Shown here in pieces: positions 1-36,298 of a stretch of 36,298 bases of DNA. Origin of the DNA: Clostridiales bacterium (GTDB lineage Bacteria > Bacillota > Clostridia > Ch29). The number at the start of each line of letters is the position of its first letter. Positions within the stretch are counted from its first letter, which is position 1. Where the stretch lies: NCBI GenBank assembly GCA_012523075.1, contig JAAYJF010000016.1:1-36298 (forward strand). The letters are read 5' to 3'. A program made the translations under genes and the position numbers. The notes beneath the pieces are model-generated. The model searched no databases. It was not told the DNA's origin and was given only the letters and a program-made list of their open reading frames with translations.

Positions 1-75
1 TCGGATTTTTCAGGCTGCGCTTCTTTGGAATGCCAGGGCAGGCTCCTTCCGACTTTGCCCTCTTAAATGACAGAG
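1..75. repeat. Truncated copy of the dispersed CATTCTGA/GAAGAATC repeat
   Basis: Read on the minus strand, the first bases resemble the GAAGGCGAAGCCTGAAGAATC units of the large repeat at 4797-5082, with a few substitutions. The copy runs into the window edge. I see no coding sequence between it and base 330. Confidence 0.5.
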
Positions 76-116
76 GTTGTATATAGATTTATATTAACAT
101 AAGTTATCACTTTAAA

Positions 117-177
117 GGCTATATACCCCGAAATTTCATAATTTCATCACAAATTGAGGGTTCCGGGTATATAAGCC
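117..177. other. Long imperfect hairpin
   Basis: GGCTATATACCCC on the left pairs with GGGTATATAAGCC on the right with small bulges, and AAATTT/AAATT inside can extend the stem. There is no T-tract directly after it. It may be a terminator of an upstream gene outside the window or a small repeat element. Confidence 0.5.
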
Positions 178-194
178 GCTGAGGTTTTAAAACG

Positions 195-246
195 CGGTTC
201 TTTATCTCTTTTTTTCAAAAAGGGACAAAGAACCGTCCCCTGTCCC
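195..246. repeat. REP-like palindrome, AAGAACCGTCCCC family
   Basis: CGGTTCTTT (195-203) and AAAGAACCG (227-235) are perfect inverted repeats around a T-run/A-run core. A second, overlapping inverted repeat GGGACA/TGTCCC spans 222-246. The AAGAACCGTCCCC core recurs at about 30180. It resembles short palindromes mobilised by RAYT transposases; one RAYT gene lies at 28016-28759, but with a different core sequence. Confidence 0.6.
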
Positions 247-257
247 TAAAATTGTTA

Positions 258-285
258 TTGACATATGCCCATAACGGGGTATAAT
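258..285 (+). promoter_or_regulatory. Sigma-A type promoter of the DUF5320 gene with flanking CATATGCC repeats
   Basis: TTGACA (258-263), 16 bp spacer and TATAAT (280-285) form a near-consensus promoter. CATATGCC occurs at 262-269, overlapping the -35 edge, and again at 300-307, just after the -10. They are direct repeats about 38 bp apart. The downstream copy (CATATGCCAATAATG) aligns with CAAATGCCATTTATC at the same place in the promoter at 6727. This layout fits a repressor site. Confidence 0.75.
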
Positions 286-330
286 ATAATTGTAATTAAC
301 ATATGCCAATAATGAAAGGAGGCTGTCAAA

Positions 331-639
331 ATGCCGAGAAGAAACGGAACCGGTCCGATGGGCTTTGGACCACTGACGGGAAGAGGCCTGGGATTTTGTA
401 ACGCGGCAAATGTATCAGGGCTTGGCCTGGGACTGGGTCTAGGCCTTGGGCTGGGACGCGGACGGGGCTTCGGAAGAAGGATGGCTTGTTACTTTGCCGG
501 GTACCCCGGTGGATATCCTGCCACTTATCCTGTCGATGCAAAAACGCAGAAGGAACTGCTTGAACAGCAAAAAGCGATTCTTGAAGACAGGCTTGATATG
601 ATAAGCAAGCAGTTGGACGGCCTTTCGGACAACGATTAG
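331..639 (+). CDS. DUF5320 family Gly-rich small protein
   Basis: This is a 102-aa protein of unknown function. The N-terminus MPRRNGTGPMGFGPLTGRG is the hallmark of DUF5320 proteins, which I know as common neighbours of NifX-fold, Mrp and DUF134 genes in anaerobes. Residues about 30-42 are a Leu-Gly dipeptide run followed by GRGRGFGRR, and residues about 68-95 form a charged probable coiled coil. The start is supported by GAAAGGAGG eight bases upstream and by the promoter at 258-285. The stop codon lies inside a strong hairpin (634-671). The Mrp ATPase downstream and the NifX operon at 6868 suggest a role with metal-cluster proteins, but the molecular role is unknown. Confidence 0.85.
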   Translation: MPRRNGTGPMGFGPLTGRGLGFCNAANVSGLGLGLGLGLGLGRGRGFGRRMACYFAGYPGGYPATYPVDAKTQKELLEQQKAILEDRLDMISKQLDGLSDND

Positions 640-671
640 TATAAGGGGGTCAAATCCCCCTTATACTAATC
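634..671 (+). terminator. Perfect 16-bp hairpin at the end of the DUF5320 gene
   Basis: GATTAGTATAAGGGGG and CCCCCTTATACTAATC are perfect inverted repeats with a six-base loop, beginning within the stop codon. No T-run follows, so it may act as a processing or stability hairpin rather than a full intrinsic terminator. Confidence 0.65.
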
Positions 672-758
672 AATGAGCGCTTGCGCGAATTGTTCGCCGA
701 AACGCGGGCGCTAAAGCGCCTACCGATTGCGTTTTGTGTGCATCGCGCCGCGAGCATG

Positions 759-858
759 TTATCAAATGCCCCTTCAGTGGGGGATTGAGCCCGCTACTGA
801 AGCAAAAATCGGTTTGTCTCCCGCCTGTAGAGGCAGGAGTCTTTAGGGCATTTGATAA
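759..858. other. 100-bp structured element closed by a 13-bp perfect inverted repeat
   Basis: TTATCAAATGCCC (759-771) and GGGCATTTGATAA (846-858) are perfect inverted repeats. Inside are CTTCAGT/ACTGAAG (772-778 and 796-802) and CTCCcGCCT/AGGCaGGAG (818-826 and 831-839), giving a three-way-junction-like fold. The element ends about 25 bp before the DUF134 start. It could be a leader RNA, a MITE derived from an IS200/IS605-type end, or an operator pair containing CAAATGCC. Confidence 0.6.
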
Positions 859-883
859 TGCCGATGGGGGAGGTGTATATAAA

Positions 884-1240
884 TTGCCCAGGCCCAGAAA
901 ACGGAGGAAGGTTTGCAGCTTGCCTCGAATCAGCCTTTTCGGACCGCTCAATTCACCATTCCGTGAAACTGAACCGATAATAATGACGGTGGACGAATAC
1001 GAGACCATCCGTCTTATTGACCGGGAAGGAATGACTCAGGAGGAATGTGCCGAAAGAATGAACGTGGCCCGAACAACCGTACAGCGCATCTATAACGATG
1101 CTAGAAAGAAGCTTTCCGAAGCCCTGGTGCATGGAAAGCTCCTTAGAATTGAAGGCGGTGATTACAAGCTGTGCGACCAGAATCCGCAGGTGTATGGATG
1201 TATAAGATGCCATAGGCACAGGCACGGTAGAAATTTTTAA
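884..1240 (+). CDS. DUF134 family DNA-binding protein (short form)
   Basis: The predicted 118-aa product starts at TTG 884 ([14 protein letters not shown]), which matches the usual DUF134 beginning and has GGGGGAGG about 10 bases upstream. The ORF-track start at 734 would translate the structured element at 759-858 and is rejected. A sigma-region-4-like helix-turn-helix is visible ([17 protein letters not shown], then ARKKLSEAL). The C-terminus holds only one CxxC-like group ([10 protein letters not shown]), so the full zinc ribbon seen in the second DUF134 protein (9815) is missing. It sits 27 bp upstream of the Mrp gene. DUF134 proteins are presumed transcription regulators. I infer control of this cluster, perhaps through the CATATGCC sites. 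Confidence 0.85.
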
Positions 1241-1267
1241 AACTTATACAACAAAAGGAGAATAATC

Positions 1268-2095
1268 ATGAGTGAAAATTGTAATCAGAACTGCAGCGCT
1301 TGCGGCGAAGAATGCAGTGACAGAAAAGAACAGCAGACGGATTTTTCTGCAAAACCCCACGAACAGAGCAACGTAAAAAAGGTAATTGGCGTTATAAGCG
1401 GTAAGGGCGGTGTGGGCAAATCCCTTGTGGCATCCCTACTGGCGGTGCTTATGAACCGCAGGGGCCACAGCACCGCAGTCTTTGACGCGGATATAACCGG
1501 GCCCTCCATTCCCAAGGCCTTTGGCATAAAGGATAAGGCAAGGTCCAACGAACAGGGCCTTTTGCCCATAAAAAGCGAAAAGGGTATTAGTATAATGTCC
1601 ATTAACCTGCTGCTTAAGGACGATACCGACCCTGTTATCTGGAGGGGACCCCTTATTGCGGGTACCGTAAAACAGTTCTGGACCGACGTTGTCTGGGGCG
1701 ATGTGGATTTTATGTTTATAGACATGCCGCCAGGAACCGGTGATGTGGCGCTTACGGTGTTCCAGTCGCTGCCGGTTGACGGAATAATAATAGTTACTTC
1801 GCCCCAGGAGCTTGTATCCATGATAGTATCCAAGGCGGTCAATATGGCAAGAAAGATGAATATTCCCATAATCGGAATAATTGAGAACATGTCCTACCTA
1901 AAATGCCCCGACTGCGGCAAAGAGATTAAGGTGTTCGGTGAAAGCCATATAGACCAGATTGCGGACAAATACGGGGTTCCGGTGCTTGGAAAGCTTCCCA
2001 TCCATCCGGACATTGCCTCCGCCTGTGACAAGGGCCTTATCGAAAACATTGAAGGCAAGTGGCTTGGCAAAACCGCGGAGATACTGGAAAAATAA
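1268..2095 (+). CDS. mrp: Mrp/NBP35-type P-loop ATPase, Fe-S cluster carrier
   Basis: This 275-aa cytosolic protein belongs to the Mrp/ApbC/NBP35 group, which binds a bridging Fe-S cluster and hands it to apo-proteins. The deviant Walker A motif GKGGVGKS is at about residues 45-52, the switch region IDMPPGTGD at about 151-159, and the cluster-binding CPDC at about 213-216. The N-terminus has four extra cysteines (CNQNCSACGEEC, residues 5-16), as in ferredoxin-like extensions of some anaerobe Mrp proteins. AAGGAG precedes the ATG, and a strong terminator follows at 2109. Together with DUF5320, DUF134 and the NifX-fold proteins at 6868 and 8968 it resembles the ORP-MRP system of sulfate reducers. 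The partner here is inferred. Confidence 0.93.
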   Translation: MSENCNQNCSACGEECSDRKEQQTDFSAKPHEQSNVKKVIGVISGKGGVGKSLVASLLAVLMNRRGHSTAVFDADITGPSIPKAFGIKDKARSNEQGLLPIKSEKGISIMSINLLLKDDTDPVIWRGPLIAGTVKQFWTDVVWGDVDFMFIDMPPGTGDVALTVFQSLPVDGIIIVTSPQELVSMIVSKAVNMARKMNIPIIGIIENMSYLKCPDCGKEIKVFGESHIDQIADKYGVPVLGKLPIHPDIASACDKGLIENIEGKWLGKTAEILEK

Positions 2096-2108
2096 CATAC
2101 CCCCAATA

Positions 2109-2145
2109 AAAGGCGGCCGGATAAAATCGGCCGCCTTTGGTTATT
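2109..2145 (+). terminator. Intrinsic terminator after mrp
   Basis: AAAGGCGGCCG (2109-2119) pairs perfectly with CGGCCGCCTTT (2128-2138) around an eight-base loop. A T-rich tail (TTGGTTATT) follows. It ends the plus-strand transcript and lies next to the end of the minus-strand remnant at 2144. Confidence 0.85.
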
Positions 2146-2323
2146 ATCCCCTGTTTGCAGTGTAGATTTGTATCGCATCCCGGAAAAACTCTGTTATACC
2201 CGGTTGCCCCTGGTCGTAGTAAGCCCCAAACCTCTCGTCGCCCACATACATCTGTGCCAGCCCGGCATGGGCTTCGCTGTCGTAGCTGTCCCAGCACATG
2301 GGTAATATTTGTCTGTTGGAGGA
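2144..2323 (-). pseudogene. C-terminal remnant of a TipAS-domain (MerR/TipAL-type) regulator
   Basis: An ORF too short for the track reads ...SYDSEAHAGLAQMYVGDERFGAYYDQ then GQPGITEFFRDAIQIY before TAA TAA. This matches the conserved end of the TipAS effector-binding domain (MYVADERF..YYD...PG...F..DAI..Y), which senses thiopeptides and other ligands in MerR-family TipAL regulators. The DNA-binding domain and most of TipAS are absent, and an in-frame TAA lies just upstream. The remnant ends at the mrp terminator and is followed by the plus-strand azlC. I read it as a decayed gene. The assignment rests on motif memory, not a search. Confidence 0.7.
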
Positions 2324-2415
2324 TTAAGTACCGGTGTGTAGAATGTTATAGGGAAGAATACCAGTCGTCCGCAAAACTGCAGCCGGACCTAAATCGTATT
2401 AAGGAGATGTAGCCG

Positions 2416-3144
2416 TTGATACACAACAATTTGCCCGTAGGACTACCAAAACCCCAACCCGATGTATGGAAGGAAGCAGTAAAGGACTGCCTGCCCATTA
2501 CCACCGGTATAATCCCCTTCGGGCTTACCTGTGGAATAATGGGCCGGAGCGCAGGCTTTTCAACCTTTGAAATAACATTTATGTCCATGATTGTCTTTGC
2601 CGGGGCTTCACAGTTTATGGCCATTGCGATGATTGGCTCGGGTATAACCAGCTGGTGGACGGTGGTATTTACCACCTTTATGGTGAACCTAAGGCACCTG
2701 CTCATGGGCGCGTACCTTTCGCCCTACCTGCTGAAGCTTTCCAGACCCCTTCAGTACCTGCTTGCCTTCGGAATAGTGGACGAAAGCTATGCTTTGACGG
2801 TAAGTAGAATAGAAAGAAAGGGCTATGACCCATACTATCAGCTGGGTATATTCATAGTCCTTTATATAGTATGGAACCTTTCCACCTTCCTGGGGGCGTA
2901 CTTTTACAATGTCATACCCAACCCGCTGGAATGGGGTATCGATTTCGCACTGCCGGCAACCTTCCTGGTGCTTCTTATTCCCCGCCTGGGGAACAGGACC
3001 TCAGTAATCGTTTGCCTGGTCTCAGCGCTGTGTGCGGTGTTGGGGGCTTTGTACCTTCCCGGCAAGTGGTATATAATACTGGCTGCAACTGCCGCAGCCA
3101 TAGCCGGAGGTCTAATGGAAGGGGGCACCAAGCATGAATCTTAA
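2416..3144 (+). CDS. azlC: AzlC family branched-chain amino acid exporter, large subunit
   Basis: This 242-aa membrane protein has several hydrophobic segments. It carries AzlC features: the N-terminal motif ITTGIIPFGLTCGIMGRSAGFS, FAGASQFMAIAMIG, and RHLLMGAYLSPYL followed by DESYAL. AzlC works with the small AzlD subunit in export of branched-chain amino acids and their analogues. The start is TTG with AAGGAG about ten bases upstream; an ATG at 2466 would remove only the hydrophilic N-terminus. Its last 11 bp overlap azlD, as in most azlCD operons. The 100 bp upstream show no clear T-box or other leader. Confidence 0.92.
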   Translation: MIHNNLPVGLPKPQPDVWKEAVKDCLPITTGIIPFGLTCGIMGRSAGFSTFEITFMSMIVFAGASQFMAIAMIGSGITSWWTVVFTTFMVNLRHLLMGAYLSPYLLKLSRPLQYLLAFGIVDESYALTVSRIERKGYDPYYQLGIFIVLYIVWNLSTFLGAYFYNVIPNPLEWGIDFALPATFLVLLIPRLGNRTSVIVCLVSALCAVLGALYLPGKWYIILAATAAAIAGGLMEGGTKHES

Positions 3145-3460
3145 ACTGATTTCAATTGTACTGGGCATGGCTGTCGCCACCTATATTACCCGCATAGGTT
3201 CCCAAGTCCTATTCGCCAGTGCAGGGATGCCGGAATGGATGGAGAGGTGGTTAAAGCACGTGCCGACGGCGTTTCTTACAGCCCTTATAGTACCGGCACT
3301 TTTGCTACCCGACGGACACCTCGACTTATCCCTTGGCAACAGCTATCTTTTGGCCGGGGTTGTGGCGGCCTTTACCGCCTATAAGACAAGGAATGTGCTG
3401 ACGACAATTCTTGTTGGGATGGCGGTGATAATTATATTAAACAGATTTTTGCCTTTCTAA
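3134..3460 (+). CDS. azlD: AzlD family branched-chain amino acid exporter, small subunit
   Basis: This 108-aa protein has about four membrane segments. The AzlD pattern is clear: an N-terminal TYITRIGSQVLF segment, a central KHVPTAFLTALIVPALLLPDG, and the late motif AAFTAYKTRNVLTTILVGM. It is the partner of AzlC in amino-acid export. The start codon lies inside the end of azlC (11-bp overlap), which implies translational coupling. The stop overlaps by four bases the stop of the convergent ccdA gene, so no separate terminator can be placed between them. Confidence 0.92.
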   Translation: MNLKLISIVLGMAVATYITRIGSQVLFASAGMPEWMERWLKHVPTAFLTALIVPALLLPDGHLDLSLGNSYLLAGVVAAFTAYKTRNVLTTILVGMAVIIILNRFLPF

Positions 3461-4149
3461 AAGCCTAAGTAAAACATATAGAAAGAAAGAAGCAGGATGG
3501 CGCCGCCCATGGCTATCTTGAATACCTGGCCCAGCCTGCCCAGCCGCGGGGAAGAAGCAAGCCCGTTTGCAAGGCCTACCGACGTGCCCGCCATAAGCAG
3601 CAGCACACTGTGCCCTATCGAGTAGAGCAGCAGAAGCAGCACGCCCCACAGAAGGCTTCCCCTTTGCGCAACTATTGCCAGTAGTACAACCAGCACCGGT
3701 GTCGCACAGGGGGATGCAAAGAACCCGCCCAGCATCCCCAGAGCAGCTGCTCCTATATAGCCCTGGCGGGGGCTTTTGCCCATCACCTTCGGCTGCGGTA
3801 TTATGTTTATCATGTCCCACATCTGAAGTGCCATTAGTGCCATAAGAGTCCCCAGCAGTATATACCACCACTGCCCCGTACCCCGCAGCAATTTGCCAAA
3901 CAGCGACGCCAGCGTCCCCAGCACCGTGAAAGTTATCGCCATGCCACCGCAAAATGCCAAAGAATATCTGAAAGCCCGCTTTGTGTCCCCGCCGGCATAA
4001 CCGCCCACATACCCTATTACGAGGGGTATGCTTGACAGTGAGCAGGGAGTAAAGGCGGTAAGTAACCCCGCGGCAAGCGCCAACAAAGGGGTAATCCATA
4101 GACTATCGGTAATAAGTTCTGCTAAAATACTCAGCCACCTGTCAATCAT
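3457..4149 (-). CDS. ccdA: CcdA/DsbD-type membrane thiol-electron transporter
   Basis: This 230-aa protein has six predicted membrane helices. The paired membrane cysteines of the CcdA family appear in TAFTPCSLSSIPLVIGYVGG (C36) and GGFFASPCATPVLVVLLA (C148). CcdA carries electrons from cytoplasmic thioredoxin across the membrane to outward-facing thioredoxin-like proteins. Its ATG overlaps the stop of the thioredoxin-like gene by four bases (ATGA), so the two are one operon. No cytochrome c genes are in the window, so the substrate is more likely an extracytoplasmic disulfide or a peroxide/sulfoxide reductase than haem maturation. That last point is inference. Confidence 0.9.
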   Translation of the reverse strand: MIDRWLSILAELITDSLWITPLLALAAGLLTAFTPCSLSSIPLVIGYVGGYAGGDTKRAFRYSLAFCGGMAITFTVLGTLASLFGKLLRGTGQWWYILLGTLMALMALQMWDMINIIPQPKVMGKSPRQGYIGAAALGMLGGFFASPCATPVLVVLLAIVAQRGSLLWGVLLLLLYSIGHSVLLLMAGTSVGLANGLASSPRLGRLGQVFKIAMGGAILLLSFYMFYLGF

Positions 4150-4691
4150 TCCACACCAATCTCCTCGAGTATCCTTACTATTTCCTCCTCCGGCAAAAAT
4201 CCCTCGTGGTAGACATAGGGCTGGCCCTTGCTATCAAAGAAAAACTGTGTCGGAACAACCCTTATTCCGAACTCCCCGGCGGCCTGAAGATTCTTCTGAA
4301 CGTCTACAAATTTTATGACCGCCCTGCCCCGGTAGTCTTTGTTAACCTTTTCAAGGATAGGCTCCATCTCACGGCACGGGGCACAGTAGTCCGCCCCAAA
4401 ATCAATCATAACCGGCAGGCCGTAGGATAAAATCTGCTCCAGGTCAAAGTCTTCGGTAGCATCCAACGCAAACTCCGAAAGCTCCTCCTCCCCGGTAGCG
4501 CTGCCGAGCGGCAGGTTTTTATAGGCCCATATCCCGAATATTACTGCCACCACAAGGATGGGAACTATTATTTTTGCTATTGGTCTCCTTGGTTTTTCAA
4601 AGCCTTGCTCATCCTTTGTGCGGTAACCTGTATCTCCCCCGGCATTGCTACCTTGGTTTTCCGCTTTCTGGTTTATACTATCCTCATTCAC
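4146..4691 (-). CDS. Membrane-anchored thioredoxin-fold protein
   Basis: This 181-aa protein has a hydrophilic N-terminal tail of about 38 residues, one membrane helix at about 39-57 (IAKIIVPILVVAVIFGIWAY), then an outward-facing thioredoxin domain. The active-site motif is CAPC at 103-106 inside MIDFGADYCAPCREMEPIL, and the cis-proline loop is RVVPTQFFFD. It is the likely thiol partner that receives electrons from the downstream CcdA, with which it shares a four-base overlap. The cytoplasmic tail is longer than usual, and an alternative start inside it is possible. The absence of a TlpA-type insertion and of heme-lyase neighbours argues against a dedicated cytochrome c role. Confidence 0.88.
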   Translation of the reverse strand: MNEDSINQKAENQGSNAGGDTGYRTKDEQGFEKPRRPIAKIIVPILVVAVIFGIWAYKNLPLGSATGEEELSEFALDATEDFDLEQILSYGLPVMIDFGADYCAPCREMEPILEKVNKDYRGRAVIKFVDVQKNLQAAGEFGIRVVPTQFFFDSKGQPYVYHEGFLPEEEIVRILEEIGVE

Positions 4692-5246
4692 TGTTATAGC
4701 CCCCTTTGTTGTCTACTAACACCTTTGATTTACAGCCACCTTCGATTTAACAGCTACTAATATATACAGCACACTAATAGTATTACATTCCTTACCTGTC
4801 ATCCCGAAGAAGCGAAGCCCTAAGAATTCAACTCTGCCGCTTAAAAGGGCGTTCTTATCTGTCATTCTGAGGACGAAGTCCGAAGAATCCGGCTTTGCCG
4901 CTTAAGAACGTAGTGAAGAATCCGACTTTGTCGTTCTGAAGGCGAAGCCTGAAGAATCTTATTGCAATCAGGCATAGAATCCTTCGTTTCACTCAGGATG
5001 ACAGTCGTTATGCAGGGTCCTTTGCTATCGCAAGATCCTTCGCTAGCGCTCGGCATGACAACCGCTTAGCTCAGCATGACACACTAGATGTATAAAGTTC
5101 TAAATACGTTATATATAGATTTATACCCACCAACCATTTATTAAACACCAGGGACCACAAATACAGACCTTTATCTTTATTGCGTCGCGGGTATTTTTTC
5201 ATTATACCATTGTCAATGATACCTTTGCACCGGTGATTCATGGTAT
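4692..5246. repeat. Repeat-rich intergenic region with CATTCTGA/GAAGAATC units
   Basis: There is no convincing gene here. From 4797 to 5082 the sequence is a mosaic of units such as TGTCATTCTGAGGACGAAGTC, GAAGAATC and the reverse form GATCCTTCGCTAGCGCTCGGC. A second copy at 13728-13860 shares the middle TTGCAATCAGGCAT and the flanks (ATTACATTCCTT at the left, TAAATRCG plus TATATATA at the right). The flanks are roughly inverted with respect to each other, as in a MITE. The small ORF at 4862-5056 is repeat-derived and is not a gene. The trx operon promoter is probably at about 4700-4790 but is not distinct. Confidence 0.75.
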
Positions 5247-5281
5247 AAAAAACCGGCACCCCCTAACCGTGCCGGTTTTTT
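5247..5281. terminator. Bidirectional terminator after the CofE-like gene
   Basis: AAAAAACCGGCAC and GTGCCGGTTTTTT are inverted repeats around a nine-base loop, with A and T runs that allow use in either direction. Genes on both sides are on the minus strand, so its main role is to end the 5311-6498 transcript. Confidence 0.88.
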
Positions 5282-5310
5282 CCATGTATGTTTGATATGG
5301 CTAAAACGTT

Positions 5311-6498
5311 CTATTCTTTAGAGAAATCATCAAAGTAACCCTGCACAAGGACTATAGGTGTCCCCTTATCGCCGCTGCCGCTGGTTAAATCGCACAGGCT
5401 ACCCAAAAGGTCGGGCAGCTGTCTAGGTGTTGTTCCTATGGCCTCGTCACTACCCAACGGGTCTTTGCCTTTTTGCTTTATCCTTTCCTTGATCGCTTCC
5501 TCCTTTTCTCTGCCCCTTAACCCCTCAAGGTCGTTATCGGCTATGAACTTTATTTTTATTTCATTGGGGGTGCCCCTAAGCCCGTCGGTGTATCCCGGGG
5601 ATACCACCGGGTCGGCAAGCTCCCATATTCCACATTGGGGATCCTTGAAGGCTCCATCGCCGTATATCAACACCTCAACATGCTTTCCGGTCCTCTCCAG
5701 CATGGCCTGCTGAATCTTATTCACCACCGTTTTGCCGTCCCGCGGGAACAGTTTAACGCTGGTCTCGGTGGCCTTATTTGAGCCCAGCAACCCGAATTCA
5801 GGATTGTAACCGCTTCCGTTTACCGGTTTTGTCAGCAAATCGTCAAGCCCGTACACCTTTTCCGCCCCCGCCGCCTTTAGTATCCTCTTGGTCCTATGCC
5901 TTGCATGGACATCGGCGGTAAGTATTTCTCCTGTATAGCTCAGGGCTACCGTGGGATTGTTGGCCAGTATTATCTCAATGTTTCCGTTCTGGGCTAATCC
6001 TTTATAGTGTCTGACATAGTCAATACCAGTAAAGGGATGGGGTACGTTGTCCCCGAAAAGTTGCCTGTATTTTTCCTCGGTAAGCACATCAATATAGGGG
6101 TTTATACCGGTCTCGCTCATCCTTTCTATTTCCATAAGCGGATTTCCCATTTCATCGGAGGGATATTTCAAGAACAGGTGAACCTTTTTAACACTCATGG
6201 CTACCGCCTTGAGTATCATGGAAAACCTGTTTCTGCTTAGTATCGGAAAAAGAACCGCTATTTCCCCTGTATATTTTTCCTTTACAGCGGAGGCTATATC
6301 CTCCAGCGATACATAGTTGCCCTGGGCCCTGGCCACAAAGGATTCGGTTATGCCAATCACGTCTCTGTCCATTAAGTCGAACTTCTCGGAAGCCATGGAG
6401 GCGGTTACCGAATGAACCACTATCTCAACCAGGTCATCCCCTTCATTTATAATAGGAGCCCTGATACCCCTGACAGTCGTACCTACAGTTCTTGTCAT
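5311..6498 (-). CDS. Coenzyme F420-0:L-glutamate ligase family protein (CofE-like, orphan)
   Basis: This 395-aa protein resembles the CofE fold (F420_ligase family), with the N-terminal VGTTVRGIRAPIINEGDDLVEIV and the DRDVIGITESFVARAQGNYV segment. The region GLLGSNKATE and the run ending DGAFKDPQCGIWELADPV look like conserved loops. Proteins of this length are common in Clostridia that lack the other F420 genes, and no cofC, cofD or fbiD homologue is present here. Its true amide-ligase substrate is therefore uncertain. GAGGGAGG sits seven bases before the ATG, and the gene is monocistronic with its own terminator. The family call is firm; the F420 function is doubtful. Confidence 0.82.
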   Translation of the reverse strand: MTRTVGTTVRGIRAPIINEGDDLVEIVVHSVTASMASEKFDLMDRDVIGITESFVARAQGNYVSLEDIASAVKEKYTGEIAVLFPILSRNRFSMILKAVAMSVKKVHLFLKYPSDEMGNPLMEIERMSETGINPYIDVLTEEKYRQLFGDNVPHPFTGIDYVRHYKGLAQNGNIEIILANNPTVALSYTGEILTADVHARHRTKRILKAAGAEKVYGLDDLLTKPVNGSGYNPEFGLLGSNKATETSVKLFPRDGKTVVNKIQQAMLERTGKHVEVLIYGDGAFKDPQCGIWELADPVVSPGYTDGLRGTPNEIKIKFIADNDLEGLRGREKEEAIKERIKQKGKDPLGSDEAIGTTPRQLPDLLGSLCDLTSGSGDKGTPIVLVQGYFDDFSKE

Positions 6499-6726
6499 AT
6501 TTTAACCTCCCTCTGAAGAAAACCCCTGTTCTTTGACAATTTTAGCTCAATACTTCACCAGTAAATAGTATACCAATAATTATCACATTTTCATAATAAT
6601 AATTTGCCCCTGTTGGCGCAACTTAACCCCCTACCTTGCGCATCGGTGCGAACAGACCCCTTCGGCTACCCTTTAAAGCTGTTCCGGAGTGCAAAGTCAG
6701 GAACCCAGAATATGAATAAATAGCAT
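6499..6726. other. Intergenic spacer between divergent transcripts
   Basis: The region holds the upstream sequences of the minus-strand CofE-like gene (a TATACT-like -10 near 6567, with no clear -35). The GC-richer stretch at 6605-6710 shows no ORF or strong hairpin. I recognise nothing else in it. Confidence 0.4.
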
Positions 6727-6771
6727 TTGACAAAAACATAATATGTATATAATATATAATTGGCAAATGCC
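6727..6771 (+). promoter_or_regulatory. Promoter of the NifX/ATPase operon with CAAATGCC operator-like site
   Basis: TTGACA (6727-6732) and TATAAT (6748-6753) are spaced by 15 bp; a second TATAAT lies at 6755-6760. GGCAAATGCC (6762-6771) is a palindrome directly downstream, and GCATTTG (6723-6729) is its inverted partner at the -35. The site CAAATGCCATTTATC aligns with CATATGCCAATAATG of the promoter at 258. An ~85-bp leader with a possible decayed short ORF follows. Confidence 0.7.
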
Positions 6772-6867
6772 ATTTATCTAGGGAGGTGTTAGATTAAACG
6801 ATAGACGTATTAATGAAAAGATAATACATTCAGTGAATGAAAAACAAGAAAAATGGAGGGATATTTC

Positions 6868-7263
6868 ATGAAAATAGCAGTTTCTTCGATGGGAAAGGAT
6901 TTAAGCAGTATGCTGGATGTAAGGTTTGGAAGGTGCAATTGCTTTGTAATCTATGATACAAAAGGCGAACCGGTAAAGGCAATTGGGAATAAGGGCCAAA
7001 TGTCAGGTGGAGGGGCAGGAATTGCAGCAGCCCAGCAAATCATTGATGAAGATGTGGATGTAGTCATTACCGGGAATATGGGACCCAATGCCTTTAACCT
7101 TTTTAAAAACTCGGATATTAAGGTGTACCGATGTGGAAGTATCAAGGTTGAAACGGCGGTGCAACTGTTCAAAGAAGGTAAGTTGGATGAGTTAACCGAA
7201 GCGGGTCCTGCCCATGCAGGGATGGGCACGGGAGCAGGCGGAGGATTCAGAGGGGGAAGATAA
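6868..7263 (+). CDS. NifX/NifB-domain protein (dinitrogenase Fe-Mo cofactor-type fold)
   Basis: The predicted 131-aa protein begins MKIAVSSMGKDLSSMLDVRFGRCNCFVIYD, the classic opening of the NifX/NafY-like fold that holds metal-sulfur clusters, including the Mo-Cu cluster of the orange protein ORP. The central VITGNMGPNAFNLF matches the family. The tail is Gly-rich (GMGTGAGGGFRGGR). The start was moved from 6853 to 6868 because GGAGGG at 6855-6860 gives proper spacing only to the second ATG. No nif genes are present, so this is not a nitrogenase factor. It opens an operon with ferredoxin ATPases, a second NifX-fold protein, Fur and DUF134. Confidence 0.88.
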   Translation: MKIAVSSMGKDLSSMLDVRFGRCNCFVIYDTKGEPVKAIGNKGQMSGGGAGIAAAQQIIDEDVDVVITGNMGPNAFNLFKNSDIKVYRCGSIKVETAVQLFKEGKLDELTEAGPAHAGMGTGAGGGFRGGR

Positions 7264-7264
7264 A

Positions 7265-8095
7265 TTGAACATAGCCATATTAAGCGGAAAGTGAGGTACG
7301 GGAAAAACCACAATAGCCACCAACATTCCCGTTATTACAGGTGCTAATTACATTGATTGTGATGTGGAAGAGCCCAATGGGTTTATATTCTTAAAACCCT
7401 CTCAAATAAAAAGCGAAGAGGTTAAGGTGGATTACCCAGTTGTGGATAGCAGCAGGTGTACCTTATGCGGGGATTGTGCAAAGGTATGCCAGTTTAATGC
7501 ATTAGTGAAGACAAGGAAAGATGTCATACTCTTTGAGAAACTCTGCCATGGCTGCCGTGCCTGCGGGATAGTATGTAAACATGGGGCTTTGACTTTTGGG
7601 AAAAGGATAATAGGTACAATTGAAGAAGGGCAATTTGGTGACTTTATTTGCAAAAGGGGCGTTTTGAATGTAGGAGAACCTATGGCGGTACCTGTTATTA
7701 AAGAATTGTTGAAAAACCTTCCTAAGGGAATAAACCTTATTGATTGTGCCCCGGGGACATCCTGCAATGTAGTGAGTTCCCTTCAATATGCAGATGGTGC
7801 AATACTGGTAACAGAACCTTCTTCCTTTGGGCTTCATGATTTAAAAATGGCAGTGCAGCTTATAAGGAATTTTAATCTTCCCTTTGGTGTCATTATCAAT
7901 AAATATAAAACCGGGAATGACAGAATCCAGAGATACTGTAGCGAAGAAAATATAAAGATATTAGGTATTATACCTTACCGTAGAGAAGCGGCAGAGGTAT
8001 ATTCCTCAGGGAAAATGATTGTGGAACTACCCGAATATAAAGAAATATTTGAGAAGATTGCAGAGGAATTGAAGGAGGTGTTCCATTGGAACTAA
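7265..8095 (+). pseudogene. MinD-superfamily ATPase with inserted ferredoxin domain, broken by TGA in the P-loop
   Basis: A TTG start directly after the NifX stop (with GGGGGAAG upstream) gives MNIAILSGK, then an in-frame TGA at 7292-7294, then GTGKTTIATN. The family motif is SGKGGTGKTT, so one Gly codon (GGA) has become TGA. The rest stays open to 8095 and includes IDCDVEEPNG, two [4Fe-4S] motifs (CTLCGDCAKVC and CHGCRACGIVC), and the C-terminal MinD-type region. The ORF-track start (GTG 7364) lacks the P-loop and has no ribosome site. The intact paralogue starts at 8086 with a 10-bp overlap. In the D. vulgaris ORP cluster two such ATPases act side by side. The lesion could be a real nonsense mutation or a sequence error. 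Confidence 0.85.
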
Positions 8096-8946
8096 CAGTA
8101 ATAAGCGGAAAAGGAGGCACGGGTAAAACCACAATAGCCTTAGCCCTAGCTGAATTAGCAGAAGATTCTATAAAAGCAGACTGCGATGTGGATTCGCCCA
8201 ATCTGCATCTTTTTTACAAGGGAAAAGATGTGAAGAAGGAATGCTTTTATGGAGAAAAGAAAGCAGTTGCTGAAAAAAGCCTTTGCATAGGCTGCGGCCA
8301 ATGTGAAAAGGTGTGCCAATTTGACGCAATCAGAAACGGTGTAGTGAACTCCTTTAAATGTGAGGGCTGTGGTGCCTGCACATTGGTTTGCCCTCAAAAA
8401 TCCATCAGTTTAAAAGACGAAAAAACCGCTGATGTTTATATAACTCAAACTAACAAAGGAATTATTTCAAGGGCCCAGATGGAGGTAGGCAGCGAGGGGT
8501 CGGGAAAACTTATAACTATGCTTCGCAGTAATGCCAGGAAATTTGCGGCTAAGGACACTCTTATCATTATTGACGGTTCCCCGGGAATAGGTTGTCCTGT
8601 AATATCTTCAGTTACAGGAAGTGATGCGGTATTGATTGTTACAGAGCCTACCCAGTCGGGCCTGGAGGATTTTAAGAGAGTGATGGAGTTATGCAGGCAT
8701 TTTGGGGTTCTTACTCTCGCCTGTATCAATAAGTATGATATTAATGAAAAGAAAGCAGAGGAAATTGAAGGTTTTTGCAGAGAAAACGATGTATACGTAA
8801 TAGGAAAAATACCCTATGATGATACGGTTTTGAAGTCAATTAACGAACTGGTGCCTATTGTTCATTATAGGGACAGTAAGGCAAATCAGGCCATAAGACA
8901 GATGTGGGAAAATATCCGTGAACACATATATTGCTTAAATCAATAA
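8086..8946 (+). CDS. MinD-superfamily P-loop ATPase with inserted ferredoxin domain
   Basis: The 286-aa protein has an intact deviant Walker A, GKGGTGKTT (residues 8-16), a CDVDSPNLH switch, and two [4Fe-4S] sites inserted in the ATPase fold (C67/70/73/77 and C92/95/98/102). IIDGSPGIGCPVISS is the Walker B-like segment. Homologues sit next to NifX-fold proteins in anaerobes and are thought to couple ATP hydrolysis to metal-cluster assembly or positioning; DVU2103/DVU2104 of the ORP complex are the closest known parallels. The start is TTG with GAAGGAGGTG about six bases upstream, inside the end of the broken paralogue. It is the only intact ferredoxin ATPase of the operon. Confidence 0.9.
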   Translation: MELTVISGKGGTGKTTIALALAELAEDSIKADCDVDSPNLHLFYKGKDVKKECFYGEKKAVAEKSLCIGCGQCEKVCQFDAIRNGVVNSFKCEGCGACTLVCPQKSISLKDEKTADVYITQTNKGIISRAQMEVGSEGSGKLITMLRSNARKFAAKDTLIIIDGSPGIGCPVISSVTGSDAVLIVTEPTQSGLEDFKRVMELCRHFGVLTLACINKYDINEKKAEEIEGFCRENDVYVIGKIPYDDTVLKSINELVPIVHYRDSKANQAIRQMWENIREHIYCLNQ

Positions 8947-8967
8947 ACTCTAAGGAGGCCCATGTTA

Positions 8968-9327
8968 ATGAAAATAATAGCGGTTGCAAGCGAAGGCAAG
9001 CATGTTAGCGGACACTTTGGACATTGTGAAGCATTTGCAGTGTATGAGGTTGAAGGGGATGAGGTAGTAAAGAAGGATTTTATACAAAATCCGGGCCATA
9101 GACCGGGATTTCTGCCTGAATTTCTAAGGGAATTAGGCGTTAATGTTATAGTCTCTGGCGGTATGGGAGAAACAGCCCAGCGGTTGTTTGCCCAAAACAG
9201 TATAAATGTGATTGTGGGAGCAGAAGGTTATTGTGATGATGTCATCCAGCAATATTTAGATGGAGAGTTGAAATCCACAGGAAGCATATGCAGGGAACAT
9301 CAGCACAAAGACCTCTGTCATGAATAA
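8968..9327 (+). CDS. Second NifX/NifB-domain protein
   Basis: The predicted 119-aa protein starts MKIIAVASEGKHVSGHFGHCEAFAVYEVEGDE, the usual form of the NifX-like family (GHFGHCE is typical). VIVSGGMGETAQRLF matches the central loop. The C-terminus is His/Cys-rich (CREHQHKDLCHE), a possible metal site. AAGGAGG lies ten bases before ATG 8968; the upstream ATG at 8962 is only four bases from it and is less likely. It differs from the 6868 protein in lacking the Gly-rich tail. The two could form a pair of cluster carriers served by the neighbouring ATPase; this is inference from gene order. Confidence 0.85.
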   Translation: MKIIAVASEGKHVSGHFGHCEAFAVYEVEGDEVVKKDFIQNPGHRPGFLPEFLRELGVNVIVSGGMGETAQRLFAQNSINVIVGAEGYCDDVIQQYLDGELKSTGSICREHQHKDLCHE

Positions 9328-9344
9328 AAGATAGGAGTGTCCTT

Positions 9345-9830
9345 ATGGACGAGGTGATGAGTAATGCTCTGACAAAGGATAAGTTTTCTTTTGTAAAAAA
9401 GTTGATAGAGAAAAACGGATTTAGATTTACAAGACAAAGAAAACTGATACTGGAACAGTTTTTACTGAATGAAAGGCATTTGAATGTGGAAGAAATATAT
9501 CAAAGGCTGAAGGGAGCCAATATTGGTCTTGCTACAGTATATAGGAATGTAAAGATATTTAGTAGTATTGGCATAGTAAAAGAAATTGTCGTGGATGGAG
9601 TAAGTTATTATGAGTTGAAAATTTACAGCAAAAAGCCCCTGCATATTCATTTCCAGTGTGTTGAATGTAATGATATAATAGACATTGATGAAAGAGGAAT
9701 TGCTTTAGAATATTTAAAGTTGAATAGGACCATAGAAGATAAAAATGATTTGGAAATCTATGATGTAGATATAATGTTCATTGGACTATGTATAAGATGC
9801 AGGGGGGTAAATAAATGGCAAGACCGATAA
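9345..9830 (+). CDS. Fur-family metalloregulator
   Basis: This 161-aa protein has the Fur winged helix: GFRFTRQRKLILEQFL, HLNVEEIYQRLKGANIGLATVYRNVKIFSSIGIVKE. The dimer/metal domain follows, with HIHFQCVECNDI and a final CIRC, so both structural CxxC pairs are present. The HHxHxx core is reduced to KPLHIHF. Whether it senses iron, zinc, manganese or peroxide cannot be told. The ATG has TAGGAGTG eight bases upstream, and the 3' end overlaps the DUF134 gene by 16 bp. It is a candidate regulator of its own operon and of the feo operon, whose promoter has a strong Fur box at 32474. Confidence 0.88.
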   Translation: MDEVMSNALTKDKFSFVKKLIEKNGFRFTRQRKLILEQFLLNERHLNVEEIYQRLKGANIGLATVYRNVKIFSSIGIVKEIVVDGVSYYELKIYSKKPLHIHFQCVECNDIIDIDERGIALEYLKLNRTIEDKNDLEIYDVDIMFIGLCIRCRGVNKWQDR

Positions 9831-10249
9831 AATGCAGAAAAGTTGAGTTTTTTCCGGAGAATACTTATTTCATACCGTTAGGCAAAAAAAAGTGTGATGT
9901 AGAAGAAATTACTCTCAAGTTAGAAGAACTTGAAGCCATGAGGTTAAAAGACATTGAAGGGCTTAATCAGGAAGAATGTGCTGAAAGGATGCATGTTTCA
10001 AGACAGACTTTTCAAAACGTCATAGACAGTGCAAGAAAGAAGGTAGCCATAGCCCTTACGCAAGGCAATGCTATACACATAAGCGGAGGGCACTATACTT
10101 CAGGTTTATGCAAATTTAAGTGCGTAAACTGTGGCAAAGTTTATAGCATGAATTATGAACAGGATAGATATACCTGTCCTTCCTGCGGTGCAAATGAAAT
10201 AGTTTGTGAGAAAAAGAATAGATTCTGTCATAGATGGCGCGGGAAATAG
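9815..10249 (+). CDS. DUF134 family DNA-binding protein with C-terminal zinc ribbon
   Basis: This 144-aa protein begins MARPIKCRKVEFFPENTYFIPLG, the usual DUF134 start. The helix-turn-helix [31 protein letters not shown] is very close to that of the 884 protein. Unlike that one it keeps a full zinc ribbon (CVNCGKVYS...CPSCG) and a Cys/His tail (CEKKNRFCHRW). It ends the NifX operon and overlaps the Fur gene by 16 bp. I infer that one or both DUF134 proteins bind the shared CAWATGCC motif at the two operon promoters. Confidence 0.9.
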   Translation: MARPIKCRKVEFFPENTYFIPLGKKKCDVEEITLKLEELEAMRLKDIEGLNQEECAERMHVSRQTFQNVIDSARKKVAIALTQGNAIHISGGHYTSGLCKFKCVNCGKVYSMNYEQDRYTCPSCGANEIVCEKKNRFCHRWRGK

Positions 10250-10274
10250 GTTAAATTGCGTTTGATATATAGAA

Positions 10275-10311
10275 AAGGGCCCGGAGTCGTCCTGCTATCC
10301 CCCGGGCCCTT
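10275..10311. terminator. Shared terminator of the NifX operon and the minus-strand lipoprotein operon
   Basis: AAGGGCCCGG and CCGGGCCCTT (10275-10284 and 10302-10311) form a 10-bp GC-rich stem. On the minus strand a TTTTCT tail follows. It lies between two convergent operons. Confidence 0.8.
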
Positions 10312-10320
10312 GTACGTCTG

Positions 10321-11241
10321 CTAAAAACCCTCGGAAATACGTTTTCTGTATTGGTCAACCTCGTCGGTCAAGGCAAAACTGTTTTCTTCCAGCACCTCAA
10401 GATAGCCTTTTAACAAATCTTTATAGTCGCCTTCTTCTCCGCCTTCAGCTGCCTGTGTATAGGCGTCTTTGGCATCCCCGTCCATGGCCTTGGTGTTATA
10501 GTCGAACAGAGGGGTATTGTTAAGCCCGAAAAGTGTGAAGGTCACGTATTTCTTGTACAGTTCCTTTACCTCTTCTGCTTTTTCCGAGGCCGGATGGTCC
10601 TGCAGGAATTTGTCTTGCCGCAGGGCCCTTTCTACCACCTGGTCCCAACCGATAACAAGGGCCGCATCCTTGGCGGGCACTTCGCCGGATTCTGTCGCCA
10701 TTATATCTATATATTCCTTCATGTCATCGGATATATAGTCGCTGTATTTGCCATAAAAGCTGTAGTCAATTATCGGAAAATACATTCCTTCCGCCGTTTC
10801 CACCCTGTATCCGGTGTCCCTGACCTCTATTAGCAGTGCCCTCAAGGCCTCATGCTCCACCTGGTCTACGCCTTCCATGTCTATATCGGTACCGGGCTTA
10901 TATATATCGTAAAGGGTGCTTTGGATTTCCTCATCACTATAAAACCTCTCTTCCAGGGCAGCAAGGTTATCCCTTTGCATCCCCTCCAGCCGGTCCACCA
11001 TAACCGAGGCATTTTTCCCGGACACTTGGGCTATATTATCATTAATAAATTCAACAACCGCTTCCAGCTTGGCACCGTCACCGGTAAGCCGGTCAAACTC
11101 CCCCATTATTTCCCTCTGCTCGTTTTCCGGTGCCCTATCCCCCACGTCCTCACCGCTGCCCGGCACCTTTGACGTACACCCTACCTGCAAGGCCAGTGCA
11201 ATAACCAGAACCATTCCTATAATAACCCGTCGCTTGTTCAT
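10321..11241 (-). CDS. Lipoprotein of unknown function in a sigma/anti-sigma operon
   Basis: The predicted 306-aa product begins MNKRRVIIGMVLVIALALQVGCTSK with a lipobox LQVGC, so it is a membrane-anchored extracytoplasmic lipoprotein. The start was moved 24 bases from the track because AAGGAGG lies in front of this ATG. The rest is acidic, mostly helical and without a motif I recognise; the middle (GYRVETAEGMYFPIIDYSFYGKYSDYISDDMKEYIDIMA) may be the core of a family seen only next to such anti-sigma genes. It lies 99 bp downstream of the anti-sigma gene and ends at a terminator shared with the convergent operon. A role in envelope sensing is inferred from position only. Confidence 0.75.
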   Translation of the reverse strand: MNKRRVIIGMVLVIALALQVGCTSKVPGSGEDVGDRAPENEQREIMGEFDRLTGDGAKLEAVVEFINDNIAQVSGKNASVMVDRLEGMQRDNLAALEERFYSDEEIQSTLYDIYKPGTDIDMEGVDQVEHEALRALLIEVRDTGYRVETAEGMYFPIIDYSFYGKYSDYISDDMKEYIDIMATESGEVPAKDAALVIGWDQVVERALRQDKFLQDHPASEKAEEVKELYKKYVTFTLFGLNNTPLFDYNTKAMDGDAKDAYTQAAEGGEEGDYKDLLKGYLEVLEENSFALTDEVDQYRKRISEGF

Positions 11242-11340
11242 TTTTTCGTCCTCCTTGTTCGTCATTCCGATTTTGGTATATATGCTGACGTATTTGGGTT
11301 ACATGTATTAGACCGTACCACGGTATTAAAAGTTCCTTTT

Positions 11341-13011
11341 TTAATTGGCCGGGTCGTATCCCACCACCGTCCATATACCGGTGGAGTCCTGCCTTACCAG
11401 GCGCTTCAGAAACACTTTTTCTATGGGAGTATTGTCATCGGTCACCTTTACCACTGCTTCAGCACCGTTGTTTTCAATAACTTCCAGCTCTTCATATTCA
11501 ATTGGATATTCGCCTACAATGCCCTCCGGCGATATTTCAAGGCTAACAAATACCTGGGCAACATAGACGGGGTCAAGTCTCCAGGGAGAATGCCCTGCAT
11601 CCACGCTTTTCTGCTCATTCTCTTCCATTTCCAGGTCAACCGGCACCTCTATCGCTGACCTGGCAAAAGACTGTTGGCCAGTAGAGGGCATCTCCAGGGC
11701 ACCTCCTACCAGGCCTTCCGCAAAGTCGGCCATCTGTTCCAACGGAGCATCCCCTATCACAGCGTACTCGTACCCATCCTGCCGCCAGCGTATGGAACTT
11801 ATACCGGCAATACCGGCATACTGCCCCCCACTTCTTAGTATCCCGTGCTCCTCACCGACCGGTGACTGGACCTCGGCGGGGCTGCCATTCACCTGCGCAA
11901 ATATTGAAGTTGAAGCCCGCTTAAACTCCCCATCGGCTTTGCCCTGGACCACCACAACCTTTGCTTTCCTATCCCCAGCGATGTAATACAGCTTCACAAG
12001 GCCGGTATCGGGTACTATGGCTACCCCCTCCGGGTCAAAGCCCGCCGGTACTTCCCCGGGCACCTTTGGTGCAAACCCAAGGGCCTCGGCGGCTTCTGTC
12101 ATGCTGTTTACAAACTGTTCCGGATTCTTATCAATCTCACTGTAACCATCGGGCACTTCCAGCACAAGAAGTTCACCGGGTATCACATCGCCAAAGTTAA
12201 TACTTGTATAGGTCACGGTGGACTGCAGCGCATTTTGCATCGCACTTTGTTTTTGTAGCGGCAATCTTGTCTCTTTGTCCACCCATATCCTGTAGGGTGC
12301 TCCACCCTTGGGGGTTACCTCCAAAACATCCGTTTTTCTTCCGGCAATGGTATCCTCTCCCACTACACTGGTTGACAGCGCGTTCTTCGCCTGCTCTATT
12401 TCATTGCCCAGTTCAAATATGAAGCGATAGGCGTCGGGAAATGCCGGGAACACGTTTACTTCTCTACGGTCTGGCCTTACCTGCCATTTGCTCCCGCCGT
12501 TATTTACGGTAATTATATCCTTCTGCCAGCCCTCCAGCCCCCTTATATAATAACGGCCTTCTTTGTCCGCCCATACCTCCAACTTGGTCCGCAGGTTTTG
12601 CTGTCCCTGGGCGTTGCTGGTCACAATCTCAAGGATACCGTGGTAGGCTTTTATCCCCCGGAAGGCTTCTTCCATTGCGTGTACAACATCCACATTCCCC
12701 AGGGGCAGTATGGAACTTAGCATAACCGCTATAACCAGTACCGCGGCCATCCCCGCCAGTCCGCCCAGCCAAACCCGTTTCTTGCCCTTTTGATACCCTT
12801 TGCCGGTTTGCCTGCTTCTTACGGCAGCGGCAAGCTCCTTTGGGTAATCCCCCTTGGGCAGGGCAGGCTCCCTCAGGCTACGGACCAATCGTACCGTACT
12901 GTAGAGCCGTTCAAGCTCCGGCGAATCCCCTGGTGCCCCATGCTGCTCCGGCTGCCGCTCTGCGTTTAGCCTGTCAATATATTCGGACAATTTCTTTTCA
13001 TTACCATCCAT
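11341..13011 (-). CDS. Large membrane-bound probable anti-sigma factor with LolA/RseB-like outer domain
   Basis: The predicted 556-aa protein has a short cytoplasmic N-terminus (about 1-85), one membrane helix (VWLGGLAGMAAVLVIAVMLSSILPLG, about 85-112) and a large outer part. The first outer section (AFRGIKAYHGILEIVTSNAQGQ..., AGRKTDVLEVTPKG, RIWVDKETRLPLQKQ) resembles the LolA/RseB/DUF2092 lipid- or stress-sensing fold; the middle (GFAPKVPGEVPAGFDPEGV...IRWRQDGYEYAVIGD) resembles DUF4367. The start at 13011 has AGGGAGGGG upstream, overlapping the sigma gene by 11 bp. Coupling to an ECF sigma gene makes it the likely anti-sigma factor. There is no clear zinc motif in the N-terminus. Confidence 0.8.
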   Translation of the reverse strand: MDGNEKKLSEYIDRLNAERQPEQHGAPGDSPELERLYSTVRLVRSLREPALPKGDYPKELAAAVRSRQTGKGYQKGKKRVWLGGLAGMAAVLVIAVMLSSILPLGNVDVVHAMEEAFRGIKAYHGILEIVTSNAQGQQNLRTKLEVWADKEGRYYIRGLEGWQKDIITVNNGGSKWQVRPDRREVNVFPAFPDAYRFIFELGNEIEQAKNALSTSVVGEDTIAGRKTDVLEVTPKGGAPYRIWVDKETRLPLQKQSAMQNALQSTVTYTSINFGDVIPGELLVLEVPDGYSEIDKNPEQFVNSMTEAAEALGFAPKVPGEVPAGFDPEGVAIVPDTGLVKLYYIAGDRKAKVVVVQGKADGEFKRASTSIFAQVNGSPAEVQSPVGEEHGILRSGGQYAGIAGISSIRWRQDGYEYAVIGDAPLEQMADFAEGLVGGALEMPSTGQQSFARSAIEVPVDLEMEENEQKSVDAGHSPWRLDPVYVAQVFVSLEISPEGIVGEYPIEYEELEVIENNGAEAVVKVTDDNTPIEKVFLKRLVRQDSTGIWTVVGYDPAN

Positions 13012-13564
13012 ATTTAGGCCCCTCCCTGCTCTCACTGTTCTCTTCGAGGATATCTGCAAGGGCCTTAAGTGCCCTGTACTGTATCACGCGGACGGTGGAT
13101 TCTTTTTTGCCCATCATCTCTGCCGTCCGGGCCACCGAAAACCCCTTTATAATCCTAAGGTCAATAACCCTGCGCTGGTCCTCTGCCAGCTTTTTCAGCG
13201 CATCATCTACCATCATCCTCAAATTGCTTGTCTCTGCAGGACCCTCCACTGCAATGTCCAATGGGTTCACTGCTTCCAAATCCACCTCAGCCCCCTTGCG
13301 CTTGGTTTTTCGCCACCGGTCCCGTATTATGTTAAGGGCCGTGGTTTTCAGGTAAGCGGCATGGTTATCCGGCCGGACGGCCCCCTGCTGCCAGCGGGAA
13401 AGGGCCTTAACATAGGCCTCCTGGGTTATGTCCTCAGCCTCTTCCCGGTTTTGAACCTTAAAATACACATAACGGTACAGTATTTCCCATGTCTCGCTGC
13501 ATATCTCTTCTATGGACGCTTCATGACATTGTTTTGAATTCTTTGACTTATTTATTCTAAGCAT
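13001..13564 (-). CDS. ECF-type RNA polymerase sigma factor
   Basis: The predicted 187-aa protein has region 2 (YRYVYFKVQNREEAEDITQEAYVKALSRW) and region 4 (LAEDQRRVIDLRIIKGFSVARTAEMMGKKESTVRVIQYRALKALADIL), the two domains of an ECF sigma factor. The chosen ATG (MLRINKSK) follows GAAGGG by nine bases; the track start at 13621 has no ribosome site. The 3' end overlaps the anti-sigma gene by 11 bp, which suggests coupled synthesis. The pair and the downstream lipoprotein probably respond to envelope conditions. The target promoter sequence cannot be inferred here. Confidence 0.92.
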   Translation of the reverse strand: MLRINKSKNSKQCHEASIEEICSETWEILYRYVYFKVQNREEAEDITQEAYVKALSRWQQGAVRPDNHAAYLKTTALNIIRDRWRKTKRKGAEVDLEAVNPLDIAVEGPAETSNLRMMVDDALKKLAEDQRRVIDLRIIKGFSVARTAEMMGKKESTVRVIQYRALKALADILEENSESREGPKYGW

Positions 13565-13639
13565 AGGTGTTTTCCCTTCTTCCCCGGCCGGGCCTGCTTT
13601 CATTATTATTAACGTCTGCAATGCCCAAAATGTTACATG

Positions 13640-13675
13640 AAAAAAATGGGGGACAGCATCCGAGTGCCCCCCAAT
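13640..13675 (-). terminator. Intrinsic terminator of the acyltransferase operon
   Basis: On the minus strand TGGGGGGCAC...GTCCCCCA is followed by seven T residues. It separates the 13954-15766 operon from the sigma-factor promoter region. Confidence 0.8.
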
Positions 13676-13953
13676 TGATGTGTTTCCCTATCTATATACA
13701 ACGCTGTAATTGCATTACATTCCTTTATGTGTCACTCCGAAGTAGCGAAGCCTTAAGAATCTGACTATGTCATTCTGAACGTAGTGAAGAATCTTTTGCA
13801 ATCAGGCATAAGATCCTTCGCTATCGCTCAGGATGACAACCGTTATGCTCAGGATAACAACAGTTTTAAATGCGTATATATACATGCTTTTCAATAACTA
13901 TCAACTACCAACAGCAAACGCTGGCGGGGCAATCCAAGGCACCCGCCGCGCTC
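13676..13953. repeat. Second copy of the CATTCTGA/GAAGAATC repeat
   Basis: The core at 13728-13860 shares ATTACATTCCTT, GTCACTCCGAAG.AGCGAAGCC, GAAGAATCTT, TTGCAATCAGGCATA and ATCCTTCGCT...CAGGATGACA with the copy at 4797-5082, but it is about half as long. It ends in TTTTAAATGCGTATATATA, matching the other copy's right flank. No gene lies here. The repeat sits between the acetyltransferase stop and the operon terminator at 13640. Confidence 0.75.
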
Positions 13954-14853
13954 TTAGTCATAGGCAATGCCCAAATATCCGTACCTATCAGGGGCTGTAC
14001 CATTCTGCGGCTGCCGGTATGATTTTACCATCCCGAAGGGTCGAACAATACCGCCCAGGTCAGCACATTGGTATGCGGGCAGCCTGAGGACATACTCCCT
14101 GGCCGGTAGCCGCCCCGCTATTTGCACCAGGCTTTGTAGGACAAGACGTTGGGGCATTAGAAGTTCCTTAATAAGAACCCTGTCCGGGTTTATCCTTTCC
14201 ACCGCTGCACAGCCGTGCATTCCTTCAATATCTATAGTATAGATGTCTGCCCCTGTCCGCACCGACAGCTTTTTCTGGTAAGAGATTTCCTCATCCCGGT
14301 AGGCAACATAAAAATGTCCCTTAAGCTGCCTGTTTCGCCTTATATTATAATCCTTCGGAGAAGCGGACATAATCAAAGATCGGGATGCCGTACCGCTGGT
14401 TATTCCTCTTAAAGAACTGGCGGCAATCAAAATCTCCCTTATAAAAAAGCCCTTTTTGTACCCCCGTTTACCGTAAAAATCAAAAAGCCCTTCCTCCGCC
14501 GGTACCAGCACCGACATTTCCATGCGCTTCTGCTTTAAATGCCCGTCGCAAAAGTCCATTAACCGTGAAGCAAAACCCCTTCCCCTGTATTTGGGATGGG
14601 TCGCAACGGCGTACTGCATAGCGGAAGGAAAGGTTCGCCCGTCGGCTGTCACCACCTCAACCGGAATGATGGTCAGCATGGCTACTATTTTTCCGTCCAG
14701 AAGCATCAGCAGGGTTTCATCCTCTTTGTATCTATTAGCGAAATAGAAGTCTATATAGGCATCATCATCTCCAAAGCAAATCTTCCATATCTGTTTTTGG
14801 CGGTCCATATCTCCCTTTCGCGCCGGCCTGATTCCTATCCTGTGAGGCACCAT
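13954..14853 (-). CDS. GNAT family N-acetyltransferase
   Basis: The predicted 299-aa protein has an N-terminal GNAT domain. RIGIRPARKGDMDRQKQIWKICFGD opens the fold, and ATHPKYRGRGFASRLMDF is the acetyl-CoA pyrophosphate loop. The domain ends near FYGKRGYKKGFFIREI. A second half of about 150 residues has SCP-2/Eis-like character (YTIDIEGMHGCAAVERI, LAGRLPAREYVLRLP-type region), so the protein may be an Eis-type enzyme; this is a tentative reading. The start at 14853 has AAAGGAG about 12 bases upstream and leaves a four-base gap after the DUF2156 gene. The substrate is unknown. Confidence 0.82.
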   Translation of the reverse strand: MVPHRIGIRPARKGDMDRQKQIWKICFGDDDAYIDFYFANRYKEDETLLMLLDGKIVAMLTIIPVEVVTADGRTFPSAMQYAVATHPKYRGRGFASRLMDFCDGHLKQKRMEMSVLVPAEEGLFDFYGKRGYKKGFFIREILIAASSLRGITSGTASRSLIMSASPKDYNIRRNRQLKGHFYVAYRDEEISYQKKLSVRTGADIYTIDIEGMHGCAAVERINPDRVLIKELLMPQRLVLQSLVQIAGRLPAREYVLRLPAYQCADLGGIVRPFGMVKSYRQPQNGTAPDRYGYLGIAYD

Positions 14854-14857
14854 TATT

Positions 14858-15766
14858 TTAGACTGCTCCTTTGTATCTTGCGGTATACTTCTCAATCATC
14901 CTATCCGGGTAATACGACAGCTTTGCCCTTCTCAGTCCTTTATCTCCCATATCTTCCTCCCGGTTCACATAAAGCATATGCGGGTATTTATCCTTTATAA
15001 AGGAGGCAAATTCCCTGTTTATCATCTGGTAGGCACCCCGTATACTGCTGAAAGCCTTTTCTATGTGTATTACATAGGTGTCCGTATTTAACGGTTCTCC
15101 GATGGTATAAGCAACGATTCTTCCGGATACTCGAAGCAGCCCACCTTCCAGGCCCAATTCGGGGTAGTTCTCAAAACACTTCTCCACGGCCCGCCTCTCG
15201 TTTGCCAGCCCGGTATTGTAGGGCTTATATTTTTCCCTATACCATTCTTCATTCATTTTGCTGCACTCATCCAGGTTTTCCGGGGTAATCGGCTCAAACA
15301 CCCAGTCGTTGTTTTCAATAAAGAAGTTGATATGGTTTCGTTTTGCATGGAGTTTTCTGCCCGGCAGCAATATCAGCTTTTCCAGAAGGTAAACGTAGTC
15401 AAATGCGCCCCGAATCTGCTTAAATTCAAAACTGCCTTTATACAGCTTTTCAAGGAGTTCTACATCTCCCGGCAAAAGTCCCATCATTACGAACTCATGC
15501 CCACAGTCCAATGCGTCCTGCAGCATAGCCGCTATTACCGGCCTGATATTGCCAAAACCCGTAGGGAAAAGATACCTTTTCACATCATCGCCAAGACTTC
15601 CCTTAACAACCAGGTAGTCATTTATTCTTGCCACCAGCTGATTATAAACATCCGCCCAAATAAAAAGGTTGGTGAAGTTCTGATTGCAGCTTGCCGTATC
15701 GGCTACAGCAATCAGTTCTTCCATCCATCCCTTGTCTTCCAGTCCTATCCTTTTAAAACCAATCAT
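14858..15766 (-). CDS. DUF2156 (LPG-synthase C-terminal-like) family protein
   Basis: This 302-aa soluble protein belongs by pattern to DUF2156, the double-GNAT-like fold related to the aminoacyl transfer domain of MprF. Visible features are FTNLFIWADVYN near the N-terminus, GRKLHAKRNHINFFIENN in the middle, and YTIGEPLNTDTYVIHIEKAF followed by YPHMLYVNREEDMGDKGLRRAKLSYYP at the end, all typical of the family. No membrane domain is fused, so it is not a complete MprF lysyltransferase. It forms a two-gene unit with the GNAT gene four bases downstream. The acceptor is unknown. Confidence 0.87.
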   Translation of the reverse strand: MIGFKRIGLEDKGWMEELIAVADTASCNQNFTNLFIWADVYNQLVARINDYLVVKGSLGDDVKRYLFPTGFGNIRPVIAAMLQDALDCGHEFVMMGLLPGDVELLEKLYKGSFEFKQIRGAFDYVYLLEKLILLPGRKLHAKRNHINFFIENNDWVFEPITPENLDECSKMNEEWYREKYKPYNTGLANERRAVEKCFENYPELGLEGGLLRVSGRIVAYTIGEPLNTDTYVIHIEKAFSSIRGAYQMINREFASFIKDKYPHMLYVNREEDMGDKGLRRAKLSYYPDRMIEKYTARYKGAV

Positions 15767-15892
15767 CGTCTGTTTCGCCTCTTTGGTTGTAGTGCTGTTT
15801 TAGATTCAGCAGCTATTTACTTAGTCCTGCTACAGACTAAAATTTTAGCATCATATATTATAATACACTCTGTTAGTCACATAAAACAATGA

Positions 15893-16672
15893 TTAAAAAT
15901 ATATATCTGAGAATTCCAGCTTGATTCTTTGTATAATTTCTTCATTTGATTTGTTAACCGGGCAGCTGGATATAGCGTTGGTTTTGCCATTCGTATGTAC
16001 CGGAAGCTCCACGACAAACTCACTTCCTTTGTTGGCCTCACTGTAAACATGCACCCTTCCACCAAGCATTTCGGTCAGAAGTTTTACCAGAGTAAGCCCA
16101 ATTCCGCTTCCTTCGTGTTTCCTGGTCATCAGATTGTCCACCTGCCTGAACCGCTCGAAAATGAGGCCGATTTTGTCGCCGGGAATGCCTATGCCGGTGT
16201 CCTTTACGCTTATCCGGACATACCCGTCACCCATGCTTAGGTTAACATATATGGCCCCTCCCCGGGGTGTAAACTTGATGGCGTTGGAAAGAAGGTTCAG
16301 TACAATGCGTTCGATACTGTCCAGGTCGCAGCAGATGAACATCTCTTCCTGCTGCGTGTCAAACACCAGGTCTATTCCCCTTATTCCGGCATACTCCACC
16401 GTAGAAGCGGTAATGGCCTCAACAACCTCTACAATATTGCATTTTACCGGTTCCAGCTCAAAATGATTCGATTCGATTTTGGATATATCAATAAAATTAT
16501 TGACCAGCCTGATAAGACGGTTGCAGTTTCGTATCTGCATTTCTATTTTTCTTCGTAGCTGTCCTATGTCCAACTCCTCATCATCGCGAAGATATATCTC
16601 CAAGAGCTGTGCATTGCTTAACAGAATATTCAGCGGAGTTCTTAACTCATGGGATATGTTGGTTATTAGCAT
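15893..16672 (-). CDS. Histidine kinase module (HisKA-HATPase), split from the REC-GAF protein
   Basis: This 259-aa ORF has an H-box (ITNISHELRTPLN, His about 8), an N-box (LNLLSNAIKFT), G1 (VKDTGIGIPG) and G2 (GSGIGLTLVKLLTE), so it is a complete dimerisation and catalytic core without a sensor. Its first codon lies inside the stop region of the upstream REC-GAF gene. A -1 shift at the AAAAAAG run at about 16686-16692 would join LVEQLKK to SNETKGMLITNISHELR, the usual continuous layout. Either one REC-GAF-HisKA-HATPase gene has a frameshift, or the kinase is made by coupling or frameshifting. The ribosome site before the ATG (AAAGG) is weak. Confidence 0.85.
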   Translation of the reverse strand: MLITNISHELRTPLNILLSNAQLLEIYLRDDEELDIGQLRRKIEMQIRNCNRLIRLVNNFIDISKIESNHFELEPVKCNIVEVVEAITASTVEYAGIRGIDLVFDTQQEEMFICCDLDSIERIVLNLLSNAIKFTPRGGAIYVNLSMGDGYVRISVKDTGIGIPGDKIGLIFERFRQVDNLMTRKHEGSGIGLTLVKLLTEMLGGRVHVYSEANKGSEFVVELPVHTNGKTNAISSCPVNKSNEEIIQRIKLEFSDIYF

Positions 16673-17583
16673 GCCTTTGGTTTCATTGCTTTTTTCAGCT
16701 GTTCTACCAGCAGGATATTTTCGTAGGCCAGGGCAGCCTGGGTACTCATCGTCATAATTATTTCCTCGTCCCGACGGGTATACTGCCCTGCTCCCGGCTT
16801 ACCCATCACTGATATCCATCCGTACAGGCAGGTGGGAGAAGCAAAGGGGACTGCCAGCATGGACTTACCCCATTGAATAGGCTTATGGCCGGCAGTAACA
16901 GCTTTCAGAATATCCTCCGGAGGTATCATGTGCTCCCGGCAGGAGCCATCCTCCTTTTTATTCGCCAGTCCTCTGTAATAATTGACCACCCCGTTTCCCT
17001 CCCGTATGGCCAGCAGGGACTGCTTACAGTTTAGCATCTCACAGACTGCCCGGCAAAAAGTGTTAAGCAGCCGATTGGGGTCCCGCTCCGCAACCATACT
17101 GTAGCCTAAATCCATCAGTACCGAGAACTGTAGTTCCGTACTGGCGGATAACACAGGTTCCCAAAGGCCGCTGGAAGACTCGTGTGCCTGCGGCTGCGGG
17201 CACTTCCTTCCGGATGAAACCCCCAGCAGCTCATTAACTGTCCTGAGTATTTCCTGCGGTTCTGAAGGTTTTGGTATTATACGGCAGGGCTTCAAAGCTT
17301 CGTCTAGTCGAATATCCTCCGGATGACGGCACCAGGCGGTATAAAAAATGACCGGTGTACCGGTTTGAGCTGTCTCGGTGCGCAGCCTCCTGACAAATTC
17401 TCTCCCGTCCATGGTGGGCAGGAGTATATCACATATTATCAAATCAGGGCATCCGCTGCATGCTAGTGCCAGCGCTCCTTCACCCTCTGCGGCCTCCAGT
17501 ATCCGGTGCCCCGCGAACTCAAGCAGAGTAACCAATATCTGTCGGCTCATTGCGTGGTCTTCCACAATAAGAATAGTTGCCAT
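16666..17583 (-). CDS. REC-GAF protein, upstream half of a split hybrid kinase
   Basis: This 305-aa ORF has an N-terminal receiver domain with the acidic pair ED (8-9), phospho-acceptor D52 (IICDILLP), T83 and K106 (IIPKPSEP), then a GAF domain at about 150-295 (LLNTFCRAVCEMLNCKQSLLAIREG...QAALAYENILLVEQL). It ends EQLKKAMKPKAC just after an A6 run. The downstream kinase ORF continues in the -1 frame. GAF-kinase fusions normally run straight through at this point. The gene starts six bases after the stand-alone REC gene in the same operon. Loss of the fusion would uncouple the sensor from its kinase. Confidence 0.85.
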   Translation of the reverse strand: MATILIVEDHAMSRQILVTLLEFAGHRILEAAEGEGALALACSGCPDLIICDILLPTMDGREFVRRLRTETAQTGTPVIFYTAWCRHPEDIRLDEALKPCRIIPKPSEPQEILRTVNELLGVSSGRKCPQPQAHESSSGLWEPVLSASTELQFSVLMDLGYSMVAERDPNRLLNTFCRAVCEMLNCKQSLLAIREGNGVVNYYRGLANKKEDGSCREHMIPPEDILKAVTAGHKPIQWGKSMLAVPFASPTCLYGWISVMGKPGAGQYTRRDEEIIMTMSTQAALAYENILLVEQLKKAMKPKAC

Positions 17584-17589
17584 TCTTTC

Positions 17590-18006
17590 TCAATCCTCTC
17601 TTCCCTGTTTAACGCCGTTTGACCCACCGTCCCGATATTCCCCGTTCAAAAATTCCTCAATCTGTTTGATAAATATCTCGGGGGTTATGGGCTTACTGAT
17701 ATAACCGTCAAACCCGGCTGCCAGCACTTTTTCCCGGTCCCCCACCATCGCAAGGGCGGTAACCGCAACAAGCGGAATCCTCCTTAGTACAGAGTGTCCC
17801 TTTAGCCGACGGGCTATTTCATAGCCATCCATCCGGGGAAGATGGATGTCGCAGATTATAAGGTCCACCCTTTCCCGGCCGGCTATATTAATAGCTTGGC
17901 TGCCGTCGGCTGCAGTTAATACGGTATAGTTGAAGGCCTTTAGCAAGTAGGTTGTTAGTTCCAGGTTTGTCGGATTATCTTCAATAACAAGAATTCGTCC
18001 CGCCAT
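17590..18006 (-). CDS. Stand-alone response-regulator receiver (CheY-like) protein
   Basis: The predicted 138-aa product (MAGRILVIEDNPTNLELTTYLLKAFNY) is a single receiver domain with D53 in LIICDIHLPRMDGYE, T83 and K105 (GYISKPI). It has no output domain, like the DivK/CheY-type phosphotransfer proteins that follow hybrid kinases. The start was moved from 18078 because GGAGG lies about 12 bases before this ATG; an ATG four codons earlier is also possible. The first 26 bp overlap the end of the REC-kinase gene, so the two are coupled. It is the likely phosphoryl acceptor for one of the adjacent kinases; this is inferred from order only. Confidence 0.87.
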   Translation of the reverse strand: MAGRILVIEDNPTNLELTTYLLKAFNYTVLTAADGSQAINIAGRERVDLIICDIHLPRMDGYEIARRLKGHSVLRRIPLVAVTALAMVGDREKVLAAGFDGYISKPITPEIFIKQIEEFLNGEYRDGGSNGVKQGRED

Positions 18007-19084
18007 TACTCCATTCATCCTCCAGTTTCCGTTTTTCATACAACACCAATGTAAAAGTACTTCCTTTACCGTACTCACTCATGCATACAATATTCCCTCC
18101 CAGCAGCGTGGCCAGCTTGCTGCTCAAATAAAGGCCCAGCCCTGTTCCTTCACGACAGTACAAGGCCGGCGTTTCAGCCCGTTCAAAGGCATTGAAAAGC
18201 CTTTCCCTGTCCTCCTTCTTAATTCCTATCCCGGTATCCGAAACACTGAATTCATAACGATTGCATTCCCCTTCGCAATACCGCCGCAGCTTTATTCCTA
18301 CTTTGCCCTTTTCGGTAAACTTTATGGCATTTGCGACAAGGTTTATGAGTATCTGTACTAGGGTGCGGCGATCGGTATGAATTACCATGTCCCTGCCGGG
18401 CAAGTCACAGTCCAAACCGATACCTTTGCTGACTGCGCTTTGCGCCAGTGTATCGGTTATTTCCTTAATAACACTTTGACAGGATACCGGCCTTGGGTAA
18501 AGTTCCACATTGCCGGATTCTATTTTTGCAAGGTCCAGGATATCGTTTATGAGCAGAAGCAGATGCTTTGCACTTACGGATATGTTCCTAAGCTGGTTTT
18601 CCTGTTCGGTGGTAAGAGGCCCCGGAAGCCTCATCAGCAGCGTACCGGCAAAACCGATAATGGCATTGAGCGGTGTACGCAGTTCATGGCTCTCCCTTAG
18701 TTTCTTCTCCATGGCATGTTTGTACAATGCCATTTCGATAGCAATATGCAGTTCATTTTCTTTAAAGGGCTTTACTATGTATCCGTACGGATGGGTCCTT
18801 TTGGCGCGCTGCACAATATCCTCATTGGCGTAGGCAGTAAGATATATAACCGGAATATCAAACCTGTTCTTTAATTCTTCGGCGGCCGTCACTCCATCAA
18901 TTCCCCCATGAAGCATTATGTCCATAAGTACCACATCGGGGCATATCTCTCCGGCCTTATCCATTGCCTCTTCACCTGAAAAAGCGATAAGGGGAGAGGG
19001 ATATCCCATGCTTATAAGCCTGTGCTGAATATCCAACGCCTCGATGCCTTCATCCTCTACGATAAGTACTTGTATATCCGTCAT
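17981..19084 (-). CDS. Hybrid REC-HisKA-HATPase histidine kinase
   Basis: This 367-aa cytosolic protein has a receiver domain (D55 in VVLMDIMLHGGIDG, T83, K105 in YIVKPF), then H-box ESHELRTPLNAII (H133), N-box LVANAIKFTEKG, G1 SVSDTGIGIKKED and G2 GTGLGLYLSSKLATLLGG. The link between receiver and H-box is only about 20 residues (ALYKHAMEKKLRE), and the usual S-x-F-L-A-x-M/I-S run before HELRTPLN is missing, as if a helical segment had been deleted in frame. It lies 14 bp after the giant sensor gene and overlaps the stand-alone REC gene. Its role in the relay with the flanking proteins is unproven. Confidence 0.88.
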   Translation of the reverse strand: MTDIQVLIVEDEGIEALDIQHRLISMGYPSPLIAFSGEEAMDKAGEICPDVVLMDIMLHGGIDGVTAAEELKNRFDIPVIYLTAYANEDIVQRAKRTHPYGYIVKPFKENELHIAIEMALYKHAMEKKLRESHELRTPLNAIIGFAGTLLMRLPGPLTTEQENQLRNISVSAKHLLLLINDILDLAKIESGNVELYPRPVSCQSVIKEITDTLAQSAVSKGIGLDCDLPGRDMVIHTDRRTLVQILINLVANAIKFTEKGKVGIKLRRYCEGECNRYEFSVSDTGIGIKKEDRERLFNAFERAETPALYCREGTGLGLYLSSKLATLLGGNIVCMSEYGKGSTFTLVLYEKRKLEDEWSNGGTNSCY

Positions 19085-19098
19085 CTTGTCACCTCCTT

Positions 19099-22000
19099 TT
19101 ACGGCCGGGAAAGCGCCTTAAATGTAATTATAAACTGGGCCCCGGCATGGGCACCTATGCTGATGCTGCCTCTAAGCTGTTTTACCAGTATACCTACAAT
19201 TCTAAGCCCCAGCGATGTGCGGTTCTCGAAATCCAGGCCCTGGGGAAGGCCAATGCCGTTATCGCTGACCACCAAAACGTATCTGCTGCCGGTGTCATGG
19301 CGTAACTGAACTGTAACCTCCCCTTTCACAGCTCCTTTGTTCCCGGTATTTTGGAAAGCATGCTTCAGTGCATTTGATACCAGTTCATTGATAATCAGCG
19401 CACAGGGGATTATAGTATCAATGCTCAGCTTGACGTCCTCCACGTCAACCCTCGGAGTGACGATCCTCTCGCTCACACCATAGGACAGGAATAGATTCGC
19501 CACCAGGCTGCGGATATACCCGGGAAGGTCTACTCTTGCAAGCGTCTCCGACTGATACAGCTTTTCATGGATAAGAGCCATTGAATAAACCCTGTTCTTG
19601 CTTTCCTTTAGAAGTTCAATCACCTGCTCATCATCGGTATACAAAGACTGCAGGTTTAACATGCTGTGGATAATCTGAAGATTGTTTTTTACGCGGTGAT
19701 GAATTTCCCTCAAAAGAACTTCCTTCTCATGCAAGGCTGCCTTAAGATGCGCCTCGCTTTTATATAATTCCCTGTTGGCTTTTTTCAACTGGTCTGTACG
19801 GTCATTAACCCTCTGTTCCAGCTCCCTGTTAAGTTTTTGTATCTCCTGCTCCGCCATTTTTCTTTCAGTTATATCCAAACCCATTTCCAGAATAAGCTTG
19901 GAACCGTCCGCATCGGTAAAGGGAAAATCAAAAACGTCATAATAATGTCCGTCCGGCCCGATCCATTCCCACCTCTGGGGTTTATCCTCTTCAAGGGTTT
20001 TAAAGGCTCCGCAGTTCTCGCAGGGCTTATCCCTGCCGAAAAGGTATTCATAGCATCGCCGGTCACCGGCTTCACCAAAACGCTCCCGGAAGAAACGGTT
20101 GACTAGGGGCACACGGTAATCCGGGGTAAGAAGCACAAGGTAGGCCGGTATCAGTTCCAGGATATCGTTGAACCGCTTCCGCTCGGCCTTTACCATTTCC
20201 TCGGCTCTTTTCCGCCGGGTAATGTCCCTCTCAAGCCGGCTGTTGGCCAGGGCAAGGGCTTCGGTCCTTTGCCTCACCCGCAGCTCCAGTTCTTCCTTTG
20301 ACCGTCGCAGAGCCTCCTCTGCTTGTTTCATCCCCTCCACCAGCCGGGCATTCTGCAGGGAAATGGCTGCCTGCAACGTCAACAGCTCGGTCATCTGAGT
20401 CCTTTCCGGTGTGAAAACCCCGTCCGACAACCGGTTTTCCAGGTATAGCACTCCAATCATCTTTGACCTTTTAATCACCGGCAGGCACAATACCGACCGA
20501 AGCTGCATGCACCGGACCTCCGGATTGTCCTTAAACATCCCTTCCCAAGCCGCGTTGTTTAGTATTAATCTCTCTCCGGTCCTGTAAACATAACGCACTA
20601 TTGCTTTGCAGATACCTTCTGCATTATCAAGCTTTTGTCTAACCATCCTCACCGCCCGTTTTTCTCCTGCATGGCTTTCGGCGCAGACAAATAACCCTGA
20701 CTGTTCCTCTACAAGGAGATAACCGTGCTGGGCTCCCGAACTCTCTATAACCACATCCATAATTCTTTTAAGAAGAGTTTCCCGTTCTATCTCGGAAGAA
20801 ATAGCCAGCGATGACTTCATCAGGTAACCAACATCCAGATTGGGAAGGGCATACCAGTCCTCAGGTTCGGTCTCGTGTGGCAGAAGAGGTCCTTTAACCT
20901 CCTCATAATACCCCGGATGTTTCCTCTCAAGGTTTAGTTCTTTGCGCTCGGCACGGCATTTCCTGTACAAACGGGCAGCCTCGGCAAAGTATACCCCTTG
21001 GGTGCACAGCCCTTCCTTTTGCAGAAGAACACCCATGCATTCGTTGAGGTGCCCCTCAAGCATTGTATATTTGAATTTCCGGGCGGTACTTATGGCATCC
21101 ATGTAAAGGTTTCTGGCTTTCCTAAGGCTGCCGGTAGCCCTTTCAACTTCGGCATAAATATATGCAAGATAGGGCTTAAGCAGAGGCCCCAATGCAGCCC
21201 ATTTCTCAATCCTGTTTATAATTGGCGTGATATCGGCCAGCAGCTCATACTTATCCCTGTAATCAATGCCCTTTTCAAATAATTTCAGCTTGTTCAAAAC
21301 CAGGAATACATGCCACTGCCTTTTAAGTACGTTGTCGGTAAGACCGGACAGGTACTTCCGGCCTCCCTCCAGATATTGTTTTGCCTCCTCATGCTCCCCG
21401 AAATAATAATGGCTAATACCCCTTAGAACATAGTAGCTTCCCACCGAGGCTATATGGTTGTTCGCTTCCCATTCCCTGAGTTTTTCGCCCATCGGTACCG
21501 GTTTATAATCCTTTTTCATAGGCAGCACCCAGCCCGCCCGCACCGCCTGAGCGAGACCTGCCGAAAAGGACAGATGATACCGGTTGGAAAACTGAAGGCA
21601 TTCCTCTGCGTATTCTTCTATCTTTGACAGGTCGGCCCCCCAAACCTGAAGGTTCCACATCATAGGCCCGTATGAAAGGCCTGCATTATACAGGTCGCCG
21701 CAGTTCTTACCGCACTGTATGGACTTGAGACAGTATTCCACAATCTGTTCCGGGTGGCTTCTCGTATGCATATTGCACCATACAATTCCGTTCATTCCCC
21801 GGGTTGCGCCGAAAGTATTAGGATGCCTGGCACAAAGTTCCCTGGCGAGGTCTTCATACATGAAGGCCTGCTCAAATTGTCCCAGTTCACCATACTGAAG
21901 GCCCATTATGGTAAAGGAATAAATAGCCGATTCGTCCATGCCCCCCGCCAGGCAGTGCTGAGTGGATTTTGCCGCCGCCAGGTACAGCTGGGGTACAAGC

Positions 22001-23688
22001 CCCGACGCATACAAATCGGGAATAAGCTCGCTGTAAAAGGCAAGCTCTATCTTGTCCCTCCGGTCGTCGGTAAAGGGCATGTCCAGAATGACCTGCCGTA
22101 TATCGGTACCCCTTGAGGCAATCTCTGCCGTCAGTTCCTTCCTTTTTCTATCAGCTTCCACGCCGCTTTCAGGGATGGCTTTGCCAAAATAGGCCAACCC
22201 TTCATTGGCTTTCTCAATAGCTTTTCTGAAGTTTCCGATGGATGACAGCGAAGTGGTCTGCTCGGCCAGACATTCCGCCCTGTCAAGGTCGGTTTTGGCA
22301 TGTAAAAGCAGTTTGCTTAGCAGATACTCGGACTTTTCATGGTTGCCGCACATAAGCTCGGTCTTTGCAGCCATCTGGTATATTCTGAAGGTAAGCTGAT
22401 AGTTCTCATCCTCCCAACAGTCATCCGGCAGCAGTTCCCTGCTTATACGAAAATACTCGCTGGCTGCCAGGATAGCCAGCGAATCCAGAGCTTTGTTTCC
22501 TGCATGGCAGTTGATACGCGACAGAAAATATGCTGTTTCCCGGTCCGGGTGGTCTTCCACACCCAGGTTCAGATGTGAAACAATTGCAAACAGGTTTTCG
22601 GAATCACAGATGTCCTTATGTTCGCCCGTTGTAGCAGAGTACAGATAGACCCCTATCCTCCAGTGAATTGATTTCAGCTCTTCGGCCGGTATGGAGGCAA
22701 GCACTGCTTCCTGAACCCTGTCGTGTATAAATTGCAGCTGGTTTTTGTTCTCCACCAGCAGTCCCTGGCTAAGGACGGGTTTTAGTATCTCAAAGGCCTT
22801 CACCAGGGGCATTTTGAGGATAGAGGCAACAACTTCGGGTGAAAAGGTATTGCCCATGCAAGCACAATACTTCAGAATATTGACGAGATCGGGAGGCATT
22901 TTCCAAATCCTGGACTGAAACAGGGCAACTACGGTGGTGGGCATGGATGAATTTCTTATTCTGTCAAGGTCCCACTTCCACTGTCCCCCTTCGTCAAAAA
23001 GGAGCAGGTCTTCATTGTACAGATAAGACATTATTTCGGTGACAAAAAGCGGGTTGCCTTCGCTTAAGGTGCATATGAAATCTGACAGTGTCCGGGTCTG
23101 CGGCGCAGGGGCTTCGAGAATACTCGAAACCATTTCATTGCAGTGGTCCGGCTTTAAAGGCTCCAGCCTTATCTCCCTCAAAGGCCAGCCATTCTCCTTT
23201 GCACTCCGTATAAGTTTGGAAAGGGGATGACTTAAATCCACTTCATTGCAGCGATACGCCCCCATAAGGAAAAGATAAGGGTGCTCCCGGTGGTTTGAAA
23301 GGGTATTGGTCAGAAAATCTAAGGAGGCGGTATCACACCACTGTAGGTTATCCACGAACAGGGTTAGCGGGTTTTCCCTGGTGGCAAGGCAGGTTAGAAA
23401 CCTGTCGAAAATATCACGGAATCGATTGAGCTGCTCCATGGGCGGAAGCGGCCTGACTTCCGGTTGCGGGCCGATTAGCGTTTCCAGTTCAGGAATCACA
23501 TCGGTAAGAACCCTGCCGTTATTACCCACCGTTTCCTGAATCCTTTCTTTCCAGTAAGCCACCCTGTCATCGCTTTCGGTCAGGAAAATCTTCACCAGAT
23601 TTCTCAGAGCAAGAACGAGGGAACTGTAGGGAATGTTTTTCTGGTATACATCAAATTTCCCCGATATAAAATAGCCCTGGTGCTTCAC
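19099..23688 (-). pseudogene. AAA/TPR-like/GAF/PAS/histidine-kinase part of a giant sensor gene cut by TAG
   Basis: This 1529-aa ORF is the larger part of a gene that begins at 24723. It is in the same frame and is separated from the first part only by TAG at 23707-23709 and six codons. Domains in order: rest of an AAA/STAND ATPase (Walker [13 protein letters not shown] at about 107-118), a long helical repeat region (about 330-900), a GAF domain (about 975-1130), a coiled coil, a PAS domain (about 1190-1300), then HisKA_2 ([19 protein letters not shown], His about 1327) and HATPase ([23 protein letters not shown]). The track start is an internal GTG without a ribosome site. The joined protein would be about 1874 residues, a known architecture for large cytosolic sensors. 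Confidence 0.83.
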
Positions 23689-23706
23689 TATGGGCTGCTG
23701 CAGTTC

Positions 23707-24723
23707 CTAAATCAAGCGGGTCTTTCCTATGCCCGGCAGGCCGGATATAAACATGCTGCGGAATTCTCCGGCGGCAGCCTTTTCGTATTCCGCAACTATT
23801 TCTCCGGTTTCCCGGTCCCGGCCTACCATTTTTGATACAAAGCTCCCCCATCGGGGACCTGTGCGGCTGTCCGGCGGAAACTGGCTTATCGTACCCGCAG
23901 CTTCGTATTCGTTTTTACACCGCGTTAGGTCCGTCAAAAGCCCCGCTGGCGATTTATATCGTTTTCCCGGCTCCTTGTGCATCAATTTGGCAGTAATGCG
24001 GCTTAACACAATAGGAATACCCGGTTTAACTTCATGCACAGGAGGCGCTTCCTGGGCGAGATGGGAATGGATTAATTCAAGCGGGTCTACCGAAAAAAAC
24101 GGCAGGCAGCCGGTTAGCATTTCGTAGAACACTATCCCCAGCGAATATAAATCCGAAGCAAAACCTACCCGATGGTTTATCCTGCCGGTTTGTTCCGGGG
24201 ATGTATATGAAAGGGTATCCCTGACAAAGGAAGGGTCATGGATAAAATGGCTGACGCTCTTTATGTCAAGGCTGCTTATAAAGTCAATAATGCGGATTTC
24301 ATAGGTCTGCGGATTTATCAGAATATTATGGGGCTTAATGCCGCCGTGAACTATTCCCGCCTTGTGAATCAGGTCAAGGGCGTGGGCCAGTTGACAGGCA
24401 ACAGGTAAGAAAGCTTTTAAGCCCATTTCCGAAAAGCCTTCGGCCAGGTTGTCCAGCGTAACACCGTCATAATAGTCCCGGGTTATATAAAAAACACCGT
24501 CCTTAACACCGATGTAGCCGGGTACAATCAAAAGTGCATGGTCCAGAACCTTTAGACGCTCTATTCTTTGCATCAACTGGTCCTTACTGTGTTCCGACAT
24601 TCTTATGGCTTTCAACGCCTTGATAACAATAGGACTCTTGGAAACCCCGGTTTCATATGCTTTGTATATGGCAGACCGGGAAGTTTCTGCAATCTTCTCT
24701 TCAATCTCATAGCCGGAAATCAA
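23707..24723 (-). pseudogene. Kinase-like domain and P-loop start of the giant sensor, ended by TAG
   Basis: This 338-aa ORF holds a Ser/Thr-kinase-like domain (about 1-265) and the beginning of an AAA ATPase, stopping right after the Walker A motif GLPGIGKTRLI. The codons after the TAG (ELQQPIV, then [12 protein letters not shown]) continue the ATPase fold in the same frame, so a CAG-to-TAG change is likely. The kinase looks inactive: the catalytic loop is HGGIKPHN instead of HRDxKxxN, and the DFG motif is DFI, although IVIK (the ATP lysine) and SDLYSLGIVFYEMLTG are kept. The glycine loop is degenerate. It heads the 8.8-kb signalling operon. Confidence 0.83.
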
Positions 24724-25051
24724 AGCAAGACCCCCTTTCCTGTTTTTTCCACAGCTACAAACAAGAAAACACTACCCCAGCCAGATTCGCCAAGGTAGCA
24801 GCAGGCACACAAACCTCTCCGATATAAGACTGTTTGCCATATTATTATACAATATTCAATTGGAAAATAATGTCAGGTTATGTCAGTTAGTCCTCATCAA
24901 TTTAAAAAAATGACAAAGCCGGCGACTTTATAGTCGATTTTGGCTAAAAAATCCCATACCAGTATGCAGCAGGAGAATAAACCATTGCGTCGAAATGATT
25001 AAGGATAGGGTTTTTACGTTTTGCGAAGGCATCTTAAGGAGGAGGCCCATA
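24724..25051. promoter_or_regulatory. Divergent intergenic region with ATGTCAG direct repeats
   Basis: For the minus-strand sensor operon a TATAAT (24849-24844) has no recognisable -35. Instead ATGTCAG occurs twice (24870-24876 and 24880-24886), ten bases apart and overlapping the -35 position, as at PhoB-type activated promoters. The plus-strand side has a small palindrome CGACTTTATAGTCG near 24920 and a good ribosome site for the 25052 gene. No gene is seen. Confidence 0.5.
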
Positions 25052-25477
25052 ATGATTACAAGGCAGACCATCACACGCGGCGGAAACAAAGCAGTAAAAA
25101 TTGTGCTAAGCCTTCTAAAATTCATTATTCCTTCCATTTTCCTGATGAAAGTACTGGAACATTCCGGTCTGCTGGTAATAATAGCGGATTTTTTTGCCCC
25201 GGTTATGGCCTATATAGGCCTGCCAGGAGAAGGCGCCCTGGTATTCCTGTTCGGCCAGGTTACAATATACAGCGGTGTTGCCGCACTAACCATGTTGGAT
25301 TTTACTGCTAAACAGGTTACCATTATGAGTACCGTTCTTTGCTTATTTCATGTGGTGGTGCTGGAAACCGCAGTTATGAGCAAAGGTGGCGCTAACGGTT
25401 TGCTCAACGCAGGTACAAGGTTTGTTGCCGCCCTATTCACCGGTTTTATACTGAATTTGATTATTCCGGGGGTCTGA
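25052..25477 (+). CDS. Nucleoside-recognition (gate) domain membrane protein, first of a pair
   Basis: The predicted 141-aa protein has about four membrane helices and the gate-domain pattern LLKFIIPSIFLMKVLEHSGLL, FFAPVMAYIGLPGEGALVFLFGQVTIYSGVAAL. The family includes SpmA/SpmB and YjiH-type proteins, thought to move nucleosides or other small solutes, though the substrate is often unknown. The start was moved from 24995 to 25052, which has AAGGAGGAGG seven bases upstream. The second gate gene begins two bases after its stop. Together they probably form one heteromeric unit. Confidence 0.83.
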   Translation: MITRQTITRGGNKAVKIVLSLLKFIIPSIFLMKVLEHSGLLVIIADFFAPVMAYIGLPGEGALVFLFGQVTIYSGVAALTMLDFTAKQVTIMSTVLCLFHVVVLETAVMSKGGANGLLNAGTRFVAALFTGFILNLIIPGV

Positions 25478-25479
25478 CT

Positions 25480-25956
25480 ATGGACTGGTCGAGAGTATTT
25501 ATCGAAACCTTTGAATCAAGATACTCAACAATTTTAAGGATAACACTGATAGTTATCCCGTTGCTTATATTAATAGAATGCCTCAAGGATATAGGCTGGC
25601 TGGAAAAAATAGCTGCCCATTCCCACGGTATTACAAAGTTTTTAGGCTTACCGGGAGAATCCGCAATTGGGCTTATAGTCGGGCTTTTTACCGGTATAGT
25701 TTTCGGTTCGGGGGTAATAATGCAGATTCAGCAAGAGGCACAGATGACTAAAACCCAGATGAACGTGCTATTTTTGTTTATAGGGATATGTCATGGGATT
25801 ATTGAAGAAACGGCTGTGTTCACCGCGGTAGGTGCCAACGGATTTATACTGTTTACAAGCCGGCTGGCGGCGGCGGTTGTGTTCACCTTTGCCTACATGT
25901 GGATTATGAGAGCGGTCGACCGGAGCGCGGCCAAGGATGGAATGGATGCGGACTAG
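25480..25956 (+). CDS. Nucleoside-recognition (gate) domain membrane protein, second of a pair
   Basis: This 158-aa protein has about four membrane helices and a second gate domain: RITLIVIPLLILIECLKDIGWLEKIA, KFLGLPGESAIGLIVGLFTGIVFGSGVIMQI, and the histidine-containing FLFIGICHGIIEETAVF. It begins two bases after the first gate gene. Such two-gene gate pairs resemble SpmA/SpmB, but the sequence and neighbourhood do not point to sporulation. The substrate is unknown. A small AAAACGGaaaCCGTTTT hairpin at 26025 lies between this gene and the next operon part. Confidence 0.83.
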   Translation: MDWSRVFIETFESRYSTILRITLIVIPLLILIECLKDIGWLEKIAAHSHGITKFLGLPGESAIGLIVGLFTGIVFGSGVIMQIQQEAQMTKTQMNVLFLFIGICHGIIEETAVFTAVGANGFILFTSRLAAAVVFTFAYMWIMRAVDRSAAKDGMDAD

Positions 25957-26024
25957 ATGTGACAGTTCTTTTGCCCGCTGCTTTGCGTAAATATCATAAA
26001 GAGCAGAATTGTAATGTCTATTGC

Positions 26025-26041
26025 AAAACGGAAACCGTTTT
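26025..26041 (+). terminator. Short hairpin after the gate-domain pair
   Basis: AAAACGG and CCGTTTT form a 7-bp stem with a three-base loop. It ends in four T residues and may be a weak terminator or attenuator before the small ORF at 26070. Confidence 0.45.
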
Positions 26042-26069
26042 ATGGATTTACTATTAAGGGGAGATTCCG

Positions 26070-26168
26070 ATGAACAAGAGAAAAATTATCGCAAGGGTCC
26101 TGGCCGTATTGATTTGTGCTGCCCTTATGCTGCCCTACCTGTTTCAGGTACTGTTAAGGGGCAAGTAA
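26070..26168 (+). CDS. Small single-pass membrane peptide, 32 aa
   Basis: This ORF is too short for the track. It reads MNKRKIIARVLAVLICAALM then LPYLFQVLLRGK, with a basic N-terminus, one hydrophobic helix and a short basic tail. AAGGGGAGA lies five bases before the ATG, and the stop is 30 bp before the DUF4153 gene. The shape is like small membrane peptides such as Prli42, but I cannot claim homology. Its ribosome site and position support a real gene co-transcribed with the DUF4153 gene. Confidence 0.65.
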   Translation: MNKRKIIARVLAVLICAALMLPYLFQVLLRGK

Positions 26169-26198
26169 TTACCCAGTAATATTCAAGGAGCTGAGGCT

Positions 26199-27956
26199 AT
26201 GAAAATAAGAATTGCTACACTGTTTAAAACCCTGATGACCAAGCTGTCATCCAGTCTGAAACGTTTCCCCGAGACTATAATTCTAGCTACCCTGACAGTG
26301 TCGGTTCTTGTTTATGTTAACCATATGCATGGCTACATGACCGTCAGCCAGGCGGAAGCTCTGCAGCGTGTTTCAATGGCACTTGCGCTGGGAATACCGG
26401 TTGCATTGTGTATCAGCACGCTGTTCGAAAGGATTGCCCCTCCAAAGGCGCTATCAAAGGCCCTTGCGTATACGGGGACAGTTGCCGGACTAGCATTGTA
26501 TTATATTTTCTTTCTGAAGGACTTCGAAATGGTAACGATGACAAGGTATATAGCCCTTAATGTAGCTTTATACCTTGTCTTTACCTTTATACCCTATTTC
26601 TATAAAAGGGAAAACTACGAGCTGTACGTAATAAAATTGTTCACCAGCTTTTTTGTCGCCTACCTGTATTCGGCAGTGCTTTTTTTGGGGCTTGCAGCAA
26701 TGCTTTTTACTGTGGATGCGCTGTTTGCGCTGGAAGTATCCGAGAAGCTCTATTTTGACATATGGCTTGTGGTGGCGGGCATATTCGCCCCGGCTTATTT
26801 CCTTGCGGACATCCCACAGCACCGGGAAGAGGTACATCTTGATTACTTTCCGAAGGTGCTTAAGGTGCTACTTCTTTACATATTGATGCCGCTCCTTATA
26901 GCGTATTCCGCGATACTGTACGTATACTTTGCAAAGATAGTAATAACCCGTCAGTGGCCGGACGGGATGGTGTCCCACCTGGTGCTGTGGTATTCGTTCA
27001 TTAGCATCCTTGTGCTGTTCTTTGTATACCAAATCCGCAGGGCAAACCAGTGGGTAGGGATATTTGTACGCTACTTCCCCAGGCTTATTATCCCGCTTCT
27101 AGCTATGATGTTCGTGTCGATGGGCATCAGGATAAACGCCTACGGTATAACCGAAAACAGGTATTTCGTCCTGGCTACAGGGCTTTGGGTAACCGGGGGC
27201 TTTATTTACCACATGCTTAAAAAGAACGTGCGAAGCTCACTTCTGCCGGTTTCGCTCGCCCTTGTGGCGGTGCTGGCGGTGACGGGACCCTGGAGCGCCT
27301 ATGGCATTTCGAGGATGAGCCAGAACCGCCGGTTTGAGAGGATTCTTATGGAATATGACATGATTCGGAATGGCGGCATAGTAAAACCCGCCGGCGACCT
27401 GGCCGATGAGGACAAAAGGGAGATTAGCGCCATAATAAGGTATTTTAATAGTTACCACAGCCTGGATGACCTGAAATACCTGCCCGAGGGCTTTACCGCC
27501 GAAAATATGGAGGAGCTTTTCGGCTTTGAGTACAATCATGGCCGGTGGCAGTCCAACGGAAGGGACTATTTCTACTACCACATGGCAGAGAACGAAAACC
27601 TGCTGGATATAGGAGACTTCGATTATTTCGCGGACTTTTCAGTATACGGGCAGTCCGGCCTTGTCGATGGTGAAGGGCCGCTGTCGGTATCTTACCTGTA
27701 TGAATCCGGGGAGTTTAAAATCTTGAAAGAGGGACAGGAAATTTACACCGCCATACTACCGAACATAGCATCGGAACTGTGCGGGGCTTTGGATGAAGAT
27801 ACGGAACTAACTGCCGATGAAATGTCGTACCAGGATGAAAGGGAAGGCCTGGAAGTCCTTTACGTGTTCAAGAACATAAACGGCTGGAAGGACACCCTGT
27901 CCGGCCGGTTGGAAATGGAATCAGCCGACTTTTATGTGTTCATAAAGCTGACCTAA
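26199..27956 (+). CDS. DUF4153 family multi-pass membrane protein
   Basis: This 585-aa protein has about ten predicted membrane helices in its first 370 residues and a soluble C-terminal part of about 200 residues. Family-like stretches are FPETIILATLTVSVLVYVNH near the N-terminus, YVYFAKIVITRQWPDGMVSHLVLWYSFISI, and MFVSMGIRINAYGITENRYFVLATGLW, which agree with DUF4153. The function of the family is unknown. AAGGAG lies nine bases before the ATG. The C-terminal part (FNSYHSLDDLKYLPEGFTAENMEELFGF) faces one side of the membrane and has no catalytic motif I recognise. Confidence 0.85.
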   Translation: MKIRIATLFKTLMTKLSSSLKRFPETIILATLTVSVLVYVNHMHGYMTVSQAEALQRVSMALALGIPVALCISTLFERIAPPKALSKALAYTGTVAGLALYYIFFLKDFEMVTMTRYIALNVALYLVFTFIPYFYKRENYELYVIKLFTSFFVAYLYSAVLFLGLAAMLFTVDALFALEVSEKLYFDIWLVVAGIFAPAYFLADIPQHREEVHLDYFPKVLKVLLLYILMPLLIAYSAILYVYFAKIVITRQWPDGMVSHLVLWYSFISILVLFFVYQIRRANQWVGIFVRYFPRLIIPLLAMMFVSMGIRINAYGITENRYFVLATGLWVTGGFIYHMLKKNVRSSLLPVSLALVAVLAVTGPWSAYGISRMSQNRRFERILMEYDMIRNGGIVKPAGDLADEDKREISAIIRYFNSYHSLDDLKYLPEGFTAENMEELFGFEYNHGRWQSNGRDYFYYHMAENENLLDIGDFDYFADFSVYGQSGLVDGEGPLSVSYLYESGEFKILKEGQEIYTAILPNIASELCGALDEDTELTADEMSYQDEREGLEVLYVFKNINGWKDTLSGRLEMESADFYVFIKLT

Positions 27957-27990
27957 TTAGGGTGACGGGGGTACTGACAAACGGACAAAG

Positions 27991-28020
27991 GACAAATGGG
28001 GACGTACCCTTTTTGTCAAC
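27991..28020. repeat. Left REP sequence of the RAYT unit
   Basis: GACAAATGGGGACGTACCC plus TTTTTGTCAAC is an imperfect palindrome (GACAAA...TTTGTC with GG...CC inside). It is the near-perfect reverse complement of the sequence at 28815-28844. It overlaps the RAYT stop codon. Confidence 0.85.
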
Positions 28021-28759
28021 ATTTCGCAATCACGCCCCTTGAAATCCCTGTCGCTCTCTCAATCTGACGAATTGAAAAACCCTCATGTTCCCTCAGTTGT
28101 TTGATTATCCTATTCCTTTCGGCCTTTGGTAGCAGCCCGATCTCATGGGGTTCCCTGCCGTCTATTAACTTCATAATCCTCCGTCTTATATATTCCTCGC
28201 TTTTACCAATCCTGTCACTTACCTCATAAAGCTCTTTTTCCTCTTCCTGATGATATTCTCTAAAGCTCTTTTTATCTATGATTGAAAGTATAAACCCTGT
28301 GTCAGTTAGTTTGCCGCCATGGATGTATTCTGTATAACTGCTCCATTTGTATTTTTCTATTTCTGTTACTACTTTTGCTCTGATTGGATTTTGATGAATA
28401 TATCTTACCAGTGATAACAAGTACTCATCTACCTCTACCGGCTGGCTCTTATATCTGTTTGCAATTAATGCGCCACTTCTTGAGTATTTTCTGTTAAACC
28501 AGCCCGCATATCTAGTAAGCAATCTTTTCATAATTACCGAGATATCTCCCATATCGTGTTCTTTTAAAAGAATGTGAGCATGATTGCTCATTAAGCAGAA
28601 TGCATAAATCTCAAATCGCATTTCCTGCTTAAGACTTTGCATGACTTCCATCATTTTGATAAAGTCATTTTTTTCTTCAAAGATATTCTGCCTGTTCATT
28701 CCTCTAAAAACGACATGGTACAATCCGGTTTGGCTATATTGGCGTGCTTGTCTGGCCAT
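28016..28759 (-). mobile_element. REP-associated tyrosine transposase (RAYT, Y1/IS200-like)
   Basis: This 247-aa protein has the Y1 transposase fold: YHVVFRGMNRQNIFEE, the HUH motif in MSNHAHILL, and a catalytic tyrosine in SLVRYIHQNPIRAKVV. The C-terminal 90 residues add a helix-turn-helix-like end (GFSIRQIERATGISRGVIAK), which is common in RAYTs of Firmicutes. Inverted REP sequences flank it on both sides (27991-28020 and 28815-28844), and a third, gene-free REP is at 29973. RAYTs nick and move REP palindromes as single strands. A 16-bp perfect inverted repeat (28712-28727 and 28775-28790) closes a loop around the start codon and may control its translation. Confidence 0.92.
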
Positions 28760-28790
28760 ATTTAATCACCCATTCGGATTGTACCATGTC
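28712..28790. promoter_or_regulatory. 16-bp perfect inverted repeat around the RAYT start codon
   Basis: GACATGGTACAATCCG (28712-28727, inside the gene) pairs with CGGATTGTACCATGTC (28775-28790, in the leader). The 47-base loop contains the ribosome site and ATG. In mRNA this would be a strong stem just around the start region. Confidence 0.75.
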
Positions 28791-28814
28791 TATTTCAAAA
28801 TCGTCAATAGATTT

Positions 28815-28844
28815 GTTGACAATTTGGGTACGTCCCCATTAGTC
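28815..28844. repeat. Right REP sequence of the RAYT unit
   Basis: GTTGACAATTTGGGTACGTCC plus CCATTAGTC is the inverted copy of the left REP (27991-28020), with a few mismatches in the outer part. It marks the upstream edge of the unit. Confidence 0.85.
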
Positions 28845-28943
28845 TTAGTATTCTCGCTTAAAGGTAGGGCTATCGGTCAAATAACCTAAAAAGGTTCCGG
28901 TTAAAGAGCCATACGCCGTATCTGGTAAGTGTCAGGGACAATT

Positions 28944-29588
28944 TTATGATTGGATATATTTCCTCACTAGATTGTTCTGTGCGTCCAAAAAAAATTCTTT
29001 AACATCTTCCCATACCAACTGTATTCTCATTATTGGCATCTGTTCCCTTTCTGCATCGTCAAAGTATGAAAGACTTTTAACCATGTGGTAGTAATTTATA
29101 TCAGCATCGGGAAATTTTCTGGGTAGCAGGTCCATCAAGTATTCTACGGATATCCCGGTTTTACAGATTGAATAAAGGTCTATGAAATCCTTTTTCGCTC
29201 CCCTGTGACTAACTGCTGCCAGTTTCATCAGTGCAATATCAGTAATCGAAGGAAGCAATAGGCCATAAAAATCCTTTTCAGATTCTAGCGGCTCGATTAG
29301 CGGGTTCGGGTATCTTAACCAGGTTACCCTGACGCCATCAAGGAAACCGTGGTATGTCCCTTTTTTTGTTTCAACGGTTTTAAGCTGCCCCATTTGGGAC
29401 AATAAATATTCCAATCTTTCAGGGTCAAAATCTTCCCGTACGAACCAGTCAAAATCTACGGATTCTCTATGTCCCAAAATTAAAGCAAGGGCAGTACCCC
29501 CTGCTAAATAGCTTCCTGGCAAGGGCATATTTTCAAGAATTTTTTCTAGAACTTTCCTCTGATTCCCGTTGAGAATATCCCAAAACAT
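28944..29588 (-). CDS. AbiEii/AbiGii-like nucleotidyltransferase (possible toxin)
   Basis: This 214-aa protein has the DUF1814/AbiEii signature GSYLAGGTALALILGHRESVDFDWF, where GGTALAL and the D-F-D pair are the nucleotidyltransferase nucleotide and metal sites. Later conserved parts are PSITDIALMKLAAVSHRGAKKDFIDLYSI. Related proteins act as toxins of type IV toxin-antitoxin and abortive-infection systems, or as stand-alone nucleotidyltransferases. The start lies inside the end of the DUF6922 gene (43-bp overlap) with AGGAAGAG upstream. The pair looks AT-richer than its neighbours and sits between the RAYT unit and the feo operon, as expected of an acquired module. A defence role is inferred. 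Confidence 0.87.
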   Translation of the reverse strand: MFWDILNGNQRKVLEKILENMPLPGSYLAGGTALALILGHRESVDFDWFVREDFDPERLEYLLSQMGQLKTVETKKGTYHGFLDGVRVTWLRYPNPLIEPLESEKDFYGLLLPSITDIALMKLAAVSHRGAKKDFIDLYSICKTGISVEYLMDLLPRKFPDADINYYHMVKSLSYFDDAEREQMPIMRIQLVWEDVKEFFLDAQNNLVRKYIQS

Positions 29589-29869
29589 CTCATCTCTTCC
29601 TCTTTCAATTTAAAATAGTTTTGCCAACATCTTGCAGTCTTAAGCGATAACCCTCTACTTGTAAGAACTGCATCCCTAATAACATCTTCAGAATAATTTG
29701 TGAATACCCAATAAAGAGTTTTTTCATCCCCCACATTTAAAAGCCTCTCTATTATAAATACTCTATTCTTTTCCATATCGAGGGCTTTAACATCCGTATC
29801 CCAAAAATATTTTTCCATACACTTTGGCAAATTGCCCTTATTTATTTGTATTTCAGTTCTCAATTCCAT
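29546..29869 (-). CDS. DUF6922-like partner of the nucleotidyltransferase (possible antitoxin)
   Basis: This 107-aa protein has the pattern KYFWDTDVKALDMEKNRVFIIERLLNVGDEKTLYWVF and VLTSRGLSLKTARCWQNYFKL, which I associate with DUF6922 proteins found in front of AbiEii-like genes. The start is either ATG 29869 (with AGGTGA very close) or ATG 29818 without a ribosome site; I keep the longer form with low certainty. Its end overlaps the nucleotidyltransferase start by 43 bp, showing tight coupling. An antitoxin role is plausible from position. It has no recognised DNA-binding motif. Confidence 0.75.
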   Translation of the reverse strand: MELRTEIQINKGNLPKCMEKYFWDTDVKALDMEKNRVFIIERLLNVGDEKTLYWVFTNYSEDVIRDAVLTSRGLSLKTARCWQNYFKLKEEEMRCFGIFSTGIRGKF

Positions 29870-29972
29870 TCACCTACTTATCGCTTGCTAATATAATTAT
29901 ACCACAAATTGCCTAATACTTATCCTGGATTGAGAGAGCAACCGGGACTTTTAGGGGTGTGATAGTAAAAGC

Positions 29973-30001
29973 TGACAAACGAGGTACGTCCCCATTTGTC
30001 A
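29973..30001. repeat. Third, gene-free REP sequence
   Basis: TGACAAACGAGGTACGTCCC plus CATTTGTCA carries the same GGTACGTCCCCAT core as the RAYT flanks. It is an imperfect palindrome. It overlaps the stop codon of the FeoB-associated gene. Confidence 0.8.
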
Positions 30002-30142
30002 CTTAAAGGTGCATGAACTGCAGTCTCCGCTGCAGGAACTGCATTTCCCTTCCTTTGCATTCTTTAAGGACTTAAGTAGCGCCCTTATTGCGAAATACAC
30101 TATGGCTGCCCCTATAACAAAACTGATTATTTGACCTGTCAT
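29999..30142 (-). CDS. FeoB-associated Cys-rich membrane protein
   Basis: This 47-aa ORF, missed by the track, reads MTGQIISFVIGAAIVYFAIR followed by ALLKSLKNAKEGKCSSCSGDCSSCTFK. It has one membrane helix and four cysteines in two CxxC groups, the hallmark of the FeoB-associated family (Pfam FeoB_associated). AAGGAT lies ahead of the ATG. It is 88 bp downstream of feoB in the same direction. Members are thought to assist ferrous iron uptake, perhaps by passing Fe(II) to the cytosol, but their role is not well established. Its stop codon lies in a REP sequence. Confidence 0.88.
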   Translation of the reverse strand: MTGQIISFVIGAAIVYFAIRALLKSLKNAKEGKCSSCSGDCSSCTFK

Positions 30143-30205
30143 ATCAATCCTTCCCTTCCATAGCACAGAAATCACGCAGAAGAACCGTCCCCCGGTCTAT
30201 TTGTT

Positions 30206-30229
30206 ACCAGGACCCCTTAGTTTCCTGGT
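30206..30229 (-). terminator. Hairpin after feoB
   Basis: ACCAGGA and TCCTGGT pair around a ten-base loop just after the feoB stop. There is no long T-run, so part of the transcript may continue into the FeoB-associated gene. Confidence 0.5.
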
Positions 30230-30230
30230 T

Positions 30231-32105
30231 TTATAGGCCAAGAAGCCTTCCTCCCTGGAATATTAAAGCAGACACCGCCCATGCCACCGCCAGTTGGTAG
30301 AATACCGCAAAGGCCGTCCACTTCCAAGAGGCAAACTCCTTCTTCATGACCGCAATAACTGCAAGACAGGGCGTGTATAGCAGAACAAATACCATGAAAG
30401 CGTAGGCCGACAGTGCCGAAAAGTGCTGTGGCAATACCGATCCAACCTGCGCCGAAGCCTCGCCGGCCAGCTCACCCAGCCCGTATACCACTCCAAGGGT
30501 TGCCACCACAACCTCTTTGGCGGCAAGGCCTGTAAGAAGGGCCACCGAGGCCTCCCAGTTGCCAAATCCGTTTACCCTGAAGATAGGTGCCAAAAGCCTC
30601 CCCATACCCGCCAGCAGGCTGTCTGCCATATCGGCGGGCCCTGCCAGGTTAAAGCTAGACAAAAGCCATACCACCACCGACATGGCAAATATTATGGTGC
30701 CCGCCTTTTGCAGGTATTCCTTGCCCCTGTCCCATACGCGAAGCACAAGGCTCCGTAGCACCGGTATCCGGTAGGGGGGCAGCTCCATTACAAAGGGTAC
30801 CGTTTCGCCCCTAAACAGCGTATTCTTGAATATCAGCCCCATTATTACAGCTATTACTATGCCTAATAAATATAAAGAAAAAACAACATTGGTTTCGTTA
30901 CCCGGGAAGAAGGCCGCGGCAAACAGCGCATACACTGGCAGCCTTGCCCCGCATGACATAAAGGGAGCAATAAGCATGGTCAGCTTTCTATCCCGGTCAT
31001 CTTCCAGAGTTCTTGTAGCCATTATGGCAGGCACCGTGCATCCAAAGCCGATTATCATAGGAATAAATGCTTTACCGGACAGGCCTATCGCTCTCATGGC
31101 CCTGTCCGCTATGAACGCAGCTCTTGCCATATACCCGCTGTCCTCTAGTATTGCAATAAAGAGAAACAAAGTGAAAATAAGGGGCACAAAGGCAACCACC
31201 CCGCCGACACCGCCTATTATGCCGTCTATAATGAGCGACTTAAGCCAGTCGGATGCATGCAGTGCTTGCAAAGCCCCTTCAACCCACGGCGTCAACACAT
31301 CGCTGAAAAACTCTTCCAGCAGGTCTGCCAGGGGCTGCCCCACCCAGGTAAAGGTGAATTGGAACATCAGGTATAAAAAAGCAAGGAATATTGGTATTCC
31401 CAGTGCCCTTCCGGTTACAACACTGTCTATCCTATCTGATAAGGATGATACTTCTCTTTCTGTTTTTTCCATGCATTGGTTCAAAACATCATCAATAAAG
31501 CTATACCTGGCCTGTATCAGCCTATCGGAGGCTTCCCCGGTATGCTTGCTCTTAATCTCTTCCTCAATGCTTTGGTAGTATCTATAAAAGGCGGTTTCCC
31601 CTATGCCGGAGTACCTTTGATATTCTGCCACCTTTTCCAGCAAAGAGGCAATACCGGTCCTATTGGCAGCGGCAATGGGCACCACATCAATCCCCAGCAG
31701 CCGACCCATTTTCTCATAATCTATCCTATAGCCTTTCTTTTCTACCTCGTCTATCATGTTAAGTGCCAGCACCACCGGCACTTCCAGTTCTAGAAGCTGC
31801 ACCGTCAGATACAGGTGTCTTTCCAGGTTGGTGCCGTCAACTATGTTGACAACTACGTCGGGCCCGTCCTTTGACAGATAGTTCTTTGTTATGACCTCTT
31901 CCATCGAATATGCATTTAAGCTGTATGCTCCGGGCAGGTCCACCAGCTTGATATCCAAGCCCTTGTACTTGACCCTTCCTTCCTTCTTTTCAACCGTAAC
32001 CCCCGGCCAGTTGCCGACGTATTGCCTGGCCCCCGTAAGTGCGTTGAACAAAGTTGTCTTGCCCGAGTTGGGGTTACCTGCCAGGGCCACCGTTACCGTA
32101 TGCAT
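30231..32105 (-). CDS. feoB: FeoB ferrous iron transporter
   Basis: The predicted 624-aa protein has an N-terminal G domain with G1 GNPNSGKT, G3 DLPGAYSL and G4 NMID, followed by a GDI-like helical region and a membrane part of about eight helices containing two gate domains (GYMARAAFIADRAMRAIGLSGKAFIPMIIGFGCTVPAIMATRTL, and the later TGLAAKEVVVATLG). It imports Fe(II). The start was moved from 32201 to 32105 because GGAGG lies eight bases before MHTVTVALAGNPN; the track start would overlap feoA. It lies 22 bp after feoA and under the Fur box at 32474. Confidence 0.96.
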   Translation of the reverse strand: MHTVTVALAGNPNSGKTTLFNALTGARQYVGNWPGVTVEKKEGRVKYKGLDIKLVDLPGAYSLNAYSMEEVITKNYLSKDGPDVVVNIVDGTNLERHLYLTVQLLELEVPVVLALNMIDEVEKKGYRIDYEKMGRLLGIDVVPIAAANRTGIASLLEKVAEYQRYSGIGETAFYRYYQSIEEEIKSKHTGEASDRLIQARYSFIDDVLNQCMEKTEREVSSLSDRIDSVVTGRALGIPIFLAFLYLMFQFTFTWVGQPLADLLEEFFSDVLTPWVEGALQALHASDWLKSLIIDGIIGGVGGVVAFVPLIFTLFLFIAILEDSGYMARAAFIADRAMRAIGLSGKAFIPMIIGFGCTVPAIMATRTLEDDRDRKLTMLIAPFMSCGARLPVYALFAAAFFPGNETNVVFSLYLLGIVIAVIMGLIFKNTLFRGETVPFVMELPPYRIPVLRSLVLRVWDRGKEYLQKAGTIIFAMSVVVWLLSSFNLAGPADMADSLLAGMGRLLAPIFRVNGFGNWEASVALLTGLAAKEVVVATLGVVYGLGELAGEASAQVGSVLPQHFSALSAYAFMVFVLLYTPCLAVIAVMKKEFASWKWTAFAVFYQLAVAWAVSALIFQGGRLLGL

Positions 32106-32127
32106 TTGTGCGCCTCCATTCAAACCC

Positions 32128-32433
32128 TTAACCCCTCCATCCCCGTCTGTTTCTGTTGCGGCCGCACTTTCCGGCACTCCGGCATTCATGAACCGGTTCA
32201 TATTGGTCCTCTATTCCACGGGTTACCACTATTTTGCTTGCACACATCCTGTCCAGAATAACCCTGGAGGAACGAAACTCCACTATAAAAGGACCTATCG
32301 GCCCGCCTTTAATCACCTTAATGCTTACTCCCTCGGTGAAGCCCCTTTCCTGTAGCATTCTTCTCAGCCTGCAGCCGCCGTATATACTCCTTAATATATA
32401 CTCCTGCCCCGGTTCTGCCATATCCAGCGTCAT
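32128..32433 (-). CDS. feoA: FeoA-domain protein
   Basis: This 101-aa protein has one FeoA SH3-like domain: AEPGQEYILRSIYGGCRLRRMLQERGFTEGVSIKVIKGGPIGPFIVEFRSSRVILDRMCASKIVV. FeoA binds or modulates FeoB during ferrous iron uptake. A tail of about 25 residues (EPVHECRSAGKCGRNRNRRG) has Cys and Arg residues not usual in a minimal FeoA and might bind metal. The ATG has GGGGGAGG nine bases upstream. It is the first gene of the feo operon, downstream of a clear promoter with a Fur box. Confidence 0.93.
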   Translation of the reverse strand: MTLDMAEPGQEYILRSIYGGCRLRRMLQERGFTEGVSIKVIKGGPIGPFIVEFRSSRVILDRMCASKIVVTRGIEDQYEPVHECRSAGKCGRNRNRRGWRG

Positions 32434-32473
32434 GACCTCTGCCTCCCCCTGTAGTTTACACCCTGTTGTAACT

Positions 32474-32492
32474 GATAATGATTTTCAATATT
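32474..32492 (-). promoter_or_regulatory. Fur box of the feo operon
   Basis: GATAATGATTTTCAATATT matches the classic 19-bp Fur box GATAATGATAATCATTATC at 15 of 19 positions. It lies directly downstream of the -10 and would cover the transcription start. A Fur-family gene is at 9345. Confidence 0.85.
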
Positions 32493-32498
32493 AATTAC

Positions 32499-32527
32499 AA
32501 TATACCACACGCCAACGGTGCAGTCAA
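32499..32527 (-). promoter_or_regulatory. Promoter of the feo operon
   Basis: On the minus strand TTGACT (32527-32522), a 17-bp spacer and TATATT (32504-32499) form a near-consensus sigma-A promoter. The Fur box follows immediately, so iron-bound Fur would block RNA polymerase. Confidence 0.85.
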
Positions 32528-32604
32528 CACAAAAATGGTCCCTCCCCCTTGTAACGTCTACGTTACGGCAGGTCAAATAAGGTACCCAACCACCTTGTCT
32601 GATG

Positions 32605-32635
32605 CAAAAAAGGGGACTATGTGACGTCCCCTTTT
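32605..32635 (-). terminator. Terminator overlapping the end of the small membrane protein gene
   Basis: On the minus strand AAAAGGGGAC and GTCCCCTTTT pair, followed by TTTT. The stem includes the last codons and the stop of the 32617 gene. Confidence 0.85.
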
Positions 32636-32805
32636 AGTCTGAAAAGCTTTATCAGCCAGTTTTTTATGCTCCTGTGCCTTCTCGGACTGATTAGGTATAT
32701 TCCGGCAAAGACGAATACCCAGCCGGGGAGTATGGGAAGCGCTATACCGCATAGACCCAATATTATCATAACAGAGCCCAGGATTCTTTTAACTATGACG
32801 CCCAC
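32617..32805 (-). CDS. Small two-helix membrane protein (PGPGW/DUF454-like)
   Basis: This 62-aa protein reads MGVIVKRILGSVMIILGLCGIALPILPGWVFVFAGIYLISPRRHRS and so on. It has two hydrophobic helices joined by the ALPILPGW turn, which resembles the PGPGW family of unknown function. The start is GTG with GGGGGGAT four bases upstream. It is transcribed alone, and a terminator overlaps its stop. The C-terminus is basic and cytoplasmic by the positive-inside rule. Confidence 0.78.
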   Translation of the reverse strand: MGVIVKRILGSVMIILGLCGIALPILPGWVFVFAGIYLISPRRHRSIKNWLIKLFRLKGDVT

Positions 32806-32931
32806 TTTTATCCCCCCATCTATTCCCGTTCTGTTTGAAGTTTGTCCTTTTTTACCTCTATATTTTTAAATATAGCACAGTGTTTTCTCCGTGTAAACAA
32901 GGAAAAACATGGGGGTACGGCAACCAGGGGC

Positions 32932-34875
32932 TCAGGGTGTCTGTTTTTGCAGCACCTTCTCTAAAAACACCCTGACTATTTCAGGATCGAACTGGCTGCC
33001 GGCATTTTTCTTAATTTCGGCTGCTGCATCCTCCGCTGACATTGCTCTCCTATAAGGCCGGTCCTGGGTCATTGCATCATATGCATCAGCAACCGCGAGG
33101 ATACGCGAAGGAAGCGGAATCTCCTCGCCTTTCAGGCCCTGAGGATATCCCTTGCCGTCCCAGCGTTCATGGTGACTAAGAATGTATTCGGCAATGGATA
33201 CCAACTCCAGTGACGACATCGCAATCCTGTACCCGATTTCAGGGTGTTTTCTCATCTCGGCCCATTCTTCATCGGTCAGCCTGCCCGCCTTATTCAGTAT
33301 CCTGTCCTCTATTCCCACCTTGCCGATATCGTGCAGTGTCGCCAGAAGTTCCAGTTCGTCAAGTTCTGTCTGAGTAAGATTTAATTCCATACCCACTTTC
33401 CTGGTCATTTCTATCAATCTTCCGGCATGCTCCTCGGTTTCCTGGCTCTTTTCAAACATGGTCGCTCTTATCGAAGACAGGATTGCGCTGTGGAAACTCC
33501 TGTGTTCCAAAAGTTTACGCTTGTACATATAATCTTCTGCAGCTTTTACTACCAATTCTATCTTCTCATCCGTAGTGTTCTTTGTGCTGTATCCCAAAGA
33601 CAGGTCTATGCGGAGAATTTCTCCGTTAATGGCGTTGTTATACTCCTCGCACGCCGTTTTGATTTTCTCCAGCACTAAGAGCGCCGTATCGGAATCTGTT
33701 TTAGGCAAGAGGATGCAGAACTCATCCCCTCCCGTTCTGGCTACGATATCCTCCTCCCTGCAGCAATCCTTTATAATCCCTGCCGTCCTGGCTATTAATT
33801 TATCCCCTACCGCATGACCGAAGGCATCATTTATCAGTTTTACACCGTTAATATCCCCGATTATTATCGATAACGGCAGATTGTCACCTGTGTCCAGGCG
33901 CTTTTTTGCCTCCTCAAAATACCGGTGATTATACAGATCGGTCAGATAATCATGATTGCTTAAATACCGGACCTCTTCCTCCTTCATTTTACGATCTGTT
34001 ATATCTATAATAAGCCCCTCGAGGGCCTGTATATCCTCCTGTTCGTTATAAATGCCCTGTCCCTGCTCAAAGACCCATTTTACCTCCCCCGAAGCGGTTT
34101 TTATCGGATATTCGTACTTAAAAGCCTTTTTTTGGGCAAGCACCCGGGCCCATTCCTCCCAAATGGCCTCCCTATATTCCGGCTGTATCAGTGCATTGTA
34201 CGATATTTCTTTGTTGCCCAGCAGGCTTTCAGGATGGTAACCGGTAAGCCTATAGCACCCGTCGGATACAAACTGCATTGTCCAATCCCTGTCATATTTG
34301 CACCTGTACGCCATTCCAGGCAGGTTGGACAATAGCACTGCCTTGCTTCGTTCGCTCTCCTTAAGTTCCTCCTCCGCCTTTTTTCGCTCGGTAATATCCA
34401 TAAATGTCACCACCGCGCCTATTACCCTTCCGTCCCGGTACTGGGGATAGGAAAAATACTCCACCGGGAAACAGGTGCCGTCCTCCCTCCAGAACACTTC
34501 ATCCTCCACATGGGTGCCCTGCCCCTTCTTGAAGGCCTGGAATATCCTGCACTGCTCCTCCGGGTAATGGGTACCGTCCGGGTGCTTGTTATGTATGATA
34601 TCATGCATATTTTTCCCCAGCAGCTGGTGCTCGTGGCTGTATCCCAGCATAGATAGGCAGCTGGCATTGCACAGAGTACACTTTCCTTCCAGGTCTATCA
34701 CGTATATCCCTTCTGCAGTGCTGTCCAGTATCAGCCGCAGGTCTCTTTCGTTTTGTTTTGATTTTCCTTCCAGTCTAAATCCTGATTTGCCAACGCATGC
34801 CCAAAAAGCCGCTAAAACCCTGAAGAATGTATGCTTCCTAAGGATTGAACTGGAAAAATTCTCTTTTACCACCAT
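32932..34875 (-). CDS. PAS-PAS-GGDEF-HD-GYP cyclic-di-GMP protein
   Basis: The predicted 647-aa protein has two PAS domains (about 45-165 and 175-295; YVIDLEGKCTLCN..., MQFVSDGCYRLTGYHPESLLG), a GGDEF domain with intact TGGDEF at about 381-386 and the inhibitory I-site REED five residues before it, and an HD-GYP domain with HDIGK (about 515) and HHERWDGKGYP (about 568-578). Both synthesis and breakdown of c-di-GMP are therefore possible in one protein. No membrane helix is evident, so it probably senses a cytosolic signal through PAS. The start was moved from 34935 because AAGGAGAG precedes this ATG. TTAACA-N15-TATAAT upstream may be its promoter. Confidence 0.93.
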   Translation of the reverse strand: MVVKENFSSSILRKHTFFRVLAAFWACVGKSGFRLEGKSKQNERDLRLILDSTAEGIYVIDLEGKCTLCNASCLSMLGYSHEHQLLGKNMHDIIHNKHPDGTHYPEEQCRIFQAFKKGQGTHVEDEVFWREDGTCFPVEYFSYPQYRDGRVIGAVVTFMDITERKKAEEELKESERSKAVLLSNLPGMAYRCKYDRDWTMQFVSDGCYRLTGYHPESLLGNKEISYNALIQPEYREAIWEEWARVLAQKKAFKYEYPIKTASGEVKWVFEQGQGIYNEQEDIQALEGLIIDITDRKMKEEEVRYLSNHDYLTDLYNHRYFEEAKKRLDTGDNLPLSIIIGDINGVKLINDAFGHAVGDKLIARTAGIIKDCCREEDIVARTGGDEFCILLPKTDSDTALLVLEKIKTACEEYNNAINGEILRIDLSLGYSTKNTTDEKIELVVKAAEDYMYKRKLLEHRSFHSAILSSIRATMFEKSQETEEHAGRLIEMTRKVGMELNLTQTELDELELLATLHDIGKVGIEDRILNKAGRLTDEEWAEMRKHPEIGYRIAMSSLELVSIAEYILSHHERWDGKGYPQGLKGEEIPLPSRILAVADAYDAMTQDRPYRRAMSAEDAAAEIKKNAGSQFDPEIVRVFLEKVLQKQTP

Positions 34876-34915
34876 ACTCTCTCCTTCGCATCGTGGTAAA
34901 GTACGAATAATCTCA

Positions 34916-34942
34916 ATTATATTACTGTACACCAAATGTTAA
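34916..34942 (-). promoter_or_regulatory. Putative promoter of the GGDEF/HD-GYP gene
   Basis: On the minus strand TTAACA (34942-34937), 15 bp and TATAAT (34921-34916) lie about 40 bases before the chosen start. The spacer is short, so the support is moderate. Confidence 0.5.
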
Positions 34943-35054
34943 TAATAGTCGATATTTGTTAAAATTTATATTCAACTAATACCCAATAAAAGCAATTTCA
35001 AACAAACCGTCGATATATTTTATCATGCACTCATGCTGAAGTTAATTCCGGGCA

Positions 35055-35084
35055 GAAAAAAACCGGCTTTTCGACCGGTCTTTC
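35055..35084 (-). terminator. Terminator after the coiled-coil protein gene
   Basis: On the minus strand GACCGGTCGAAAAGCCGGTTTTTTT gives an ACCGG/CCGGT stem and a seven-T tail just after the stop of the 35090 gene. Confidence 0.8.
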
Positions 35085-35089
35085 AAACC

Positions 35090-35368
35090 TTATGGGTTTT
35101 TAGCCTCTTCTATCATTTGATTCAACTGCTCAATGTTTGCCTGCGATGCCAGTATTTTTTCGCACAGGTCGGCTACCGGGGATTGTGGATTCTCTTTTTC
35201 CTGCTCGAATATCCTTTTGCCTATTTCGCTATAAAACCTTGCTATCTGTTTTTCTTCATCGTTTATCTTAGAATTAAGTTTTCTGACTTCCGCCACTTCC
35301 TTGGCTTTACTGGTCGTAGCTTCCGCTGCCGAGCCTATTTTCTTACCCAGGTTATTTAAAAAAGCCAT
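35090..35368 (-). CDS. Small coiled-coil protein of unknown function
   Basis: This 92-aa protein starts MAFLNNLGKKIGSAAEATTSKAKEVAEVRKLNSKINDEEKQIARFYSEIGKRIF, a pattern seen in short clostridial proteins that often carry a zinc ribbon at the end. Here the ribbon is absent and the protein ends EQLNQMIEEAKNP. Most of it is predicted coiled coil. GAAAAAAGGTGG precedes the ATG. It lies 23 bp after the lipoprotein gene, so the two probably share a transcript, ended by the terminator at 35055. No catalytic motif is visible. Confidence 0.75.
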   Translation of the reverse strand: MAFLNNLGKKIGSAAEATTSKAKEVAEVRKLNSKINDEEKQIARFYSEIGKRIFEQEKENPQSPVADLCEKILASQANIEQLNQMIEEAKNP

Positions 35369-35391
35369 ATCACACCACCTTTTTTCTATTC

Positions 35392-35904
35392 CTATTCGTC
35401 TATCTTGACGTTTATGCTTAGCCCCTTGTTTTCTTTATCGTATACCACAGCAATAAACGTTTTCTCGTCCAAACCCGCTACATAGTTTGTAAATCCATCA
35501 CTGCCCGACAAATCCATTGCTTCCTCAGTGAACCCCTTTTCTTTTACTTTTTTAATGTAATCCTCTACATCCTTTTTCTCAACATCCTCCAGCACTATCA
35601 CACATCCCGGATTCGCATTGACTGCCGATACAATGGAGCCTTTCTTAAACTCGGGTATAAGGTCTGCCGCACCGCCTTTCGGCCATTCATCGCTACCAAA
35701 TGTGATTTTTTCTCCTCCCTCGCCTTCAAAGGTTATCCCGCCTTCGCTGATGTCAATTTCGGTGCCGTCGCCGGCGATTTTCTCCAAAACGCCCTCGGTT
35801 ACCTTTTCCGCTATTTTTTCATTGATTTTTCGTTTAGCATTACAGGCCGCTAAAGAAAAAACCAATACAACACAGAGTAGAACCAAAACAGTTTTTCTTA
35901 ACAC
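35392..35904 (-). CDS. Small lipoprotein of unknown function
   Basis: This 170-aa protein has a signal peptide and lipobox (MLRKTVLVLLCVVLVFSLAACNAK), so it is anchored outside the membrane by Cys21. The mature part has an amphipathic start (INEKIAEKVTEGVLEKIAGDG), a short beta-rich GGITFEGEGGEKITFG segment, and a C-terminal domain (VIVLEDVEKKDVEDYIKKVKEKGFTEEAMDLSGSDGFTNYVAGLDEKTFIAVVYD) that looks like a small alpha/beta fold. It is upstream of the coiled-coil gene in the same operon. I do not recognise the family beyond lipoprotein. Confidence 0.8.
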   Translation of the reverse strand: MLRKTVLVLLCVVLVFSLAACNAKRKINEKIAEKVTEGVLEKIAGDGTEIDISEGGITFEGEGGEKITFGSDEWPKGGAADLIPEFKKGSIVSAVNANPGCVIVLEDVEKKDVEDYIKKVKEKGFTEEAMDLSGSDGFTNYVAGLDEKTFIAVVYDKENKGLSINVKIDE

Positions 35905-36067
35905 AATAACATTCCCTCTTTCATCAATTTTTTTGAGCCGTGCAGCCGATTTTGACCCTTCCAGCTGCTTGCTTAACCATCCTTTATATCCTAATTCTAC
36001 TCATATTCACACTGCATGTAATCACCCCCGGGGTGATTTTCTATTCAATTAATTCATATTGCTAATA

Positions 36068-36106
36068 TTGGGTAACCCAGATAATTTATGTTATAATATT
36101 TCTGGG
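36068..36106 (+). promoter_or_regulatory. Putative promoter and palindrome before the solute-binding protein gene
   Basis: TATAAT lies at 36092-36097, with a weak TTGGGT -35 18 bp upstream. CCCAGA (near 36076) and TCTGGG (near 36100) are inverted and bracket the -10, as an operator might. Confidence 0.45.
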
Positions 36107-36176
36107 ACAGGACATGACCCGGTATCCCATGCCGGCTTATTAAACCAACCGGGTTTGGAATTAACGGGGGTATATT

Positions 36177-36298
36177 ATGAAAAGAGGTATCTTTATTATC
36201 GCAGCCTTTGTCTTTGTGCTTAGCACAATACTTACAGCCTGCAGCAGCGAGATATTAACCGGCCCCAAAAACCAGGTAGTCCTTACCCTATGGCACAA
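36177..36298 (+). CDS. ABC-transporter solute-binding lipoprotein, N-terminal fragment
   Basis: Only the first 40 codons are in the window: MKRGIFIIAAFVFVLSTILT then ACSSEILTGPKNQVVLTLWH. It has a signal peptide with lipobox LTAC and the beginning of a solute-binding fold (VVLTLWH), typical of family 1 extracellular sugar-binding proteins. A GGGGG ribosome site lies six bases before the ATG. The gene runs off the right edge, so its substrate and transporter partners cannot be seen. Confidence 0.8.
   Translation, partial: MKRGIFIIAAFVFVLSTILTACSSEILTGPKNQVVLTLWH

Follow-up and report, generated by a model that had tools for sequence, protein, structure and literature searches.

The window, that is, the whole stretch of 36,298 nucleotides analysed here, carries two operons in which genes for iron-sulfur (Fe-S) carrier and NifX-type proteins are found together with genes of the DUF134 family (DUF134/UPF0251/COG1342, PF02001). 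The genome has just two DUF134 genes, both located in the window and both scoring above the curated PF02001 cut-off of 27 bits. The genes, promoter elements and predicted operators are listed in Table 1. In the second operon, the gene for the first MinD/ferredoxin ATPase has an in-frame TGA codon within the Walker A motif (SGK-TGA-GTGKT), and since the frame is open on either side of it, this is a point mutation or a sequencing error.

Table 1. Genes, promoter elements, predicted operators and insert of the two operons (positions in the window)
Feature	Position	Strand	Basis and remarks
Operator 1a (predicted)	254-275		Palindrome GTTATTGACATATGCCCATAAC, -35 hexamer inside; 30.9 bits, top match of the window
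-35 of promoter 1, TTGACA	258-263	+	Sequence; is one half-site of operator 1a
-10 of promoter 1, TATAAT	280-285	+	Sequence; spacer 16 bp
Operator 1b (predicted)	292-313		Near +1, 38 bp 3' of 1a; 27.9 bits
DUF5320 gene, first of operon 1	331-639	+	Pfam PF17253, 98 bits
Insert between DUF5320 and DUF134a	~669-854		Holds third CAAATGCCC; missing in sister species G001 and G002
DUF134a, predicted regulator of operon 1	884-1240	+	PF02001, 83-83.4 bits; short Cys/His tail, helix RTTVQR
Mrp/NBP35-type Fe-S carrier ATPase	1268-2095	+	PF10609, 305 bits
Operator 2a (predicted)	6716-6737		AAATAGCATTTGACAAAAAC, -35 hexamer inside; 17.4 bits, fourth in the window
-35 of promoter 2, TTGACA	6727-6732	+	Sequence
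-10 of promoter 2, TATAAT	6748-6753	+	Sequence; alternative TAATAT 6750-6755, 17-bp spacer
Operator 2b (predicted)	6756-6777		ATAATTGGCAAATGCCATTTAT, 40 bp 3' of 2a; 23.5 bits
NifX-type (Nitro_FeMo-Co) protein	6868-7263	+	PF02579, 80.7 bits
MinD/ferredoxin ATPase, first	7265-8095	+	Sequence; interrupted by TGA 7292-7294; ORF from 7364 matches Fer4 + ParA
MinD/ferredoxin ATPase, second	8086-8946	+	PF01656 + Fer4
NifX-type protein, second	8962-9327	+	PF02579, 81.3 bits
Fur-family regulator, rival regulator of operon 2	9345-9830	+	PF01475, 81.3 bits
DUF134b, predicted regulator of operon 2	9815-10249	+	PF02001, 70.9-72.1 bits; zinc-ribbon tail, helix RQTFQN

Palindromes at the two promoters

A sequence-only reading of this DNA had pointed to CAWATGCC words lying after the -10 boxes of the two promoters, with partner sites near the -35 boxes, and proposed them as the operator of DUF134 proteins. 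The words are indeed found there (CATATGCCAATAATG at 300-314 and CAAATGCCATTTATC at 6764-6778), as are the partners (CATATGCCCATAAC at 262 and GCATTTGACA at 6723). The sites are real, but the one-sided word is not the operator motif: the words are halves of palindromes of 20-22 bp, approximately TTATTGRCA-WW-TGYCAATAA, which overlap the -35 box and +1. Four such palindromes were identified, one pair upstream of DUF5320-DUF134a-Mrp and the other upstream of NifX-MinD-MinD-NifX-Fur-DUF134b, with centre-to-centre spacings of 38 and 40 bp, respectively. A matrix built from other bacterial families only ranks these four first in the window, the next match having 5.4 bits, and 100 Markov sequences as long as the window gave 15.6 bits at best. 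Operator 1a is kept in sister species, and the -35 register of promoter 1 is common to most promoters of the class.

The whole genome was screened by pattern search. Across its 2.04 Mb there are three exact copies of CAWATGCCNWTWAT, two of them in the window and the third at the -35 box of a gene on contig C79 that encodes a CGGC-domain protein. When one mismatch was allowed, the one-sided word showed no enrichment over the reversed control in this genome (17+12 vs 20+18), so that taken alone it is weak evidence and the signal is carried by the palindrome and its position; for this reason the word was dropped as a motif and the palindrome took its place. The reading of the repeats as an RNA element was also rejected, as no Rfam match was obtained within the window and the upstream sites precede +1.

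A repeat, GGGACAAAGAACCGTCCCCTGTCCC, is common to positions 223-246 of the window and positions ~1570-1600 of locus L018, shortly upstream of the DUF5320 and CGGC promoters. This genome has three promoters with operators, and the two named here are among them.

The third copy of the word that had been noted before DUF134a does exist, at 763-771, but it was rejected as an operator because it lies inside an insert missing from two sister species and is no operator-like palindrome. Within this insert it forms one arm of an inverted repeat. The insert has an inverted repeat of 13 bp (TTATCAAATGCCC ... GGGCATTTGATAA), a hairpin, TCCCGCCTGTAGAGGCAGGAG, and, elsewhere in the genome on contig C140, one partial copy (80%). 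The insert may be a small transposon remnant.

Sites at DUF134 loci of related bacteria

The order- and family-level samples comprised six genomes only, and the class and a second phylum were therefore used as well. DUF134 was present in all five relatives of the family, whose DUF134, NifX or DUF5320 promoters have the same palindromes, mostly paired, in flanking sequence that has turned over. Such a palindrome, retained between species at the promoter of its predicted regulator, is typical of an autoregulatory palindrome-binding repressor.

A symmetric matrix was built from 28 sites of the window's family (consensus RTTATTGGCATATGCCAATAAY). In 107 DUF134 loci from other families of Clostridia (1.84 Mb), it detected 144 sites with scores of 18 bits or more, and 130 of these are no further than 4 kb from DUF134. 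The mean was 0.97 sites in total when 30 matrices with permuted half-columns were run on the same loci. The class sample includes Caldicoprobacter and Petroclostridium, and 80 loci, gathered by a contig scan with a four-sequence b1 alignment, are biased to the helix class b1 described below. In Desulfobacterota, the phylum of L263 (Desulfobulbaceae), with the matrix of the window's family only, a site of at least 15 bits was found in 19 of 32 loci, compared with a permuted mean of 0.05. The motif search near such clusters in relatives, which had been suggested as a check, thus gave strong enrichment in the class and in the second phylum. No site of at least 17 bits was present within 4.5 kb in 25 of 121 class loci, and the Desulfobacterota DUF134 proteins with helix RPTVTR (L287, L289, L294 and L295) had no site of the known types; the latter may have a different operator. 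Both observations indicate that some members of the family use other or degenerate sites.

Co-occurrence is built in where loci are sampled by DUF134, which is why tests on whole genomes and on NifX loci matter. DUF134 was found in 125 of 291 sampled genomes of the class Clostridia (113 over the cut-off) and in 48 of 148 of the phylum Desulfobacterota, with control matches in methanogens and B. subtilis. Thermoanaerobacterium saccharolyticum has a UPF0251 gene as well, Tsac_2480 (PMC5886521). Pattern matches (at most three mismatches) averaged 3.14 per genome in the 113 DUF134-positive Clostridia and 0.89 in the 178 DUF134-negative ones (Mann-Whitney p ~1e-24, uncorrected for kinship); with the reversed pattern the values were 1.08 and 0.61. 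NifX genes occur in 10 of 40 genomes lacking DUF134, and none of their 12 loci has a site (best score 8.6 bits), whereas 44 of the 79 NifX genes in DUF134 loci have one within 1.5 kb. The site therefore goes with DUF134 and not with NifX clusters as such.

Paired sites are mostly spaced by 38-40 bp (37 of 54), with a second group at 34-36 bp. A direction could be assigned to 99 promoters, and in 81 of them the upstream operator contains TTGACA (at most one mismatch), positioned at either of two fixed offsets and followed after 16-18 bp by a -10 box (at most two mismatches). For TTGACA at other places in the loci, the proportion with such a -10 is 28%. The operator is thus in register with the promoter, and its overlap with promoter elements is a further characteristic of autoregulatory repressors. 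Selection for a -35 box does not account for the palindrome, because neither its mirrored half nor the downstream copy has a function in the promoter. The overlap with the -35 box suggests repression, and activation by the downstream site would be compatible with it.

The genes downstream of the sites encode DUF134, DUF5320, NifX, Mrp and MinD/ferredoxin proteins and, in single cases, FeoA, NifU_N, CGGC, metallo-beta-lactamase-fold and Crp-family proteins. Solitary DUF134 genes with a site directly upstream were also found (L106 and L135). In L117 an operator-like palindrome (ATGGGCAAAAGCCCAA) is placed at 12064, before a FeoA gene (12281-12520), which suggests a tie to ferrous iron uptake.

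Fold and recognition helix of DUF134

Matches to Sigma70_r4, together with Foldseek matches to sigma region 4, identify a region-4-like helix-turn-helix in DUF134. The AlphaFold models, which are of monomers and show no dimer interface, have a mean pLDDT of ~80 (79.8 for DUF134b) and a core above 90. Foldseek matched them to S. aureus SigB (8x6g), SigR (5fgm) and sigmaE region 4 on -35 DNA (2h27), with rmsd of 0.5-0.9 A over 45-49 residues, probabilities of 0.97-1.00 and E-values above 0.05, the domain being short. Region 4 of SigR was matched by the zinc-ribbon model of DUF134b; the top matches of that model, MCM and HypA folds, fall on the ribbon and were discarded as irrelevant to the DNA-binding part. 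No relative was retrieved by a sequence search of the PDB. The two proteins of the window (117 and 144 aa) gave region-4 matches only and none to sigma region 2, which indicates that they are not sigma factors. Archaea that host DUF134 have no sigma factors.

One-frame fusions of DUF134 with NifX (Nitro_FeMo-Co) were observed in six class loci (L059, L143, L056, L067, L082 and L158), two of them confirmed in Pfam. Most have a His-rich tail after NifX.

Four operator types track four classes of the DUF134 recognition helix. Class a (helix [TS]T[VI]Q) is found with TTGACA-TA-TGTCAA (consensus TTATTGACATATGTCAATAA), class b1 (helix [QPS]TFQR, zinc ribbon) with TGGGCA-TA-TGCCCA (TTATGGGCATATGCCCATAA), class b2 (helix QTFQN/L, zinc ribbon) with TTGGCA-WW-TGCCAA (TTATTGGCAWWTGCCAATAA) and class g (helix GT[FL]QR) with TGTGCA-TA-TGCACA (TAATGTGCATATGCACATTA). 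A subgroup with helix RGT[FL]QR (L053, L055, L068, L111, L126, L130 and L131) has its own operator, TGTGCATATGCACA, near the DUF134 gene. The mutual information between helix class and operator type is 1.36 bits, against a maximum of 0.75 in 5,000 permutations. With one genome left out at a time, the operators predicted the helix class in 74 of 80 genome-class units, and for paralogues in 13 multi-class genomes, where host taxonomy is constant, 26 of 28 units were right.

The variable positions of the helix are the second and the sixth, which in our own alignment we take to be equivalent to E585 and Q589 of E. coli sigma70, residues in contact with the -35 box. With Arg at position 6, G is found at half-site position 2 in 89 of 116 halves, compared with 2 of 117 for other residues, TTGACA halves being excluded and the halves taken as units that are not phylogenetically independent. 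The rule does not reflect one clade, Arg being present in three classes (a, b1 and g). The corresponding counts in Desulfobacterota, again of non-independent halves, were 17 of 22 for Arg and 0 of 8 for Asn, and helices read afterwards point in the same direction (QTFGR and PTFSR with G or A; QTFGN of L314 with T). If the two variable positions form a readable code, Arg would read G, and Asn or Gly would be paired with T at half-site position 2.

The covariation with the recognition helix and the enrichment at DUF134 loci of relatives both support the proposal, made in the sequence-only reading, that these are DUF134 operators. Among open papers, queries for DUF134, COG1342, UPF0251 and the palindrome retrieved no operator, regulon or role.

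Predicted mechanism and its significance

From the sequence comparisons, the palindromes are very probably the operators of the DUF134 protein of the same operon, which would act as a dimer on inverted -35-like half-sites, repressing its own and Fe-S/NifX operons. Binding of DUF134 to the palindromes is strongly supported and repression is likely. The least supported part is the signal: our guess is an Fe-S or metal signal acting via the C-terminal Cys-rich tail, the zinc ribbon or the NifX domain. In the mechanism we propose, a DUF134 dimer would occupy two inverted TTGACA-like hexamers placed two bases apart, the upstream operator holding the -35 box and a second operator, 34-40 bp downstream, lying near +1. 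With sites at these positions, DUF134 on its operators should be a competitor of RNA polymerase and so repress its own operon and a few NifX, Mrp and Fe-S carrier genes. DUF134a would bind at 254-313, and the targets of DUF134b would be 6716-6777 and the CGGC-domain gene of contig C79. The signal, perhaps Fe-S or metal status, would be read by the Cys-rich tail or by a NifX domain fused to DUF134.

That the repeats arose by chance, or as a mere product of -35 selection, is hardly credible. Two points speak for it, the -35 consensus being TTGACA and the one-sided word, at one mismatch, showing no genome-wide enrichment, but neither the right half (TGTCAA) nor the downstream copy has a promoter role, class g does without TTGACA, and permuted controls give about one match in the 1.84 Mb that hold 144 sites. 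It is also very improbable that the palindromes are operators of the Fur-family protein of operon 2. Fur proteins bind palindromes at metal-related promoters, and this one is co-transcribed with DUF134b; however, a Fur gene is close to only 9 of 96 site-bearing loci, which is not the co-occurrence expected of a Fur regulon, and sites are present without Fur in the first operon and in sister loci such as L113, L119 and L122. Moreover, the palindrome is unlike the Fur box as generally known, and the operator type follows the DUF134 helix.

An unlinked regulator of NifX/Mrp clusters might own the sites, DUF134 merely travelling along with them. Sites do occur upstream of NifX, Mrp and MinD genes that are not near DUF134, and sampling by DUF134 accounts for part of the co-occurrence. 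We nevertheless regard this as improbable, given that no site is found at NifX loci where the genome lacks DUF134, that solitary DUF134 genes are directly adjoined by one, and that such a regulator fails to explain why the operator changes with the DUF134 helix between paralogues of the same genome. Finally, DUF134 could act on the sites mainly as an activator, a sigma-like factor or a sigma competitor and not as a classical repressor, a role to which both the region-4 fold and a half-site that, in 81 of 99 promoters, is the -35 hexamer aligned with a -10 box would lend themselves. This seems unlikely, since the window proteins match region 4 and not sigma region 2, good sigma70 boxes are already there, and the sites cover the -35 box and +1.

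The predicted DUF134-operator pair can be compared with the binding of sigma70 region 4 to the -35 element, with which it shares the helix-turn-helix fold and, in class a, the hexamer TTGACA. Unlike region 4, DUF134 is a stand-alone protein of ~120-160 aa, has no region-2 match, is predicted to use two inverted hexamers and varies at the second and sixth positions of the recognition helix along with its operator. The evidence is of the same kind as that for the transcription factor-operator codes of the IclR (PMC8222616) and GntR (PMC4494728) families, i.e. motifs and correlation between recognition residues and operator bases, although the protein family is another one and the DUF134 half-site coincides with the -35 box of the promoter. 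As to the regulated genes, MrpORP of Desulfovibrio vulgaris has the same modules, a Mrp/NBP35 ATPase and a NifX-like dinitrogenase-cofactor (Di-Nase) domain, both of which bind Fe-S clusters (PMC6345978). That study concerns protein function, and its abstract does not include DUF134 (PMC6345978); unlike in MrpORP, the domains found here are mostly separate, some being fused to DUF134.

Beyond the operators themselves, we are inclined to favour a wider model in which regulators built from region 4 act on mirrored -35 boxes, so that the operator is promoter DNA, with a two-residue helix code and a NifX domain, in trans or fused, reporting Fe-S status. The analysis yields a predicted DUF134 binding site in four variants with a predicted residue-base rule and, for a common family, a predicted regulon that in anaerobes consists of Fe-S and NifX-type genes. 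The predicted site marks genes for iron-sulfur cofactor handling in anaerobic bacteria, and a sigma domain that reads the -35 box appears to work there as a dimeric regulator on mirrored -35 boxes.
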